From contig JAHJYW010000042.1 of the NCBI GenBank assembly GCA_018827375.1, forward strand, positions 1 to 64,000: DNA of 64,000 nucleotides. Reading direction: 5' to 3'. Under the pieces are notes generated by a model. The model was not told the origin of the DNA, searched no databases, and saw only the letters and a program-made list of their open reading frames with translations. The translations under genes and the position numbers were made by a program. This DNA comes from Alphaproteobacteria bacterium (GTDB lineage Bacteria > Pseudomonadota > Alphaproteobacteria > Caulobacterales > Hyphomonadaceae). Shown here in pieces: positions 1-64,000 of this stretch (its first letter is position 1; each line of letters starts with the position of its first letter).

Positions 1-12
1 GCCGTCTTGCCC

Positions 13-61
13 GCGGCGTTCATACCGCCTTACTATGGGGGTGTAGCAGCATGAACGCCGC
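13..61. repeat. Inverted repeat, 11-bp arms
   Basis: GCGGCGTTCAT at 13-23 is matched by its reverse complement ATGAACGCCGC at 51-61, with 27 bases between. There is no T-run after either arm, so a terminator is not obvious. It could be an operator or a structured end of an upstream transcript outside the window. Confidence 0.4.
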
Positions 62-424
62 TACATGGAAACCGCCGGACTAACAAAGGCGATGGACCAC
101 CTCAGTGGGGCAGACCAATCTGGTTTGAGGATTAGCTCTCAGATCAAATTCAGCATATCGGCTTGCTTCGATTTTGACTTTGAGACTGACACGAGTGATT
201 TACGGCTTAACATATAAGCCATTGCTATTATTCAACATTTTGAGGCGTGGTTAACAGTTAATTCATTGTAAATAAACGAAAAATGCTTCGTTTAGACCGA
301 CATGACCGAGCAGGTTGGCTTTCAAGTAATTCGACCTGACGAATCTTTAGCAATCATCAGTCCAGCCCCCCGCAAAGAGGTGCGTATACTTACAATGTTG
401 GGTGCCGTAAGCGAAGTGATGCGC

Positions 425-454
425 GAGTGTATTGCGTTGGTACGCAATACACTC
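425..454. repeat. Perfect 13-bp hairpin
   Basis: GAGTGTATTGCGT at 425-437 and its exact reverse complement at 442-454 flank the four bases TGGT. The stem is perfect, and no T-run follows on either strand. It could be a processed RNA hairpin, a protein-binding palindrome or a mobile-element end. It lies in gene-free DNA near the tRNA-Gly remnant and integrase. Confidence 0.6.
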
Positions 455-688
455 ATCGTCGTCCGGGCAGGTGCCTAACCTCGACGGAAAGTGAGTCGAT
501 CAATCGCGCATAGATCAGGATCGATTGCGTCCCAGTCGCCGAAATATGGACGTCTAATCATTCCCATCAGAACCTGCCGGCATTCCGATCGAGCGCGATG
601 CGTGCTGATGGTTTTCTAGCTGGCCCGCCATGGCAGCCACCAGGCGTGGGGGGCAGCACATAGTGTATTGATATACATATAAAAAATC

Positions 689-730
689 TGGAGCGGGTGA
701 AGGGAATCGAACCCTCGTATTCAGCTTGGG
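689..730 (-). other. 3' half of tRNA-Gly(CCC), putative attachment site
   Basis: Read on the minus strand, this segment runs from the anticodon loop (CCCAAGCTG) through a T-arm with GGTTCGATTCCC to an acceptor end CACCCGCTCCA. This matches the 3' half of glycine tRNAs. The 5' half (D-arm and acceptor 5' strand) is absent: upstream lies the end of the integrase gene instead. Tyrosine integrases often use tRNA 3' ends as attachment sites, so this is best read as an att remnant rather than a working tRNA. Confidence 0.75.
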
Positions 731-759
731 CATTTTGTTGCGAATTTTGAGTGTGCCAT

Positions 760-1923
760 TCACTCAGGAGACGGAGTAGTTCCGCAGTACCAAAAAACCT
801 CATCAGCCCAAGCCTGTAATGCGGTTTTCTTTTCTTCATCGTACGAATGTAACTCATAGATCTGCGTAACACCGCTTTCCACGTGCCCGAGTATCTTTGA
901 GACGACAAGCCGCTGGAAGCCCAGTCTGGCGATATGCGTCCCGGCTGTGCGGCGAAGGTCGTGGTAGCGCCATTCGTCCATCGGGGCAGCTTCATCGAGG
1001 CGCTGCTTCAGTTTCGAGTACCCCGAGAACGTGCTGCGCCCGTCGTGCGTGAAGACGATATCTTCGTCTCCTTGGCGCGGAAGAATGTCAATTAGTTCGA
1101 TGAGCTGGCTTGGAAGAGGGATCGAATGTGTTCTGTCGCCTTTCATCTTCTCCCGGGGAATTGTCCAGACGCCATTTTCGATATTGGATCGCCGCATTGT
1201 TGCAACGGTCTCACGCCGCTGCCCGGTAAGGAGCAGGGTCCTTACGAATGCGCTCTGGATCGGGTGAACCGTATCAAGTACCGACCAGAGTGATTTGATT
1301 TCTGCCATGCAAAGGAAGCGGGTTCGCTGCTTTTCCTTCGAAGGGGCTTTCAATCCGTAGCAGGGACTCACGTCCAGGATACCGCGCTCGACAGCCCAAT
1401 TGAAGAGTTTCCTGACCACAGCGAGATTTCGGTTCGCATGTATGGGAGTGCCATCATCGACCATATCGTCGAGCATTGCGCGCACTTCGCGCTTGTTGAT
1501 CGTAACGGGATCCCGCCCCTTGAAGCGCTGGGCAAAGTTCTTCAATGCGTTACGGTATTGCATTTGCGTCTTTGGTTTCAAGTTCGGTAGATGACGGCGC
1601 TCGAATTCCTCTATGAGAGCCTCAATAGTCTTCGGCGCGGTTGGAGTCGTGCGCCTCGGATCGACGCCGCCCATAGCGCTTTCCAAGACCTCACGCGCCT
1701 TGTCCCTCGCATCGGCGAGCGGGAGGGCAGGGTACTTGCCAAGGGTCACACGAATCTTCTGACGGCCCAGGCGGGTCACCACGAAGTAGCTCTTCACACC
1801 TCGCCCGGTGACGCGAACACCAAACCCGGGTAGGAGATTATCCCACAGCTCGATCCGTTTCTGGTCAGGTGGAATGTCATGCTGTTTGGACAGCGTACGA
1901 TCGGTAATTCTGACGCGCGACAT
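760..1923 (-). CDS. Tyrosine recombinase / phage-type integrase
   Basis: A 387-residue site-specific recombinase. Residues about 10-90 form the DUF4102-like arm-binding domain common in genomic-island integrases, and 100-190 the SAM-like core-binding domain. The C-terminal catalytic domain shows Arg236 in TGQRRE, His321 and Arg324 in HDLRR, His347 in LGH, and the nucleophile Tyr356. All catalytic residues are present and the length is typical, so the gene looks intact. It sits exactly between two tRNA 3' halves (689-730 and 2094-2140), which are likely relics of its own or related integration events. The sequence CATTCACTCA occurs at both gene ends (757-766 and 1921-1930). No excisionase or cargo gene is visible, so the rest of the element is gone or lies left of the window. 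Confidence 0.93.
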   Translation of the reverse strand: MSRVRITDRTLSKQHDIPPDQKRIELWDNLLPGFGVRVTGRGVKSYFVVTRLGRQKIRVTLGKYPALPLADARDKAREVLESAMGGVDPRRTTPTAPKTIEALIEEFERRHLPNLKPKTQMQYRNALKNFAQRFKGRDPVTINKREVRAMLDDMVDDGTPIHANRNLAVVRKLFNWAVERGILDVSPCYGLKAPSKEKQRTRFLCMAEIKSLWSVLDTVHPIQSAFVRTLLLTGQRRETVATMRRSNIENGVWTIPREKMKGDRTHSIPLPSQLIELIDILPRQGDEDIVFTHDGRSTFSGYSKLKQRLDEAAPMDEWRYHDLRRTAGTHIARLGFQRLVVSKILGHVESGVTQIYELHSYDEEKKTALQAWADEVFWYCGTTPSPE

Positions 1924-1953
1924 TCACTCAATCTCCTCTCTTATTCGCTGATT

Positions 1954-1974
1954 TGGGGTTCCACTGGGGTTCCA
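1954..1974. repeat. Tandem 10-mer upstream of integrase
   Basis: TGGGGTTCCA occurs at 1954-1963 and again at 1965-1974, about 30 bases upstream of the integrase start. Closely spaced direct repeats beside an integrase gene can be arm-type binding sites or an autoregulatory site. The rest of 1924-2293 carries only the tRNA-Thr remnant and no gene that I can support. Confidence 0.35.
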
Positions 1975-2093
1975 AAACGGATGAAATATGACGCAATGCG
2001 ATGCTACGGAATGAGCGTGGGTTCGTCCATAGAGAATTGTATTCATTGAGAAAATGGAACGGCTTGAAACTACTTTAAACTAGACTTAGAAGG

Positions 2094-2140
2094 GATTTGT
2101 AATCAGAGGGTCGGGAGTTCGAGTCTCTCAACCGGCACCA
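2094..2140 (+). other. 3' half of tRNA-Thr(TGT), putative attachment site
   Basis: GATTTGTAATC forms an anticodon arm with anticodon TGT. It is followed by a variable loop, a T-arm with GTTCGAGTC, and the acceptor end CAACCGGCACCA. The matching 5' strand (GCCGGTT) and D-arm are missing: the preceding bases are AT-rich and unrelated. As a 3'-half remnant on the integrase side it resembles the distal att scar left by integration into a tRNA-Thr gene. It is probably not functional. Confidence 0.75.
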
Positions 2141-2293
2141 CTGGAAACAAGGACTTCAAGGGTCGTTTGATACGAGGCCTGTTTCCTCGCGCGATTTTGT
2201 GAAGCTTGCCGAGCGTCATCATGAACCGGAGCGCTTTTTGGCCTCATCCTTCATCGAGAAGATGGGGGGCTTTTCCGGACTCCACGCTTGAGA

Positions 2294-3106
2294 CTATATG
2301 TCTATTGCGACCTTTAGCTGGTCTACCAAGGCACCAAGGTGCGTATCGTCGTAGGTCTGCTCATCAATCCGGGAAACAGGTGCGATCAGCCGCAGGCTAT
2401 TGGTGGCGAAAACTTGATCTGCATTCGCCAGTTCGGAGACAGTGATGGCCGCTTCCGAGGCATCGAAACCTGATCGCGAAAGAGCATCGAGCAACCAAGC
2501 TCTCATGACACCGCAAAGGGCCCCCTCTGATACTGGAGGAGTAACAATCCTTTTTCCAAAACGCGCAAAGATATTGGCTGAACTTGCACAGGCGATGCGT
2601 CCCTGCGTATTGAGCATCAGGGCGTCATCATGCCCGGCGTGAAGCGCATGGCGCGCCGCCATGATATTATCCGTATACGCTAAAGTCTTGTGCCTTGTCG
2701 TAACCGAGTCGGGGTTGCGCGTGATCGCCGCGGTGCGGAGGGAGACCGGGGAGAACTGACGCGCAGGGTCCAGTGCATCCAGACGAGCCAGTAGGGTAGG
2801 GACTGACTCAGACGTCGCTGTGAGCCCTCGCCCTCCGGCACCCCGAGTGACGGTCAGGCGCAGGGCGAACAAGCCCGCATCCTGCACAATCTCATCCATG
2901 AGGGCTTCCAGGCTGGGCCGGTCGCAATGGATATCCAGCGCCAATGTATCTCGCATAAGCCTGTCGAGATGCGCTTCCCGCAGGAAAACCCGGCCGTTCG
3001 ACACAAGCGACGTGTCAAAGACCCCGTCAGCGAGCAGGAGGCCACGGTCTGTCAGATCAAATGGATGAGACGTTGCCGGATTGGCCACCTGTTTGAGGAT
3101 GATCAT
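2294..3106 (-). CDS. pabC: Aminodeoxychorismate lyase-like class IV aminotransferase
   Basis: A 270-residue fold-type IV PLP enzyme. The likely reaction is conversion of 4-amino-4-deoxychorismate to 4-aminobenzoate and pyruvate in the cytoplasm, the last step of the para-aminobenzoate branch of folate synthesis. The PLP lysine is Lys140 in TRHKTLAY, and the cofactor-binding SANIF segment lies near residue 180. The family also holds branched-chain and D-amino-acid aminotransferases, and sequence alone does not fully separate them. Its position decides the call: the start overlaps the stop of the amidotransferase by four bases (ATGA), behind the synthase component I gene. Confidence 0.82.
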   Translation of the reverse strand: MIILKQVANPATSHPFDLTDRGLLLADGVFDTSLVSNGRVFLREAHLDRLMRDTLALDIHCDRPSLEALMDEIVQDAGLFALRLTVTRGAGGRGLTATSESVPTLLARLDALDPARQFSPVSLRTAAITRNPDSVTTRHKTLAYTDNIMAARHALHAGHDDALMLNTQGRIACASSANIFARFGKRIVTPPVSEGALCGVMRAWLLDALSRSGFDASEAAITVSELANADQVFATNSLRLIAPVSRIDEQTYDDTHLGALVDQLKVAIDI

Positions 3107-3687
3107 GCGTCCACCTTCAGACCTGCGATGCGCAGAAAGTTGCCTAGCAATTCATGTCCTGATTCGCTCAGGATTGATTCAGGATGGAACTGGATACCGA
3201 AGACCGGATGCGTGAGATGCGAGATCGCCATGACTTCACCCCCTGGGGATACTGCGTCCGTTACGAGTGGCGTTGGCTCGCCGTGAGGCTGGACGATCAG
3301 CGAGTGATAGAGACCGACGCGAAGTGGATCTGGCAGGCCGTCGAAAAGGCGCGTCTTGCTGTGCGTGACCGGAATGGCGTGTCCATGCGTGGGGCTGGCG
3401 GACTTCACAACGTGCCAGCCATAGGCCTGAGCGATGACCTGGTGGCCAAGGCAGACGCCCAGAATGGGTATGCTTGCGCCGAATTGCCGGACAACATCCA
3501 GCGAAATGCCCGCTTCATTTGGTGTGCAGGGGCCAGGCGAAATGACGATGGCCGAAGGAGCAATACTTGAGACATCATCAGACGTGATTTTGTGACTGTC
3601 CTCAACCTCAACTGTCTGGCCGAGCTCCACAAGGTAACGCGACAGGTTGAAGACAAAGCTGTCCCTGTTGTTGATGACGAGGATCAT
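3103..3687 (-). CDS. pabA: Aminodeoxychorismate/anthranilate synthase glutamine amidotransferase
   Basis: A 194-residue class I glutamine amidotransferase that releases ammonia from glutamine for the partner synthase. It starts with MILVINNRDSF. The nucleophile is Cys79 in GVCLGHQ, and the His-Glu pair is in FHPES near the C-terminus. PabA and TrpG are nearly identical in sequence and one protein can serve both pathways. The flanking pabB-like and pabC-like genes favour the folate role. Four-base overlaps with both neighbours point to translational coupling in one operon. Confidence 0.87.
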   Translation of the reverse strand: MILVINNRDSFVFNLSRYLVELGQTVEVEDSHKITSDDVSSIAPSAIVISPGPCTPNEAGISLDVVRQFGASIPILGVCLGHQVIAQAYGWHVVKSASPTHGHAIPVTHSKTRLFDGLPDPLRVGLYHSLIVQPHGEPTPLVTDAVSPGGEVMAISHLTHPVFGIQFHPESILSESGHELLGNFLRIAGLKVDA

Positions 3688-5066
3688 GACTGGGCGGCCG
3701 CGGCGGAGGGGCTGCGATTGAGACGGGCTATTTTCAGGAGGGTCTCGCGATATTCGGCTTCAGGGTCTGAAAGCAGGGTAATTCCACCGCCGGCCCAGAG
3801 GGTTTCGCCTTCGCTGTCGATCTCGACTGTGCGGATCAGGATGTTGAAATCGGCCGCCCCGTCAAAGCCGATATAGCCGAGCGAACCTGTAAATGCACCG
3901 CGTGGGTCTGTTTCAAGCTCGTCAATGATCTGCATGGCGCGCAGTTTCGGGGCACCGGTGATGGACCCGCCTGGAAAGACAGCTGTGATCAAGTCAAAGG
4001 CGTCGCAGCCTGGGTTCAGCTGCGCCTCCACGGTTGATGTCAGGTGGTGCAGGCCCGCAAAGGTTTCAAGCACACAGAGTGATGGCACGATTACCGAGTG
4101 AGGTTTGCAGACGCGCGAGAGATCATTCCTGAGCAAATCGACGATCATCACATTTTCGGCGCGATCCTTGGCCGACCCCTCTAGCTGCTGGCGCAGGCGC
4201 CTGTCTTCCGATGGGTCTGTTGCGCGCTTGATCGTGCCCTTGATGGGCTGGGCGCGCACCATGCCGTCGGCGGAAAGAGATATGAGCCTTTCAGGAGACG
4301 CGCTGGCCAACACGCGGTCTGAAAAGGCAGCAAAGGCCGAGAAGGGCGCAGGATTGGAAGCGCGCATCGCGAGGTAGTAGCGGAAGGGCGATTTGATCGG
4401 GATGTCAGGATGAAAGCGTTGCGAGATATTCGCCTGATAGATGTCACCGTCAGTGATGTAGTCTTGCGTTCGCCCAACAGAATCCAGATAGGCAGATTTT
4501 GGCTGGGTAGGTTGCCACGCAACGGGACCGGTCTCTTGCGCGGCTAGTGGCGGGTTTTCGAGATCCGACAATGCCTGCACTCGCGCCGCGGCAAGGGCCA
4601 TGTCGCCTGATGTCCCTAACCTCGTAATCCCTGCAGACATGATCCAGGTTTCGCTGCGTTCATGATCAAATGCGAGCAACGTGTCGTAAAGTCCGAATTC
4701 GAGCGAGCGTTGCGAACGCGCGCTATGGCGGGAATGAAAACCGTCGACCAGCTGTGCCGCAAAATCATATGCCAGAAAGCCAACTGCGCCGCCCTGAAAC
4801 GGAGGTCCGTCATTGATCCGTTCATTTGTGTAGTTGGCGAGCCAGGTGCGCAGGCCGGGTAAAGGCGGCTGGTCAGAGGCCACGCCGTCAACCTGCAGCG
4901 TACCGTCCATGAAGCAAGCGGTTGAGACAGGGGCGACGCATATATAGGAGAAGCGTGCAGAAGCATGCCCGGCCTGCGCGCTATCCAGCCAGACAAATCC
5001 TGGCCGCGCGACCAGCGCATTTACCCATCGAACCGGATCACATTCTTCAAGCCGTATCCAGTGCAT
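3684..5066 (-). CDS. pabB: Aminodeoxychorismate synthase component I
   Basis: A chorismate-binding enzyme that uses ammonia from the amidotransferase to make 4-amino-4-deoxychorismate. The C-terminal half carries the family motifs: KSPFRYYLAM, ASASPERLI, PIKGTIKR, AENVMIVDLLRND, and FPGGSITGAPK. The last has the PIKGT/PGGS combination seen in PabB/TrpE. I chose the ATG at 5066 (MHWIRLEE) giving 460 residues; the frame is open to a TTG at 5108. It is the first gene of a pabB-pabA-pabC operon. TrpE is the main alternative, but no trp genes are nearby. Confidence 0.87.
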   Translation of the reverse strand: MHWIRLEECDPVRWVNALVARPGFVWLDSAQAGHASARFSYICVAPVSTACFMDGTLQVDGVASDQPPLPGLRTWLANYTNERINDGPPFQGGAVGFLAYDFAAQLVDGFHSRHSARSQRSLEFGLYDTLLAFDHERSETWIMSAGITRLGTSGDMALAAARVQALSDLENPPLAAQETGPVAWQPTQPKSAYLDSVGRTQDYITDGDIYQANISQRFHPDIPIKSPFRYYLAMRASNPAPFSAFAAFSDRVLASASPERLISLSADGMVRAQPIKGTIKRATDPSEDRRLRQQLEGSAKDRAENVMIVDLLRNDLSRVCKPHSVIVPSLCVLETFAGLHHLTSTVEAQLNPGCDAFDLITAVFPGGSITGAPKLRAMQIIDELETDPRGAFTGSLGYIGFDGAADFNILIRTVEIDSEGETLWAGGGITLLSDPEAEYRETLLKIARLNRSPSAAAAQS

Positions 5067-5108
5067 ATTACGTGCTTCAACCTCTTTACAAAGCCCTTCT
5101 AGCAGCAA

Positions 5109-5480
5109 TTAGACGCTTGCCCATCGCGGCATGTTGGATCGGTGCGGATTGAGCCCTGGAATAAAAGTGGCTTTAAGACCATATACTAAGTGTAATCGCA
5201 GTGAGAGGTCGCCCCACGCTCACATGTCAAATACTGCCACATACTAAGTTGGGTGGATCGCCTTGATCCACCCCTGAGGGGCAGTCCAGGATCGGATATT
5301 AGTTCGCATTCGCCCAAGTTCCCTTCCTATTCAAAACTTACTTGGCCTGGCCGCACCTCTGCGCGAAAAAGCTGGGGTTCGGGCTTATTGTCTGAACCAA
5401 TGGCACCCCCGATGCGTATAACCTGTTGCGGTTGTACGCTTGCGCCAAAAAACCTAGCCTGAAGGAATACTCTGATCCGT
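5109..5480. other. Divergent intergenic region, pabB / efflux operon
   Basis: This region must hold the promoters of the divergent pab and RND operons. ATACTAAGT occurs twice (5183-5191 and 5241-5249), and a perfect hairpin lies at 5251-5273. I see no coding gene and could not assign -35/-10 boxes with confidence. Confidence 0.45.
5251..5273. repeat. Perfect 9-bp inverted repeat in divergent promoter region
   Basis: GGGTGGATC (5251-5259) and GATCCACCC (5265-5273) are perfect reverse complements with a five-base loop. No T-run follows, so a terminator is unlikely. A regulator-binding operator for the flanking operons is possible. Confidence 0.5.
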
Positions 5481-6578
5481 TTGATCGACAAGACGTCTCT
5501 ACTGCTAATGTGCGGTGGCCTATTCCTGGCCGCCTGCTCGCCCGATGACTCCGAAATGGGCAATAGTTCAGGGCCGGCCGTTGTCGAAATTTTCGCGCAG
5601 CCGGTTGTTTTCACGACGGATACGGACAGGGTAGAGGCTGTTGGGACAGCCCGTGCGCGTCAAAACGCAACAATCTTTCCTGAAGCTGCTGGCGAGGTCA
5701 CGCATATCGGATTTGTCTCCGGCGAAACGGTCGCGGCAGGCAGGGTTCTGGCGAAACTCGAAAGTCGGAGTGAGGCCTTGGCCGTTCAGAGTGCAGAAAT
5801 TGCCGTGCAGGATGCCCGACAATTACTCGCCCGTTATCAGCGGATAGACGTACCTGGAGCGATCTCCGAAAGCCAGATAGATGCGGCAAAAACGGCGCTC
5901 GCGGCGGCCGAAGTCGAACTGGAGTTGGCCCGCGATACGCTCTCGGAGCGAACGATACGGGCGCCTTTTGCGGGTCATGTTGGATTATCCGCGATTGATG
6001 CTGGTGCGAGGATCACACCCCAAACTGAGATCACCCGCCTTGATGACCGATCCGTTCTGTTTGTGGATTTCGAGGCGCCTGAACAGGTTTTCAGTGAGGT
6101 TGCAATGGGGGATACGATACCTATCCAACCTTTTGCTTCTCAACAGGCAGTGATTGACGCAGAGGTGTCGGCGATTGGCAGCCGTATCGATCCCGATCAA
6201 AGAACCTTCACAGTCCGCGTTGCCATCGACAACGGGGACGACCGATTGCGGCCGGGAATGAGTTTTCGTGTTCAGTTTAATCTTCCGGGCCTTGCATATC
6301 CGTCTGTACCGGAAGCCGCTTTGGTATGGGGCGGCGACGGGGCGTATTTGTGGGCCGTTGAGGACGGAAAGGCGAAGCGGCTTCCCGTTACGATCATTTC
6401 CCGGAATTCCGGCGACGTGCTTGTGATGGCAGACCTTGAGGAAGGCGACCTGATCATTGCTGAGGGCGTGCAGAAGGTGCGCGAAGGTACACCGGTGAAG
6501 GATGTCGGGCCGGCGTCGGCTGCTAACATACCAGCGGGTGCCGGCCGGGGTGGCATGCCGTCCAACGGGCAGCCCTGA
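5481..6578 (+). CDS. RND efflux periplasmic adaptor (membrane fusion protein), lipoprotein
   Basis: A 365-residue HlyD/AcrA-family adaptor that links the inner-membrane pump to the outer-membrane channel. The N-terminus has a short lipoprotein signal ending in LAAC. It is followed by the barrel-sandwich/lipoyl half-motif (ARQNATIFPEAAGEVTHIGF), an alpha-helical hairpin near residues 95-150, the second lipoyl half (IRAPFAGHVGLS) and a beta-barrel. The TTG at 5481 is the only start that leaves a full signal peptide, because an in-frame stop lies at 5460-5462. Its stop overlaps the pump's ATG by one base. It is the first gene of a three-gene efflux operon. Substrate is unknown and no dedicated regulator is adjacent. 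Confidence 0.9.
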   Translation: MIDKTSLLLMCGGLFLAACSPDDSEMGNSSGPAVVEIFAQPVVFTTDTDRVEAVGTARARQNATIFPEAAGEVTHIGFVSGETVAAGRVLAKLESRSEALAVQSAEIAVQDARQLLARYQRIDVPGAISESQIDAAKTALAAAEVELELARDTLSERTIRAPFAGHVGLSAIDAGARITPQTEITRLDDRSVLFVDFEAPEQVFSEVAMGDTIPIQPFASQQAVIDAEVSAIGSRIDPDQRTFTVRVAIDNGDDRLRPGMSFRVQFNLPGLAYPSVPEAALVWGGDGAYLWAVEDGKAKRLPVTIISRNSGDVLVMADLEEGDLIIAEGVQKVREGTPVKDVGPASAANIPAGAGRGGMPSNGQP

Positions 6579-9500
6579 TGGCTATGCAGGGCTCGGGGCT
6601 TGCTCAACTTGCCGTCAGGCGACCGCTTCTGATCATGGTCATGAATCTCTTGATTGTGATCGCTGGATTGGCGTCGCTGCTTGATCTGGATATACGCGAG
6701 TTGCCGGATGTTGATCGGCCGATTGTCTCCGTTCGCGCAGCACTACCGGGCGGCGCGCCGGAAACCATGGATGCCGAGGTCACCTCAGTTCTGGAAAGTG
6801 CCATCGCCCGTGTTTCCGGCGTGCGTGAAATCGTTTCCTCGAGCGAGGAAAACAGCTCCCGCATTCGAGTCGAATTCCAGCCAGGTATCGATCTGGACAC
6901 CGCAGCCTCGGATGTCCGAGAAGCGGTAAGCCGGGTGACACGTGACCTGCCTGACCGGGTCGAAAATGTCTTCGTGACGAAGGCGGATGACGACGCCGAT
7001 CCCATCATTACAATTGCCTTTGTCAGCGACGTCTATGCAGAAGACGAGCTTACCCGCATCATTGAGACCGACATTGCGCCTGAAATCCTCTCTGTGGAGG
7101 GGGTGGCAGCTGTCCAGGAATTCGGCACTCGTCTAAGGCAGATGCGGGTAGTCATTGATCCGCTGCGATTGAACCGTTTCGGCCTTACGGTCAGCGATGT
7201 CGCCACAGCACTGCGTACCGCACCATTTGATGTTCCAGTCGGCAGCTTCCGGTCGGAGGATCAAGAGTTGATCGTGCGGGCTGAAGCGACCGCAGCCACA
7301 CCCGACCTTATCAAAGAGGTGATTATTCGCGGAAATACGCGGATCGGGGATGTGGCAGAGGTGACCCTCGCGCCTGCGGATGCGACAAATCTGCTGCGCC
7401 TGAATGGCGTGCCGGTCATTGGGCTGGGCGTCGTGCGCCAAGCGCAGTCAAATACGATCGAGATATCTGATGCCGTCGCGGCCAAAGTAAAAGAGCTCGA
7501 TCAACGCATACGGGATGTCGACATTCGCATCACGTCTGACGAAGCCGTATTCATCCGCACCTCGGTGCGTGAAGTCGTGACCAGCCTGCTGATAACAATC
7601 GTCATTGTCGTCGGAACGATCTGGGTTTTTCTGGGCTCGTGGAAAGCGACGCTTGTTCCAGCTCTGACCATTCCAATCGCCCTGATCGGGACGCTTGCCG
7701 GCATCTGGTTGCTCGGCTTTTCGATCAACCTGCTCACATTGCTCGCCCTGGTGCTGGCGACGGGCCTGATTGTGGATGATGCGATCGTGGTGCTTGAGAA
7801 CGTCCAGCGCCAGCAGGCGAATGGCATGAAACGGCGCGCCGCTGCGGCAGTAGGCACCCAACAGGTCTTCTTTGCGGTGATTGCCACGACAGCTGTTCTC
7901 GTTGCCGTGTTTGTCCCGATCTCGTTTCTGCCATCGTTCACCGGCCGACTGTTTCGGGAATTCGGCTTTGTTCTCGCTTTCGCAGTGATAATTTCCTCCT
8001 TCGTCGCAGTCACGCTGGCACCCGCAATCGCCGCGCAGTTCAGCTTTCGCAGCTCTAAGCGCGATCATTCTGCGCTGGCACGTCTGGGCGGAACATTTCA
8101 GACTGCCTATTGTCGGGCGCTCAATGTGTGCCTGAGCGCGCCACTGATTACGGTTGTTGTCTGTCTGCTTGCGGCGGGCGGGGCTGCCCTGGCTTATCAA
8201 TCTCTCGACCGCGAGCTTGTGCCGCCAGAGGATCGCGGCCGCGTAGAGGTCTTTGCTACCGGACCCGACGGCGTCGGCTTGACCTATATGGACCGTCAGG
8301 CAGATGCCATGGAGGCGATTCTTGCACCTTATACCGAGAGAGGTGACATTGATGCGGTGTTCACCATTGTCGGGCGGTACGATCCCAACCGGGTCGGCAT
8401 CACGGCGACCCTCGCCCCGTGGGATGAGCGTGATTTTAGCCAGCAGGAATTGATAGCCACCCTGCGAGGACCCATGTCGGCGATACCCGGTGCAAGGGTG
8501 TCGGTGTTTGGGCGAGGAACGCTCGACAGTGGCGGAGGAAACCGCGCCGGCCTACAGGTGGCGCTTACCGGCTCGGACTATCCGACAATATTTGCTGCTG
8601 CGCGCGAGATTGCGACGGCGATCGATACGCAGTCCGATGTTCTGACGAACGCTGAGATTTCCTATCAGCCCACGCAGCCGCAATTGTCGATCAGGGTTGA
8701 TCGCCGGCGCGCCAATGATCTCAATGTGCCGCTGGACGAGATTGAGCTAACTCTCCGGGCGATGGTTGGCGGGGAGGATGTTGTCGACCTGAATGTGCGT
8801 GATGAGGCGATTCCGATTCTTCTGGAGTCTGCGAATAGCGCAGTTCGTTCACCTGCTGATCTCAGCAATTTGCTCGTCCGTGCGGAATCTGGAATGCTGA
8901 TCCCCATTTCAAGCATGACAGAGTTTGTGGAGGAGGGCGTTGCCGCGGAACTTGATCGGGTTGCGCAGCGGCGGGCGATTGAAATCGAGATGGATATAAA
9001 TACCGGTTACGCGCTCGCCGACGCGATTGCCGAAATCAACCGGATCACATCTGAAAAGCTACCTAACGATATTGGCATGCTGCTTCAGGGCGAGGCGGCA
9101 AACCTGGAGGACTCATCGCGCGACGTGATCCTGACTTACGCTTTTGCGCTGGTCATCGTGTTTCTGGTGCTGGTGGCGCAGTTTGAAAGCTTCTCCAGTC
9201 CTATTGTCGTAATGCTTATCGTTCCATTTGGTCTTGCTGCTGCGATCTACGCTTTGTTTCTGACAGGAATATCGCTGAACATCTATTCGCAGATCGGCCT
9301 AATCCTCTTGATCGGCCTCATGGCAAAAAATGGCATCCTGCTGGTAGAGTTTGCCGACCAGCTGCGCGCCAAAGGCAACACGGTACGCGACGCTGTTTTT
9401 GAGGCTGCGAAGATCCGTGTTCGCCCTATCCTTATGACGGTAATATCAACCGCACTCGGCGTCGTCCCCTTGATCCTATCGGGCGGTGCAGGTTCCGAGG

Positions 9501-9679
9501 CACGTCAGGCGATCGGTTGGGTCGTGTTTGGCGGTCTTGGCCTTGCAGGGCTTTTCACACTGTTTCTGACGCCGGTCCTCTATCTTGCAATTGCAGGTCT
9601 CAGTCCAAACCGGAACAAGGCCGGCGAGGCCATTGACAAGGAATTGCGCGAGGCTGGTGACCGGGGGGCAATGGAATGA
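6578..9679 (+). CDS. RND multidrug efflux permease (AcrB/HAE1 type)
   Basis: A 1033-residue proton-driven trimeric inner-membrane pump. It has the expected twelve membrane segments and two large periplasmic loops. TM4 carries the proton-relay pair in GLIVDDAIVVLEN. The second half repeats the motif as GLMAKNGILLVEFA. Length matches the family. It lies between the adaptor and the outer-membrane factor with overlapping start and stop codons on both sides, so the complex is made from one transcript. The hydrophobic-amphiphilic efflux subfamily is clear; whether drugs, bile salts or host compounds are exported cannot be told. Confidence 0.95.
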   Translation: MAMQGSGLAQLAVRRPLLIMVMNLLIVIAGLASLLDLDIRELPDVDRPIVSVRAALPGGAPETMDAEVTSVLESAIARVSGVREIVSSSEENSSRIRVEFQPGIDLDTAASDVREAVSRVTRDLPDRVENVFVTKADDDADPIITIAFVSDVYAEDELTRIIETDIAPEILSVEGVAAVQEFGTRLRQMRVVIDPLRLNRFGLTVSDVATALRTAPFDVPVGSFRSEDQELIVRAEATAATPDLIKEVIIRGNTRIGDVAEVTLAPADATNLLRLNGVPVIGLGVVRQAQSNTIEISDAVAAKVKELDQRIRDVDIRITSDEAVFIRTSVREVVTSLLITIVIVVGTIWVFLGSWKATLVPALTIPIALIGTLAGIWLLGFSINLLTLLALVLATGLIVDDAIVVLENVQRQQANGMKRRAAAAVGTQQVFFAVIATTAVLVAVFVPISFLPSFTGRLFREFGFVLAFAVIISSFVAVTLAPAIAAQFSFRSSKRDHSALARLGGTFQTAYCRALNVCLSAPLITVVVCLLAAGGAALAYQSLDRELVPPEDRGRVEVFATGPDGVGLTYMDRQADAMEAILAPYTERGDIDAVFTIVGRYDPNRVGITATLAPWDERDFSQQELIATLRGPMSAIPGARVSVFGRGTLDSGGGNRAGLQVALTGSDYPTIFAAAREIATAIDTQSDVLTNAEISYQPTQPQLSIRVDRRRANDLNVPLDEIELTLRAMVGGEDVVDLNVRDEAIPILLESANSAVRSPADLSNLLVRAESGMLIPISSMTEFVEEGVAAELDRVAQRRAIEIEMDINTGYALADAIAEINRITSEKLPNDIGMLLQGEAANLEDSSRDVILTYAFALVIVFLVLVAQFESFSSPIVVMLIVPFGLAAAIYALFLTGISLNIYSQIGLILLIGLMAKNGILLVEFADQLRAKGNTVRDAVFEAAKIRVRPILMTVISTALGVVPLILSGGAGSEARQAIGWVVFGGLGLAGLFTLFLTPVLYLAIAGLSPNRNKAGEAIDKELREAGDRGAME

Positions 9680-11049
9680 AGCCGGCAAGATTTTTGACTA
9701 TCACTGCTGTTTTCTGCATTGCAGGATGTGCGGTCGGGCCAGAGCCCGTTGCGCCGCCATTAAACGCTCCGGATCGGTTTTTGACGGAGCCGCATATTGC
9801 CGGGTCTCTGGCGCCAGGGAATCCATGGTGGACTGGACTTGATGACGCGGTGTTGGACCAGATCATCTCTGATGTGCTCGCCGAGAATCTCTCAATTGAG
9901 TTCGCAGCGCAGAACCTGCGTCGCGCACGTGCATTGTCTTCGGCTGCCAGGTCTGACCTTTTTCCGAGCTTCGATGCCTTCCTTGATGTCGGCCTCAATG
10001 ACCAAGTCGATCCTGATTTAAATCTGGAAAGTGACGTCGTTGGCGGTGCAGCAATGTCCTTTGCGCCCGATCTTTTTGGTGGAACCAGGCGGAGCCTTCA
10101 GGCGGCAAGGGCCGATCTTGCGGCTTCAGCGTTTGATCTGGCGGATGCGCAGAGACTGGTCGTTCGGGACGCGCTGCTCCAGTATATTGAAATTCGTCGT
10201 TCCGGCGCTCGCTTGGCCCTGCTCGAGAGCTCACTTGACCTGCAGGCCCGCACGCTGGAGATCGTTGAGGCGCGCTATGACGCGGGTCTCTCGCCGGCGC
10301 TCGATGTCGACCGGGCTGCCGCTGATCTTGCGGGCACACGTGCACAGCATGGGATATTGCTCGCCCAGCGACTGGAAGCAGAATACGCGGTTTCGGTGCT
10401 CTCGGGTCGTGCGCCTATGCGCGGACAGTTTGGGGAGCCTAAGGACGATGCAATACCGGTATTCCAAAATCTTGCGTCAATCGGTCTTCCCGCTGATCTC
10501 ATCCGTAATCGACCAGATGTGCGCGCGGCCGAAAACCGCCTTGTGTCGGAGATCGCGCTAATCGGCGTGGAGATTGCCGACCTCTATCCTTCCCTCCAGA
10601 TCCCGGGATTGCTTCAGGCGGGGTCAAACTCGGCTGAGAGCCAGGCCGAAACAGTCAGCTTTTCACTCAGCGCACTCATAGACATTCCTTTGTTTGACGC
10701 TGGCCGGCGGCGCGCTGAAGTTGAAGTGCAAAGGGCTGACGCCGATGCTGCACTCGCCATTTACAAGGCGACCTTGCTAGATGCATTGCGTGAAGTCGAA
10801 ACAGCCTTGACCCGGATAGAAACCTTATCGGAGCGGCTTGTTTACCTGGAATCTGCGGTCGCTTCGAGCGAAAGCGCCTATAATCAACTCGATGCGCTGT
10901 ACCGCGAAGGACTGGCGACATTTATTGATGTGCTGGATTCCCAGCGCACACTGATTTCCAGTCGAGAAGCCGTTGTTGATGCCAGAGCGGAACTGACAAA
11001 TGCCATGGCGCTCTTGCAGAGCGCACTTGGTGGCGCCGTGTCGGGCTAG
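9676..11049 (+). CDS. RND outer-membrane efflux channel, NodT/OprM-type lipoprotein
   Basis: A 457-residue TolC-superfamily channel that completes the tripartite pump. The signal peptide ends in CIAGC, giving a lipidated N-terminal cysteine as in NodT/OprM proteins, followed by VGPEPVAPP. Two outer-membrane-factor repeats are visible, each rich in long helices with A-R-A-D-L patterns (near residues 70-260 and 275-455). The start ATG overlaps the pump's TGA (ATGA). About 290 bases without a gene follow before the next coding region; I see no strong terminator in them. Confidence 0.92.
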   Translation: MKPARFLTITAVFCIAGCAVGPEPVAPPLNAPDRFLTEPHIAGSLAPGNPWWTGLDDAVLDQIISDVLAENLSIEFAAQNLRRARALSSAARSDLFPSFDAFLDVGLNDQVDPDLNLESDVVGGAAMSFAPDLFGGTRRSLQAARADLAASAFDLADAQRLVVRDALLQYIEIRRSGARLALLESSLDLQARTLEIVEARYDAGLSPALDVDRAAADLAGTRAQHGILLAQRLEAEYAVSVLSGRAPMRGQFGEPKDDAIPVFQNLASIGLPADLIRNRPDVRAAENRLVSEIALIGVEIADLYPSLQIPGLLQAGSNSAESQAETVSFSLSALIDIPLFDAGRRRAEVEVQRADADAALAIYKATLLDALREVETALTRIETLSERLVYLESAVASSESAYNQLDALYREGLATFIDVLDSQRTLISSREAVVDARAELTNAMALLQSALGGAVSG

Positions 11050-11340
11050 GGCAGGGCAACGGCCTCTATCAAGATGCAATAAGCCGTGACGAACCAATTT
11101 GAGATGCGTCGACTTGGAGCGCTCCCGGTTTCGGAAGGGGCAGTCTGAATACTCTGAGGCATGGATTCTTGGCCGTTGGACGGACATGCGCAGCAATGAA
11201 GGCACATCGCTATGGCATTGGCGAAAGATGGCGATTCGTTCCTGTTTTGATGCGCTGAAAACGCCATCCTCAATATGATTGCATCGATTCCGGCGGTGGA
11301 CACGTATCTCTGACATTTACGTTTATACAGTTAGTTCCAG

Positions 11341-12537
11341 ATGAGCCGTTTTCGAACTCCTTGCATGGCAGCGGGCTTCACTCTTTGTGTAGCGATGCTA
11401 GCTTCGCCTTATCTGCGTGGTAATCCAGGGCTACTGGGCCCCGAAGCGGCGCGTTATCCGGAATCGGTGCAGGTCGCGGCATCGCAGCTCATCGCAGCAC
11501 CGGGTGATCAGGAGACCGCGATGCAGGCGGCGCGCTTGTTCATCAACACCGGACGCAAGATTGGTGATGCAGGCTTGGTTCAATCTGGCCTTTCTGCGTT
11601 GCAGCCCGCCCTGGAAAGCCAGCCTGATGCGCGTGCGATGATACTCGCCGCAGTCGGCAAGCAGTACCTGCACGATTTTGATGGCGCACTGGAATTGCTC
11701 GACCAAGCGGAAACCCTACAGCCACGGAACCCGACTCTGCTGCTTACGCGCGCGAATATTCTTGTTGTCCAGGGTCACACACTAAAAGCGCGTCCGGACT
11801 GCCGGGGCCTTGCGAAATCCGGGGCTTTCGACCTCGCGCTGATTTGCGCCGCTACGACCGATATGCTCTCGCCGCACGCTGATGCAGCCTTTGCGAAACT
11901 GGATCAATATATGGCGCTGAAGCCAAAGATGGAGCCTGCAATGCGTGGATATGCGCACAGCGTTCTGGCAGAAATTGGGATGTACCATGGATGGCCAGAT
12001 CGGGCTGCCGGACATTTTGTCCAAGCCATTAAGGCAGATCCGGATAGCATTCGGTCGGCAACACTCTATGCGGATTTCCTCCTGCGTCGCTCGGAGTACG
12101 AGGGAGCGCTTGACGCGCTCCAGGGTAAACCGCCAACCGACGCGGTCCTCGTTCGAAGGGCTATTGCCTGCAGTCAGCTTAAAAAATCCGGCTGCCTACT
12201 GAGGTCGCGAAGGAGCCTTCAAGCACATCTCCTTGCAGAGAAAAAAATTGGAAGTTTCGCCCATGCGCGCGAAGAAGCGCGCTATTTGCTCGACGTCGAA
12301 GGCAAGCCTGGCGAGGCGCTGGAGCGGGCGCTTCTGAACTGGACGCTGCAGCGAGAGTTTGAAGATGCTGATATCCTGCTGCGGGCAGCGAGAGGGGTTG
12401 ACGACATAGCCGCCGAACAAGTGGTCAAGTCGTGGGTGGCTGAGAATGGGTTATCCATCCCCGCTCTGTCGGTTGAACCTGGATCACATCCGCAGGCGGG
12501 TGCTGTGACAATACCTGGAAGAGGATCTTCGCTTTGA
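11341..12537 (+). CDS. TPR-repeat protein with signal anchor
   Basis: A 398-residue protein with an N-terminal hydrophobic segment (about residues 8-24), probably exported or membrane-anchored with the repeats outside the cytoplasm. Residues 45-350 show tetratricopeptide-like helix pairs, for example LYADFLLRRSEYEGALDAL and YLHDFDGALELLDQAETLQP. It has no catalytic motif that I can recognise. It opens a cluster with a HupE/UreJ permease (coupled by a TTGA overlap), another membrane protein, a DUF4331 protein and a lipoprotein, so it is probably a scaffold or assembly partner for that cluster. The function is unknown. Confidence 0.8.
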   Translation: MSRFRTPCMAAGFTLCVAMLASPYLRGNPGLLGPEAARYPESVQVAASQLIAAPGDQETAMQAARLFINTGRKIGDAGLVQSGLSALQPALESQPDARAMILAAVGKQYLHDFDGALELLDQAETLQPRNPTLLLTRANILVVQGHTLKARPDCRGLAKSGAFDLALICAATTDMLSPHADAAFAKLDQYMALKPKMEPAMRGYAHSVLAEIGMYHGWPDRAAGHFVQAIKADPDSIRSATLYADFLLRRSEYEGALDALQGKPPTDAVLVRRAIACSQLKKSGCLLRSRRSLQAHLLAEKKIGSFAHAREEARYLLDVEGKPGEALERALLNWTLQREFEDADILLRAARGVDDIAAEQVVKSWVAENGLSIPALSVEPGSHPQAGAVTIPGRGSSL

Positions 12538-13136
12538 TTTCTACATCCCTAAAATCACGCAACAGACTAATACTATTCGGTTTAATGGTTGCGGTTGCAC
12601 CTGCAGCGATAGCCCATACAGGCGAGGGGCTCACAGGAGGGTTTTTGAGTGGGTTCGTCCATCCGGTCCGGGGTTGGGACCACGTCGCGGCCATGGTCGC
12701 CGTAGGACTATGGGGCACCTTTCTCGGCCGCCCTGCGATATGGGTTCTGCCGGTCGTGTTTCCACTCGTAATGGCATTGGGCGGCGCGGCGGGGGTTATA
12801 GGTCTGCCTTTGCCCGGCGTGGAGACCGGCATTGCGATTTCGTCAGTCGTCCTCGGGGCATTGATTTTGGGGAAGGTTCGCATGCCATTGTGGAGCGCAG
12901 CGGTTATCGTCGGAATATTCGCGATCTTTCACGGCTACGCCCACGGTATTGAATTACCTACAGCCGCCAATCCGGTTTCATTTGCGGTCGGGTTCGTTGT
13001 GGCAACGGGTTTGCTCCATCTCGCCGGCATCGCGCTTGGACTGGTCACTGCGTTACCAAGAGGAGAAGTCTTTGTCCGCGCTGTCGGTGGATTGATCACG
13101 GCGGCTGGCGCTGGATTCCTGCTAGGCATAATCTGA
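12534..13136 (+). CDS. HupE/UreJ-family membrane protein
   Basis: A 200-residue polytopic protein of the HupE/UreJ family, whose studied members carry nickel or cobalt. It has a signal-like N-terminus ending near AIAHTGEG, then the family metal motif HPVRGWDH at the start of the first core helix, and a second histidine cluster IFHGYAHGIE. About six membrane segments are seen. Translation starts at a TTG overlapping the previous stop (TTGA), with GAGGA about eight bases upstream. No urease or hydrogenase genes are nearby, so the usual nickel context is missing and the ion carried is uncertain. Confidence 0.85.
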   Translation: MISTSLKSRNRLILFGLMVAVAPAAIAHTGEGLTGGFLSGFVHPVRGWDHVAAMVAVGLWGTFLGRPAIWVLPVVFPLVMALGGAAGVIGLPLPGVETGIAISSVVLGALILGKVRMPLWSAAVIVGIFAIFHGYAHGIELPTAANPVSFAVGFVVATGLLHLAGIALGLVTALPRGEVFVRAVGGLITAAGAGFLLGII

Positions 13137-13152
13137 TGGGGAAGGGCGCCCA

Positions 13153-13722
13153 ATGAACTCGATATATCTACTTGCTTCCGCTCTTTCCCAATTTGGAGAA
13201 GTCCGGGCAGGATATATTCCTGCTGATCTGAAAGTTGCGCAGGTGATACTGGTTATCGCCGCCGGCCTGTCGATTCATTGTCTGGTTAAAGCGGGTATCA
13301 GAAGGGCTTCCGTCGCATTTTGCGGAGGCGTCGCCTTGAGCAGTATTGCTTTATTATACGTCGGGCCGCCATACGGTTCGTCTACGTTTGTGATTGGTTT
13401 TGCAGTCGTGCTGGGCGTACTTACCGCGATGCGGTTCAGCGCTAATACTGCGACTGCTTCCATCATCATTTTCCTGATTGGCTCTGCGTTGACGGTAGCG
13501 AGTGTTCCGGCAAATGGGGAATTCCCAAAGGCTATGAGCCTTATGGCTGTTAACGTCATCGCAGGCGCCGGCGCCATTATATGCCTTTCGCGGCTTGTAG
13601 TGAATCTGAATCCAGAACGCGCGCCAGCGTGGCAGTCTATCGCGATTCGAATTGGTGGGTCCTGGATCGTTGCGATATCTGTTCTGGTCATCGCAGTCAG
13701 TTCGCAGACAAATTTTTTTTGA
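13153..13722 (+). CDS. Polytopic membrane protein of unknown function
   Basis: A 189-residue protein with about six hydrophobic segments, starting 16 bases after the HupE-like gene with a good GGAAGGG ribosome binding site. I do not recognise a family. It lacks the HPxxGxDH metal motif of its neighbour, though its size and topology are similar, so a degenerate paralogue is possible. It is probably a membrane partner of the same cluster. Confidence 0.75.
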   Translation: MNSIYLLASALSQFGEVRAGYIPADLKVAQVILVIAAGLSIHCLVKAGIRRASVAFCGGVALSSIALLYVGPPYGSSTFVIGFAVVLGVLTAMRFSANTATASIIIFLIGSALTVASVPANGEFPKAMSLMAVNVIAGAGAIICLSRLVVNLNPERAPAWQSIAIRIGGSWIVAISVLVIAVSSQTNFF

Positions 13723-13891
13723 ACCGACACACTGATTGTTTTGGATTGCCTGCACCATACGGCGCCGACGCTACGTATCTCTCATGCGTCTGATCCTTCA
13801 ATGGCGCAGTTACAACCCGCCTTCTTACGCTACCAGCGTCCTTAAACACGAATGAGGTGCTTTGAGCGGTAGGCCAATCTGGAGATTACCA

Positions 13892-15475
13892 ATGCAATTG
13901 AAGCGCTCCCTACTGATATCAGGCGCGGCTATCGGCGCCCTTTGCGCTGTGGCCATACCGACATGGGCGTCCAGTCACCGCGAAGCGCCCGGCACGACCG
14001 AGCAGCCCAAGATCGACGGAACTGATTTTTACATGTTCAAGAGTTACGAACCGGGCCGTGATCAGTTCGTGACCTTTATTGCCAACTACCAACCCCTGCA
14101 GGACCCCTACGGCGGTCCCAATTATTTCACGATGGATCCTGACGCGCTCTATGAAATCCACGTCGACAGCGACGGCGACGCGGTGGAAGATCTGACATTC
14201 CAATTCGACTTCGACAATCGCCTCGTCAACGACACCGGCGTGACGCTGGATATTGCGGGCAAGGATATCCCGATTGCGTTGCGTGCGGCGGGACCAGTCA
14301 GTGCGCCGGAAGATGCGGCACTCGGCGAGAACGAATACTATTCGCTGACGCTTGTCTCTGGCGATCGCAGGTCTGGCACACGTGACGCCATCACGAATGC
14401 TGCAGATGGCTCGACAGAATTCGTTAAGCCACTCGACAATGTTGGTAACAAGACCATCGCAGACTACCCGACTTACGCCGGTCAGTTCGTCTATGATGTT
14501 ACGATCCCGAATTGCTCGACGCCTGGCCGCGTCTTTGTCGGTCAGCGCGCGGAAGCCTTCGCAGTCAATCTGGGCGAGATATTCGATCTGGTGAACCTGG
14601 TTCCCATTGAAGGCGACAGCGCCCCCGGAGCGGGTGACGGCGGCGGATTTCCCGGCGGCATCACCCAAGACCGGGCAAATGATGATCTCGTTGGCAAGGC
14701 CAATGTGACGTCGCTTGCAATTGAAGTTCCGGTAGACTGCCTTGTTGGTGCCGGTAACGGAACCATCGGTGCCTGGACAACAGCAAGCCTGCCGCAGGCA
14801 AATATCGAAGACCCACTGCCAACCTACAAGCAAACGTCGCTTTATGGTGGCGCCTACGTGCAACAGTCGCGCCTCTCTGCGCCATTGGTGAACGAAGTGG
14901 TGATTGGCTTGCCGCAAAAGGACTTGTTCAATGCGGCTGAACCGACTCAAGACGGTGCATTGGCTGATTATGTTACCAACCCTACTTTGCCCGCGATCCT
15001 GGACCTCTTGTTCCGTGATGCGGTCAACCAGACGCTCGGTACGAGTATCGCCAATCTCGCTCCGACAAATATTCCGCGGGATGATCTTGTCGCGGCTTTC
15101 CTCACCGGTATCCCGACGCTGAACCAGCAGTCGATTGTGACTCCGTCTGAAATGATGCGACTGAATACCGGGATTGCTCCGACGCCGCGCGCAACTCAAA
15201 GCACCTTTGGTGTTGCGGGTGATGATCTTGCCGGCTTCCCGAACGGACGTCGACCGGGTGATGACACGGTAGATATCGCGTTGCGCGTTGTCATGGGAGC
15301 CCTGTGCTACCCGGTCCCGATCAATGGTACACCGACGGATCTGGGCTTCTGCGCGTCGGATGATGCACCGGTTGGTAATGTTGCTTTCACTGACGGGGCG
15401 CCGATCAGCGCGGCGGAGCTGAAGAATGCATTCCCATACCTGAACGATCCGCTTGCAGGTTCGCCAAACAACTAA
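13892..15475 (+). CDS. Exported DUF4331 protein
   Basis: A 527-residue secreted protein. The signal peptide (about residues 1-27) ends before SSHREAPGTTEQPKIDGTDF, the usual mature start of DUF4331 proteins, which are of unknown function. The protein is rich in Asp, Gly and Asn, with calcium-loop-like patches such as HVDSDGDAVEDL and AGDGGGFPGG. I chose the ATG at 13892 because GGAG precedes it and the signal begins there; a TTG lies ten codons upstream. It is followed after two bases by a small lipoprotein. The neighbouring TPR and HupE-like genes suggest a shared surface or metal-linked role, which is inference. Confidence 0.88.
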   Translation: MQLKRSLLISGAAIGALCAVAIPTWASSHREAPGTTEQPKIDGTDFYMFKSYEPGRDQFVTFIANYQPLQDPYGGPNYFTMDPDALYEIHVDSDGDAVEDLTFQFDFDNRLVNDTGVTLDIAGKDIPIALRAAGPVSAPEDAALGENEYYSLTLVSGDRRSGTRDAITNAADGSTEFVKPLDNVGNKTIADYPTYAGQFVYDVTIPNCSTPGRVFVGQRAEAFAVNLGEIFDLVNLVPIEGDSAPGAGDGGGFPGGITQDRANDDLVGKANVTSLAIEVPVDCLVGAGNGTIGAWTTASLPQANIEDPLPTYKQTSLYGGAYVQQSRLSAPLVNEVVIGLPQKDLFNAAEPTQDGALADYVTNPTLPAILDLLFRDAVNQTLGTSIANLAPTNIPRDDLVAAFLTGIPTLNQQSIVTPSEMMRLNTGIAPTPRATQSTFGVAGDDLAGFPNGRRPGDDTVDIALRVVMGALCYPVPINGTPTDLGFCASDDAPVGNVAFTDGAPISAAELKNAFPYLNDPLAGSPNN

Positions 15476-15477
15476 GG

Positions 15478-15771
15478 ATGAAATATATGACCAAGAACAT
15501 ATGGAAACCTTTGCGATTGGTGATGATAGCTGGCGCGGCCGGCACAGTGCTGGTCGCTTGTGGAAAAGGCGGAGGTGGCAATGACGTCTTCATGCCACCA
15601 CCACCGCCACCGCCGGCACCAGCACCGGCCAATTTCGAAGACCAGTTCGGAGCAGGATTTGCCGCTGCTTTCGGCAAAGTGATCACCGATGATCCAAATC
15701 CTGTCGCTGCAGGCGATGTGATTGATATCGACAAGACGGCAGACCCGGTGGATGTGCCCGACCCCTCCTGA
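15478..15771 (+). CDS. Small proline-rich lipoprotein
   Basis: A 97-residue predicted lipoprotein. The signal ends in TVLVAC, giving a lipidated Cys near residue 28. Then come a Gly-rich stretch, a proline-rich linker (PPPPPPPAPAPA) and an acidic tail with DIDKTADPVDVPDP. It starts two bases after the DUF4331 gene and very probably shares its transcript. I do not recognise a named family. The linker and the lack of any catalytic motif suggest an envelope tether or partner of the DUF4331 protein. Confidence 0.8.
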   Translation: MKYMTKNIWKPLRLVMIAGAAGTVLVACGKGGGGNDVFMPPPPPPPAPAPANFEDQFGAGFAAAFGKVITDDPNPVAAGDVIDIDKTADPVDVPDPS

Positions 15772-15793
15772 GCACGACAACTGGATCCACTAG

Positions 15794-15826
15794 AACGGCG
15801 GCGAACCTCTCGGTTTCGCCGCCGTT
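15794..15826. terminator. Bidirectional hairpin between convergent operons
   Basis: AACGGCGGCGAA (from 15794) pairs with TTCGCCGCCGTT (ending 15826) around a short loop. It lies between the converging lipoprotein gene and gspK and touches the gspK stop codon at 15825-15827. The T-runs are weak, but position and stem strength support a shared terminator. Confidence 0.75.
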
Positions 15827-16655
15827 ACTCTTTGTGCGTTATTCGCCGAATGGTCTGGACATCTATTCCGGCGGCATTTGTGCGCCGCGCGAGAAGAGTA
15901 CGGGAGGACATGTCAGCGCTGCTCCAGCTCACATTTGCTTCAACACTTATGAACTGGGTGGTCAGCCCTGTGCCCGCTGGAGTCAGTAGGGAGGCATCAC
16001 CGAGATTCTCCCGGGTCACGTAGCCCCCGCGGCTCCGCATGGCGAGCAGCTTCCCGGCCGAGAGAGGATTGTCGAACAGAGCGCGAATGAGTGCATCACT
16101 TGCCGTATTGAGATTGATCGTGGTCGTGTCAGGTAATGCGCAACCAATCGATGTCAGCGCAGTGATTTCCGCTTCGTCGAAACCGAAGGCGGCGAGGTCC
16201 GACATATCGCTAATAGGGCCGCCAAGAGCGATAGCGGCGACCAGCCGATCATTCCACGAGGCGTCACCCTTTACCGCAGCGACAATTCTGGCGAACATCG
16301 CCTTGGCCGCGAGATTACCATTTGCCAGATTGTTGATGTTGAACCTGGATTGCTCGTCGCGAACAGATACCGAGAACGCCCCTTGCGACAGATCGATTGG
16401 CACCTGAGACGCCAGGTACCACGCTTCGCCATAGTGATCGACGTCTGATCCCGACTGACCGTCACGCCTGAAAGCGGACACAACGGATGCTTCAGCGCCG
16501 CGTAAGAGCGCTTGCCCTTGCAACCTGTCCCCTGACTTCTGCTCGAAGGCGACCGCTTGGTCCTGGACAGTCATCAGTGTCAGCGCCATGGCGCTGGCGA
16601 ACGCGACAATGACGAGCACTTGGACAAGGACAATTCCTGATTCAGAGTGTTTCAT
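15825..16655 (-). CDS. gspK: Type II secretion minor pseudopilin GspK
   Basis: A 276-residue pseudopilin expected at the tip of the type II secretion pseudopilus. The leader is very short (MKHSESG), followed by a hydrophobic helix (IVLVQVLVIVAFASAMALTL) that lacks the usual Glu at position +5, as is normal for GspK. The globular part has the family SRFNINNLAN and TINLNTASD motifs. Its start overlaps the gspJ stop (ATGA), so the two minor pseudopilins are coupled. Confidence 0.92.
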   Translation of the reverse strand: MKHSESGIVLVQVLVIVAFASAMALTLMTVQDQAVAFEQKSGDRLQGQALLRGAEASVVSAFRRDGQSGSDVDHYGEAWYLASQVPIDLSQGAFSVSVRDEQSRFNINNLANGNLAAKAMFARIVAAVKGDASWNDRLVAAIALGGPISDMSDLAAFGFDEAEITALTSIGCALPDTTTINLNTASDALIRALFDNPLSAGKLLAMRSRGGYVTRENLGDASLLTPAGTGLTTQFISVEANVSWSSADMSSRTLLARRTNAAGIDVQTIRRITHKE

Positions 16656-17287
16656 TTGGTGAACGTGTCCGGCAGGTCGAAGAGTCCTTCAATCGACCCT
16701 GTAAGGGCGCCGGGTCGATCTAGCATGCGCATTTCTATACGCACGGCCCGGGCGTGAAGCGCTTCGTCAGTCGGCCATGTATCCCATTCGGCCCTCGCGG
16801 CGTCGATCACGGTGAAACGGGCAGTCTCTATTTCTGAATAACTGGACGTGCCACTTTTGCACTTGTCTGAAGTCCGGCGGAACGAGCGCTCCACAACACT
16901 CAGGCTTACCGTTCCGGTCGCATTGCACACTTGTGTCCGCATTTGCAGTGTGCCCGAAGCAAGCGTCAAAGACGCCGGTTCAGCCTGGGCGAAATCTTCA
17001 GACAGGTCTGACAGCATCAATTGAAGTTCCTGAATTGCATCATACCGTGCATCGATCCGCGATTGCAGACCCGCCAATGTGTCGATGAGCGTAAACCCCG
17101 CAAGACTCACGAGGCTGACAATTGCCAGCGAGACGATGACTTCGATTAATGAGAAGCCACTTTCATCATCGCGCGACAGTGTCGCTGCACCTGATGGGCA
17201 TGTGTTCTGCGTATCTGGACTCAGACGACGGAGATGGACCCATGTCGCAAACCCTGGAGGCTCATGACGGGCCACCTTATACATCAT
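16652..17287 (-). CDS. gspJ: Type II secretion minor pseudopilin GspJ
   Basis: A minor pseudopilin with the prepilin cleavage motif G/FSLIEVIVSLAIVSLVSLAGF, Glu at +5, and a C-terminal globular domain with paired cysteines. The start is uncertain. The frame allows ATG at 17287 or 17284 and GTG at 17293; all give a leader of over 40 residues, much longer than usual. A shorter, non-ATG start nearer the cleavage site cannot be excluded. As called, its 5' end overlaps the 5' end of the divergent gspN gene, an unusual arrangement. Confidence 0.87.
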   Translation of the reverse strand: MMYKVARHEPPGFATWVHLRRLSPDTQNTCPSGAATLSRDDESGFSLIEVIVSLAIVSLVSLAGFTLIDTLAGLQSRIDARYDAIQELQLMLSDLSEDFAQAEPASLTLASGTLQMRTQVCNATGTVSLSVVERSFRRTSDKCKSGTSSYSEIETARFTVIDAARAEWDTWPTDEALHARAVRIEMRMLDRPGALTGSIEGLFDLPDTFTK

Positions 17288-17997
17288 CCTCACCCCCTCG
17301 GCGCTGGATGCTGCGGGGACTTTTCACGGGCGTTGCTGGCATCGCTTTCGCCGCGATGTTGCTAGCCACCGCTCCGGCGGAAATTCTCAAGGCTTTCGTG
17401 CCCGGGTTGCGCGAGGCAAATGTCTCTGGATCCGTATTGAAAGGCGAGGCCGTGTTTCCGCAGGGATTGAGTGCCGACTGGACGCTGTCGCCATTGCGCT
17501 CGCTGACGACGGCAAGTTTCGCGGCAGATTGGGCTCTGGAAGGCGTGAATTCGAGCCTGAAGGGCAGGGTGCGATTGACCAGTGGTGCTGAGATTCTTGA
17601 TGTTGATGGCGTTGTCTCGATTGCAGAACTCAGCCACTTCGCGAATGCCGACTTTGGGGCTTGTGACCTGTCTGCGCGGCTCTCATCGGTCCGCCTGTCG
17701 CTAAGAAACCAAGCGGTCTTGCTGGAAGGGAAGGCGATGATTGGCCAAGGCAGATGCACCGGACGTGATGTGCCTGAATTGCAGGTTGTCTCCGAACCGA
17801 TCGGCGGGTCGAGTGAGGTCCTGGTCAAAGCCGCCGGCGCGGAAGGGAATGTGGAGGTCGTACGCGTAACGCTCGACACAGAAGGGCGCACCGTTTTTAC
17901 CGTGTCGCCGGCTGGTTCAGTGCTTTTCCTGGATCGCACCACGACGTCAGATACAGTTCTGGAGTTCGGCCCGCGTTTCATGCCATCAAACTCCTGA
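17242..17997 (+). CDS. gspN: Type II secretion protein GspN
   Basis: A 251-residue bitopic protein with one membrane segment near residues 25-43 (GLFTGVAGIAFAAMLLATAP) and a periplasmic beta-rich domain, matching the GspN family, an accessory of some type II systems. I chose the ATG at 17242, preceded by GGAG at eight bases; an upstream ATG at 17149 would lie deep inside gspJ. It is the only plus-strand gene within the minus-strand block: its start overlaps divergent gspJ and its end overlaps gspF by twelve bases. It therefore needs its own promoter. Confidence 0.78.
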   Translation: MSQTLEAHDGPPYTSSSPPRRWMLRGLFTGVAGIAFAAMLLATAPAEILKAFVPGLREANVSGSVLKGEAVFPQGLSADWTLSPLRSLTTASFAADWALEGVNSSLKGRVRLTSGAEILDVDGVVSIAELSHFANADFGACDLSARLSSVRLSLRNQAVLLEGKAMIGQGRCTGRDVPELQVVSEPIGGSSEVLVKAAGAEGNVEVVRVTLDTEGRTVFTVSPAGSVLFLDRTTTSDTVLEFGPRFMPSNS

Positions 17998-19212
17998 CAA
18001 TGTATTCAGGTTGACGATCGGGGTCAGGATCGCGAGGACGATAAACAGAACGATGCCGCCCATGACGAGAAGGACCATAGGCTCCATGAGCGCAACTAAC
18101 GCTTTGGTCTGTGCCCCCAGTTCTTTCTGTTGATCCCTGGCTGTCCGCGCCAAGGCAGGTCCAAGCTCGCCGGATCGTATCGCGCTGGCAACAATTGCCA
18201 GCATCATGGGCGGCATGACGCCGGTTCTTGATAGCGCCAGATCAAGCGCGGTGCCCTCCCCAACGTCATTTGCTGCCAGATGCATACGATTGCTGACATA
18301 GTCGTTGCTCGCGACACCTGCGGCGGTTTTCAGTGCCTCAACCAAGGGGACGCCGGATTGGATAAGTATAGCGAGCGTGCCCGATATTTCAGCAGCCTGC
18401 CGGCGAAGATTGAACGGCCCAAACAAAGGTGCCTTCAAAGACCATCGTCCCCACGCCTGACGGCCTGCCGGTCGTCGCACAGCCCACGCCAAGGCCACAT
18501 AGAGCAGCGTAAGCGCAGCAAGAATACCCAGTCCGAACTGCCTGAGGAAATCCGAAACCGCAATCAGCAAGTCAGTGGATAGCGGCAGGTCCGCGCCTCT
18601 CCGCTGGTAGACCGAGACTACGTCTGGAACGACTTTCGTGAGAAGAAGGACAATCACCGCGCCTGAAACAAGCGCAAGAAAGGCCGGGTAAATGAGCGCG
18701 AGCTGCAGGGTCTGGCGGTTTTCCTGCCTTGTCTCTGTGTAGTCGGCCAGATGCTCCAGAACGATATCGAGGCGACCGGAGGACTCTCCGGCGGCGACGG
18801 AGGAAATGTACTGTCTGGGAAAGACGTTGCCTTGCGCGGACAGGGCCTTTCCCAGGCTGCTGCCGTCAATGATCTGATGCCGGATTTCTGTAAGGACAGT
18901 CTTCGCGCGGGCGGGCAAGTCCTGCCTGGCGACGGCAGCGAGGGCCTCCTCGATCCGGATAGAGTTTGCAATCAGCGATGCGAGCTGTCGTGTGATCAGC
19001 GTCAGTGTCTTGCTGGTGATGGCGCTCCGGAATGTGCGGGTCGGTCTTTTGCGTCCTGCCGCGGACGCTTTTCCTGATGCGAGTGTGATCTGCACTGGCA
19101 AAAGGGCCTTGCTTCTCAATACTTGCCGCGCCTCGACAAGGGTTCCGGCAGTCAGGGTTCCGCTACAGGCCTTTCCGGTGCTGTCGACGGCATTGTAGCG
19201 AAATTGCATCAT
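17986..19212 (-). CDS. gspF: Type II secretion inner-membrane platform protein GspF
   Basis: A 408-residue polytopic platform protein. It has two homologous T2SSF cytoplasmic domains (about residues 70-190 and 275-395), each followed by membrane helices, with the motifs ISSVAAGESSGRLDIVLEHLADY and AIRSGELGPALARTA. It starts with MMQFRYNAVDSTGK, typical for GspF. The start overlaps the gspE stop by four bases. GspF couples the ATPase to pseudopilus assembly. Confidence 0.94.
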   Translation of the reverse strand: MMQFRYNAVDSTGKACSGTLTAGTLVEARQVLRSKALLPVQITLASGKASAAGRKRPTRTFRSAITSKTLTLITRQLASLIANSIRIEEALAAVARQDLPARAKTVLTEIRHQIIDGSSLGKALSAQGNVFPRQYISSVAAGESSGRLDIVLEHLADYTETRQENRQTLQLALIYPAFLALVSGAVIVLLLTKVVPDVVSVYQRRGADLPLSTDLLIAVSDFLRQFGLGILAALTLLYVALAWAVRRPAGRQAWGRWSLKAPLFGPFNLRRQAAEISGTLAILIQSGVPLVEALKTAAGVASNDYVSNRMHLAANDVGEGTALDLALSRTGVMPPMMLAIVASAIRSGELGPALARTARDQQKELGAQTKALVALMEPMVLLVMGGIVLFIVLAILTPIVNLNTLSGV

Positions 19213-20690
19213 GGCTCTATTCCGACGTCGGCTGCGCTCAGCACTTCCTCGACGGTCGTGATGCCTTCCCGGATGCGTGCGGCGCCGTCCATGGACAAGC
19301 TAGGTCCGCGAAGCCGTGCAAGCGCGGTCAGTTCGGATTCCGCCGCACCTGAGTGAATGAGTTTCTCTAGCTCGCCGTCGACCTCGACCACCTCGTAGAT
19401 GGCAGTCCTGCCCCGATATCCGTGACCCGCACAGGCAGGGCAGCCAACGGCGCGAAATACCGGCATGCCAATCGCCGCACCTTTCCCAAGTCGCGACGCC
19501 TCGGTCGTCGTAAGTTCATCGGCGAGCTTGCAGGTGTCGCAAAGCCGCCTCACGAGCCTTTGGGCAATTAGGCCTGACAGGATCGTGGCGAGTAGGTAGC
19601 GATCGACACCCATGTCGACGAGGCGGGTGATACTTGCGATCGCGCTAGTCGTGTGCAGGGTTGACAAGACAAGGTGACCGGATGTCGTCGCCCTGACGGC
19701 CGCGGATGCGGTTTCGGGATCCCGGATCTCACCGATCAGGATAACGTTAGGATCCTGTCGCATAAGAACGCGAACGCCTTCTGCGAAAGTGACTCCCTTA
19801 TGAGGATTGACCTGCATCTGGCCGATACCGTCAAAAGCATACTCAATGGGGTCTTCGACCGTCATGATATTCCGCGAGCGGTCATTGAGGTAGGTGATTG
19901 CCGAATAGAGCGTTGTCGTCTTGCCCGACCCGGTCGGCCCAGTCACAAGTATCATGCCGCCTGGCTTGGCCAGAAGGCGTTCTGTGACTGAGTGATCGCG
20001 ATGCGTCATTCCTAGTTGGGTGAGATTGAACTTTGCCGTGGTCCTGTCGAGTAGTCGCAAAACGACACGTTCCCCGTACTGGGAGGGGATTGTGGAGACG
20101 CGTACATCAACTTCATGTCCGCCGACGTTCAGGGTTACGCGGCCATCATGCGGCTTGCGTTTTTCCGCGATATCCAGACCGGCCATTACCTTGATGCGGC
20201 TCACGAGCATGGGCGCCAGGTTGCGTTTCGGTTCGATACGGTCGCGAAGCACACCGTCTATCCGGAACCGTATGACAAGCCGTGTCTCGTGCGGCTCGAT
20301 ATGAATGTCGGATGCTTTTTCGCGGATCGCTTCGGAGAGGAGCGCATTGATGAGTTGTACGACAGGGGCATTCGCGCGGTCATCTAGAATGTCTTCAGAC
20401 GCAGCTGCATCATCAGCCAGCGCTGCGAGATCGGAGTTCGATTCCGCCGCAAGGTCTGCAGCCCGGCTGGCGCTTGATTTGTAGGTTTCTGCTAGAGCCA
20501 GCTCGAAATCTGAAGCACTTAGCTGCTCGAACGCATCGATCCGCCCGGAGAGCCTCTGGCATTCGAGCAATGTTGGCACACTCATTTTGTCGCGGTGAAG
20601 CAATGTAATACCAGAAGTCCGATCACCTGAGAGAATGGCACCAGACCGGAGCGCAAAAGCATAGGGAAGGCGCGCACATTCTTGCGTCAT
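19209..20690 (-). CDS. gspE: Type II secretion ATPase GspE
   Basis: A 493-residue secretion ATPase that drives pseudopilus extension from the cytoplasmic face. It has an N-terminal domain that binds GspL, then Walker A GPTGSGKTTTLY, the Asp box (IMTVEDPIEY), Walker B ILIGEIRDPETA, and the His box (TSGHLVLSTLHTTSA). A zinc-binding pair CDTC and CPAC lies near residues 385-425, as in type II but not all type IV pilus ATPases. All catalytic motifs are intact. It sits between gspM and gspF with four-base overlaps on both sides. Confidence 0.96.
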   Translation of the reverse strand: MTQECARLPYAFALRSGAILSGDRTSGITLLHRDKMSVPTLLECQRLSGRIDAFEQLSASDFELALAETYKSSASRAADLAAESNSDLAALADDAAASEDILDDRANAPVVQLINALLSEAIREKASDIHIEPHETRLVIRFRIDGVLRDRIEPKRNLAPMLVSRIKVMAGLDIAEKRKPHDGRVTLNVGGHEVDVRVSTIPSQYGERVVLRLLDRTTAKFNLTQLGMTHRDHSVTERLLAKPGGMILVTGPTGSGKTTTLYSAITYLNDRSRNIMTVEDPIEYAFDGIGQMQVNPHKGVTFAEGVRVLMRQDPNVILIGEIRDPETASAAVRATTSGHLVLSTLHTTSAIASITRLVDMGVDRYLLATILSGLIAQRLVRRLCDTCKLADELTTTEASRLGKGAAIGMPVFRAVGCPACAGHGYRGRTAIYEVVEVDGELEKLIHSGAAESELTALARLRGPSLSMDGAARIREGITTVEEVLSAADVGIEP

Positions 20691-21172
20691 GGGGCCTCCA
20701 GAGTCATTTGCGCTGAGACCGTGCCAGGCTCCGGCAGGCGTGAGATTTCAGCGTCAATGACGCTGATTGAATGGTCACGTGAAAGGGTTTCCAGCCAGGA
20801 CATCATCTGTGCGAAATCTGCCAGCTCAAATTCGACAACGACTTGATTGGCGGACTGCTCAATTCTCTGAATAGGCAGTTTTCGCGCCGACGCCGTCGCG
20901 GAAACGATCTCGCGCAGGCTTGAGGTATGGACACCACCGGCCGACGGAAGGCCAACTTCGCCAGGAAGAGCTGAGAGCGTTGAGCGAGCAGATTCAATGC
21001 GGGCGATGTGCGTGACCGTATCCGCACGCGTAGTCTGTAGGGGTGACCAGACAAGGGTCCACCAAGTTACAACAGCCAGAAGACCGGCAGCAGACGCGAG
21101 CAGCCATTGGTCTCTGGTCGACTTCGTTCGCCACCAAGCCGTCATTTTAGAGAGGCTAGTGTCCCCGCTCAT
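20687..21172 (-). CDS. gspM: Type II secretion protein GspM
   Basis: A 161-residue bitopic protein with a short cytoplasmic N-terminus, one membrane segment near residues 24-42 (WLLASAAGLLAVVTWWTLVW) and a periplasmic ferredoxin-like domain, matching the GspM family. Sequence similarity in this family is low, so the call rests on topology, size and position between gspL and gspE. It would partner GspL to anchor the ATPase at the membrane. Confidence 0.85.
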   Translation of the reverse strand: MSGDTSLSKMTAWWRTKSTRDQWLLASAAGLLAVVTWWTLVWSPLQTTRADTVTHIARIESARSTLSALPGEVGLPSAGGVHTSSLREIVSATASARKLPIQRIEQSANQVVVEFELADFAQMMSWLETLSRDHSISVIDAEISRLPEPGTVSAQMTLEAP

Positions 21173-22281
21173 CGGAATCCGTCTTTTGCCATGATAGAAA
21201 GGAGGCCTTCGGCGCCACCAGGTACAACGGTCGCCGCACCCAGTTCTGCCGTGATGCCTGATTGGGCGAGGCGGGAACTGAGCGACTGAAACGTGTCGAG
21301 ACTATCTGTCTCGACATTGAGATCGAGGCGGTTCCCAGCTTGCTCAAAGGCCATGTCCTGGACAGAAACCGTTGTTTCGTCCTTGAGTGCCAGGCTTGTG
21401 GCAGACAGCGTCGAGATGAATGTATCCGCTCGCCGGCCAGGGGCATTGCTGCTCAGTGAATCTATCGTTGCCATAAGGGCTGTCCCGGCTGGCGCATTGG
21501 GAAACCGGATACGAAAGTCCTCAATAAGTCGGGCTTCTCTTGTGTGAGCAACATGCTGCAGCGCGAGCGCATCGGCACCGGAGATCACTGTAGTGGCGGA
21601 GACGATTGCGAGTGTCAGCGCAGCCGCTACGCGGATGCTTCGAACTGTATTGCTCGCGCCAGGCGCAAACGCTCCCTGCCGCAGGTCAAGAAGAGTGCTG
21701 CGGTCTGGCCAAACTAAACTCTCAGCGTAGGTGAGCGCGTCAGCCCGACCGCTTTCGTCGATAATGATCCGGCATTCCGGCGAACCCTCCGCCAGAGCAA
21801 AGACAGGCAACAGCCCTTTTGCCGTGGCAAACCCGGAGCCATCGGGGAGGCGTACAAGCACGCGATCAGCGAGGCTCGCGACGTGCCAGACATCCTGGGG
21901 GGGGATTGGTAGGATCAGGACATCCGGAACTATCATGACCTGACGTGTACTTGCGTCGGTCAAAACCCATTGTGCCACCCGTTCAATATTGACCGCGCAA
22001 GCGAGATATCGCCCGTCTTCCAGCCTGCTTCCAATTGCGAAATGAGTCTGCTCAATCGGTTCGCCCAGCAAAGGCTCCATCGCAAATGGCAGACTGGCTT
22101 TTCTTTGGTCAGCGCGTTTCAGCGGGAGGGCAACGGCTGCAAGCCTCACGCGCTCGGTCGGGACGAAGACGATATCGGGATCGGACATGATCGCGAGATT
22201 CAATTTATATGACCGTAAACCCGCAGGCTCTGCGAACGCGCAGTCGTCCGCTGGTTCTGCAACGATGTCCGAGCTTTGCAT
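21169..22281 (-). CDS. gspL: Type II secretion protein GspL
   Basis: About 370 residues: a cytoplasmic actin-like domain that recruits GspE, one membrane segment near residue 215 (AAALTLAIVSATTVISG), and a periplasmic ferredoxin-like domain. I took the ATG at 22281, with GGAAGG upstream; a GTG at 22299 is also open. It is the first gene of the minus-strand block and is divergent from gspG across fewer than 60 bases, so the two blocks share one short control region. Confidence 0.86.
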   Translation of the reverse strand: MQSSDIVAEPADDCAFAEPAGLRSYKLNLAIMSDPDIVFVPTERVRLAAVALPLKRADQRKASLPFAMEPLLGEPIEQTHFAIGSRLEDGRYLACAVNIERVAQWVLTDASTRQVMIVPDVLILPIPPQDVWHVASLADRVLVRLPDGSGFATAKGLLPVFALAEGSPECRIIIDESGRADALTYAESLVWPDRSTLLDLRQGAFAPGASNTVRSIRVAAALTLAIVSATTVISGADALALQHVAHTREARLIEDFRIRFPNAPAGTALMATIDSLSSNAPGRRADTFISTLSATSLALKDETTVSVQDMAFEQAGNRLDLNVETDSLDTFQSLSSRLAQSGITAELGAATVVPGGAEGLLSIMAKDGFR

Positions 22282-22337
22282 CCTGAGCTGACCTTCCACC
22301 GTATCTGTTCCGTCAAGAGGATTTCAGACCAGATACG

Positions 22338-22817
22338 ATGGAGATCAGCGTAACGATGCGACCCCAAGCGACCCATGTACAGACGCTGCTTCCGAAGGAT
22401 GCGGGGCTGTCTCTCATTGAGACATTGATTGTATTGGTCATCATCGGACTCGTGTCGGCGATGATCGTACCCAAAGTAATTGGTCGGCCGGACGAAGCCC
22501 GGATAACCGTCGCTCGTAACGATATTGCGGCCATCGCGTCAGCCTTGAAAATGTATCGGCTCGACAACCGCGCTTATCCATCAACAGCCCAGGGGCTGTC
22601 AGCGCTTGTCGAGCGTCCCTCAGGTTCCCCTCAGCCTGCCAACTGGCACCCGGAAGGGTATCTGGACGAGGCTCCTAAAGACCCTTGGGGTAACTTTTAT
22701 GAGTACAAGTCCCCCGGCGAAAAAGGGGGATTTGATCTTCTCTCGTTCGGTGCGGATGGAAAAGTGGGCGGCGAGGGCCAGGACGCCGACATCCTGATCC
22801 AGCATGGGGCGCGATAG
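22338..22817 (+). CDS. gspG: Type II secretion major pseudopilin GspG
   Basis: The major pseudopilin, up to 159 residues. The prepilin peptidase site is G/LSLIETLIVLVIIGLVSA: Leu rather than Phe at +1, Glu at +5. The C-terminal part has the GspG hallmarks YRLDNRAYPSTAQGLSALVE, DPWGNFYEYKSPG and the calcium-site region LLSFGADGKVGGEGQDADI. The start may be 22338 or the in-frame ATG at 22356. It opens the plus-strand block gspG-I-C-D. No gspH is found between it and gspI, where it usually lies. Confidence 0.95.
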   Translation: MEISVTMRPQATHVQTLLPKDAGLSLIETLIVLVIIGLVSAMIVPKVIGRPDEARITVARNDIAAIASALKMYRLDNRAYPSTAQGLSALVERPSGSPQPANWHPEGYLDEAPKDPWGNFYEYKSPGEKGGFDLLSFGADGKVGGEGQDADILIQHGAR

Positions 22818-22819
22818 AC

Positions 22820-23218
22820 GTGCGGAATCCAGGGCTCCCTACACCAGTCGATCTGCCTGCGAATGCGGGGTTCAGCCTTATCGAAGTGCTGGTCGCATTG
22901 ACCGTGCTCTCAATAGCCGGTGTAGCCTTCATTCGGGTTGCGCAAAGTCATATTGAAACTGTCGATCGTCTCGAAGTTCGAATGCTCTCTAATATCGTGG
23001 CGCAGAATACGCTCGTGGAACTTCGGCTCGATCCTTCACGCATTAACGCTGCGCCATCGCGTGTGCAGATGGCTGATCGCACCTGGCTAGTAACCGTCGC
23101 TTCCAAAGCTTCCAGCGATCCCGATCTCGCCGAAGTCAGTATCTCGGTCTCCGAAGACGGGGGAGCCGGGGCGGAATCGCTACTCAATGCCTTCGTCGAT
23201 ACGGCTGGCCCCTCATGA
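22820..23218 (+). CDS. gspI: Type II secretion minor pseudopilin GspI
   Basis: A 132-residue minor pseudopilin with leader and cleavage motif G/FSLIEVLVALTVLSIAGVAF, Glu at +5, and the GspI-like AQNTLVELRLDP segment after the helix. The start is a GTG at 22820, two bases after the gspG stop. GspI usually nucleates the tip complex with GspJ and GspK; here those two are encoded about 6 kb away on the other strand. Confidence 0.88.
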   Translation: MRNPGLPTPVDLPANAGFSLIEVLVALTVLSIAGVAFIRVAQSHIETVDRLEVRMLSNIVAQNTLVELRLDPSRINAAPSRVQMADRTWLVTVASKASSDPDLAEVSISVSEDGGAGAESLLNAFVDTAGPS

Positions 23219-24057
23219 AATCCTCGCCATTCCTTTGGGCTATATGGGTAGCCGGCGGAGCGGGCGTGATGTTTGCGCTCTACAATCTCTCCGAGTTGAC
23301 ATGGCACGCCTTGGGTTTCGTCAACCTGCCAGCAAGCAAATCAATGACCGCTGCAGGCCCATACAGCTCCGCCCATGAGACGCCCGACATTACGCCGATA
23401 CTTGCCTGGGCGCCTTTCGGACGACGTATCGAACTCGCTAACAACGGGGCATCGCAGGCAAGCCTCAACATCAAGTCCCTGAAATTGCTTGCCGTCCGGG
23501 TTTCTGAAGGCGCGTCGCGGTCAACCGCCACGATATCGGTGGAAGGGCGCCCGGCAGAGATTTTCCGGGTCGGCGATACTGTGAGCCAGGGCATAACTCT
23601 CAATGAGGTCAAGCAGCGTGGTGTGGTGCTTGATGTAAACGGAAAATCCGCAGATCTCGGTTTCGAGACGATAGGTGGCCCAGAGCGTGCGAACATCCTG
23701 CAGGTGGATGCGGATGCCTCAGGGGAACGGCGCCAAGGCACGATTTCACCCGTACCTTCGGCGGAAGAGATCATTGATGCATACCGTCAGCAGATTGCGT
23801 CTGATCCGGCAGGCCTTGTACGTCGCTTCAGTCTACAGCCATCACCTGAAGGCTATGTCGTTGGGGAAAATCCCCCAGTCGTTCTGCTTGCCGCCGGACT
23901 TCAACCAGGCGACCGGGTGACGCGTGTGAATGGGGCCCCCGTTGGAAACGTTTCGTCTGACAGTCGCCTGTTTGAAACCGTGATTGCATCCGGGAGTGCG
24001 CGCGTCGAGGTCGACCGGAACGGTCGAGCAATCATTCTTACCTTTCCGCTTCAATAG
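23215..24057 (+). CDS. gspC: Type II secretion protein GspC
   Basis: A 280-residue inner-membrane protein with one N-terminal membrane segment (about residues 5-22), a periplasmic homology region near 90-165 (ISVEGRPAEIFRVGDTV) that contacts the secretin, and a C-terminal PDZ-like domain (GLQPGDRVTRVNGAPV) linked to substrate recognition. Overlaps the gspI stop by four bases and precedes gspD, the standard arrangement. Confidence 0.9.
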   Translation: MKSSPFLWAIWVAGGAGVMFALYNLSELTWHALGFVNLPASKSMTAAGPYSSAHETPDITPILAWAPFGRRIELANNGASQASLNIKSLKLLAVRVSEGASRSTATISVEGRPAEIFRVGDTVSQGITLNEVKQRGVVLDVNGKSADLGFETIGGPERANILQVDADASGERRQGTISPVPSAEEIIDAYRQQIASDPAGLVRRFSLQPSPEGYVVGENPPVVLLAAGLQPGDRVTRVNGAPVGNVSSDSRLFETVIASGSARVEVDRNGRAIILTFPLQ

Positions 24058-24067
24058 GGATAACCTG

Positions 24068-26107
24068 ATGAGCCGTCGACTGACCCTTTTGATACTTGTG
24101 ATGCTACTCGCGCCTATCGCAGCGGTGCATGCGGAAGACCTTCTGCAACAGGCCAAGGTTGAGACCAGCCCGGGATCCACATTTCTATTGAATGCGCGCG
24201 ACGTGGATATCGCAGTCTTTGCTGATGACGTCGCCACGGTCACCGGCCGGACGTTGATCCTGGACCCGGCCGTTCGTGGGAAGGTGACGGTTATTTCGCA
24301 GGAACCGTTGGATGCAGACGGCGTGTGGACGCTGTTTCAGTCTGTCTTGCGCGTCCAAGGGTTTGCCGCCATCCGGTCTGGCGGTTCATGGAGGATAATA
24401 CCTCAGGCAGAGGCGCGGCAAGGCGGACCTATTGCGGGTTCCACTGGCGCGCGTGATGCTGACCTCGTTACGCGCCTGATCCGTCTGGATAATCTTGCCG
24501 CGACAGAGGCCGCAACAGCTCTGAAGCCGTTCCTGTCGGCGTCGGGCTCTGTTGAACCTTTCAGTCGGCCCAATTCGTTGATCGTAACGGGTTATGCTGA
24601 TGATATTTCACGCGTTGAATCGCTTGTCAGGCAACTGGATGGCGGCGCAAGCGATTCCATGACGGTAATCCAGTTGTCGAACGCCAGCGCACCTGACGCG
24701 GCTGCGATGCTTGAGCGCTTGCTTGGTGGAGCCGGGAAGGGGCCAAGCATCGCTGCTGACGTCCGGAGCAACCAGTTGTTTGTGCGGGGGAATCCGAAAG
24801 AACTCGATGAGGCGCGGCGACTGGCATCGGATCTGGATAAAGGTGGTGGCGCGGCAATTACCACGCGTGTTTTCCGTCTCAGCAATAGTGATGCGGAGGC
24901 GGTGGTCGAGGTTCTGCGCGGCGCTGTTGGTGCAGGCGCGCCGGTCACCAATCCTGTAGCCCGCAGCCTTGTGGACAATGACAGGCCAGCCTATGGGGCT
25001 GGCTATCCGACGCTCGCGTCCAACCCTGCGACCGGCGGCGCAAAGGCTTCAAGCCGGTTCGATTCGGAAGCGAACCCACCGGCACTCGGCTTTGGCGTCG
25101 GGGGTGCAGAGAGCGAACTGAGCCTGCAGGCCGCGACAGACATAAACGCTATCGTGGTGCGCGGCACATCCGGGCAGATTGCCGAAGTAGAGGGTTTGAT
25201 AGGGGATCTGGATGTCCGGCGCCCACAGGTCGTGATCGAAGCGGCTATTGTCGAAATCACAGGTGATGCAGCTGAACAGTTTGGCGTACAACTGGGCATA
25301 GGCGACGCCGCCCCCCGAGGCGGAGCTGCAGCTGTTTCATTTTCGGATCAGGGACTGTCCCTTCGCCGCATTCTATCCATTCTGGGCGCCCCGGTCGCGA
25401 CCGGCTTGACGGAAGACGGATTGAGCGCCGGGATCGGCGTGAACGACGATTTCGGTCTTCTCGTTCAGGCGTTTGGATCGTCAACCAAGGCGAACCTTCT
25501 CTCGACACCTAGCATTACAACACTGGACAACCAGCCTGCAGAGATTGTGGTCGGACAGAATGTTCCCTTCCGTACCGGATCTTTCACCACGACAGGCAAT
25601 TCGACAAATCCATTCACCACGATTGAGCGGGAAGATGTCGGCATCACATTGCGCGTTTCTCCGCGCATCTATGATGGAGATGTCGTGCGTCTTGATGTCA
25701 GCCAGGAAGTCTCATCCCTCGTTAATTCCGTAGTCCCCGGCGCGTCTGACCTCATTACAAATAGGCGCAGCATCCAGACGACCGTCCTTGCGGACAATGG
25801 CAGCGTGGTCGTGCTGGGTGGATTGATAACGGACGACAGGATTTCGGCCGAAAGCAAGGTGCCTGTGCTGGGCGACGTTCCGCTCGTCGGCAATCTGTTC
25901 AAGAATAAGTCCGAAAGCGGGACCCGCCGAACACTTTTCGTGTTTTTGCGGCCAACGATCATCCGCAGCCGCGAGGAACTTGACCAATTGGCCGCTGATC
26001 GGATGAGGGATTTGAACCAGGCATCAGCCTCACTGGAAAATCGCGAAAGCCTTCTGATAAGCGGGAACAGCACGCCTCGCGTCATCGGCGTAGACAAGAT
26101 CTATTAG
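24068..26107 (+). CDS. gspD: Type II secretion outer-membrane secretin GspD
   Basis: A 679-residue secretin that forms the outer-membrane gate. It has a Sec signal peptide ending in AAVHA, an N0 domain, three N1-N3 (KH-like) repeats with the signature NSLIVTGYADDI and related NAIVVRG, and the C-terminal secretin domain with VGQNVPFRTGSF and the lip/signature region VPVLGDVPLVGNLFKNKSESGTRRTLFVFLRP. I took the ATG at 24068 because it begins the signal peptide and follows gspC by ten bases. It ends the plus-strand gsp operon. Confidence 0.95.
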   Translation: MSRRLTLLILVMLLAPIAAVHAEDLLQQAKVETSPGSTFLLNARDVDIAVFADDVATVTGRTLILDPAVRGKVTVISQEPLDADGVWTLFQSVLRVQGFAAIRSGGSWRIIPQAEARQGGPIAGSTGARDADLVTRLIRLDNLAATEAATALKPFLSASGSVEPFSRPNSLIVTGYADDISRVESLVRQLDGGASDSMTVIQLSNASAPDAAAMLERLLGGAGKGPSIAADVRSNQLFVRGNPKELDEARRLASDLDKGGGAAITTRVFRLSNSDAEAVVEVLRGAVGAGAPVTNPVARSLVDNDRPAYGAGYPTLASNPATGGAKASSRFDSEANPPALGFGVGGAESELSLQAATDINAIVVRGTSGQIAEVEGLIGDLDVRRPQVVIEAAIVEITGDAAEQFGVQLGIGDAAPRGGAAAVSFSDQGLSLRRILSILGAPVATGLTEDGLSAGIGVNDDFGLLVQAFGSSTKANLLSTPSITTLDNQPAEIVVGQNVPFRTGSFTTTGNSTNPFTTIEREDVGITLRVSPRIYDGDVVRLDVSQEVSSLVNSVVPGASDLITNRRSIQTTVLADNGSVVVLGGLITDDRISAESKVPVLGDVPLVGNLFKNKSESGTRRTLFVFLRPTIIRSREELDQLAADRMRDLNQASASLENRESLLISGNSTPRVIGVDKIY

Positions 26108-26225
26108 GCGCATCCCTGACCCTTTTCCGTTTCGAGAAGGGAGAAATTTCGAGTTTCGGTCATCCAGTCAGCCACATCGTACGTAAACTATACCACATAC
26201 AATAATAAATAGTGGGACGTTGGAG

Positions 26226-26804
26226 ATGGATGGCGAGCGCGAACGTGAAAACGAAGTCCTCAAGAAAGCTTTGATTCGCTCGGCTGAGGGGGACAGGCAG
26301 GCATTCTCAAGGGTCTACGAGCTTACAGCGCCCCGATTGTCGGCGATCGTAATGGGAATCGTGAGTTGCGAAGAAACAACGAATGACGTGCTTCAGCGCG
26401 CATACCTTTCGATATGGCAGAACGCGGGAAAGTATGACGCCCAGAGGGCAAACCCTTTTACCTGGATGCTGGTCATCATGCGAAACCGGGCCATTGATGC
26501 GCTGAGGGCTCGCGCACGCTTTCACGCCACGGAGGAACTGGACGAGGGCGTTGAGGATGATGGGCTGAGACCAGAAGCGTCCGCCCGGTTTGAGCAGGTG
26601 GGCAGGTTGCTGACGGAAATGATCGGAAACTTGCCCGCCAACATGGAGGCTGCGATCATGCTACAGGTCGTCCATGGTTATACTTGCCGGGAAATTGGCG
26701 ATCAGCTGAATCAGTCTCCCCATACCGTGAAGAGCTGGATCCGGCGTGGACTCGAGCGCATGCGCAACGAAATGCCTTATGCGACAAGCGCCGCCGCTAT
26801 TTAG
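26226..26804 (+). CDS. ECF-type RNA polymerase sigma factor
   Basis: About 192 residues with sigma-70 region 2 (VYELTAPRLSAIV through NPFTWMLVIMRNRAIDALRAR) and region 4 (LPANMEAAIMLQVVHGYTCREIGDQLNQSPHTVKSWIRRGLERMR). It lacks regions 1 and 3, as ECF factors do. The start may be the ATG at 26226 or the TTG at 26220. No anti-sigma factor gene is beside it: downstream is the convergent TetR gene. It lies about 110 bases after gspD, but no promoter motif I can see links it to the secretion genes. Confidence 0.92.
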   Translation: MDGERERENEVLKKALIRSAEGDRQAFSRVYELTAPRLSAIVMGIVSCEETTNDVLQRAYLSIWQNAGKYDAQRANPFTWMLVIMRNRAIDALRARARFHATEELDEGVEDDGLRPEASARFEQVGRLLTEMIGNLPANMEAAIMLQVVHGYTCREIGDQLNQSPHTVKSWIRRGLERMRNEMPYATSAAAI

Positions 26805-26895
26805 CTCCAATGTTAATGCTCCAGGCCTTTACTACAGGGCTTTCGCGCAAACGGCCTGCAGGCCAAAGTAAGGTCTGCTTGATGCCTCGAGATTA

Positions 26896-27516
26896 TCAGA
26901 TTCCATTGAGCTTGGGTCGCCCGAGCCGATGGTAGAGAAGATTCAAAAGTGTGGCCTTGAAACGTTTCAAAACGCGAATGTCAGTAATGCTTTTGCCGTA
27001 AGACCAGAGTCCCTGGCTGGACGTCACGAGAAATTCCGCAATTTCGGAGATTTCACCTTTATCGATCGGATTACCGCTGGCGCTGGTCGCCTGTCTGATG
27101 GCCTTTGCGAAGGCAGATTTCAGCTGCGCACTGTGTGCGTTCACGATCCGCAGTGCATCTGCATGCTGAGGAGCGAGTTCCGTCATTGTGTTGGCGATGA
27201 AGCATCCCGGGCCCGGCATCCCGCGATTTTCATGGAGCGCGATGAAATAGTCGAAATAGGCCTCAATTGATTTGAGACCGTTGCTGCCCGACGTCAGGAT
27301 TTGTATTGCCGGGTCCGCGAAGCGGGCGCGATATGCCTCGAGACAAGCTAGAAACAGTTCTTCCTTTCCACCGAAATCCGAATAAATGCCGCCCCGGCCG
27401 ACGCCGCTGGAGGCAACCAGGTCTTCAATGGACGTGGCATTGAAGCCGTTCTCCCAAAACACACCCATAGCGCTTGAGATTAGGTCATCCCTGGATTTCG
27501 AACGGGGTCTTGGCAT
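26896..27516 (-). CDS. TetR-family transcriptional repressor
   Basis: A 206-residue regulator. The N-terminal helix-turn-helix (residues about 10-56) contains SAMGVFWENGFNATSIEDLVASSGVGRGGIYSDFGGKEELF. The C-terminal ligand-binding part has GCFIANTMTEL, common in the AcrR/TetR_C_16-like group. It is divergent from the SDR-to-MFS operon, with a palindrome in the shared intergenic region (27665-27680), so it probably represses that operon and is released by its substrate. This is inference from position. Confidence 0.92.
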   Translation of the reverse strand: MPRPRSKSRDDLISSAMGVFWENGFNATSIEDLVASSGVGRGGIYSDFGGKEELFLACLEAYRARFADPAIQILTSGSNGLKSIEAYFDYFIALHENRGMPGPGCFIANTMTELAPQHADALRIVNAHSAQLKSAFAKAIRQATSASGNPIDKGEISEIAEFLVTSSQGLWSYGKSITDIRVLKRFKATLLNLLYHRLGRPKLNGI

Positions 27517-27664
27517 TGAGATTTCCTGTGATGGCTAGAGATTATTGATCTGGCATTTCTAATACTGAGACTAAGCGGCGATGAATACCGCGCACTGACA
27601 GACAATGCTTTTTACTTTTCTCGTTGCCGGTTGACTCGCCCCATAGACAAATGCATCCATGTAG

Positions 27665-27680
27665 TGGAACGAATGTTCCA
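27665..27680. promoter_or_regulatory. Candidate TetR operator
   Basis: TGGAAC and GTTCCA form a perfect inverted repeat with a four-base spacer, 55 bases upstream of the SDR start in the TetR/SDR divergent region. Size and position suit a TetR-dimer operator. Confidence 0.55.
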
Positions 27681-27734
27681 TAATGAGCGCGATAAATCAA
27701 CCGCCCCGGCGCCGGGGTGCTGTGAGAGACCTGA

Positions 27735-28463
27735 ATGATGGAAACGATACTGGTACTGGGCGCCGGAACGCCAGACGGCGTTGGGGGCGCAATAGCACTC
27801 CGGTTTGCGAAGGGAGGTTACCACGTACTTGTGACGGGCCGGACTTTGCAGAAGGTTGAAGCCACGCGCGCAGCCATTGCCGCACAAGGAGGATCAGCCG
27901 AAGCGATGTCCTGTGATGTGACATCGCAACAGGACCTTGATGCCGTGTTCGACGCTCTGGCGGGTAAGGAAATGCCGCTTGCTTCGGTCGTCTACAATGC
28001 CGGGAACAATGCGCCTGTCGCTTTTGAAACACTGACGGCCGAGCAGTTTGAATCCTACTGGCGTGTCTGCTGCCTTGGGGGATTTCTGGCCGCCAAACAT
28101 GCGATGCCGCTCTTGGCCAGGCAGGGGCGTGGCACCATGCTGTTTACAGGCGCCTCAGCGTCCTTGCGCGGCAAACCCAACTTTGCACATTTCTCTGCGG
28201 CAAAGGGCGCGCTTCGAAACCTGGTTCAGGCGCTGGCACGGGAGTACGGCCCAAAGGGCGTGCATGTGGCTCACATAATCGTCGATGGAGTCGTCAATGG
28301 CGATCAGGTCAAGTCTCGGTTCGGTGACTATCTCGACAAGCTTGGAGAAGATGGAGCCCTCGATCCGGCCGCGATCGCAGAGGCTTTCTGGATGATCCAT
28401 AGCCAGCCCCGGTCTGCATGGACGCAGGAACTCGACCTTCGTCCCTTCAAGGAGGCCTGGTAG
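27735..28463 (+). CDS. Short-chain dehydrogenase/reductase
   Basis: A 242-residue Rossmann-fold oxidoreductase. The nucleotide motif is GAGTPDGVGGAIA near residues 9-21, the NAG motif is YNAGNN (87-92), and serines 141 and 143 sit where the catalytic Ser is expected. The usual YxxxK is FSAAK here: Lys157 is kept but Tyr153 is replaced by Phe. Several SDR subgroups share this change, so activity may differ from classical SDRs. First gene of a four-gene operon controlled by the divergent TetR gene. Confidence 0.88.
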   Translation: MMETILVLGAGTPDGVGGAIALRFAKGGYHVLVTGRTLQKVEATRAAIAAQGGSAEAMSCDVTSQQDLDAVFDALAGKEMPLASVVYNAGNNAPVAFETLTAEQFESYWRVCCLGGFLAAKHAMPLLARQGRGTMLFTGASASLRGKPNFAHFSAAKGALRNLVQALAREYGPKGVHVAHIIVDGVVNGDQVKSRFGDYLDKLGEDGALDPAAIAEAFWMIHSQPRSAWTQELDLRPFKEAW

Positions 28464-28467
28464 CGCC

Positions 28468-28863
28468 ATGACCGAGATCTCTGACATCATGTTCTACATT
28501 GCCGCTGGCCTTTCCCTGCTGGGGGTCCTTGCTCATGAGCTTGCAGGAGCCCCAAAAGTTCTCGGACCGCTCAAAACGTCTGGCCTGCCTGATGGTGTGA
28601 TCTGGCTCCATCATTTCTCATGGCATGTCGGATCGGTTGCGGTACTGGCGATGATAAGCTTGTTTCTATTCGCCGCATGGCAGCCGTCTGGATTTCTTTT
28701 CGCGGCTGTGGCGACAGCAATGAGCGCTGGCTTTGCCGCGCTGGGCATCGGGCTCGCCATCTTCGGGAACCGGGCCCTGTGGCGAACACCGGCGCCGTAC
28801 CCCTGGACGCTCATCGCGATCCTTGGCGGACTTGGGATGTATTTCATGGAGCGTTCGCTGTGA
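28468..28863 (+). CDS. Small four-helix membrane protein
   Basis: A 131-residue protein with about four hydrophobic segments (near residues 5-23, 50-68, 72-95 and 112-126) and a HHFSWH histidine cluster at the start of the second. I do not recognise a family. It starts four bases after the SDR gene and its stop overlaps the hydrolase GTG start, so it is part of the same operon. The histidine cluster at a membrane border could bind a metal or haem, but this is speculation. Confidence 0.8.
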   Translation: MTEISDIMFYIAAGLSLLGVLAHELAGAPKVLGPLKTSGLPDGVIWLHHFSWHVGSVAVLAMISLFLFAAWQPSGFLFAAVATAMSAGFAALGIGLAIFGNRALWRTPAPYPWTLIAILGGLGMYFMERSL

Positions 28864-29798
28864 ACAATTCGGACGCAGACTGGACCTTTGGTGGCGCATG
28901 GCCCTACGAACCGAAATGGTTTGATACGCCTCAAGGACGACTGCACTACATAGACGAAGGTCCGCGCGTCGGGATCCCTATTGTATTCGTGCACGGAAAC
29001 CCGACCTGGGCTTACCTTTATCGGCGGTTTATCAAAGCCGTTACAGGTTGGGACTTTCGGGCGATTGCAATGGACCACTTGGGGTTCGGGAGATCGGACA
29101 AACCCACCCCGGCCGATGTCTATTCTATTTCCCTTCATGCCGACCGATGCGAAGCATTGCTCGAATCGCTGGACCTGGAAAATGCGACGCTTGTGGTTCA
29201 GGACTGGGGCGGCCCAATCGGTTTAACCTGGGCAGCCCGCCATCCCGAAAGGGTGTCGGGACTCTTCGTCCTCAACACATTCTTCCAGCGGCCGGTTGGC
29301 GAGGTTCCCTTGCCCGCCATCCTCAAGGCGTTTCGTACGCCGATTGTTGGCGCGCTGTTGGTAAAAGGAGCCCACGCCTTTGTGAAAGGGTTCTTGTTTC
29401 GGGCGGGGCTGAACGATCCGTCACGCCTGACCGAAACTGACAAGGCGGCCTATCTCGCGCCACACCCTACCTGGTCGTCCCGGTCAGGAATCCTCGCTTT
29501 CCCACGTCAGATACCGTCCGGACCAAAGGGCCCGATAAGTGATTTCGTGGCTGCTGAAGGAGCAAACCTGGAGGCCGCGTTCGCCGGCAAACCTGTGAAA
29601 ATCGTCTGGCCCATGAAGGATGTCGCGTTCAGCGCGGAAACACTCGACGGCATGTGGTTGAAGGCCTTTCCACATGCGGAGGTCAAACGGGTCGAAAATG
29701 CGGGCCACTTTATTCAGGAGGATGCCCCTGAAACCGTCATTCCCGAACTGATGGACTTTATTGGCAGGACACACAAATCTTCTGAAGGCCCAAAATGA
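28860..29798 (+). CDS. Haloalkane dehalogenase-like alpha/beta hydrolase
   Basis: A 312-residue alpha/beta hydrolase. The oxyanion region is HGNPTW (45-50). The nucleophile elbow VVQDWGGPIG has Asp115 followed by Trp116, the arrangement of haloalkane dehalogenases. His283 (ENAGHFIQED) and Asp254 (PMKDVAF) complete a likely triad. The start is a GTG at 28860 overlapping the previous stop; the frame runs further upstream but inside the preceding gene. Known relatives cleave carbon-halogen bonds, but similar proteins act on other substrates. The operon partners (SDR, exporter, TetR) suggest turnover of a xenobiotic or lipid-like compound. Confidence 0.85.
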   Translation: MNNSDADWTFGGAWPYEPKWFDTPQGRLHYIDEGPRVGIPIVFVHGNPTWAYLYRRFIKAVTGWDFRAIAMDHLGFGRSDKPTPADVYSISLHADRCEALLESLDLENATLVVQDWGGPIGLTWAARHPERVSGLFVLNTFFQRPVGEVPLPAILKAFRTPIVGALLVKGAHAFVKGFLFRAGLNDPSRLTETDKAAYLAPHPTWSSRSGILAFPRQIPSGPKGPISDFVAAEGANLEAAFAGKPVKIVWPMKDVAFSAETLDGMWLKAFPHAEVKRVENAGHFIQEDAPETVIPELMDFIGRTHKSSEGPK

Positions 29799-30952
29799 AC
29801 CCCCGCATTCTCTGCCTCGTTTTCGCACCTTTTGCATTTGGCACCAATGCGTTCGTGTTTATTGGCCTGATTGATCCGATGGCCGAAGGTCTGGGTGTCG
29901 GCGTTCCTATGATCGGGCAGCTACAAATGGTGTTCGCGATTGCGTGCGGATTTGCCGGTCCTTTCCTCGCGCGGCTGTTATCGGGCGTCGATCGCAAGAG
30001 ACTGCTTGTCGGCGTGCTGGCGAGCATGGTGGCGATGAATTTTGCGTCAGCCCTGGCACCCGATTTCGTGACACTGGCGGGGTTACGTTTCCTGGGCGGA
30101 TTCTTTGCAGCCCTCACAATCCCGCTGGCGACGACGATCGGTGTAAACATGGTGCCTGAAGCAAGGCGACCGGATGCTATCGCTGCTGTCATGGCTGGGT
30201 ATACGTTGGCATTCCTGCTGGGAATGCCGCTCGGCACAATACTGGGGGATGCTTTTAGCTGGCGCGCGGCATTCTGGTTTGCAGGCGGAGTAGCCGTCGT
30301 CGCTGCACTACTGATCGCACTTGTAGCGCCTGGAAACGTGAAGGCCCCACAGCTTGCTGGCGCTAATTTCAAAACGGCGCTCAGCGGTGAAAACCCGAAA
30401 CTCATGGCGATCACCATGCTGGGATTCGTCGCGACCTTCGTGACGGTTGGCTATATTGGACCTGTCATTACCCAGACGACAGGACTTACGGGCGCAGCCA
30501 TTGGCGGTGTTCAAATTGCCACCGGCATCGGCAGCTTGATCGGTGTACCTGTCGGGGCGTTGTTTGCACGACTAGCTGTTCGAAAGGCACTGTTCATTCT
30601 GTTCGTGTTGGCCGGCCTGACGCAGGTGGCATTCGCGCTTGGCATGCGTTTTGATTTTGGGGGCTTGTCGGTGCCTTTCCTGATCGTGACGATGGCGCTT
30701 GGATCGGCTGCGCTGTTTGCAACGACCACCGTCGTTCAGGCACGCCTAGCAGCCACCTCTGGCGCTGCAGTGACGATCGCGTTCGCCCTCAACAGTTCCA
30801 TGGTTTATTTTGGACAAGGCGTGGGCGCTACCCTCGGAGGCGGTGTGATCGCAGCAATAGGATTGAGTGCGACCGGCATTGCGGGCGCGGGTGTTGCTAT
30901 TTTTGCTCTCGCTCTCGTTTTGGCGCTACGTGTGCAGCCTGCTCGTCCGTGA
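29795..30952 (+). CDS. MFS transporter
   Basis: A 385-residue major-facilitator permease with about twelve hydrophobic segments and a DHA1-like pattern: the A-motif region is GPFLARLLSGVDRKRLL, and motif C-like GYTLAFLLGMPLGTILGD lies in the first half. The start overlaps the hydrolase stop (ATGA). It closes the TetR-controlled operon and probably imports or exports the compound handled by the SDR and the hydrolase. Confidence 0.9.
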   Translation: MNPRILCLVFAPFAFGTNAFVFIGLIDPMAEGLGVGVPMIGQLQMVFAIACGFAGPFLARLLSGVDRKRLLVGVLASMVAMNFASALAPDFVTLAGLRFLGGFFAALTIPLATTIGVNMVPEARRPDAIAAVMAGYTLAFLLGMPLGTILGDAFSWRAAFWFAGGVAVVAALLIALVAPGNVKAPQLAGANFKTALSGENPKLMAITMLGFVATFVTVGYIGPVITQTTGLTGAAIGGVQIATGIGSLIGVPVGALFARLAVRKALFILFVLAGLTQVAFALGMRFDFGGLSVPFLIVTMALGSAALFATTTVVQARLAATSGAAVTIAFALNSSMVYFGQGVGATLGGGVIAAIGLSATGIAGAGVAIFALALVLALRVQPARP

Positions 30953-30989
30953 AAAGCAGAAACTCGTTCGTATTAGACTGGCGCCACCA

Positions 30990-31418
30990 TCAGTCGCCGC
31001 GTCGAACGATAGAGCCCGTGGCGACAAGGTCTGAAAGAAGCGCAAGCGTCGCCTTGCCGGAAGTTTCAAATGGATCGAGGTTCGGGCGCTTGAAGTATTT
31101 CAGCAACATGCCGGGATTGAGCTTGGAGATACTCACGTGTCCCATGGTCCAGTTTCCGAACATGCGCTCGTCAATCTCCGCATAGTCGAGAAGACGGACA
31201 TGGGTGTGACGTGGATCACGGACAATTGCGTTGAACAGTTCACAGACCTCGTCGCGACCGCCCTCCAGGACCTGAATGAACAGATCGTCCGAAACACATA
31301 GCAGCCCCGTAATGCCGAGGGCCGGATTGTTGGTGCGTGATTGGTTGAGGATATTATCGAGAAACGTTCCCTTCAGGGCGTCGGCAGGACGGCTCGCGTA
31401 CAGGCACCTAACAATCAT
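30990..31418 (-). CDS. BLUF-domain blue-light photoreceptor
   Basis: A 142-residue single-domain flavin photoreceptor (BLUF, sensor of blue light using FAD). All residues that matter for the photocycle are at the expected spacing: Tyr7 (LYAS), Asn31, Gln49 (FIQVLEG), Trp90 and Met92 (FGNWTMG). It has no output domain, so it would act by protein contact. The gene begins one base after the stop of folE on the same strand, so the two are almost certainly co-transcribed and probably coupled in function. Confidence 0.95.
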   Translation of the reverse strand: MIVRCLYASRPADALKGTFLDNILNQSRTNNPALGITGLLCVSDDLFIQVLEGGRDEVCELFNAIVRDPRHTHVRLLDYAEIDERMFGNWTMGHVSISKLNPGMLLKYFKRPNLDPFETSGKATLALLSDLVATGSIVRRGD

Positions 31419-31419
31419 C

Positions 31420-32136
31420 TCAGTCTCGCTTTCTCAAATTAAGCAGCGCCAGGAACTCACTACGAAGGGTATGGTCCTTGAGGAATGATCCGCGCATCGC
31501 GCTGTTGATCATTACGGCCTCATCTTTGACGCCGCGCCAGTGCATGCAGAAATGGTCGGCTTCCATCACGACGGCGAGGCCGTCGGGGCTGACCTTGCTC
31601 ATCAGGATTTCCGCTATTTGAGCAATGGCTTCTTCCTGTATTTGCGGCCGTGACATGATCCACTCGGCAAGCCGGGCGTACTTTGACAATCCGATAAGGT
31701 TTGAGTGTTCATTGGGCATGAGCCCGATCCACAGTCGTCCCATGATCGGACAGAAATGATGGCTGCATGCGCTCCGAACCGTTATCGGCCCGACGATCAT
31801 CAACTCATTTAGGGATTCCGCGTTGGGAAATTCGGTTACGGCTGGCGGTGCCACGTAGCGGCCGGCAAAGACTTCGGTAAGATACATCTTTGCAACCCGG
31901 CGCGCGGTGTCACGGGTGTTGTGATCATTGTCGATATCTATCACCAGGCTTTGAAGGACGGTTTTCATGCCTTCTTCGACTTCAGCCAGAAGCGCGTCGA
32001 GGTCACCCGGTTCAAGGAAATCGGCAATATTATCATTGGCGTGAAAACGTTTTTGCGCGCGCTCAATGCGCTGACGGATCCGGACTGATGCCGGCTCGTC
32101 CCTAGCGGAAATCACATTGTCTTCTTGGTCGTCCAT
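31420..32136 (-). CDS. folE: GTP cyclohydrolase I
   Basis: A 238-residue enzyme that converts GTP to 7,8-dihydroneopterin triphosphate, the first step of folate and pterin synthesis. The zinc ligands are Cys124 and His127 (CSHHFCP) and Cys197 (DHFCMHWRG). The usual CEHH motif is CSHH here. The ATG at 32136 fits the family N-terminus; the frame is open to 32265. A BLUF photoreceptor gene follows after one base. Light-controlled folE genes are known in other bacteria alongside photolyase genes, whose antenna is a folate. That this copy is a light-response isozyme is inference. Confidence 0.92.
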   Translation of the reverse strand: MDDQEDNVISARDEPASVRIRQRIERAQKRFHANDNIADFLEPGDLDALLAEVEEGMKTVLQSLVIDIDNDHNTRDTARRVAKMYLTEVFAGRYVAPPAVTEFPNAESLNELMIVGPITVRSACSHHFCPIMGRLWIGLMPNEHSNLIGLSKYARLAEWIMSRPQIQEEAIAQIAEILMSKVSPDGLAVVMEADHFCMHWRGVKDEAVMINSAMRGSFLKDHTLRSEFLALLNLRKRD

Positions 32137-32614
32137 CTTCAATATTTCTGCTTTGCAATTTAATTCCGATATCACCCTTAGGGCATTCAAGGCACGTTGT
32201 CTCACTTGGAAATGGATACAGAAATCAGGGTGCTTGCTTTCAACTGGGCGTATCAGTGGACCCACAGCTGGGCTGTTGGACTGATGGTGAACTAGACGAC
32301 CGCCCCGCTAGTTCAAGATGTCACCTGAAATCTTCCAGCTTGGTGTTTCCATCAGGCCACCTGAATGGCTAGCCTGCGAAGTTCGAAGAAGATGACAGAA
32401 TTGGCCACCTAATGACCGATGTTGCTACCACCTGACCGAAATAACCACGCGCCCTGAGATCTCCTTGGAAGAAAAACTCATTGTATTGATCGGTTTTTTT
32501 GCGGTCAAATATCGAAAATAATCTGTCCCTTCTATGGAGCAGTTCTGTCAGCTTCGTTATGGTGCTCAGGTCCGGGGCGGAATTCATTCCAGACGCGCAA
32601 ACAAGGAATATCCG
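32137..32614. other. Divergent intergenic region, folE / aldehyde dehydrogenase
   Basis: No supported gene. GAACTAG (32289-32295) and CTAGTTC (32308-32314) form a perfect inverted repeat with a 12-base spacer. CCACCT recurs near 32357, 32405 and 32428. AAGGA at 32603-32607 serves the dehydrogenase. Promoters for both flanking transcripts must lie here. Confidence 0.45.
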
Positions 32615-34042
32615 ATGTCCAGCACACACTTCAGCATGACGATCAACGGTCAGGCCATTAATGGCACCGAGACCTTCGCCGTAGAGAATCCCGCGACCGG
32701 CAAGGCTTTTGCGAATGCACCCGATTGCACGCAAGCGGAACTTGATGCCGCTGTTGCTGCAGCGCGCGCAGCTTTTCCGGGCTGGAAGGCGACACCCATC
32801 GCCAAGCGCCGAGAGCTCCTCAATGCCATGGCGGGCGTCATCATGCAGAACCTGCCTGAACTGTCCCGACTTCTCACACAGGAGCAGGGCAAGCCGCATC
32901 CTGATGCCGAAGGTGATGTCGGCGGTGGTGCCTTCTGGCTGATGGAATCCTCAAAACACGAGATCCCGGAGCATGTTTCCGAGGACTCCGCCGAGCGCCA
33001 CGCTGTCACGCGCTATGGCCCGATTGGTGTTGTCGCCGCAATCGTGCCGTGGAATTTCCCAATCATTCTGGCCGCCTTCAAGCTTGGCCCTGCGTTGCTT
33101 GCGGGCAACACGGTTGTCCTCAAGCCCGCCCCGACGACTCCGCTGACGACGCTACGCATAGGCGAGCTGTTGCGCGGCGTGCTGCCAGATGGCGTTTTAA
33201 ACGTGATCTCCGGTTCCGACCGGCTCGGTCCTTGGCTGACGGCGCATCCGGGCGTGGACAAAGTCAGCTTCACTGGCTCGACGCAGACCGGCAAGAAGGT
33301 CATGGAAAGCGCGGCGCATTCGTTGAAGCGTGTGACACTGGAACTCGGCGGCAACGATCCAGCGATTGTGATGCCGGACGTCGACGTGGAGAAAGTAGCT
33401 GAGGATCTGTTCTGGGCCGCCTTCCGTAATACCGGGCAGATATGCATCGCCACAAAGCGCATGTATATTCACAAGGATGTCTACGAGCCACTCAAGGCCG
33501 CCCTTGTGGCCTACGCGAAGACCGTCAAGGTCGGGGACGGGGCGGAACAGGGAACGCAGATCGGCCCTATTCAGAATTCGGCCCAGTACAAGCGCGTGCT
33601 CGAACTGATCCAGGACGCCAAGGACAATGGCTACAAGTTCCTTATCGGCGGCGAAGCATCCGATGTTCCCGGCTATTTCGTGCCGATCACCATTCTCGAC
33701 AACCCGCCTGAGAATGCCCGCATCGTGCAGGAGGAGCAGTTCGGTCCGGTCCTTCCATTGCTCAAGTTCGACAATCTTGATGAAGTGGTCGGGCGCGCGA
33801 ATGACAGCGAGTACGGCCTCGGCGCATCGATCTGGTCGAGCGACATTGCGCGGGCGCAGGAGATCGCCACAAGCCTTCAGGCTGGCACCGTCTGGATCAA
33901 TGAAAGCCAGCACCTCAGCCCGCATGCGGCTTTTGGTGGCTTCAAGCAATCAGGCATTGGCGTCGAGGGCGGACAGGAAGGCGTGCTGGAGTTCTGCCAG
34001 GCGCAGACCGTTTTCACCCGCAAGCCACAGCCAGCGACGTAG
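32615..34042 (+). CDS. NAD(P)-dependent aldehyde dehydrogenase
   Basis: A 475-residue aldehyde dehydrogenase-superfamily enzyme. The catalytic thiol is Cys277 (NTGQICIATKR) and the general base Glu243 (LELGGNDP). The oxyanion Asn is in VPWNFP, and GSTQTGKK lies in the nucleotide-binding turn. Length and motifs are complete. The start ATG at 32615 follows AAGGA at eight bases; upstream codons in frame look non-coding. The substrate is not evident. The gene stands alone, ending in a strong terminator. Confidence 0.94.
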   Translation: MSSTHFSMTINGQAINGTETFAVENPATGKAFANAPDCTQAELDAAVAAARAAFPGWKATPIAKRRELLNAMAGVIMQNLPELSRLLTQEQGKPHPDAEGDVGGGAFWLMESSKHEIPEHVSEDSAERHAVTRYGPIGVVAAIVPWNFPIILAAFKLGPALLAGNTVVLKPAPTTPLTTLRIGELLRGVLPDGVLNVISGSDRLGPWLTAHPGVDKVSFTGSTQTGKKVMESAAHSLKRVTLELGGNDPAIVMPDVDVEKVAEDLFWAAFRNTGQICIATKRMYIHKDVYEPLKAALVAYAKTVKVGDGAEQGTQIGPIQNSAQYKRVLELIQDAKDNGYKFLIGGEASDVPGYFVPITILDNPPENARIVQEEQFGPVLPLLKFDNLDEVVGRANDSEYGLGASIWSSDIARAQEIATSLQAGTVWINESQHLSPHAAFGGFKQSGIGVEGGQEGVLEFCQAQTVFTRKPQPAT

Positions 34043-34064
34043 GTGACACCACCGGCCGAAACAA

Positions 34065-34088
34065 GGGCGTCCAAACGGACGCCCTATT
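34065..34088 (+). terminator. Terminator after aldehyde dehydrogenase
   Basis: GGGCGTCC (34065-34072), loop AAAC, GGACGCCC (34077-34084), then TATT. A perfect eight-base GC-rich stem 22 bases past the stop. Confidence 0.8.
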
Positions 34089-34128
34089 CCAGATATCAGG
34101 GCAATTTTTTGAGGTTTTGGCCTTAGGC

Positions 34129-34467
34129 TTATTTCAGGCTGGCCATCACGCTTTCAGCATTCGGCTTGGTCTTTGCGGCGTGCAGGCTGATCAGCCCGAC
34201 GCTCTTCGTGGCGGCTACCGCATTGGCCAGCATCTCAGCTTGGCATGCGCGTTCGTACTTCAATTTCCCGCCGAGTCCGCCTGCATTGCGTGAGTCGACG
34301 CGGCAGGCATGTCGCGCCTGACGCTCGAACGCGGTGTAGGTTACCTCTGGAGAGAGATCCGGATTGTAGTTGAATTTCGCATTGAAGGTTGTGTCTGCGC
34401 TGGCAGCGCCGACGGTGACGAAGCCGAGGGCGGCTGCGGCGAGGACGGCTTTGAGGGTGATGGACAT
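34129..34467 (-). CDS. UrcA-family exported protein
   Basis: A 112-residue secreted protein with a signal peptide ending in GAASA. The mature part matches the UrcA pattern: FNYNPDLSPEVTYTAFERQARHACR...RACQAEMLANAVAA, with two cysteines expected to form a disulphide. UrcA proteins are common in alphaproteobacteria and have no known function. AGGAG lies eight bases upstream of the ATG at 34467. The open frame extends to 34818 but that part looks non-coding and overlaps the lipase start. Confidence 0.87.
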   Translation of the reverse strand: MSITLKAVLAAAALGFVTVGAASADTTFNAKFNYNPDLSPEVTYTAFERQARHACRVDSRNAGGLGGKLKYERACQAEMLANAVAATKSVGLISLHAAKTKPNAESVMASLK

Positions 34468-34694
34468 TAGGTGTCTCCTTTGGGGTCTGCATGTCTCTGA
34501 TGCAGCGCTCCGGCTGCCTCTCCACTGACCACGGGATGAGCTCTGCAATCCCGATGCGCGCACGATTTCGACCTGAGGATTTTCTGAGGGACCAGATTCA
34601 AATGGGCCGTATCGGTGATCTGCGATCAGGTATGCCTTGCCAACCTGCCGCGTGACATCGATGATCGCCTGACACGAAGCAGCGGAGGCAAGCC

Positions 34695-35663
34695 ATGGCC
34701 GTCTACAATCTGGAAATGGCGAAGACCCAGTTGACGCTCGCCGCAATTGCGAACGCTGCTGTCGGCCAGCCGATGAGCGTGGTGAAACCGGCCATCGAGG
34801 TTGAACTCGCCAACACATCCTATGCTACCAAAGGGGAATGGTCGCTTGTCTGGGGCCCGGTTGTCGGCACGGTCGACCAGAACATGCTCTATGTCGCGCG
34901 CCACAAGCAGACAGGTTTTCTGTCAGTCGTCCTGCGCGGTACCATTTATACGGTCGACAGTTTCTGGGAAGATGTTCCCAAGAGCCAGTCTCCTTGCCCT
35001 TACACGAACGGGGTGCAGACTGCCGTGTCGTCCGACTTCCTCGAAGCGGTCGCCGGAATGCTTGGAGTTGCTGATGACAAGTCCGGACTCACCCTGCCGG
35101 CCTATCTCAACGCTGCGGCCAGCGCGTCCCACGGCGTCAACCTGTTCGTCACCGGCCACAGTCAGGGGGCTGCCCTTGTTCAGATTCTTTATGCCTGGGC
35201 CCTGCAGCAGGCGCCGTCATGGCCTAATTCGGGTGGAACCAGTATAATTGCCTATGCTTCGGCGCCGCCCTCGCCAGGCGACCCAGCTTTTGCAGCCTGG
35301 ATTAATGCGAGCGGGGGATCCTTCCAGATTATCAATCCGCTCGACACCATTCCCTACTGGTACGGACGGATCGACCAGATGATCCCCGACAATGTACCCG
35401 AACCGCTACCTGACACGATCGAAGGCGCCCTCATTCGGGATGGCATACGGCTCTGGGCTGACCAGGCCCGGGCCGCAGGCGCGTGGCAACAGGCCGACAC
35501 GCTTGTGCGTCTTGGGTCGGTCCAGCTCCCGTCAACCATCGGCTTTGTCGATCAGGCCAAAAACCAGCACACGCACAATTCCTATTTATATCTGATGGGC
35601 GCACCACAAACCGATATCGGTCCCGCCTCCCTGTTGCCGGGCTACGGCTCGCCCTCACCGTGA
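34695..35663 (+). CDS. Class 3 lipase-like alpha/beta hydrolase
   Basis: A 322-residue protein of the lipase (class 3) group. The nucleophile elbow is GHSQGAA with Ser156, the strand before it VNLFVTG, and the Asp region NPLDTIPY near 215. His in NQHTHNSYLYL is the likely third residue. An oxyanion segment FLSVVLRGT lies at 75-82. GGAGG precedes the ATG. No clear signal peptide is seen, so a cytoplasmic location is likely unless another export route applies. Its 3' end overlaps the convergent regulator gene by 22 bases. Confidence 0.85.
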   Translation: MAVYNLEMAKTQLTLAAIANAAVGQPMSVVKPAIEVELANTSYATKGEWSLVWGPVVGTVDQNMLYVARHKQTGFLSVVLRGTIYTVDSFWEDVPKSQSPCPYTNGVQTAVSSDFLEAVAGMLGVADDKSGLTLPAYLNAAASASHGVNLFVTGHSQGAALVQILYAWALQQAPSWPNSGGTSIIAYASAPPSPGDPAFAAWINASGGSFQIINPLDTIPYWYGRIDQMIPDNVPEPLPDTIEGALIRDGIRLWADQARAAGAWQQADTLVRLGSVQLPSTIGFVDQAKNQHTHNSYLYLMGAPQTDIGPASLLPGYGSPSP

Positions 35664-37516
35664 TCGAATCTAAACCGGCCGTCCGTTCCGTCAGTGCCAG
35701 GCCACGCTGCGCATCCTGCCGGCCAGCCAAACTCCCGCCACACCGCAGCCAGCCCGCGTGATTCTGCAAAGTCAGGAAAGCCGGGATGCGTGCGAAACGA
35801 GCGGGCCCAACTGAAATCGCCCCACATGGCGACAGACGCGACGCTCTTGATGGCATAGGCATCGCCCCACTGGGCCATCAATTCCTCGACCATGCCGAGA
35901 TTGGCCACTGCGGTGAAAGTCGAGGGTGAAGGCTCAAAATCCCTTGCCCCCATCTGCATGGCAAGCACCTGCCGCATCATGTCGCCATCAGGCTGGCTGT
36001 CGTGGAAAACGGCGCGGGCGAACATTTCCCATATCGGCCGGCCTTGGGAGCCGCCCTCCAGTTGCGCACCGATCTCGTCGAACAGCTTCAGGTGCTGGCG
36101 CTCGGCCTCGTATGGGTCGCCGCGTGCAAAGGCGTTCCATGTGAGCACTTCTCGAGCCAGCTGGTCACCCAGCTTGATCGCATGCCGGGCATGGCGCTCC
36201 GCCGCCTCGTATTGCCGCATATTCTGGCGAACCAGCGCCAGCGTGTGCCAAGCGAAGGCATCCAGCGGATCAAGGTCGAGCGCCCCCTCCAGCAGCCGCG
36301 CCGCCTCTTCATGATAGCCGAAGCATGCGGCATAATGGCCCACGCTGAACAGGATGCCGGAATTCAGCGGCGCAAGTTGCAGCGCCGTCTTGGCCATCCG
36401 GAAAGCCGTCAGCGCGTCGCCTTCGAAATAGCGGATATTTGCCGACCAGATGATCGTTTCGGGTGCGGCCGGGGCAATTTCCATCGCCCGCTCGACTGCT
36501 GTCTTGGAGGCGTCAAACATGGATTTCAACGAACGGTCCTGGCGATAGGCTGAGGCAAAATTGTTCAGGGTCGCAATCTCGATCCAGGCCATCACGAAGT
36601 CGGGGTCTATACCGACCGCCTCTCTCAGCATCGCTTCGGCGCGGTCGAATGTCGCCTCATCCTGTTTGAGGCGGTAGCTCGCCCGTGCCCGCAACAGGAG
36701 GTCGTAAGCTTCAAAACTGATTGTCAGGCGCGGGGCCAGGCGGCCCTGATCGGAGGGATGCAGCAGTAAATGGAACTCGCGGGCCACGACCTGAGCGATC
36801 CGGTCCTGAAGATCGAAAATGTCTGTCAGCTGCGAGTCAAAGGTCTCCGACCATTGATGAAACCCGTCTGCTGATCGTATCAGCTGAGTCGTTACCCGAA
36901 CCCGCGTGCCATGTTTCCGGACTGAGCCATCAAGGACAAATTCGACATTCAGCGCTGCCCCGATGGCGCGTATGTCTCGCGTCTGCTCCCTGAAAATGAA
37001 CGAAGATGTCCGCCCAGCGACTTTCAGGCCCTCGATATGTACCAACGCATTGATGATTTCCTCAGCGATGCCATCAGCGAAATAGGCCTGGTCACCCGTA
37101 TCGCTCAGATCGGTAAAGGCCAGCACCGCGACCGATGGCGTAGCCGCTTGCACAGCCGTTTCGGTTGCGGGCGCCTCGGACCCGACGTTGGCCTCGAGAC
37201 GATAACCCAGCGTCGGAACAGTCACCACAGCTACGTCCTTTTCGCAGACAGCGAGCAGGGCCTTGCGCAGGAGGGATACGGCACGCGTCAGCACTTCCTC
37301 GCCGCTTGGACTGCCTGGCCACACACGCTCGAATAGTTCATCGCGCCGCCAAAGTCCGCCCGGCCTCTCCGACAATGCCAGCAGGACAGCCATCACCTTT
37401 GGCTCTAGCACCATTTGCCCGCGTTGCGAGGTCAGCCTTAATGCGTCCGGCTCGACCTTCGCATCATTTAACTGGAAGGTTTTGTGCGCGCGGGAGGAGT
37501 CGAATACGCCTGCCAT
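35642..37516 (-). CDS. Winged-helix transcriptional regulator with TPR domain
   Basis: A 624-residue one-protein regulator. An OmpR/CadC-type winged helix spans about residues 15-110 (VMAVLLALSERPGGLWRRDELFERVWPG... VVTVPTLGYRLEA). An FlgO/TolB-like module follows near 130-250 (VAVLAFTDLSDTGDQAYFADGIAEEIINAL), then tetratricopeptide-like helices from about 270 to 560. No membrane segment is obvious. Similar proteins are often labelled adenylate-cyclase-associated TPR regulators, though no cyclase domain is seen. It is divergent from selA across 160 bases, so control of the selenocysteine operon is possible but unproven. Confidence 0.85.
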   Translation of the reverse strand: MAGVFDSSRAHKTFQLNDAKVEPDALRLTSQRGQMVLEPKVMAVLLALSERPGGLWRRDELFERVWPGSPSGEEVLTRAVSLLRKALLAVCEKDVAVVTVPTLGYRLEANVGSEAPATETAVQAATPSVAVLAFTDLSDTGDQAYFADGIAEEIINALVHIEGLKVAGRTSSFIFREQTRDIRAIGAALNVEFVLDGSVRKHGTRVRVTTQLIRSADGFHQWSETFDSQLTDIFDLQDRIAQVVAREFHLLLHPSDQGRLAPRLTISFEAYDLLLRARASYRLKQDEATFDRAEAMLREAVGIDPDFVMAWIEIATLNNFASAYRQDRSLKSMFDASKTAVERAMEIAPAAPETIIWSANIRYFEGDALTAFRMAKTALQLAPLNSGILFSVGHYAACFGYHEEAARLLEGALDLDPLDAFAWHTLALVRQNMRQYEAAERHARHAIKLGDQLAREVLTWNAFARGDPYEAERQHLKLFDEIGAQLEGGSQGRPIWEMFARAVFHDSQPDGDMMRQVLAMQMGARDFEPSPSTFTAVANLGMVEELMAQWGDAYAIKSVASVAMWGDFSWARSFRTHPGFPDFAESRGLAAVWREFGWPAGCAAWPGTDGTDGRFRFDHGEGEP

Positions 37517-37678
37517 CTACTTTCGCCTCCCCGCTGTTCCGGCTACCCTTGGCCTTTATGCGGCCAGTCCCCGCGTTGCGATAGTCCCCGAACGTCTCGT
37601 CTGATACGCACTTGGTGTTCCACCTTGTACAGTCTCGCTCCATGTCTACACTAAGACGAGGCAGAGGGGTCAAAGCAC

Positions 37679-39070
37679 GTGGATAATCTATTGAGACAAT
37701 TGCCACAGATGCAAGCGCTCCTTGATACAGCACATATCGGGGGGTTGCTTCGGACCTATACGCGTCAGGAGGTTACCAGCGCCCTTCGCTCGACTCTTCA
37801 AGCCTTGCGCGGCAGCGTTCGATCCGGCCGCCTGACGAGCCTCCCTGATTTCGACAGCGAAACCTTTGCCACGAGCGTTGCCAGTCACATTGAAGCGGAG
37901 CGTCGACCAAACATACGCTCGGTTATAAATGCGACAGGTATCATTATCCATACCAATCTCGGCCGCGCCCGCCTTGCGCCCGAAGCGCTGGATGCCATCC
38001 AAGCGATTGGCGCGAACTATTCAAACCTTGAGCTGGACCTCCATACCGGAAAGCGTGGGTCCCGCCATTCCCATGTCGAAAATCTTATCTGCGACCTGAC
38101 CGGAGCTGAAGCCGCCCTTGTCGTGAACAATTGTGCTTCGGCTGTGCTGCTCAGCCTGATGGCAACTGCGCACGGCAAGAAAGTCATCGCGTCGCGTGGT
38201 GAACTGATCGAAATCGGGGGGGCTTTTCGCCTGCCTGACGTTATCGAACAAAGTGGTGCAATTCTCAAGGAAGTCGGTTCGACAAACAAAACCCGTGCCG
38301 CAGACTATGAGCGTGCTGTAGACAGCGAAACGGCTGTCCTCTTAAAGAGCCATACAAGCAATTTCCGCATTGTCGGATTCACGTCTGCGCCCAAGCGCGA
38401 AGACCTCGCCATAATTGCACGCAATTCAAATACCATCCTCATGGAAGACCTTGGTAGCGGTGTGCTGATAGACCTTTCTGCCTATGGCTTGCGTGATGAA
38501 CCTGTCGTATCTGACATCCTGAAATCAGGCGTGGATCTTGTCATGTTTTCGGGGGACAAACTGCTTGGCGGTCCTCAGTCGGGTATCATTGCCGGACGCG
38601 GCGATCTCGTCGGCCGGTTGAAGTCTCACCCACTCTGCCGGGCTGTGCGCCTTGACAAGCTCTCGCTCGCCGGGCTCGAGGCGACACTCCGGCTCTACCG
38701 GGAACCGCACGACCCTTTCCAAAGCGTTCCCGTCCTGCGGGCCATCGCTCAGACTATTGGTGAAATTCGCGGGCGCGCCGACCGGCTTGCCGACGCACTG
38801 ATTGCATCAGGTCTCGAAGACGTCACTGTTGCGAAGAGTGCAGCCTATGTCGGAGGCGGATCTCTGCCTCAGCAAGATCTGGAAAGTTATGCCGTTTCCC
38901 TATCTGTACCGTCTTATACAGTAGATGCGATTGTCGCCGCGCTGCGCGCCGCAGAGACACCAATTGTGGGTCTGATCAGGAGCAACCGCTTCGTCATGGA
39001 CGCCCGAACACTCACCGATGAAGATTTGCCCTTTGTGCTGAAAGCGTTTCGCGGTCTGCGCGGGCGATGA
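37679..39070 (+). CDS. selA: L-seryl-tRNA(Sec) selenium transferase
   Basis: A 463-residue PLP enzyme that converts Ser-tRNA(Sec) to Sec-tRNA(Sec) with selenophosphate. The PLP lysine is Lys294 in MFSGDKLLGGPQSG, the SelA signature. Other family motifs are NATGIIIHTNLGRA and VVNNCASAVLL. The start is a GTG at 37679 with AGAGGGG upstream. Its stop overlaps the selB ATG (ATGA). First gene of a selA-selB-selC operon that also leads into a selenoprotein gene. selD, the source of selenophosphate, is not in the window and must lie elsewhere. Confidence 0.97.
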   Translation: MDNLLRQLPQMQALLDTAHIGGLLRTYTRQEVTSALRSTLQALRGSVRSGRLTSLPDFDSETFATSVASHIEAERRPNIRSVINATGIIIHTNLGRARLAPEALDAIQAIGANYSNLELDLHTGKRGSRHSHVENLICDLTGAEAALVVNNCASAVLLSLMATAHGKKVIASRGELIEIGGAFRLPDVIEQSGAILKEVGSTNKTRAADYERAVDSETAVLLKSHTSNFRIVGFTSAPKREDLAIIARNSNTILMEDLGSGVLIDLSAYGLRDEPVVSDILKSGVDLVMFSGDKLLGGPQSGIIAGRGDLVGRLKSHPLCRAVRLDKLSLAGLEATLRLYREPHDPFQSVPVLRAIAQTIGEIRGRADRLADALIASGLEDVTVAKSAAYVGGGSLPQQDLESYAVSLSVPSYTVDAIVAALRAAETPIVGLIRSNRFVMDARTLTDEDLPFVLKAFRGLRGR

Positions 39071-40947
39071 AAACGTGTCCCGTGATAGTGATTGGGCATG
39101 TCGACCACGGGAAAACGTCACTGGTGCGCGCCCTGACAGGTATGGAAACCGATAGGTTACCAGAGGAAAAGGCGCGCGGTCTCTCCATCACGCCAGGCTT
39201 TGCCTACCGGCAGTGCAGCGATGTCATGATCGACTTCATCGACGCTCCCGGTCATGAAAATTTCGTTCGCGCCATGGTCTCCGGCGCGTCTGGTGCCCGC
39301 GCAGCCCTTCTTGTCATATCCGCAGTCGAGGGCGTACAGGCACAAACCTTGGAGCACCTTCAAATTGCTGAATCCCTCGGGATCGATGAAGGCATCGTCG
39401 CCGTCACGCAGTCAGACCGGCTTTCCAAAGCTTACCACGCTGCGCGCGAAGCGGAGCTGCGCGCTGCGTTGTCAAATACGCGATTTTGCGACGCGCCCGT
39501 CATTTTCTGTTCTTCCGTAACGGGGCAGGGGATAGACGCGCTTGTCGATGCGCTTGGGCATCTTGGCCTTCGGTCCACCGGCCCCGAGCCAGTTTGTGCG
39601 CCCTTGCTTCCGGTTGACCGGGTCTTCGTCGCCGAAGGGCGCGGCACGGTTGTTACGGGGACACTGCAAGGCGGATCAATGCAGGTAGAAGACGGTCTTG
39701 TCATTGCCGGCAAAGAGCAATCCACAACCATCCGCGGGATACACGTGCGCGGTCAGGAATCCTCTCAGGCCAATCCGGGCGAGCGTACAGCGCTGAACCT
39801 GAGAGGCATCTCCGCCAATAAAATCAAACCGGGTGATCTCCTGCATGCGCCCGACGCATTCGTCCCTTCCATTCAATGTGATGTTGTCATCAGACTGTCC
39901 CCCCGCGCCAGCCGCCCTGTCAGGCACATGCAGCAAGTCCGTGTCCTGTATGGTACCGCCCAAGCTGTCGCGAGTGTTCGCTTCTTTGCCGGGACACAAT
40001 TGGACCCGGGCACGTCGGTCTTTGCTCAGCTTCGCTTCCCTGTGGCCATCACGACCTTTGCCGGCCAACGTGCAATTATCCGTAGCCTTTCGCCAGCGCA
40101 AACCCTCGGCGGTGCAATTATACTCGATCCCGTGCCGGATCCGAACAAGACCAACAAAAAGCAACGGATCGAAACGCTCGAGGCGGCACAACGAGGCGAC
40201 ACCCCCCAGATCGCGGTGTCCCTTGCCCGGGAACATCAGGGAATTGCACGTATCGCTGACATCTGCCGCCTCGCGCGCAGGCCGGCAATAGAAGTTCGAG
40301 AGGAACTCGCCGCGACCTTCATTGACGTCACGACGACCCTCGTTTCGCCGTCAACCACCGTTGAAGAGGCGAGGGAAAACTATCTCGCACGTCTTCAATC
40401 CTGTCATGCGGCACGCCCGCTCAAGCCATTCGCGCCGCGCGCACCGATGTATACGCCGGGCACGGCACGGGCGCTGATCGCGTTCGTCGAGACGGTGCTC
40501 GTTTCGGAGGGAAAGCTGGTGCTTTCCGGCACTGATGCGGCCCTGCCAACTCACTCGCCACTTCATTACATGACCAAACATCAACAAGACCGGATGGCCT
40601 GGATGGTCGCAAAACTAAAGGCAGGGGATATTTCGCCTCCTGCGCCTGAAGCACTCTTCGCAGGTCCGGACGACGCCGATCTTCTTGCGCTTCTCGTTCA
40701 CGAAGGCGTGGCCCTTCGTCTGTACAATGTCTCACTCGGGCAGTCTCTCGTGTTTCACGCGGACGCCATCGCCGCTGCCGCCACAATACTGAAGACCCGC
40801 TATCCGGGTGAGACTGCCTTTACGACCGGAGAGGCGCGAGAGACCCTCAATACAACCCGTAAGTTTATCATACCGATCCTCGAGTATCTCGATTCACAAG
40901 GCACGACGATACGTAGGGACGACACCCGCTATATCGCTGACGTTTGA
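39067..40947 (+). CDS. selB: Selenocysteine-specific elongation factor
   Basis: A 626-residue GTPase that brings Sec-tRNA(Sec) to UGA codons by binding the SECIS hairpin. The G1 loop is GHVDHGKTS (10-18), followed by DAPGHENF (G3) and VTQSDR in place of the usual NKxD at G4. The elongation-factor barrels follow, and the C-terminal 200 residues show the winged-helix domains that bind the mRNA hairpin. Length is typical. It overlaps selA by four bases and tRNA-Sec follows 35 bases downstream. Confidence 0.97.
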   Translation: MKTCPVIVIGHVDHGKTSLVRALTGMETDRLPEEKARGLSITPGFAYRQCSDVMIDFIDAPGHENFVRAMVSGASGARAALLVISAVEGVQAQTLEHLQIAESLGIDEGIVAVTQSDRLSKAYHAAREAELRAALSNTRFCDAPVIFCSSVTGQGIDALVDALGHLGLRSTGPEPVCAPLLPVDRVFVAEGRGTVVTGTLQGGSMQVEDGLVIAGKEQSTTIRGIHVRGQESSQANPGERTALNLRGISANKIKPGDLLHAPDAFVPSIQCDVVIRLSPRASRPVRHMQQVRVLYGTAQAVASVRFFAGTQLDPGTSVFAQLRFPVAITTFAGQRAIIRSLSPAQTLGGAIILDPVPDPNKTNKKQRIETLEAAQRGDTPQIAVSLAREHQGIARIADICRLARRPAIEVREELAATFIDVTTTLVSPSTTVEEARENYLARLQSCHAARPLKPFAPRAPMYTPGTARALIAFVETVLVSEGKLVLSGTDAALPTHSPLHYMTKHQQDRMAWMVAKLKAGDISPPAPEALFAGPDDADLLALLVHEGVALRLYNVSLGQSLVFHADAIAAAATILKTRYPGETAFTTGEARETLNTTRKFIIPILEYLDSQGTTIRRDDTRYIADV

Positions 40948-40982
40948 CGAACGGCTGGCTGCCGCTAGTGTCGTTTTTTCAT

Positions 40983-41077
40983 GGAGGTGACTGGAGTCTG
41001 GTGGCTTCCCTGGTCTTCAAAACCATGGACGCGTCGACAAGACGTGTGGTGGGTTCGATTCCCATCCACCTCCGCCA
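40983..41077 (+). tRNA. selC: tRNA-Sec (anticodon TCA)
   Basis: A 95-base tRNA with encoded CCA. The acceptor stem pairs GGAGGTG with CACCTCC. The anticodon loop in TGGTCTTCAAAACCA presents TCA, which reads UGA. The long variable arm (GACGCGTCGACAAGACGTGT) and the 8-base acceptor/extended D-stem are typical of bacterial selenocysteine tRNA. The T-arm is GGGTTCGATTCCC. It lies directly behind selB and ahead of the selenoprotein genes. Confidence 0.97.
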
Positions 41078-41148
41078 GCCCCGGCGTCACCCTAGACAAT
41101 ACGCCTCTCTCCTCCCCTATATGTTCTGAAGCAATCAGGAGAGAGTCC

Positions 41149-42738
41149 ATGACGGAAACCAGACCGAGCTTCTCTCTGAAGTCTCTATCCGGCGATACTC
41201 ATTCGTTTCCGCGCGACGGCTCGCACCTCGTCATTTTTGTCAAGGAAGATTGTGAAACGTGCAACACGGCCGTCCCTGTCGTGGAGGCTCTTCACAAGGC
41301 GTACGGTGACAAGCTGCGCGTGTTGATGCCAGGCCAATCGGGAGCCGACAATGCGAGCCTCAGGGACCGCCATGGTCTCACGTTTCCGATCCTTGATGAC
41401 ACGTCCTGCAAAGTCTCCTTTGACTGGGACATTGAAATCGTTCCTTCCGTATTCTGGATGGATGCGCATGGCAGGATCATGTCACATTTCGAGGGTTTTG
41501 TGCGTGAAGAATGGCAAAGTCTGAACGCAGACCTCGCCCGGAGCCTCGATATGGCTCAAGCCCAGATCGACTGGTCTGGCCTGCCAGCATGGCGTCCCGG
41601 ATGCGGGTCCAAGCATCTTTATCCTGAAATTTACGACAAGCTCCGCGCAAGCGCAGAGGGCAGTCCGATCCGGTCGCGGCGCATAGACATTGCGCCTTCG
41701 GACGACGTGATTGAGTTCATGTTTGATCAGGGTTTTTCCGATGGTCTGCCGCTCGTGCCGCCTACGCCCGAACGGGTCCTGCGAATGCTGGACGGCACGC
41801 GCCGCCCTGCGCAAGACCTTGTTGCCACCGTCCCTCCCAATATGGGTGAAGCGACGGTAGAAAAAATTGCCATCAACGCGGTCATGGCGGGATGCAAGCC
41901 GGAATACATGCCTGTGATTATTGCCGCACTGGAGGCTGTCTGCACCGATGCATTCAATATTCATGGCGTTACTGCCACCACGATGGGGGCGGCGCCAGTG
42001 ATTGTTGTCAATGGTCCGATCCGTGACAGGATCGGCATGAATAAGGGCCTGGGGGCGCTCGGGTCCGGCAACCGCGCCAACGCGACGATCGGCCGTGCCT
42101 TGCGGCTCATCGTTGGCAATGTGGGCGGCGGAAAGCCCGGCGGCGTCGAGCGTTCTACCCTTGGCAACCCGATGAAATATACAATGTGCTTCGCGGAAAA
42201 TGAAGAACGCTCTCCCTGGCCGCCCCTTCACGTTGAACGCGGATTCAAGAAAGAGGATTCGGTCGTCACTGTCTTTGCCATGACGGGCGGGCCCGTCCAT
42301 ATTGTTGACCAGGAATCCCGCCAGCCGGAACAGGTCGCCGGCTCCATCGGGTTGGGCCTGGAAGGGGTATTCTTGCCCAAATTGAGAAACCTGCCAATCG
42401 ACGCCCTACTCGTTGTCTGCCCGGAGCACATCGACACGCTGATGAGTGAAGGCGATTATACCAAGGATCGACTGCGCGCCCGGATCCAGGAGGTGACCCG
42501 ACGCCCCTTGAGCGAGATGGTTGCCGACGACACGTCCGGCACAGGCATCCCCAAGTCAGTCGCCGAAAAAATGGAAGCGGCGAAGCTCAAGGCTGAAGTG
42601 CCGAAATTTGCGGGTCCGGAATATATCCATATTGTCGTCGCGGGATCCGATGCGGGCAAGTTCAGCTCGGCTTTCCATGGGTGGGCGACGGGTGAAATCG
42701 GTTCGCAATCGGTGTCGCGTATAATCGATTCAGGCTAG
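41149..42738 (+). CDS. Thioredoxin-like domain fused to a large conserved domain; selenoprotein partner
   Basis: A 529-residue protein without a signal peptide. The N-terminal 140 residues are a thioredoxin/peroxiredoxin-like fold with the redox motif Cys35-Glu-Thr-Cys38 (VKEDCETC). The remaining 380 residues form a domain that I cannot name, with conserved-looking GFSDGLPLVPPTP, MAGCKPEYMPVIIAALEA, GALGSGNRANATIGRALRLI and GGGKPGGVERSTLGNP. The gene has a good AGGAGAG site, begins 71 bases after tRNA-Sec, and is followed 58 bases later by a UGSC selenoprotein. It may reduce or be oxidised by that selenoprotein. It contains no in-frame TGA itself. Confidence 0.82.
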   Translation: MTETRPSFSLKSLSGDTHSFPRDGSHLVIFVKEDCETCNTAVPVVEALHKAYGDKLRVLMPGQSGADNASLRDRHGLTFPILDDTSCKVSFDWDIEIVPSVFWMDAHGRIMSHFEGFVREEWQSLNADLARSLDMAQAQIDWSGLPAWRPGCGSKHLYPEIYDKLRASAEGSPIRSRRIDIAPSDDVIEFMFDQGFSDGLPLVPPTPERVLRMLDGTRRPAQDLVATVPPNMGEATVEKIAINAVMAGCKPEYMPVIIAALEAVCTDAFNIHGVTATTMGAAPVIVVNGPIRDRIGMNKGLGALGSGNRANATIGRALRLIVGNVGGGKPGGVERSTLGNPMKYTMCFAENEERSPWPPLHVERGFKKEDSVVTVFAMTGGPVHIVDQESRQPEQVAGSIGLGLEGVFLPKLRNLPIDALLVVCPEHIDTLMSEGDYTKDRLRARIQEVTRRPLSEMVADDTSGTGIPKSVAEKMEAAKLKAEVPKFAGPEYIHIVVAGSDAGKFSSAFHGWATGEIGSQSVSRIIDSG

Positions 42739-42796
42739 CGGCATTATACTGAACGGCTATGGTGAAAAAGTCACGCGAGCAGAAGAAGGATGGAAA

Positions 42797-43315
42797 ATGA
42801 CAACAATTCTTGACCCCACGGATGAGCGAAAGCCGGTCGAGCGTCAGATCTCGCCCAGAAATGGAGCGCTCACGGGGACGATCGGCCTGCTGGATATCCG
42901 TAAGCCCCGTGGCAGCGTGTTGCTCGATGAGCTTGAGCAACAGCTTGCGATCCGCTTGCCTGGCATCACGGTGAAGCGGTATTCGAAGCCAACCTTCACC
43001 AAGCCGTGTCCCGATGACCTGCGCCGCGAAATTGCAAGTGAAGTGGACTATCTGGTCGAAGCACTGGCCGATTGAGGTTCCTGTACGACGTGCAGTCTGC
43101 ACGACACAGTCTGGTTTGAAATCCAGGGAATCCCATCGGTCTCCATTGCTTCATCCGAGTTCGAGGAAGCTGCCAATTTTCAGCGCAGTGCGCTTGGCAT
43201 GGAAGACGCTCGCTATGTCCTTGTCCCACATCCAATCCAGGATGCCACGGATGATGAAATGCGAACCAAGGCAAGACATGCGCTCACCAGCATTATCAAT
43301 GCACTGACAAAGTAG
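42797..43315 (+). CDS. UGSC-type selenoprotein (in-frame TGA = selenocysteine 93)
   Basis: A 172-residue protein if TGA at 43073-43075 is read as selenocysteine. Upstream is a 92-codon frame (GTIGLLDIRKPRG...) with AAGGA before the ATG. The same frame continues for 79 codons after the TGA to a TAG at 43313-43315. The junction reads Sec93-Gly-Ser-Cys96-Thr-Thr-Cys99. This matches the UGSC-containing selenoprotein family, known from environmental selenoproteome surveys and of unknown function. The downstream part has VLVPHPIQD near residues 141-148, typical of that family. A SECIS-like hairpin follows the TGA, and selA, selB and tRNA-Sec lie just upstream. A gene caller without recoding would stop at 43075. 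Confidence 0.92.
43073..43109 (+). promoter_or_regulatory. Bacterial SECIS-like hairpin
   Basis: The apical stem pairs GTGC (43090-43093) with GCAC (43099-43102) around the loop AGTCT, which has a G in its second position. The lower stem pairs CTGT (43081-43084) with ACAG (43106-43109) across an internal loop. The apical loop starts about 18 bases after the TGA, within the range known for bacterial SECIS elements. It lies inside the coding sequence, as bacterial ones do. Confidence 0.75.
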
Positions 43316-43350
43316 CGAAGAGAGTCCGGTCGGACTCCATCTGACGGGTC

Positions 43351-43465
43351 GGTGCTGTCAGGCTAATGCTTACCGTCTCTATTCTTCGTGGACGAGCAGG
43401 TGTTGGGCGACGAAAAGGTCGCGCCACTCGCGAAGGGCGGCGTCGCATTTCTGTTTGACCAGATA
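43351..43465 (-). mobile_element. Decayed end of an IS6-like element
   Basis: From GGTGCTGTCAG at 43351 the sequence tracks the left end of the intact element at 46786 for about 115 bases. It includes an exact shared run around AAGGTCGCGCC and ACTCGCGAAGGGCGGCGTC, with scattered substitutions elsewhere. It holds the terminal repeat and the 3' end of the transposase frame only, so it is a diverged fragment. The bases from 43466 to 43554 hold nothing I can identify. Confidence 0.8.
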
Positions 43466-43554
43466 AGTGTCATTTCCAGTAAAAAAGCTCCGTTCAACAA
43501 GGTATGTGATCGGATCGTCTGCGAGGATGCAGGTTGAGTAAAATCGATTGTAAC

Positions 43555-44505
43555 TTATTTCCGTTTAGGCTTTTCCTTTTTTTGCGGTTTGGCAGGCAGT
43601 GGCGTCAACAGCTCTGCTGCAACGTCGCGGAAAACGAGCCCGAGTTTCTGGATATTTGCCTCAAGCGGCGATCCTGCCCGCCAGACCAGGCTGATTTGTC
43701 TGCGAGCCAGCGGATGATCAATCGGACGGACTACCTGAGAAGGATCCTTACGGGCCTCCACGAGCGCGTAGAGGCTTGGCAGAATAGCAATTCCAGCCCC
43801 CATTCCCGCCATCTGGCGTAGGGCATCAAGCGAGGTACCTTCATACTCAGTGGAAACATGAGCGCCTGCAGCTTCGGCCAGATTCTGAACAATCATGCTT
43901 AGGCGGTGTCCATAGCCAAGACTCAGGAACTCACGACCTTTCAAGTCCGACAGCTGGATAGCATCGCCGCGCTCAGACAGCGGATCGTCCGGTGCTGCGC
44001 AGGCGTAAAGTTGCTCGTCAAAAAGCTGCATGGATTCGGAGTAGACGTGGTCTTCAGCGGTCGAGATAATGAGATCGAGACGCCCATCATTTAGCTTCTC
44101 GTCGAGATCTATCGTGCGTTCCTCCCGGACACTCATTCTCAATTCAGGGTAAAGTTGGTGCAGTTCACGAACCGCACTCGGAAGGAGATAGGGGCCGATC
44201 GTTGGAAGCGTTCCAAGCCTGTAGCGTCCAACGACGTCACCAGCAGCTTGCCGGGCGACTGTTTTCATATCCTCGACCTGAGTGAGAATGATGCGGGCGC
44301 GGCGGACGACCTCTGCGCCAACGGGTGTCATGACCGCTCCGGTGCGTGAGCGCTCAATCAGCGTAATGCCCAGCTGGGCTTCCGCATCCGAGATCTGCTC
44401 TGACAGGCTTGGCTGACTGACGCTCAGCAGCTCCGCCGCGTCCCTGAACCGACCGGTGTCTGCGACCGCCACGATGTATTGCATTTGACGAAGGGTGGGC
44501 CTCAT
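43555..44505 (-). CDS. LysR-family regulator, OxyR-like but lacking redox cysteines
   Basis: A 316-residue LysR protein. The helix-turn-helix lies at residues 18-50 (GRFRDAAELLSVSQPSLSEQI), and a periplasmic-binding-like effector domain follows. The effector domain looks like OxyR (ARAPDDPLSER-type and LSLGYGHRL segments), but where OxyR has its reactive Cys in GHC this protein has GHR (His200-Arg201), and the only cysteine is Cys169. Peroxide sensing by the OxyR mechanism is therefore unlikely. It is divergent from the small genes leading to nhaA. The tail is very basic. Confidence 0.85.
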   Translation of the reverse strand: MRPTLRQMQYIVAVADTGRFRDAAELLSVSQPSLSEQISDAEAQLGITLIERSRTGAVMTPVGAEVVRRARIILTQVEDMKTVARQAAGDVVGRYRLGTLPTIGPYLLPSAVRELHQLYPELRMSVREERTIDLDEKLNDGRLDLIISTAEDHVYSESMQLFDEQLYACAAPDDPLSERGDAIQLSDLKGREFLSLGYGHRLSMIVQNLAEAAGAHVSTEYEGTSLDALRQMAGMGAGIAILPSLYALVEARKDPSQVVRPIDHPLARRQISLVWRAGSPLEANIQKLGLVFRDVAAELLTPLPAKPQKKEKPKRK

Positions 44506-44605
44506 GGTTCGGAAAAACCTATCAGAAGTGTCGTAACTTACGATTTGAACGAAGCCTCTTATCGTTCAATATTCGGCTCATCACAAGCCCCTCAGGAGAC
44601 AAACA

Positions 44606-44791
44606 ATGTTCCGCCTAATTGACGAAGCCCTCTCACAGACCCTTGCCGGCCGATTCGAGCCTAACCAACAGGGCTGCGTGAATGACATTCGTCTGAATGC
44701 TCAGACGACTGAACGGCGCAAGATTGCATGCGAGGACACACCATTCCTCAAGCGCAGTCGCCGGCGTCGCGCGCGCCGCTCGATCTCTTAG
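44606..44791 (+). CDS. Small basic protein, unknown
   Basis: A 61-residue frame with an excellent AGGAG site at 44593-44597 and an Arg-rich C-terminus (RSRRRRARRS). I do not recognise a family. It starts 100 bases from the divergent LysR gene and could be its target. The good ribosome binding site is the main support. Confidence 0.5.
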   Translation: MFRLIDEALSQTLAGRFEPNQQGCVNDIRLNAQTTERRKIACEDTPFLKRSRRRRARRSIS

Positions 44792-44821
44792 TGCCAATAG
44801 AAGCTGAAAAGGAAACAACAC

Positions 44822-45031
44822 GTGTCCAGGTTCAACGATCTGATTTCAAACTTTCTCGAGGACGCACTCGGATTTGGAGAGCGTGATGAGCCACGAGGCC
44901 GGTCCGAGCGTCGCAAATACAGCGCGGTGCATCAACGAGATGGCGACGACGCAGACGCGATTAAACGCCGGAAAGGCCAGGGTGGTCGCCACAATCGTCG
45001 CAAGGAAAGGTTCGATTTCTTCGACGGCTGA
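44822..45031 (+). CDS. Small charged protein, unknown
   Basis: A 69-residue frame starting at GTG with AAGGA about nine bases upstream. It begins MSRFNDLISNFLEDALGF and ends in a charged stretch and RFDFFDG. No family is recognised. It is 30 bases after the previous small gene and the two may be co-transcribed. The 240 bases after it, up to the DUF465 gene, hold no frame I can support. Confidence 0.45.
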   Translation: MSRFNDLISNFLEDALGFGERDEPRGRSERRKYSAVHQRDGDDADAIKRRKGQGGRHNRRKERFDFFDG

Positions 45032-45272
45032 TTCTACCCGCAGACAGCAAAGCCTTCTTGCCAGGCGCGAAGGCTTACGCTGCCTGGCGTGTGGCGGCCG
45101 CCAGAAGGTGCGATCTGCGGTGCTCAGGCCTATCCAACCTCAGTACCTGATGGGCACTGATTCAATGGCGAGGGCAGATTTCACTTATTCCAACGATCGC
45201 GGACGGCGTCAGAGATACGCCTTGTAGCAGGTCCGTTAGCGGACCGAAACACAACTTAAAAAGAGATCCAAC

Positions 45273-45542
45273 ATGAAAGACACTCATTCTCGAATGCGCC
45301 GCGCCTTGGGCGAGGAGAACCACATCAGGGCACTTGATGTGAGGATAGCCGGTATCAAGCGCGAGATCGGTGACGAACTGAAGCGCCCGGCGCCAGACTT
45401 CCTGCGCTTGTCAAAGCTTAAACGTCAGAAGCTCCATTTGAAGGACACAGTCCGGCGCGTCTTGTGTGCGGCGACAAACCCGCAGGTTCAACATTCCGAG
45501 CCGCCGACGCATCTGACCTGCGTGGACGCCCGAAATGACTAA
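45273..45542 (+). CDS. DUF465/YdcH-like small helical protein
   Basis: An 89-residue protein whose residues about 12-62 match the DUF465 pattern: ENHIRALDVRIAGIKREIGDELKRPAPDFLRLSKLKRQKLHLKD. This is a short helical hairpin with a conserved LKxxKLxLKD end. The function is unknown. An AAAGAGA site precedes the ATG. Its 3' end overlaps the nhaA start by eight bases, so the two are coupled. Confidence 0.75.
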   Translation: MKDTHSRMRRALGEENHIRALDVRIAGIKREIGDELKRPAPDFLRLSKLKRQKLHLKDTVRRVLCAATNPQVQHSEPPTHLTCVDARND

Positions 45543-46746
45543 AGTTGTTTCGCGTATTCAGGACTTCCTGAGACTTGAAAGTGCTGCCGGCCTTATTCTG
45601 ATGGCAGCGGCTCTCTTTGCCATTGCTGCAAATAACACGATCCTCAGCCATTGGTACGGAGCGTTATTGTCCACGCCTGTCGTGGTTCAGCTCGGCGCGT
45701 TGGAAATCGCCAAACCGCTTCTGCTCTGGATTAATGACGGTCTGATGGCTGTGTTCTTCTTCCTGGTGGGGCTCGAGATAAAGCGGGAGGTATTGGAAGG
45801 AGAACTGTCGTCCTTTGATAAGGCGGTTCTGCCGATGCTTGCCGCCATTGGTGGCATGGCGGGTCCGGCATTCATCTATGTGGCGCTGAACTGGGCTGAT
45901 CCTGACACGCTCCGCGGTTGGGCAATTCCGGCTGCGACAGATATTGCTTTTGCGCTTGGTATCCTGGCCCTGCTCGGAACGCGTGTCCCGGTTGCGCTAA
46001 AGATTTTCCTGCTCGCCATCGCGATCATAGATGATCTTGGCGCTATCCTCATTATTGCGCTGTTTTACACAGATCAGCTTTCGCTCAATGCGCTTGGGCT
46101 TGCGGGCGCGGGTTTTGCGGCCTTGATCCTGATGAACCGGCTTGGCGTGAAGCGGATTGCGCCGTTTGTCCTCGTCGGCGTGTTCATGTGGGTATGCGTC
46201 CTGAAGTCGGGTGTGCATGCGACGCTTGCAGGTGTGCTGACCGCGTTGGCCATACCGCTGGCCGCACGTGCGGAGACAGGTCAGTCTCCGCTGCACAAGC
46301 TGGAGCATGGATTGCATCCATGGGTCGCCTTTCTGATCCTCCCTGTTTTCGCTTTCGCCAATGCAGGGGTAGACCTGCGTGGCGTTAGTCTTGAAGCTTT
46401 GGCAGGCCCCGTCCCGCTCGGCATCGCGCTCGGCCTTTTTGTCGGCAAGCAGCTTGGTGTGTTTGGCTTGACCTATGGCGCTGTCAGGCTGGGACTGGCG
46501 CGCTTACCGAGCGGTGTCAGCTGGCTGCAAATCTATGGCGTTGCTTGTCTTACCGGTGTTGGCTTCACGATGAGCCTTTTCATTGGTGGACTGGCCTTCG
46601 ATAGCGCCGCTCAACTCGATCAGGTCAGATTGGGTGTGCTGATGGGATCCGTCGCGTCGGGTATTCTTGGCTACGCGATGCTGAGGCTCGCTTGTCGAGC
46701 AGAGGGCAAGAGCGCGACAAAGAGGCCGATGCCAAATCCGGTATAG
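45535..46746 (+). CDS. nhaA: Na+/H+ antiporter NhaA
   Basis: A 403-residue inner-membrane antiporter that expels sodium in exchange for protons. The family motifs are complete: LLLWINDGLMAVFFFLVGLEIKRE, GAIPAATDIAFALG-like AIPAATDIAFALGIL, and IAIIDDLGAI with the ion-binding Asp pair. About twelve membrane segments are present. It suits a marine or saline habitat. The start overlaps the DUF465 gene and a hairpin terminator follows, directly against an insertion sequence. Confidence 0.96.
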   Translation: MTKVVSRIQDFLRLESAAGLILMAAALFAIAANNTILSHWYGALLSTPVVVQLGALEIAKPLLLWINDGLMAVFFFLVGLEIKREVLEGELSSFDKAVLPMLAAIGGMAGPAFIYVALNWADPDTLRGWAIPAATDIAFALGILALLGTRVPVALKIFLLAIAIIDDLGAILIIALFYTDQLSLNALGLAGAGFAALILMNRLGVKRIAPFVLVGVFMWVCVLKSGVHATLAGVLTALAIPLAARAETGQSPLHKLEHGLHPWVAFLILPVFAFANAGVDLRGVSLEALAGPVPLGIALGLFVGKQLGVFGLTYGAVRLGLARLPSGVSWLQIYGVACLTGVGFTMSLFIGGLAFDSAAQLDQVRLGVLMGSVASGILGYAMLRLACRAEGKSATKRPMPNPV

Positions 46747-46753
46747 TTTCCAC

Positions 46754-46785
46754 AAAGCCGGCGACTTTCAAGTCGCGGGCTTTTA
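46754..46785 (+). terminator. Terminator of nhaA
   Basis: AAAGCCGGCGACTT (46754-46767) pairs with AAGTCGCGGGCTTT (46770-46783) with one mismatch, then TTTTA overlaps the end of the stem. It begins seven bases after the nhaA stop and ends at the terminal repeat of the insertion sequence. Confidence 0.7.
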
Positions 46786-47600
46786 GGTGCTGTCAGTCGA
46801 ATGTGAACCCGTCTCCGATATTCGCGGACCAGCAGGTGCTAGGCGACGAGAAGGTCGCGCCACTCGCGAAGGGCGGCGTCTCGTTTCTGTTTGAACCGGA
46901 TTCTGGTGTTGATGTGCCTTTCGAAGTTGAAGTGATTGTACACTGACGAATGAAATGAGACGAACTTCTGCAGACTTCGCATCCGCCTGAACCGGGACAT
47001 CGCCCGCTCTCGCCTTCGGAAGGGCAGGTGTGAATTCTCAGCTCGGTTATTGAGATGTCGACCGGTTTCCTGGCGCTTCTCATTCCCGATCGCTTTCATA
47101 GCCGCCCGATAAGAGGGGCACTTGTCCGTCACGACGATATGCGGACTGCCATAGCGCTTCATTGCTTTCTTCAAGAATTTCAACGCAGCAGCCTTATCCC
47201 TCTTCTTCGTGACAAAGGATTCCAGGACTTCGCCTTCGTGGTCGACAGCGCGCCAAAGATAATGGCGCTCTCCTCGGATTTTGACGAAGACCTCATCCAG
47301 GTGCCACTGCCATTGCGGGCTGCGCCGTATGGATTCCGAACGCCGTTTCCTGATTTTATGTGCGAAGTAAGTGCCGAACCGATCGACCCAGAGACGGACG
47401 CTTTCGTGGCAAACATCGATGCCGCGCTCGTGGAGAAGATCTTCCACGTTCCTAAGGGACAGCGGGAAGCGGACATACATGAGTACGGCGAGCTGGATGA
47501 TCTCAAGCGAGGTTTTGAAGTAGCGAAACGGGTTTTTGACCATTTCCTAAGGCTAAACACCAGGAACGGTCACCTCAAGTCCGGTTCCGCTGACAACACC
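46786..47600 (-). mobile_element. IS6-family insertion sequence, complete
   Basis: An 815-bp element with terminal inverted repeats: GGTGCTGTCAGTCGAA at 46786 and, read from the other end, GGTGTTGTCAGCGGAA at 47600. It holds one intact transposase gene (46839-47543). Flanks are GGCTTTTA on the left and CTTGCATA on the right, so no eight-base target duplication is seen. This suggests deletion or recombination after insertion. The right end cuts an OLD-type ATPase gene. Confidence 0.88.
46839..47543 (-). CDS. IS6-family transposase
   Basis: A 234-residue DDE transposase. The catalytic residues are Asp83 (WHLDEVFVKI), Asp140 (IVVTDKCPSY) and Glu169 (NNRAENSH). An N-terminal helix-turn-helix region contains FPLSLRNVEDLLHERGI. 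Length and motifs are complete, so it is probably active. Confidence 0.95.
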   Translation of the reverse strand: MVKNPFRYFKTSLEIIQLAVLMYVRFPLSLRNVEDLLHERGIDVCHESVRLWVDRFGTYFAHKIRKRRSESIRRSPQWQWHLDEVFVKIRGERHYLWRAVDHEGEVLESFVTKKRDKAAALKFLKKAMKRYGSPHIVVTDKCPSYRAAMKAIGNEKRQETGRHLNNRAENSHLPFRRRERAMSRFRRMRSLQKFVSFHSSVYNHFNFERHINTRIRFKQKRDAALREWRDLLVA

Positions 47601-48085
47601 CTTGCATAGGTTCCTATTCTGTTGGGCGCTATGTTACGGCGGTCGGCCCATGATAGACTTCGTGTGAGACCTTGGGCCTCGGCGCGTGCTGACAATAATT
47701 GCCAGTTCGGTTCGAGATCATCACTGATCTTGAGTTGCAGTGTCAGAACAGATTCAAGGTCCTCGCCAGGCTCGTCCTCGATATCCCCGTCATCGTCCAT
47801 TCCAAGCAAAAATGGACCATAGACGTCAAAGCTCTTCAGGCCGTCGCTGAGGTCACCTAGTGTAATTCTGATATCGATGTCATCATCGACGTTCATTGCA
47901 TAGAAGTCGGCATCGGTAATGGGCAGGTTGCGGCGTGCGCCTAGGCACCAATCGATGGCATCAAGAATAGTCGATTTTCCGCTGTCGCCCGGCCCAATCA
48001 GGCAATTCATTCCTGGCGCAGGTTGCCACACCAATTCCTCGATACTTCTGAAGTTACTTATTTCAATCTTGCGTATCTTTACCAT
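47601..48085 (-). pseudogene. OLD/RecF-like ATPase gene truncated by IS6 element
   Basis: About 161 codons remain of a larger gene. The start MVKIRKIEISNFRSIEEL and Walker A GPGDSGKSTILDAIDWCLG are typical of OLD-family and related SMC-like ATPases. The protein is cut by the insertion sequence right end at 47600. The rest (ABC signature, Walker B, TOPRIM nuclease) is not present on the other side of the element. The intact gene was probably a phage-defence or repair protein. Confidence 0.82.
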
Positions 48086-48755
48086 CGATGACTCCCTATG
48101 TCGCTACCATGCGGTCCAAGTAGTCGGCGTCTTGTTTGCGCGCCTATGCATGATCAATGTATTCAACTGCACTAATTCTCTGAAATAGAAACCCATCAAC
48201 CGAAACGAGAAGATTGGTGACGGCTAAATTGTTAGATAGAATGAACGGACCGCGTAAAGCGTAATCGGTGCTTGTAGATATCGAAGCCGGGGGGCTTTTT
48301 GTCTGATTAGCATTCCGAAGCGGTAAAAAGTGTTCAGATAAATGCATTTTAAAATTCCCCCGCACCCAAGGAATATTGTTTAGTCAGTGCGCAATAAGCG
48401 ATCTGTTTTGCTATTCTAGTAGTATAGAAAGATCTCTATACTGCTAATTAATATGTCCGTGTTGTCTATCAACATACTGAAAAATAATAAAAAAATACAA
48501 AGTGCAGAAACCTGTCTCTCCATTAGAGAGCTGAGAGTTGGTCTCGTTTGACGACAGTCTTCGGTGCCAGAGGATCGTTTTGGATTCTGCGGACTGCGGC
48601 TCCGGAGTCGTTCGCTGCATGCGCTCCTTAGGGTAGGTATCTCTTCAAGTCTTAGGGTGCGAGGAAAAATCGTAGACCAATACATGGAGCATCACTTTGA
48701 ATCATGTGAAGACTTCAATGCAGGCTCAGCAGGCCTAACGCATCTGGAGGGCTCC
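48086..48755. other. AT-rich intergenic region
   Basis: No supported gene. Base composition is more AT-rich than the surroundings, most clearly at 48360-48520. AGTATAGA (48421-48428) and TCTATACT (48435-48442) form a perfect inverted repeat in a promoter-like stretch. It separates the broken OLD gene from the DUF2075 gene and probably carries both promoters. The composition points to transferred DNA. Confidence 0.5.
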
Positions 48756-50717
48756 ATGCTGAACGTGGCTTACTATTCCGGGACGGTGGATGAATTCAAA
48801 ACTTGCCCAGAAGGGACCCTGCTAGGGCACCTCACGGCAGCCCACAATTTTGCGCTCGAAGAATCGCAGCGTGACGCCTGGCATCAGCAAATATGCCTTC
48901 TGAAACACGAGCTCGCAGATTTGTACGAAGGACAGATTTATTTCGAGTTCGCAATCCCTCGCATGGGAAAGCGTGCTGATGTGTTGTTGTTGCTCAAGGG
49001 CATCGTCTTCGTGATCGAGTTCAAAGTCGGCTCGGCAAGCTTCGACCGCGCAGCCAAGGATCAAGTCCATGACTATGCGCTCGATTTGAAGAACTTTCAT
49101 GCAGGGTCACATGACGTTCCAATCGTTCCGATTCTGATCGCTACCGGAGCTGAGGCTCTGGGCCTTCAGCCCGTCAGTTGGGCGTTGGATCAAGTAGCCG
49201 CGCCGCTACTTAGTTCTGGGCAGGGTCTACTGCACCTCATCGAACACATTGCCGAAGGCGCATCGACCGACACGATCGTTCCGGGAGCATGGGAGGCCTC
49301 AGGCTACCTGCCGACACCAACAATTGTCGAAGCGGCACAGGCGCTCTACCAGAACCATGCTGTCGAAGAGATCGCGAGGTCAGATGCGGGTGCGCAGAAC
49401 CTCAATGCGACGGCCGAAGCGATCCGTAACGTTATCCGTCAAAGTCGCGAGAACCGGACAAAATCTATTTGCTTTGTGACCGGCGTGCCCGGTTCCGGTA
49501 AAACCCTTGCCGGCTTAAACATCGCCACCGAAACCGCACGTTCCGACGATCTCGAGCGCGCAGTATTTCTATCGGGAAATGGTCCCCTGGTTACAGTGCT
49601 CAGAGAAGCGCTTGCGCGGGACCAGAGAGACCGTACGGGCGGCAAGAAGTCGGATGCCGAACGAGAAGTGTCGAGCTTCGTTCAGAACATACACCATTTC
49701 CGTGACGACGCTCTTCGCTCCCATCAAGCTCCTCCTGAGAAGATCGTTATTTTTGATGAAGCTCAGCGCGCTTGGACGAAGGACCAGGCGTCAAAGTTCA
49801 TGAAGACTAAGCGGGGTGAATCAGACTTCGATATGTCCGAGCCGGAGTTCCTTATCAGCGTCATGGACCGACATGAAGATTGGTGCGTGATTGTGTGTCT
49901 CGTTGGTGGAGGCCAAGAGATCAACACTGGCGAAGCTGGTCTGTCCGAGTGGATCACAGCGCTACAGACCAGCTTCCAGGAATGGGAAATCTATCTCTCC
50001 AACCGCTTGGCCGATGCTGACTACCGATTGCTCGGGGATGCGGCTGAGATCAAAACCAGTCCCCGCGCACACTGGTCTGAGGATTTGCATCTCAGTGTCT
50101 CAATGCGGTCTTTTCGTGCGGAGTCGCTTTCGAGCTTCATTGGTCATGTCCTTGATGACGACGCCGAGGTGGCAAGTGAGGTTTTCGACAAAATTGCAGA
50201 TCGATACCCGGTTGTGATGACACGTGACATCGACGTGGCCCGGGATTGGCTGCGAGATAAGGCGAGAGGATCGGAGCGGTTTGGCATTATCGCCTCGTCC
50301 GGCGCCAATCGATTGCGGCCAGAGGGGCTCAATGTGCGTGCGAAGATCGATCCTGCCAATTGGTTCTTGAATGGCCCCGATGATGTTCGGTCAGCCTACT
50401 ATCTAGAAGAAGTTGCTACCGAGTTCGACATTCAAGGGCTGGAGGTGGACTGGGCTTGCGTGTGTTGGGACGCCGATCTGCGCAGGGAAGATGAATCCTG
50501 GTCGTCTTATGCGTTTAAGGGAACGCGCTGGCAGAACGTCAATTCACCTGACCGGCAGCTCTATTTGAAGAATGCCTACCGAGTGATTTTGACAAGGGCG
50601 CGTCAGGGGATGGTGATATTTGTCCCGACGGGAGACGAGAGAGATCAAACACGGCCGCCGTCGTTCTATAACGGTATCGCTGCCTTCTTAAAAGAGTGCG
50701 GAGTTTCTGAAATATAA
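48756..50717 (+). CDS. PD-(D/E)xK nuclease-like / DUF2075 ATPase
   Basis: A 653-residue protein. The N-terminal domain has a PD-(D/E)xK nuclease pattern: Asp75 (RADVLLL), Glu88 and Lys90 (VIEFKVG), with Gln103 downstream. From about residue 240 a DUF2075-type P-loop ATPase/helicase follows: Walker A GVPGSGKTLAGLN, Walker B IFDEAQRAW near 333, and an RLxxVILTRARQGMVIFVP-like C-terminal motif (NAYRVILTRARQGM). I chose the ATG at 48756 with GGAGG eight bases upstream. It lies beside a broken OLD gene and an insertion sequence, a defence-island setting. An anti-phage role is likely but not shown. Confidence 0.85.
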   Translation: MLNVAYYSGTVDEFKTCPEGTLLGHLTAAHNFALEESQRDAWHQQICLLKHELADLYEGQIYFEFAIPRMGKRADVLLLLKGIVFVIEFKVGSASFDRAAKDQVHDYALDLKNFHAGSHDVPIVPILIATGAEALGLQPVSWALDQVAAPLLSSGQGLLHLIEHIAEGASTDTIVPGAWEASGYLPTPTIVEAAQALYQNHAVEEIARSDAGAQNLNATAEAIRNVIRQSRENRTKSICFVTGVPGSGKTLAGLNIATETARSDDLERAVFLSGNGPLVTVLREALARDQRDRTGGKKSDAEREVSSFVQNIHHFRDDALRSHQAPPEKIVIFDEAQRAWTKDQASKFMKTKRGESDFDMSEPEFLISVMDRHEDWCVIVCLVGGGQEINTGEAGLSEWITALQTSFQEWEIYLSNRLADADYRLLGDAAEIKTSPRAHWSEDLHLSVSMRSFRAESLSSFIGHVLDDDAEVASEVFDKIADRYPVVMTRDIDVARDWLRDKARGSERFGIIASSGANRLRPEGLNVRAKIDPANWFLNGPDDVRSAYYLEEVATEFDIQGLEVDWACVCWDADLRREDESWSSYAFKGTRWQNVNSPDRQLYLKNAYRVILTRARQGMVIFVPTGDERDQTRPPSFYNGIAAFLKECGVSEI

Positions 50718-50963
50718 GCGGGTTCCGTCCCGCAAGCGGAAAGTTTGCACCCACTTCGTCGAAGCTTCCTTCAAATACAGGACTGACGTCTCAAATTTCA
50801 AACAGTTCGTCAGAACGGCCCGAGAACGCACCTGCACCGTTTCTGCACTGTCTTGAACGAGAATCTCCCGTCTGTTCACGTTGTGAGCCGTCAGTGTCTG
50901 GATGCGGCTCGGCGAAAATTTCCAGCGGCCGCTCATCAATCCTGCTGTATTTATTGGGATTGC

Positions 50964-51053
50964 TGGCGGAGAGGAAGGGATTCGAACCCTCGATACGCGT
51001 TAACGTATACGCCCTTAGCAGGGGCGCGCCTTCAGCCGCTCGGCCACCTCTCC
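50964..51053 (-). tRNA. tRNA-Ser (anticodon GCT)
   Basis: A complete 90-base class II tRNA with encoded CCA. The acceptor pairs GGAGAGG with CCTCTCC. The anticodon arm CCCCTGCTAAGGG-like region presents GCT, the long variable arm is ATACGTTAACGCGTAT, and the T-arm is GGGTTCGAATCCC. Confidence 0.96.
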
Positions 51054-51153
51054 ACACGAACCTAGTCGTCTATTGAAACCGGAGAGGAACCGCAAGTCCT
51101 GCAACGCGTGAAAACGCACACCGGCTATGACATGCCCTTGCGGTGCTGATGGC

Positions 51154-51651
51154 TCAGAAGGTCACGGTCGCAACGAGTGTGTCGGAATAGCTGCCAGCAC
51201 CCACCGTCTGCCCGGGCGGAATGCGACCGTAGACCGGGAATGTGTCGGTCCTGGGAAAGAGAAGGCCAAGGGAGTAGCTGCTACCCAGCGTGCCCGTTCC
51301 ACCCGCTCCAGTGCCCCATATGGTGGACCGGGACGGATTTGTATAAAGGTTGTAGGCGAGTGTTGAGCCGCCATTCTGCATGGAACGCGCCAGAGCTGTT
51401 CCGCTGCTGCCGCTGCTCAGCGAAACCGTATAGGAAACGGTTATGCTGCCCAGGATAGCGCCGCATGTCACACGCACCGCGCCTGTCGCATCATGATTGG
51501 ACGCATTGAGTGGATCATAGGCGCCGAACGACACATCATCCGCACTGATCGAGCAGCTGCAGCCCAAGCCTATGCAGGTCGCTTCCGCCCGGCCGCAGAA
51601 GAGTAAGACCATGGTCACCAACAGGGTCAGTTGAAAGAGAACGGATTTCAT
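51154..51651 (-). CDS. Spore coat U (SCPU) domain pilin-like protein, distal
   Basis: A 165-residue exported protein with a signal peptide ending in RAEA and a single SCPU domain, the fold of Csu-type pilins. Typical features are TCIGLGCSCSISADDVSFGAYDPL, VRVTCG, NLYTNPSRSTIWGTG and the C-terminal VYGRIPPGQTVGAGSYSDTLVATVTF. It is the last gene of the pilus operon, where Csu systems encode the tip adhesin. It is only half the length of the two-domain CsuE. Overlaps the usher stop by four bases. Confidence 0.87.
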   Translation of the reverse strand: MKSVLFQLTLLVTMVLLFCGRAEATCIGLGCSCSISADDVSFGAYDPLNASNHDATGAVRVTCGAILGSITVSYTVSLSSGSSGTALARSMQNGGSTLAYNLYTNPSRSTIWGTGAGGTGTLGSSYSLGLLFPRTDTFPVYGRIPPGQTVGAGSYSDTLVATVTF

Positions 51652-54065
51652 GCAGGTGCGCCTTCGCGTAAGGGGCGGCACGTAATCAGGCCGAGATCGG
51701 TAATTGCGACGTCCGTTCGCCCGGTGGGCCCGTTGATGTCTGCTGTGCATGTGTCGTCGCCGGATTCCTGCATCAGGCGCATGCGTGCGCGCGCATCCGG
51801 AATGAAGATGCGCCCGTCAGTACCAACGACATAGGACTTTCCCGTTGCGCGATCTTCAAGCTCTGTGCCTGAGTCGAGCGGCCGTCCGTCAGGCCTTTGG
51901 ATGTGCGCGATGACATCCGCATGATGGGTAATATCAAAATTCACGAGATGCCCTGTCCGAAAGCCCGGTACGAGCGCGACTTCCGTTTTGGAGAAGTCTG
52001 TTGTCAGGCGCAGGTCGGTCGGTTCAAAGGCAACGACATTTGTCTCGTGGTTCCGGATATCGGATATGACCAGCCTGCCTCTCTTGTCCGTCACGCCCGC
52101 GAGTTGCCGGTCGTGATAGACGCGAACGCCAGGCTCGCCGTCGAGCGTCACCAAGGCCATACTGTCTGTTATGGCAGGCGACACGACGAACTCATCACCG
52201 AAATAGGCAAGGCCGCCCCGCAAGCCAAGCCGTCCCGCGCGCCGACCCTCAACATCGCTGAAGTCTGCGGACGCCTCGCCAGATGTCCCGCGGTAGAGGA
52301 CGCCGCCAGCGAAACGGTCAATTCCGTCCCTTTCGACCTGAAGATCGTAACCCAGACCTCCGCTCCGCGGCGCACTCCTCCGAAAACTGGCTGCGGCACC
52401 GATCCCATTGTCTCGGTAGTCGATCCCCGACGCGGCTGAGCCGTCATGTCCAAAGGGAATGGAGACACGCATGCTCGCCAGGAATGTATCATCGGGTTGG
52501 GCCGCCTTGAGAGCTGACACGACGATGGACGCGCGTCGCCATCGGCTGTTGAGACCAAACCCTACGGCTGAATAATCGTCGCCTGTACGTTCATCCTGCT
52601 TGATCCAGTTAAGTGTGGCTGTGCCGAGCGTATCGATATTCCATCCCAGAAAGGCACGCGCGGTGGTGCGCGGCAGTGCACCGGCTTCGCCGACGCGCCT
52701 GAAAGCTTCCGATGCGATGGTCACAGTCGAACCCAGCGTGAGGGCCTGACTGCGATATTCATGACTGAGTTCGAACTGGTTGCCGGACCGCCCCGAGCCA
52801 CCTGAGATGACCGCCGAGCCTTCAAAGACACCAAAGCGAGCAGCTGACTTCGCTGCCGACAAGCCGGCGTTGAGCACGTCGTCAGAGATTTCAGACCGGA
52901 CGCCCATCGTAAATGTGTCGGTTAATCCCCGTGCGTAGCCGGCAGCCAGAAATGGATCGCTATATTGATTAGACTGAATGCCGAAATCCTTTCTCAGCCA
53001 TCCGGCCTCCACCGAATAGTCAGCAAGGCCTGGCCGTAAAAGCTGTGGCGCAGCATAGAATTGCGTGGTGATAATTGTTTCGCGCCCCAGCACGTCGCGG
53101 ACGACAGCCTGGGCCGTGCCGGCGCCCGTCACGACAGGCAAGTCCGTGATCGTGAATGGGCCCGGTTGAAGATTGCTCTGAAACCGTTCTGTCGCATTGA
53201 TCAACACGGATACGGTTCCCGGCACGGTGGCATCGCCGGAAAGCGATGGTGTCGGGAAGGTCAGGATGTCCGGGTTGAGGCTGAAGTCAGTGCCCCAGCG
53301 CACACCGCCAAAGCGCACTGGCCCCCCCCATGCGCCTGCATCGCTCACCGTGTCACCCAGCCGAAGGCGCCGGGTTGAGCCGGGGTCATCTATTGTCCAG
53401 TTTGATTCAAGCCGCACGCATTCGCTTGAGGGCTTTGATATGCAGAACAAGTCCGTCAGGCCGGTGCCCCACGGGGTGAATATGCCAGTTTCGGCAAAGC
53501 CGGCTATGGAATCGCCGCCGTCGCCGAATTGGGAAAATAGATCATAATTGACGAAAAGGCCGGGCGTTATGGGTGAGATGTGTGGGGTCGTCCCACGGTT
53601 CAGATCCAGTCTGTTGGGCTCATAGCAAAATGTGCTGCAGGTAATGTCCAGGCTTGTATGATCGGGCGAGAAACGCACCTTGGCGTCGCCGATTGCGCTC
53701 ACCGGCACATAGTCCTGCCCGCGCACTGTTTCAAAACCGTCCGGAATCTCTAAGCCGGCCTGGTCAAGATACGCCTTCGGGAGCCAGATTATGCCGTCCC
53801 GCTCGACGATCATGAGCGGCTCTGGCGAGGCCTGCCCATTCAGGCTCGTTTCAACAATATGGAATGTGTCAGTCGTGGATGACAGAACGCCTCTCAGCCC
53901 AAGTGTACGGGTAAGGGATGCAGCCACAATGCGGCTGCCCTCCCTCCCGGCAGGGGTGTCTGCATAGACAAGACTGCCCACAACAACACAGGGTGCAAGA
54001 AGGCTAATCGTCAGTCTGTAGCGGAACACTTGCATTGCCCGCAGTGAGGAAAAGCGTTTGTGCAT
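51648..54065 (-). CDS. Fimbrial outer-membrane usher (Csu/FimD-like)
   Basis: An 805-residue usher, the outer-membrane pore and assembly platform of chaperone-usher pili. It has an N-terminal chaperone-binding domain, a central beta-barrel rich in alternating aromatic residues with YDLQVERDG and YRDNGIG segments, and C-terminal plug-type domains. A cysteine pair (TCSTFCYEP) lies in the N-terminal part. An in-frame ATG at 54035 (MQVFRYRLTIS) better fits the signal peptide than 54065. Either start overlaps the chaperone gene. Confidence 0.9.
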   Translation of the reverse strand: MHKRFSSLRAMQVFRYRLTISLLAPCVVVGSLVYADTPAGREGSRIVAASLTRTLGLRGVLSSTTDTFHIVETSLNGQASPEPLMIVERDGIIWLPKAYLDQAGLEIPDGFETVRGQDYVPVSAIGDAKVRFSPDHTSLDITCSTFCYEPNRLDLNRGTTPHISPITPGLFVNYDLFSQFGDGGDSIAGFAETGIFTPWGTGLTDLFCISKPSSECVRLESNWTIDDPGSTRRLRLGDTVSDAGAWGGPVRFGGVRWGTDFSLNPDILTFPTPSLSGDATVPGTVSVLINATERFQSNLQPGPFTITDLPVVTGAGTAQAVVRDVLGRETIITTQFYAAPQLLRPGLADYSVEAGWLRKDFGIQSNQYSDPFLAAGYARGLTDTFTMGVRSEISDDVLNAGLSAAKSAARFGVFEGSAVISGGSGRSGNQFELSHEYRSQALTLGSTVTIASEAFRRVGEAGALPRTTARAFLGWNIDTLGTATLNWIKQDERTGDDYSAVGFGLNSRWRRASIVVSALKAAQPDDTFLASMRVSIPFGHDGSAASGIDYRDNGIGAAASFRRSAPRSGGLGYDLQVERDGIDRFAGGVLYRGTSGEASADFSDVEGRRAGRLGLRGGLAYFGDEFVVSPAITDSMALVTLDGEPGVRVYHDRQLAGVTDKRGRLVISDIRNHETNVVAFEPTDLRLTTDFSKTEVALVPGFRTGHLVNFDITHHADVIAHIQRPDGRPLDSGTELEDRATGKSYVVGTDGRIFIPDARARMRLMQESGDDTCTADINGPTGRTDVAITDLGLITCRPLREGAPA

Positions 54066-54738
54066 TTGAAGCGTAGGTCGGCGCCAGCGAGGCCGTGATC
54101 CTGTCGTGCGGTAAACCCATAATCGCTTCCGAGCAGATGGTCGCCTCTGACGCCGGCAGAATGTATTGTTGAATGGAAATCATCTCTGCTGGGCCATTAT
54201 CGACGCCTAATCCAACGATCTTCTGGTAGGCGTTGCCCTCGTTTCGCAGGCGTACACATAAGGCGCCATCGTGTTCGCTGGCGTCGGCTAGCGAGAGCTT
54301 CGACTGCGGCGCACTTGCGGGAAGTATGACTGGTAATAAAAATTCCATGCGGATGCGAAGAGCGTTCGCGGTACTCCGGTTTGCTGGTGTTATATCCCGC
54401 ACACGTATCCGATATGTCTGCTCGCTATCTCCATTCGTTGGTGGTGAGGCGAGACCGATTCGGATCAATATGTCGTCACCCGGCGCAAGTGATGCCACCG
54501 GTGGCGTTATGATCAGTGTAGGAGCAGTCGACAGTTCGTCATTCCCATCTGGCTGAAGCCAGGAGAACCCCGTCAATTCGTAGGTCTTTTCTGTTGGGCC
54601 ATCGTTTGCCAGTCGCAGCGTGGCGATCGGATGGTCGCGCTCGAGCGTGATCATCGTGGGAGCAATTTCGAGGGCACTTGATGTCGGGAGGAGTAGAATT
54701 GAAACACCAAATGCGAGTAATTTCATCCTGGTGAACAT
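54004..54738 (-). CDS. Periplasmic pilus chaperone (PapD/CsuC-like)
   Basis: A 244-residue immunoglobulin-fold chaperone with a signal peptide ending near SSALE. The first domain has TLRLANDGPTEKTYELTGFSW, and the second contains LCVRLRNEGNAYQKI. It delivers SCPU pilins to the usher. Its 3' end overlaps the usher gene. Confidence 0.88.
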   Translation of the reverse strand: MFTRMKLLAFGVSILLLPTSSALEIAPTMITLERDHPIATLRLANDGPTEKTYELTGFSWLQPDGNDELSTAPTLIITPPVASLAPGDDILIRIGLASPPTNGDSEQTYRIRVRDITPANRSTANALRIRMEFLLPVILPASAPQSKLSLADASEHDGALCVRLRNEGNAYQKIVGLGVDNGPAEMISIQQYILPASEATICSEAIMGLPHDRITASLAPTYASNAQTLFLTAGNASVPLQTDD

Positions 54739-54756
54739 CGGATAATACTCAATCTG

Positions 54757-55266
54757 CTAATATGTTATCGTTGCTGTGACTGTATCGGAGTAGCTACCTG
54801 CAGGTTCGCCTTGGCCTGCTGGCATGCGGCCGTAAACTGTAAGGTTCTGGACGCTACCGCTACCGGTGCCCGCGACTGCAGATGAGCCACCTGTTCCATC
54901 ACCCCAGACTGTACCGTAACCCGAGTTCGTGTATAGGTTGTAGTCTATGACATTGGCTCCATCCGTCATCAGACGAGCGGAAATCGCTCCACCAACAGTG
55001 GTGCCCGCGTTCATCGAGATGGAATATGCCGCCCCTGACGTGCAGGTGACCGTTATTGTCGATGTGGAATCCAGCGGACTTGGCGAAAGCGCGTCATATG
55101 TACCAAAGTCATGATCAGTGGCGGATATCTGGCATGCTGCAATAACTGTTGCAGTTACATCAAATGTGTCCGTGTCGGTCGCGGCGCTTGCCGAACCCCA
55201 CGGGAGCATCAATCCGGCAAGCGCAATGGCTATACCGGGCGTCAGTTGAAATCGTATTTTATACAT
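54757..55266 (-). CDS. Spore coat U (SCPU) major pilin-like protein
   Basis: A 169-residue exported protein with a signal peptide ending in SASA. It has one SCPU domain: IAACQISATDHDFGTYDAL, ITVTCTSGAAYSISMNAG, NLYTNSGYGTVWGDG and VYGRMPAGQGEPAGSYSDTVTATITY. It closely resembles CsuA/B-type major pilins. First gene of the minus-strand pilus operon. A ten-base palindrome ACGTATACGT at 55326-55335 lies about 60 bases upstream and may be an operator. Confidence 0.9.
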   Translation of the reverse strand: MYKIRFQLTPGIAIALAGLMLPWGSASAATDTDTFDVTATVIAACQISATDHDFGTYDALSPSPLDSTSTITVTCTSGAAYSISMNAGTTVGGAISARLMTDGANVIDYNLYTNSGYGTVWGDGTGGSSAVAGTGSGSVQNLTVYGRMPAGQGEPAGSYSDTVTATITY

Positions 55267-55418
55267 TGCGCCTTCCCAAGCTTCAGACCCTTGGGTGAGT
55301 CTGTGTATCCGAAAGGTAGAATGATACGTATACGTTACGCTATAGTTAATTCACATCTAGCTTGAGTGTCGCGCCTGTGGGGGGAACACCCCAAATTCGA
55401 GGCCGAAGAAAACAGTCC

Positions 55419-56516
55419 TCAAACGTTGAATCGGAAGTGAAGTACGTCGCCATCCTGGACGACATATTCCTTGCCTTCCGCACGCATCTTGCCCGCCTCT
55501 TTCGCGCCGGCCTCCCCGCCGTTCGAAACAAAATCTGAATAGGCGATGGTCTCTGCACGGATGAATCCTTTTTCGAAGTCTCCGTGGATTACGCCTGCGG
55601 CCTTGGGAGCAGTCCAGCCGCGCCGGATCGTCCAGGCGCGGGCTTCCTTTGGACCGACTGTAAAATAGGTCTGCAGGTCAAGCAGATCATAGCCGGAATG
55701 AATGAGGCGGGTGAGACCGGGTTCTTCAAGTCCAAGCGTCTCAAGGTATTCGGCGCGGTCCGCTTCGTCGAGCAGGGCGAGTTCGCTTTCGATCTGGGCC
55801 GAGAACACGACGCAGCCGGCGCCTTCTTCCTTGGCGCGCGCCAAGACGCGCTCGGAGTGGGCATTACCGGTGGCCGCGCTATCCTCATCAACATTGGCGA
55901 CGAAGAGCACGGGCTTGGAGGTCAGCAGCTGCAGCATGTTCCAGGCGCGCTGCTCATCTTTCGGCACCTTGGCCTTGCGGGCAGGGCGACCTTCATTGAG
56001 TTCAGCCAGAGCAAGTTCAATCAGGGCAACCTGGGCCTTGGCATCCTTGTCGCCGGATTTGGCTTTCTTCTCGACACCGGCCTTGCGTTTTTCGAGGCTT
56101 TCAAGGTCGGCCAGCATCAGCTCGGTCTCCACAACTTCAAAGTCGGCAATCGGGTCGACAGTTCCGCGAACGTGTGTGATGTCATCGTTCTCGAAGCAGC
56201 GCAGCACGTAGATGATGGCGTCGGTCTCACGAATATTGGCGAGGAACTGGTTGCCGAGGCCTTCACCCTTGGAAGCGCCTTCAACGAGGCCGGCAATATC
56301 CACGAAGTTCATGCGCGCCGGAATGATCTCCTTGGAGCCGGCAATCCGGGCCAGCTCATTGAGACGCGGCTCCGTGACGGCAACCTCGCCAACATTCGGC
56401 TCGATCGTGCAGAACGGGTAATTGGCAGCCTGCGCAGCGGCCGTTTGCGTAAGCGCGTTGAAAAGCGTCGACTTGCCGACATTGGGCAGGCCCACAATTC
56501 CGCATTTGAAGCCCAT
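55419..56516 (-). CDS. ychF: Ribosome-associated GTPase YchF (Obg family)
   Basis: A 365-residue universally conserved GTPase/ATPase. G1 is [14 protein letters not shown], followed by [20 protein letters not shown] (G3) and FVANVDE in place of the usual NKxD, which explains the ATP preference known for the family. The C-terminal TGS domain contains [14 protein letters not shown] and ends HFRFNV. Start chosen at the ATG for MGFKCGIVG, the family N-terminus. It is a single-copy housekeeping gene. Confidence 0.97.
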
Positions 56517-56662
56517 GATGGCCTCCCTTTCTAACTGTCTGACGGGGGCCTTAGCGCTATTTCGCAACGAAAAACAGGCAGTTTTGTCGCCTGAAAGCGG
56601 AATTGGGTGGCCAAGGAGGGGAGGATTGGTATGCTCGGCACAAGAGTTGCAGGAATGCCCCC

Positions 56663-57574
56663 ATGGCATATGACGTCTTTCTGGTATCCGCGAACGAAGA
56701 TCGCGACGCGGCGAAGCTGATCGCAAGGCGGCTTCGCGCCCTAAAATTCAAAGTCTGGTTCGACCAGAAGCAGGTCGACGAGACCTTTGACGCCAAGGAC
56801 GCGCGTAATGCGATGAACTCGACGTCCATGCTCGTCCTTTGGTCGGAAAACGCGGTCAAGAGTGACTGGGTGAGGGCGGCAGCCTCTGTTGGGCATTCCC
56901 GGTCTGGCACGCTTGTCCAGATGGCGCTTGATAAGACCATTCCCTATGAGCCATTCCGGACCAACAAGCGCTTCTCGATTGCGGGCATGACCTCGCGCAA
57001 GACGCCTGAAGGTTTCTACCAGGCCGTAGACGATCTTGGCAGCCGTCATGGTCGCACCGACCTGCGCGACTGGATGGGCTATGGCTCCAAAGATGAAGAC
57101 GAACGCGCCGACTGGCTCGCAGCCCACCCGGAAGATCCGCTGGCGCTCCACGCTAAGGCACAGCGCGAGAAAGAACTCGGCAAGAAGCCTGCACCTGCAC
57201 CTGAAGCGCAGGGCGCTGCTGCGCTTGCTGCAGCGTCCCTTAAAGGGGCAACCAATGGCAACGGGCACCGCCCTGTCGCTGGCGTAAAGATTGCCGAAGC
57301 GGCCCGTCCGACCGCCGCCACCATCCGTCAGGCTGACGCGGACATGGGCATTGGCTGGGGCACGATTGGCGGCATCATGGTCGCCATTGCTGCCATGCTG
57401 GTGCTTGCGTGGGTATTCCGCTCTCAACCGATCACACCTGAAATGCGGGCGTCCATGCCGGCGATAAGCAATGGTGGGACGGTCGTTGCCGCATGCCCAG
57501 CCGGTCAGGTCCCACGCTCACTCGTGAACCAGGTGCTTCAGCCCGGAGCCATCGTGGATGACACTGCCGAATAG
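56663..57574 (+). CDS. TIR-domain protein with C-terminal membrane anchor
   Basis: A 303-residue protein. An N-terminal TIR domain (about residues 1-130) starts YDVFLVSANEDRDAAKLIARRLRALKFKVWFD. At the position of the catalytic Glu of NAD-cleaving TIR domains (usually S-x-W-V-R-x-E) it reads SDWVRAA, so Ala73 replaces Glu. A low-complexity Ala/Pro-rich linker (175-215) leads to a membrane segment at about 231-252 and a short tail with one Cys. It may be a signalling adaptor rather than an enzyme. It faces the ATP synthase operon convergently and ychF divergently. Confidence 0.87.
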   Translation: MAYDVFLVSANEDRDAAKLIARRLRALKFKVWFDQKQVDETFDAKDARNAMNSTSMLVLWSENAVKSDWVRAAASVGHSRSGTLVQMALDKTIPYEPFRTNKRFSIAGMTSRKTPEGFYQAVDDLGSRHGRTDLRDWMGYGSKDEDERADWLAAHPEDPLALHAKAQREKELGKKPAPAPEAQGAAALAAASLKGATNGNGHRPVAGVKIAEAARPTAATIRQADADMGIGWGTIGGIMVAIAAMLVLAWVFRSQPITPEMRASMPAISNGGTVVAACPAGQVPRSLVNQVLQPGAIVDDTAE

Positions 57575-57595
57575 GCAGGTGCTTCAGGCCACATA

Positions 57596-57634
57596 AGAAA
57601 AGCGTCGCTGGATAATCTCCAGCGGCGCTTTTCT
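57596..57634. terminator. Bidirectional terminator, TIR gene / ATP synthase operon
   Basis: AGAAAAGCGTCGCTGGA (from 57596) pairs with TCCAGCGGCGCTTTTCT (ending 57634) around TAATC, with one G-T pair. The A-run and T-run flanks make it work in both directions between convergent transcripts. Confidence 0.88.
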
Positions 57635-57656
57635 GTGTAGGATACTAGAGAGATGC

Positions 57657-58247
57657 TTAGCTCAGCGCGCGATCTATCTCACGGGCAGCTGCCTCGAACT
57701 GGTCAACGCCATTTTCCTCGCTGAGCACGCGGCGCGCTGCTGAGATTGCGGCATCCGCTGCAGCCCGACGAACCTGGTCAGTTGCTTCAGCCTCAGCGCG
57801 CCCAATACGGGCCTCCGCAAGAGCTTCGCGGCGCATAAGACGGTCAGCAATATCCTTGCGGGCCTCTGCCATGATCAGTTTTGCGTCCGCCTTGGCCTGA
57901 TCGATCATGGCCTCGGCTTCCTTGTCGGCATCCTGCTGGCGACGCTCGGCCAGAGCCAAAGCTTCAGCAGCCCGCTCACGCAGATTACGTGCATCTTCCA
58001 GCTCGGCAGAAATCGCTGTTGCGCGATTGTCCAGACCACCGAGAATAGTCTTGAAGGCGCCCATCCGTGCGGCAATCAGGAGGAACACGACGAATGCCAT
58101 GAAGGCCGTGAACGTCACCGGATCCGTGAACGCATAGGCCAGCCCGCCAATGAATCCTTCGCCGTGACCTTCTTCAGCCGCGAAGGCTGGCAGGGAAGTG
58201 GTCGCAGCCAATACGCTTATCGGGATGAGATACTGCATCGTCCGCAT
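57657..58247 (-). CDS. atpF: ATP synthase F0 subunit b
   Basis: A 196-residue peripheral-stalk subunit. An N-terminal signal-like segment is followed by a membrane helix near residues 43-62 (FTAFMAFVVFLLIAARMGAF) and then a long, highly charged coiled coil rich in Ala, Glu and Arg to the C-terminus. Last gene of the F0 operon. The ATG at 58247 is four bases from the b' stop. b and b' are both present, as in photosynthetic and many non-photosynthetic alphaproteobacteria. Confidence 0.9.
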   Translation of the reverse strand: MRTMQYLIPISVLAATTSLPAFAAEEGHGEGFIGGLAYAFTDPVTFTAFMAFVVFLLIAARMGAFKTILGGLDNRATAISAELEDARNLRERAAEALALAERRQQDADKEAEAMIDQAKADAKLIMAEARKDIADRLMRREALAEARIGRAEAEATDQVRRAAADAAISAARRVLSEENGVDQFEAAAREIDRALS

Positions 58248-58251
58248 GTGA

Positions 58252-58803
58252 CTACTCCAGCGCCGCTGTAACGGCTTTTTTGAGCTCGGATTTAGACGCC
58301 GAAACGCCAAACCGGCCCACAATCGCGTCGGCAGTATCAATCGCGATCTGCTCGACATTCTTCATGGCTTTGACGCGCAGACTTGCAATCCGCTCGTCAG
58401 CTGCCTCAAGATTTTTTTCAATCTCGGCATCGACCCGTGACGTTTCGGCAGCCATTTCGGCATCCATCTTTTCACGTGCCTTTTCGGCCGTTTCGCGAGC
58501 TTTGCTCTTGGCCTGTGCAATACGCAGTTCAAGCGCCTGCTGGGCTTCCGTCGCCTGATCGTTCAGGCGGGCAGCCTGATCGAGGTCAGAGGCAATTCGG
58601 TCAGAACGCTTTTCAAGCGTATCCGACAGCTTCGGCAGGATAACGCGCGAAAGGGCGAGGTAGAGGATGCCAAAAAGCACCGCCAGCCAGAAAAGCTGAG
58701 ATGGCATGTGCCAGGTCTCGAACGGCGGAAAAGCCGGTTTACCGGCTTCGCCGTGTTCTGCCCCTTGGGCAGCAATTTCAGCAAGCAATGCGATCAGCAT
58801 CAA
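58252..58803 (-). CDS. atpG: ATP synthase F0 subunit b'
   Basis: A 183-residue second stalk subunit. It has a short N-terminus, a membrane helix near residues 35-53 (QLFWLAVLFGILYLALSRVI), and a long charged coiled coil. It pairs with b in a heterodimer that links F1 to F0. It lies between subunit c and subunit b, the usual alphaproteobacterial order. Confidence 0.9.
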   Translation of the reverse strand: MMLIALLAEIAAQGAEHGEAGKPAFPPFETWHMPSQLFWLAVLFGILYLALSRVILPKLSDTLEKRSDRIASDLDQAARLNDQATEAQQALELRIAQAKSKARETAEKAREKMDAEMAAETSRVDAEIEKNLEAADERIASLRVKAMKNVEQIAIDTADAIVGRFGVSASKSELKKAVTAALE

Positions 58804-58876
58804 AATATCCTCGGTTTCTTGTCAGTCGTCTGGGCTGGAGACGCGAGTGCCGCCAGCCCGAAGCAGAGAAGGCTTC

Positions 58877-59113
58877 TTAGACGACGAACAGGATCAGGAT
58901 GGCCACGAGGAACGACAGAATGCCGAGCGCTTCGGAAAGGGCCATACCGATGAAGAGGTTACCGGTCTGCTGTGGCGCAGCCGATGGGTTACGCATGGCG
59001 GCCTCGAGGAACGAAGCAAAGATGTTACCCACACCGATAGCGGCACCAAACATGCCGAGCGTTGCGAGGCCTGCGCCGATGTACTTAAGGCCGAGGGTGA
59101 TATCGCCTTCCAT
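58877..59113 (-). CDS. atpE: ATP synthase F0 subunit c
   Basis: A 78-residue rotor-ring protein with two membrane helices and the polar loop [12 protein letters not shown]. The proton-carrying residue is Glu in MALSEALG on the second helix. The glycine-rich first helix ([20 protein letters not shown]) is typical. The proteolipid has the proton, not sodium, pattern. Confidence 0.96.
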
Positions 59114-59231
59114 GGGGATCTCCTTATGGGAATGCTGTTATTTACAAAGTGCCGCTCGTGAAGCGTGTTCCGTTTGCGGCGTCAAGCGGTTTGGTGTGAC
59201 CATGTGGCCGCACCGGCGAATTGGGTCCGTA

Positions 59232-60011
59232 TTAGTGCGCTGGGTGGAGCGCGTCGTTCAGGTAAACACAGGTGAGAATGGCGAAAACGTACGCTTGAAG
59301 TCCTGCAACCAGCAGTTCAAGTGCGTTCAGTGCGACACCCATGGCAAATGCAAAAGGTGCGATAATCACGTAAGCCCCGCCAGCGGCGATGAGCGAAACG
59401 ACAAAGCCCGCAAACAGCTTCAGCATGATGTGCCCAGCCAGCATGTTCGCGAACAAACGCAGCGACAATGTGAGCGGACGAGCGAAAAACGAGATCACTT
59501 CAATCGGGATGAGAATGAAGTAAATTGGCAATGGGGCGCCCGAAGGCGCAAACAGTTTCAGGAATTTGAAGCCATTCTTGTAGAAGCCGTAGCCGATCAC
59601 GATGGCGATAACCAGCAAGGCGAGCGCGCTTGTTACGATAATGTGGCTGGTCGTCGTGAAGGCATAAGGCACCATGCCGATCATGTTGGCAAAGAACACG
59701 AAGAAGAAAAGCGTGAACACGAAAGGGAAGAATTTCAGTCCTTCCTCACCAGCTGTTCCGCGCACAAGGTCAGCGACGAAGCCGTAACCGATTTCGGCCA
59801 GTGATTGGAGGCGCGAAGGCACAAGCTGGCCTTTTGAAGCCGCGACGCCAAAGAAGGCAATCGTCATGATAACGCCAAGCGCCATGAAGCCGGATGCGTT
59901 GGTGAACGACAGGTCGATACCGCCGACATTGAAGTCGAGCCACTTTGTGACCTTGAACTGGTGGATGGGATCCAGCGCAATGCTTGGCATAAACAGGTTC
60001 ATCCGTTTCAA
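59232..60011 (-). CDS. atpB: ATP synthase F0 subunit a
   Basis: A 259-residue proton channel subunit. The essential Arg lies in RPLTLSLRLFANMLAGH, and the C-terminal helix has LVAGLQAYVFAILTCVYLNDALH. About five membrane helices are seen. The start overlaps the atpI stop by four bases (ATGA). Confidence 0.96.
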   Translation of the reverse strand: MKRMNLFMPSIALDPIHQFKVTKWLDFNVGGIDLSFTNASGFMALGVIMTIAFFGVAASKGQLVPSRLQSLAEIGYGFVADLVRGTAGEEGLKFFPFVFTLFFFVFFANMIGMVPYAFTTTSHIIVTSALALLVIAIVIGYGFYKNGFKFLKLFAPSGAPLPIYFILIPIEVISFFARPLTLSLRLFANMLAGHIMLKLFAGFVVSLIAAGGAYVIIAPFAFAMGVALNALELLVAGLQAYVFAILTCVYLNDALHPAH

Positions 60012-60358
60012 TTCCCGTCTTCGGAGGCCTGTGGCCCCTCTGTCTGTTTCAGTGCCCGAGCATTGAGCTCATGATAGGCACGTATAATTGCTCTTATGCC
60101 CGCTGCGAAGCCAAAAGCCCCCATGATCAGCAAGCCCCAGGGCTTAGTTCCTGCGAACACATCTATCCAGTAGCCCATGAAGCCACCGACAAAAATGCTG
60201 GCGCCGAATTCCGCGCCAAATCGCAGGGCATAAGCCCCAGCCGATTGATTTCCCTCTTCAGCGTCGGCCAGGCGGTGCTTTATCGCTTCACGTTCAGCGC
60301 GGGCCGCCCTTGCTTTGGCGATTTCCTCACCAAGGCCGTCTGGACCCTCACTGGACAT
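60008..60358 (-). CDS. atpI: ATP synthase assembly protein AtpI
   Basis: A 116-residue AtpI/Gct-like protein with a charged N-terminus and two membrane helices (GASIFVGGFMGYWIDVF and LLIMGAFGFAAGIRAIIRAY). It helps c-ring assembly in other bacteria. First gene of the F0 operon; its promoter must lie in 60359-60506, where I see no gene. Confidence 0.87.
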   Translation of the reverse strand: MSSEGPDGLGEEIAKARAARAEREAIKHRLADAEEGNQSAGAYALRFGAEFGASIFVGGFMGYWIDVFAGTKPWGLLIMGAFGFAAGIRAIIRAYHELNARALKQTEGPQASEDGN

Positions 60359-60506
60359 GTTTTAAGCGCTCCGCAGCCGCGAATCCTTGCTGAACGGGAG
60401 ACCCCCGGATTTCGGCGCAAACTATGAGGGGGGCTCTGCCAAGTCAACCGCGATTACAGAAACCCAGCTCCTTGTTTTTATTCAAATTATATACTGCGCG
60501 TGTGCG

Positions 60507-63500
60507 CTACTCCGCCGCAACAAGCTGTTCGGCCGCTTCAAGGTCCACAGAAACGAGTTTTGAAACGCCCTGTTCACGCATTGTTACGCCGAAAAGGCGG
60601 TCCATGCGGCTCATCGTGACGGGGTTGTGGGTGATCACCACGAAGCGTGTGTCGGTGCGCTGGCGCATTTCGTTCAGCATGTTGCAGAAACGGTCCACGT
60701 TGGCGTCATCAAGCGGCGCATCCACCTCGTCCAGCACGCAGATGGGTGCGGGGCGCGAGAGGAATACGGCAAAGATCAGCGCTGCGGCCGTCAGGGCCTG
60801 CTCGCCGCCGGACATGAGCGCCAGCGTGCCAAGCTTCTTGCCGGGTGGTTGGGCAAAGATTTCAAGACCGGCATTCAGGGGGTCTTCGGCGTCGACAAGG
60901 CGCAGTTCGGCCTGGCCTCCCCGGAAGAGGGCCGTGAACAGGGCCTTGAAGTGCTCATTGACGGTCTCGAAGGCAGCAAGAAGGCGTTCGCGTCCCTCGG
61001 CATTGAGCGCATCGACACCTTCGCGCAGCTTGGCAATGGCTGCTGTCAAATCTTCCTTTTCGTGAACCTGGCTGCCAAGGCGAGTCTCGAGTTCCTCGGC
61101 CTCTTCCTCGGCATTCATGTTCACGCCGCCCAGCTGGTCACGTTCGCGGCGCAGATCTTCGACCTTGCGCTCGGCGTCACGCGGGGTGAATTCGCCCATC
61201 TCGTCTTCGTCGAGGCCCGACTCGGCAATCGCCAGCAGGCCTTCGGGTGTGCGTTGGAACGAATTGCGGGCAATCTCGACGCTTTCCTCGAGCCGACCTT
61301 CGGCCGTTTCAAGCTTCACGCTCCAACCAGCCAGCGTCTCGCGCGATTCAGATGCGGCGACCGCAGCCTGGCGTGCGGCGGCTTCAGCTTCACGCGAAGC
61401 CGTTTCCTTTTCGGATAGCTGGTCGGCAATTCGTTTGCGCTCTGTTTCGAGCCGTTCAACATCAGCCGCCATGGACTCGATCTCGGTGGCGAGTTCTTCG
61501 GGGCGGGACTTGGCGGCGATGGCCTCGGATGCAGCGCTGGCACGGCGTTGGACAAGGCGCTCGACGCGGTCACCTGCAGCGATCGCTCGGGTGGTCCATG
61601 TCTCCACGTCGCGCTCAAGCCCGGCGCGGCGGTTGGCAGCCTGCTCACGTCCGCGCGTGATGTCGGTCAGTTGGCCGCGTGCCTCGATTTCGGCATCGCG
61701 TGCTTTTGTGACGCCCATGCGAGCCTCGGTCAGCCTTGCTTCGAGCGTGGACTCTTCTTCTGCAGAAGACTGAGGCGACATAAGCGAAAGGGCTTCCTTG
61801 ACCACAGCCAGATCCGCATTGGCGCGGCCGAGGGCCTCACCAGCAGTATCGCGCTTCATGGCGGCCCGTTCAGAGGCCTGTGAGGCTTCCGTGACGCGTG
61901 TACGGGCTTCGCTGAGGCTGCGCTGGGCCGGTGCAATGGTCTGACGCAGTGAGCGAAGGGCTTCCTCAGCTGCCAATCGTGCATCGCGCGCTTCAGTCAA
62001 TTTGGTCGTGAGCTGTTCGAGTTCGGCTTGAAGCGGCTCGATCTCTTTTTGTGCGGCCTCCAGCCGGGCCTGTTGTTCAAGCCGGGCAGCGGCGGATACG
62101 GGCGCATCCGGTGTGCGTGTGAAACCATCCCAGCGCCATAGATGCCCTTCGCGCGAAACGAGGCGCTGGCCCGGTTTCAGCTCGGCCATGAGACGGGCAC
62201 CGTCTGCTGACGCCGCAACGCCGCACTGAGACAAGCGGGCCGACAGCTCGGACGGCGCTTCGACGAATTCGCTCAATGGCGTTGCACCAGCAGGCAGGGA
62301 CTGGGTGGCGGGACCAGCGCCGCTCCAGAACATGGCCGCGGAACGGTCAGTCGGCGCCTCGATATCGTCTCCGAGTGCCGCGGCAACGGCCTTTTCGTAG
62401 CCGTCACGCGTACGAATTCGGTCAATCACGGGTGGCGCGCTAGGGCCGTCGGCTTTGCGTAGAAGCTTCTGCAGGCCGGCAATCTCCGCCTCAAGCGCGC
62501 GCACGTCCTTGTCGGCGGCGTCGCGCGGAGGCTGGGCGTCGGCTTCGGCGGCGCGTGTTGCAGTCAGTCTTGCTTCGGCGGCTTCGACGGCCGTCTCTGC
62601 ATCCTGCAATGCGTGCTCCGCCTGGGCTTCAAAGTCCTTGGCATCCTTCAGCTTGCGCACGAGCGACACAGCATCTTCGAGGCCAGCCATCTCGGCTGTA
62701 AGCCGGTTGATTTCAGATGTGATCTGGTCGCGGCGACGCGTCTGAGCACCCACATTTTCTTCTGATGCCTTGCGGCGAGCGCGCACTTCAGAGAGTTGTG
62801 CCTGCGCATCATCGGCGGCTGCTTCGGCGGCAGAGAGCTGGCTGCGGGCTGCGTCAAGCCGCGCACGAATCTCGGCCTCGATCTCGTCATTGCGCGCTTC
62901 GTCCATGACGGGCAGCGCGGAAAGTTCATTCCGGGCGTTTTGTGTCGCGGCTTCAGCTTCGGCTTTCGCCGCCTGTTCACGTTCAAGGTCTTCGACAAGA
63001 CGCGAGGCCTCTGCCTCCAGTCGGGCGTGGGCATCCGCGGCGATCTTGCGCTCGGTTTCCAGTCTGGCCAGAGCGATGCGGGCTTGGCCCAGTTTGGCCG
63101 ATGCAAAGCTTTCAGCTTCGCGTAGCGGACCGAGGCCTTCGCTGGCCTCAATGCGCTCTCGCTCGCAAATCGCGTCCTGACGAGTCAGGTCTTCGACGGC
63201 TCGGCGGGATTCTTCGAGCTTTTCGCGGGCAATGTCGCAAGCGAGCTTGGCTTCACTCCAGCGCAAATGGGCGACAAGCGCGTCGAGTGCATGGATCTCG
63301 TCCGAAAGGCGCTTGTACTTGCGGGCCTTGCCAGCCTGACGCTTGAGACTGGCAAGCTGGCGCTCCACTTCCGCGGACACTTCTGTCAGGCGCTCAAGAT
63401 TGGATTCGGCGCCATTAAGCTTGAGTTCGGCTTCGTGACGACGGGTATTGAGGCCGGCGATACCCGCTGCCTCTTCCAGAATGCGACGGCGGTTCTGGGG

Positions 63501-63968
63501 CTTGGAGCCAATCAGCTCAGAAATCTGGCCCTGACGTACGAGGGCAGGGGAGTTGGCGCCTGTCGAGGCATCGGCGAACAGGAGCTGGATGTCCTTGCCG
63601 CGCACTGTCCGGCCGTTGAGCTTGTAGGATGTGCCCGCGCCGCGGCGCAGCTTGCGCACGATTTCAAGCGTGTCCGAGGAATTGAACTCTGGCGGTGCAG
63701 TGCGCTTGGAATTATCCAAAACGAGCGTCACTTCGGCCGTCTCGCGCGCAGGCCTGTCCTGCGCGCCCGAGAAGATGAGGTCGTCCATCTCGCCGCCACG
63801 CATGGCCTTTGCAGAGCTGGCACCCATGGCCCAGCGAAGAGCCTCAAGCAGGTTGGACTTGCCACAGCCGTTCGGGCCCACAATGCCCGTCAGGCCCGGT
63901 TCTACGGGCACGGTTTGCGGGTCGACGAACGACTTGAAGCCGGCGATGCGGAGTTCGGTTATCTGCAT
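60507..63968 (-). CDS. smc: Chromosome segregation protein SMC
   Basis: A complete 1153-residue SMC ATPase for chromosome compaction and segregation. Walker A is GPNGCGKSNLLEALRW near residue 32. Two long coiled coils with Ala/Glu/Arg-rich heptads flank a hinge near 500-620 (PPVIDRIRTRDGYEKAVAAALGDD). The C-terminal head carries the signature LMSGGEQALTAAAL and Walker B ICVLDEVDAPLDD. It starts 32 bases from the window end with MQITELRIAGFKSF. SMC partners scpA and scpB are not in the window. Confidence 0.97.
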   Translation of the reverse strand: MQITELRIAGFKSFVDPQTVPVEPGLTGIVGPNGCGKSNLLEALRWAMGASSAKAMRGGEMDDLIFSGAQDRPARETAEVTLVLDNSKRTAPPEFNSSDTLEIVRKLRRGAGTSYKLNGRTVRGKDIQLLFADASTGANSPALVRQGQISELIGSKPQNRRRILEEAAGIAGLNTRRHEAELKLNGAESNLERLTEVSAEVERQLASLKRQAGKARKYKRLSDEIHALDALVAHLRWSEAKLACDIAREKLEESRRAVEDLTRQDAICERERIEASEGLGPLREAESFASAKLGQARIALARLETERKIAADAHARLEAEASRLVEDLEREQAAKAEAEAATQNARNELSALPVMDEARNDEIEAEIRARLDAARSQLSAAEAAADDAQAQLSEVRARRKASEENVGAQTRRRDQITSEINRLTAEMAGLEDAVSLVRKLKDAKDFEAQAEHALQDAETAVEAAEARLTATRAAEADAQPPRDAADKDVRALEAEIAGLQKLLRKADGPSAPPVIDRIRTRDGYEKAVAAALGDDIEAPTDRSAAMFWSGAGPATQSLPAGATPLSEFVEAPSELSARLSQCGVAASADGARLMAELKPGQRLVSREGHLWRWDGFTRTPDAPVSAAARLEQQARLEAAQKEIEPLQAELEQLTTKLTEARDARLAAEEALRSLRQTIAPAQRSLSEARTRVTEASQASERAAMKRDTAGEALGRANADLAVVKEALSLMSPQSSAEEESTLEARLTEARMGVTKARDAEIEARGQLTDITRGREQAANRRAGLERDVETWTTRAIAAGDRVERLVQRRASAASEAIAAKSRPEELATEIESMAADVERLETERKRIADQLSEKETASREAEAAARQAAVAASESRETLAGWSVKLETAEGRLEESVEIARNSFQRTPEGLLAIAESGLDEDEMGEFTPRDAERKVEDLRRERDQLGGVNMNAEEEAEELETRLGSQVHEKEDLTAAIAKLREGVDALNAEGRERLLAAFETVNEHFKALFTALFRGGQAELRLVDAEDPLNAGLEIFAQPPGKKLGTLALMSGGEQALTAAALIFAVFLSRPAPICVLDEVDAPLDDANVDRFCNMLNEMRQRTDTRFVVITHNPVTMSRMDRLFGVTMREQGVSKLVSVDLEAAEQLVAAE

Positions 63969-64000
63969 GCCGGCCTCATATCCTTATTGTCCTGCCGTGT

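Follow-up and report, generated by a model that had tools for sequence, protein, structure and literature searches.

The locus described here raises the question whether a TGA that interrupts an otherwise open reading frame is translated as selenocysteine (Sec), and, if this is the case, what the resulting protein may do. In the window, by which we mean the whole stretch of 64,000 nucleotides that was analysed, one frame on the forward strand (42797-43315) starts with ATG at 42797, comprises 92 codons up to TGA 43073-43075, and continues for 79 codons to a TAG stop at 43313-43315. With the TGA, which is codon 93, read as Sec, the frame encodes 172 residues with the junction D92-U93-G-S-C96-T-T-C99. 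A sequence-only reading of this DNA had described the two-part frame, the Sec-Gly-Ser-Cys junction with a further Cys three residues on, and a downstream HPI motif, and all of these are borne out; H145-P146-I147 is present, and H145 and P146 are invariant in 31 aligned homologues. The features of the locus are the following:

37679..39070, forward strand: selA, selenocysteine synthase (TIGR00474, 570.8 bits, cut-off 267.9), overlapping selB by 4 nt
39067..40947, forward strand: selB, selenocysteine elongation factor (TIGR00475, 291 bits, cut-off 242.25)
40983..41077, forward strand: selC, tRNA-Sec with anticodon tca (Rfam RF01852, 73.8 bits; ARAGORN)
41149..42738, forward strand: partner gene, 529 residues, thioredoxin-like N-terminal domain plus a domain termed Unk1 (start codon chosen by homology)
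41149..41598 (approximate borders), forward strand: thioredoxin-like domain of the partner, with ResA/thioredoxin-fold matches
41704..42735, forward strand: Unk1 domain (residues 186-529 of the partner; Cys249 and Cys347 invariant)
42785..42790, forward strand: ribosome-binding-site-like GAAGGA, 6 nt 5' of the ATG (by inspection only)
42797..43315, forward strand: UGSC selenoprotein gene, Sec at residue 93, TAG stop (NF041046, 163 bits; PF24696, 172.4 bits)
43073..43075, forward strand: in-frame TGA, inferred Sec codon, kept as TGA or as a Cys codon in homologues
43089..43103, forward strand: putative bacterial SECIS hairpin, stem CGTGC/GCACG, apical AGTCT, under comparative constraint

One gene across the TGA

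By its profile matches, the window protein is a member of the UGSC family, one already represented in NCBIfam and Pfam: the model NF041046 (UGSC family (seleno)protein) matches at 163 bits with a cut-off of 125, and PF24696 at 172.4 bits with a cut-off of 25. The family and the window protein have the whole length, the UGSC...C motif and the HPI motif in common, and there is no essential difference between them; the window member sits in a compact selA-selB-selC-partner-UGSC cluster. The 92-residue part before the TGA and the 79-residue part behind it each match both models separately, the latter with E-values of 2e-26 (NF041046) and 1.5e-25 (PF24696). Of 20,000 random sequences with the local composition, 4.6% contain an open frame of 79 codons, which is therefore weak evidence when taken alone; as far as sequences can tell, it is the homology of the post-TGA part that is decisive for one continuous gene. 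In addition, codon differences behind the TGA are more often synonymous than not in comparison with all 12 relatives compared (26 synonymous and 11 nonsynonymous in case of the relative L046), which are plain counts and not dN/dS values. Similarity of the homologues does not end at residue 92, but extends past residue 93 over the rest of the protein, and the frame beyond the TGA is conserved in relatives. The identity as a UGSC-type selenoprotein, as originally proposed, is thus supported by the family match of the whole and of each half, by Cys homologues, and by the conserved post-TGA frame.

How is the Sec site treated in homologues? In a sample of the class, 72 matches were obtained at E-values up to 0.001, with 25 of them over the family cut-off, and a single TGA lies inside 70 of the 72. 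One of the two matches without a TGA, that of genome G228 (stretches L029 and L104), was set aside as not being a UGSC protein, as it looks by eye like a 3-hydroxyacyl-CoA dehydrogenase. A sample of the phylum contains one TGA in four of five rows, the fifth being a Cys form, and a sample of relatives contains one TGA in all 13 rows, two of which belong to a single gene that is divided between contig ends. The sequence-only reading had suggested a search for Cys-containing homologues with CGSC at the same place, and such homologues exist at 28 loci from named genomes, among them Methylobacterium, Bradyrhizobium, Elioraea, Saprospiraceae and Cyclobacteriaceae; as the scan of named genomes required a Cys codon, only Cys forms could turn up in it. 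The U/C-G-S-C motif is invariant in 31 aligned members (TGA read as C), which were drawn from 44 genes picked by the motif UGSC/UGTC..C itself, and many of the invariant residues of this alignment cluster at D92-U-G-S-C and C99. As the motif pattern took UGSC/UGTC..C genes only, the counts of 71 loci and of hairpins given below are without variant and fused forms, which were read separately (L068, L072, L074, L089, L091-L103), and one gene, present as L090 and L113 on equally long contigs with identical DNA at the site, is counted twice in the 29 Cys entries as well as in the 71 loci.

It had also been stated that UGSC selenoproteins have no assigned function, and the literature agrees, as far as its accessible passages go: UGSC is there a predicted selenoprotein without function (PMC2398784, PMC13188914, PMC5029168, PMC9312934, PMC9402790, PMC5330540, PMC7539508, PMC7435645), and a review of 2026 lists it among the selenoproteins whose functions are largely uncharacterised (PMC13188914). 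Selenocysteine genes in Alphaproteobacteria are treated in PMC8124441. The further expectation that an ordinary annotation would give only a truncated protein holds in part. On plasmid p2-T1 of Acidovorax sp. T1 (L168, 7908-8198), a UGSC gene with TGA is indeed annotated as a 96-residue hypothetical protein that ends exactly at the TGA; on the other hand, the family has NCBIfam and Pfam models, and its name stands in several public plasmid records, so that current annotation can find UGSC.

Probable decoding of the TGA

The hairpin CGTGCAGTCTGCACG at 43089-43103 begins 13 nt after the TGA. Of the earlier description of a SECIS-like hairpin at this place, the position and a tighter constraint in Sec genes than in Cys genes could be retained, the stability of the single sequence could not: 43073-43110 folded singly does not stand out in stability from dinucleotide shuffles (z -0.16, with 84 of 200 shuffles folding as well), the same applies to two other stretches folded singly, and stability by itself was therefore dropped as evidence. 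The comparison of genes gives a different picture. The apical-loop codon is NGT in all 43 Sec genes (36 distinct sequences; AGT in 31, TGT in 12), whereas it is never AGT in the 29 Cys entries, which have Ser in 28 (TCN or AGC) and Thr in one. The six stem positions are paired in 93% of the cells in the 36 distinct Sec sequences versus 65% in the 27 distinct Cys sequences, and the mean hairpin energy is -7.5 kcal/mol in Sec genes against -2.9 for synonymous versions, with -3.6 against -2.1 kcal/mol in Cys genes, whereby the genes compared are not independent, as many of them are closely related. When each sequence is set against its own synonymous versions, 8 of the 36 Sec sequences (median 8.9%) and 4 of the 27 Cys sequences (median 33.5%) fall within the lowest 5%. 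Formal covariation is weak, as 57 shuffles in 500 score at least as high as the alignment itself. Of the 36 distinct Sec sequences, 22 are in this alignment, and its pairing of 100% is a result of selection, because L075, L079 and L084, which break the second stem pair, are not among the 22. The assignment as SECIS element, a predicted one, is thus based on the comparison of genes and not on the single hairpin.

The machinery for decoding is encoded right at the locus. The genes selA, selB and the tRNA-Sec gene lie directly upstream of the partner and UGSC genes on the same strand, and selD is found elsewhere in the same genome (G000:C25:46353-47279), so that the full set of SelA, SelB, SelC and SelD is present. 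Within 61 related genomes, the own genome included, UGSC is found in 12, selA in 11, and a tRNA-Sec of at least 69 bits in 11. The selA genomes and the tRNA-Sec genomes are the same 11, and all of them have UGSC. The limit of 69 bits was set because the tRNA-Sec model also matches other tRNAs, probably tRNA-Ser, in all 61 genomes, and the best score in the rows below the 11 is 52.6 bits or less. A selD match occurs in 37 of the 61 genomes and in 10 of the 11 with selA; the eleventh, G590 (90% complete), gave no such match. The order selA, selB, tRNA-Sec, partner, UGSC on one strand is seen at nine of the ten genus loci that were taken out, the tenth being that of G568, and at L056 and L057 selA and selB are on the opposite strand from UGSC and the partner. 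As the own genome gave one UGSC match, no match to formate dehydrogenase alpha at 1e-60 (only G572 has one among the 11 selA genomes) and no GRDB match at 0.01, UGSC is the only Sec client found in a search that was not exhaustive.

Some peculiarities of the selenium genes were seen on the way. In G572 (L053, 2742-4117), selA is split over two frames, by a frameshift or by an assembly error in a fragmented genome. Near the cluster of G575, G577 and G582 (L048, L052, L055) there is a frame, about 730 residues long and matching selD, which we take to resemble an NADH-dehydrogenase-like/SelD fusion; the selD of the window's genome, located elsewhere, is a frame of ordinary length.

Could the TGA nevertheless be a true stop that terminates a 92-residue protein, or could the gene be a pseudogene? 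The inconspicuous single hairpin would be compatible with this, and so would be the twelfth UGSC genome, G568, which keeps UGSC with its TGA, while neither selA nor, above the cut-off, selB was matched there and no tRNA-Sec scored more than 47.1 bits; the UGSC-bearing stretch itself (L049, G568:C13) contains none of the three. However, the conserved frame behind the TGA, the Cys homologues, and selA, selB and selC next door argue against a true stop to such an extent that we consider it hardly worth entertaining. G568 rather appears to represent a loss. Its partner gene is cut down to residues 316-529, and the break is occupied by an element whose transposase has a DDE_Tnp_IS240 domain (L049, 6266-7667); the DNA likeness to the window's copy of the element stops at locus position 7023, and the likeness to the partner starts at 7026. 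It is therefore likely that a deletion caused by this element removed the missing genes, and that it did so recently, as the stranded UGSC gene still differs mostly synonymously from its relatives. That UGSC is a genuine selenoprotein whose UGA codon 93 is decoded as Sec by the SelA, SelB and tRNA-Sec encoded upstream is, judged from these comparisons, nearly certain.

The window itself carries the full transposase-bearing DDE_Tnp_IS240 element at 46839-47543 on the reverse strand, and about 108 nt at 43351-43458, 36 nt past the UGSC stop, are 84% identical to the end of this element.

A partner gene with thioredoxin-like and Unk1 domains

What may the selenoprotein work with? The gene directly upstream encodes, in its N-terminal part, a thioredoxin-like domain with a CxxC at residues 35 and 38, for which the NCBIfam and Pfam matches stay below the curated cut-offs, and the Unk1 domain in the remainder. 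For Unk1, only thioredoxin-type Pfam families were reported at E-values up to 0.01 when 33 members (of 46 candidates) were scanned, NCBIfam gave no match to the Unk1 part of the window protein, and a fold search with the partner had only thioredoxin-fold chains among the best 50 matches listed, with none for Unk1.

At 67 of 71 loci, which were drawn from the Sec and Cys sets of UGSC homologues, the end of Unk1 is no more than 600 nt upstream of UGSC, on the same strand. The stretches examined at L066, L071 and L086 gave no Unk1, and at L133 Unk1 comes after UGSC in the same frame. With the window's thioredoxin-like domain as query, such a domain was found in the same frame as Unk1 at 51 of the 71 loci, and none was found at the other 20. 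On plasmids of haloarchaea, Actinomycetota and Betaproteobacteria, Unk1 adjoins UGSC at all six loci that were examined of eight found, and where public plasmid tables list the Unk1 gene, they name it hypothetical; on the above-mentioned Acidovorax plasmid, the Unk1 domain at 8523-9443, behind UGSC, has no gene in the incomplete table. An Arthrobacter plasmid has trxB, trxA, Unk1 and UGSC in one row, and in Variovorax two genes lie between trxB and Unk1. In other genomes the UGSC domain is fused in front of Unk1, and 6 of 11 loci of one fused type hold a thioredoxin-reductase-like frame, which in L093 is on the other strand.

A fusion of UGSC to a conserved domain called Unknown_1 has been mentioned in the 2008 GOS survey (PMC2398784, Fig. 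S1A), in the text and legend of which a UGSC domain is combined with a conserved domain, as is the case here. Unknown_1, which we know from that text and legend, is perhaps the same as Unk1; in contrast to the fusion, UGSC and Unk1 are mostly separate neighbouring genes in the 71 loci counted here. What is new is the thioredoxin-Unk1 architecture and the near-constant pairing with UGSC. Such a constant partner, often joined to thioredoxin, suggests how the UGSC protein might work, and it is very probable that UGSC and the upstream thioredoxin-Unk1 protein together make up one enzyme, in which UGSC contributes the selenium; the pairing of the genes is observed, and the complex of the proteins would follow from it. 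In the open-licence literature, as far as its text was available, we found no proposal for the role of the partner or for the link to PrdB that is described below.

The other gene neighbours of UGSC differ by lineage. At five Bacteroidota Cys loci (L106, L108, L111, L116, L117), the gene for a relative of the 3-keto-5-aminohexanoate cleavage enzyme immediately precedes that of the partner and has the same orientation, and relatives of 3-hydroxyacyl-CoA dehydrogenase and of an amino-acid transporter are encoded on the other strand, these names coming from scans of one member per family, all with scores below the curated cut-offs. Neighbours at the plasmid loci are CoA transferases, relatives of isocitrate lyase/PEP mutase and of phosphosulfolactate synthase, and solute-binding proteins. 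Such predicted neighbours fit a catabolic reductase, and they name no substrate. In the window, an OxyR-like LysR regulator is convergent with UGSC (43555-44505, reverse strand; 203.9 bits, with a cut-off of 329 for the OxyR model).

Predicted fold and proposed reductase

For the UGSC protein, an AlphaFold2 model based on 31 sequences has a pLDDT of 93.8 and consists of one alternating alpha/beta domain, in which the Sec is positioned at the end of a strand, directly ahead of the next helix. The predicted domain is flavodoxin-like, which disagrees with the statement in PMC2398784, as given in the portion of that paper available to us, that the UGSC protein likely has a thioredoxin-like fold. 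The first Foldseek matches were the FMN reductase MsuE, azoreductases and flavodiiron proteins, with TM-scores near 0.5; in the best 50 of 1757 matches, the TM-scores by query length range from 0.31 to 0.57, lumazine synthase and TIR domains also occur, and there is no thioredoxin. A PDB sequence search with the UGSC profile gave two matches (E 0.29 and 0.69) that look like chance, and the same search with a PrdB-like protein gave two likewise chance-like matches.

Two of the rival explanations depend on this fold. The 2008 ocean survey would give UGSC a thioredoxin-like fold and make it a general thiol/selenol-disulfide oxidoreductase or an antioxidant. UGSC does have the UxxC motif in common with thioredoxin-like selenoproteins, thioredoxin and thioredoxin reductase are fused or neighbouring, the UGSC gene of the window adjoins that of an OxyR-like regulator, and the accessible text of PMC2398784 states such a fold. 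The predicted fold differs, however, with thioredoxins missing from the best 50 of 1757 matches, the thioredoxin domain belongs to the partner of UGSC and not to UGSC itself, and the neighbours look catabolic in several lineages (CoA transferases, the 3-keto-5-aminohexanoate-cleavage-enzyme relative, solute-binding proteins), which together render a general oxidoreductase rather unlikely. Alternatively, UGSC could be a flavoprotein, in which the modelled flavodoxin-like fold would bind FMN and the Sec would cooperate with the flavin. The flavoenzymes among the first Foldseek matches speak for this, but the same range of TM-scores and the presence of lumazine synthase and TIR domains among those best 50 of 1757 speak against it, as does the clustering of many invariant residues at D92-U-G-S-C and C99, and we regard a flavoprotein as improbable, more so than the general oxidoreductase.

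A possible kinship of another type is that with the D-proline reductase protein PrdB and the glycine/betaine/sarcosine reductase selenoprotein B (TIGR04483, PF07355), with which UGSC has an aligned Sec/Cys motif and a similar Sec-proximal half. GRDB matches (29 in number, L134-L162) were found in 18 of 190 genomes of the class, many of them in PrdB-like short proteins, and no Unk1 match was obtained on these stretches. A PrdB profile was built from 22 of the 29 matches; in these short proteins the Sec site is TGA in 18 of the 22, and U or C is followed by P-x-C in 21, L141 having UPLD. PrdB-like short proteins of the class match TIGR04483 with E-values down to 5.5e-52, the five that were scanned all being below cut-off. 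Compared with the 22 PrdB-like proteins, the 31-sequence UGSC profile reaches a probability of 67.3% (score 37.2), and a profile of 87 sequences, of which hhalign kept 72, reaches 89.7% (score 47.0), with Sec aligned to Sec. Controls for the score of 47.0 were at most 21.4 in 60 column-shuffled profiles and 12.8 with the reversed profile, and the best of 42 unrelated profiles scored 28.0; these 42 are what remained of a background of 44 neighbour families after UGSC itself and the partner had been set aside. UGSC scores 34.2 over 18 columns with the partner family and 37.5 over 13 columns with Unk1 alone, probably as a result of fused sequences that include the beginning of Unk1, and such scores thus need to be taken with caution.

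Masking of alignment columns located the source of the similarity. With nine columns masked at the UxxC motif, the probability is 90%; with the Sec column or four motif columns masked, it is 80%, and with random residues 61-68%; with columns 150-175 masked, which follow directly on the Sec motif, it drops to 1.2%. The likeness to PrdB/GrdB, a profile-based one, is well above the controls, but it mainly comes from one segment of about 25 columns, and this dependence would permit a generic alpha/beta likeness or convergence. A convergent or generic likeness, with UGSC as an independent family of selenium nucleophiles, would agree with the restriction of the similarity to the Sec-proximal half, with the lower probability of the narrower profile, and with the curated models, as no match of the window protein was reported to PF07355 (Pfam, E up to 1) or TIGR04483 (NCBIfam, E up to 0.001). 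Against it stand the score above the shuffled, reversed and 42 unrelated controls, the alignment of Sec with Sec, and the persistence of the match after masking of the nine motif columns. We think that convergence has perhaps one chance in a few, and that it is the most serious of the rival explanations. The Pfam GRDB matches end about two residues before the Sec, at 344-345 of 347, which may be the reason why a link of UGSC to PrdB is easily missed.

A further resemblance to the PrdB/GrdB systems lies in the thioredoxin-linked genes near UGSC. Differences are that no match of the window protein to a curated model was reported, and perhaps the partner, which is a pyruvoyl substrate subunit (GrdE/PrdA type) in the GrdB/PrdB family and Unk1 in case of UGSC. 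Moreover, many UGSC hosts are, judged from the organism names, probably not amino-acid fermenters.

Taken as a whole, the explanation that we favour, and hold to be reasonably likely, is that the UGSC selenoprotein is one half of a thioredoxin-driven, PrdB/GrdB-like reductase. Its UGSC domain would have a flavodoxin-like alpha/beta structure and would be a relative of the Sec domain in PrdB/GrdB. Sec93, which immediately precedes the helix behind a central strand, would attack a substrate that is bound mainly by Unk1 and would thereby reductively cleave a bond of this substrate, upon which Cys96 would resolve the product by forming a selenenyl sulfide. Thioredoxin reductase would recharge the CxxC in the fused thioredoxin domain, and this CxxC would return the Sec to its reduced state. 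The substrate might be a carboxylate or a CoA-linked metabolite, as hinted by the catabolic neighbours. For this mechanism in its details, we see the chances as evenly divided.

The UGSC family is among the most abundant selenoproteins of aquatic metagenomes, accounting for 8.2% of the selenoprotein genes in one aquatic survey, according to the available text of PMC9402790. The family itself was already known, and what is added here is a partner, an electron route, and a tentative kinship to PrdB/GrdB. With a near-constant partner, a likely electron supply, and a possible kinship to proline and glycine reductases, the function of UGSC becomes testable. Somewhat more speculatively, and with the odds leaning against it, UGSC and Unk1 may constitute a widespread reductase family, so far undescribed, which is driven by thioredoxin and uses selenium (or sulfur) in the manner of D-proline or glycine reductase in non-fermenting bacteria and haloarchaea. 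In the genus, it may be on account of this single enzyme that the Sec system has been retained, lost, and perhaps transferred as a cassette of five genes.
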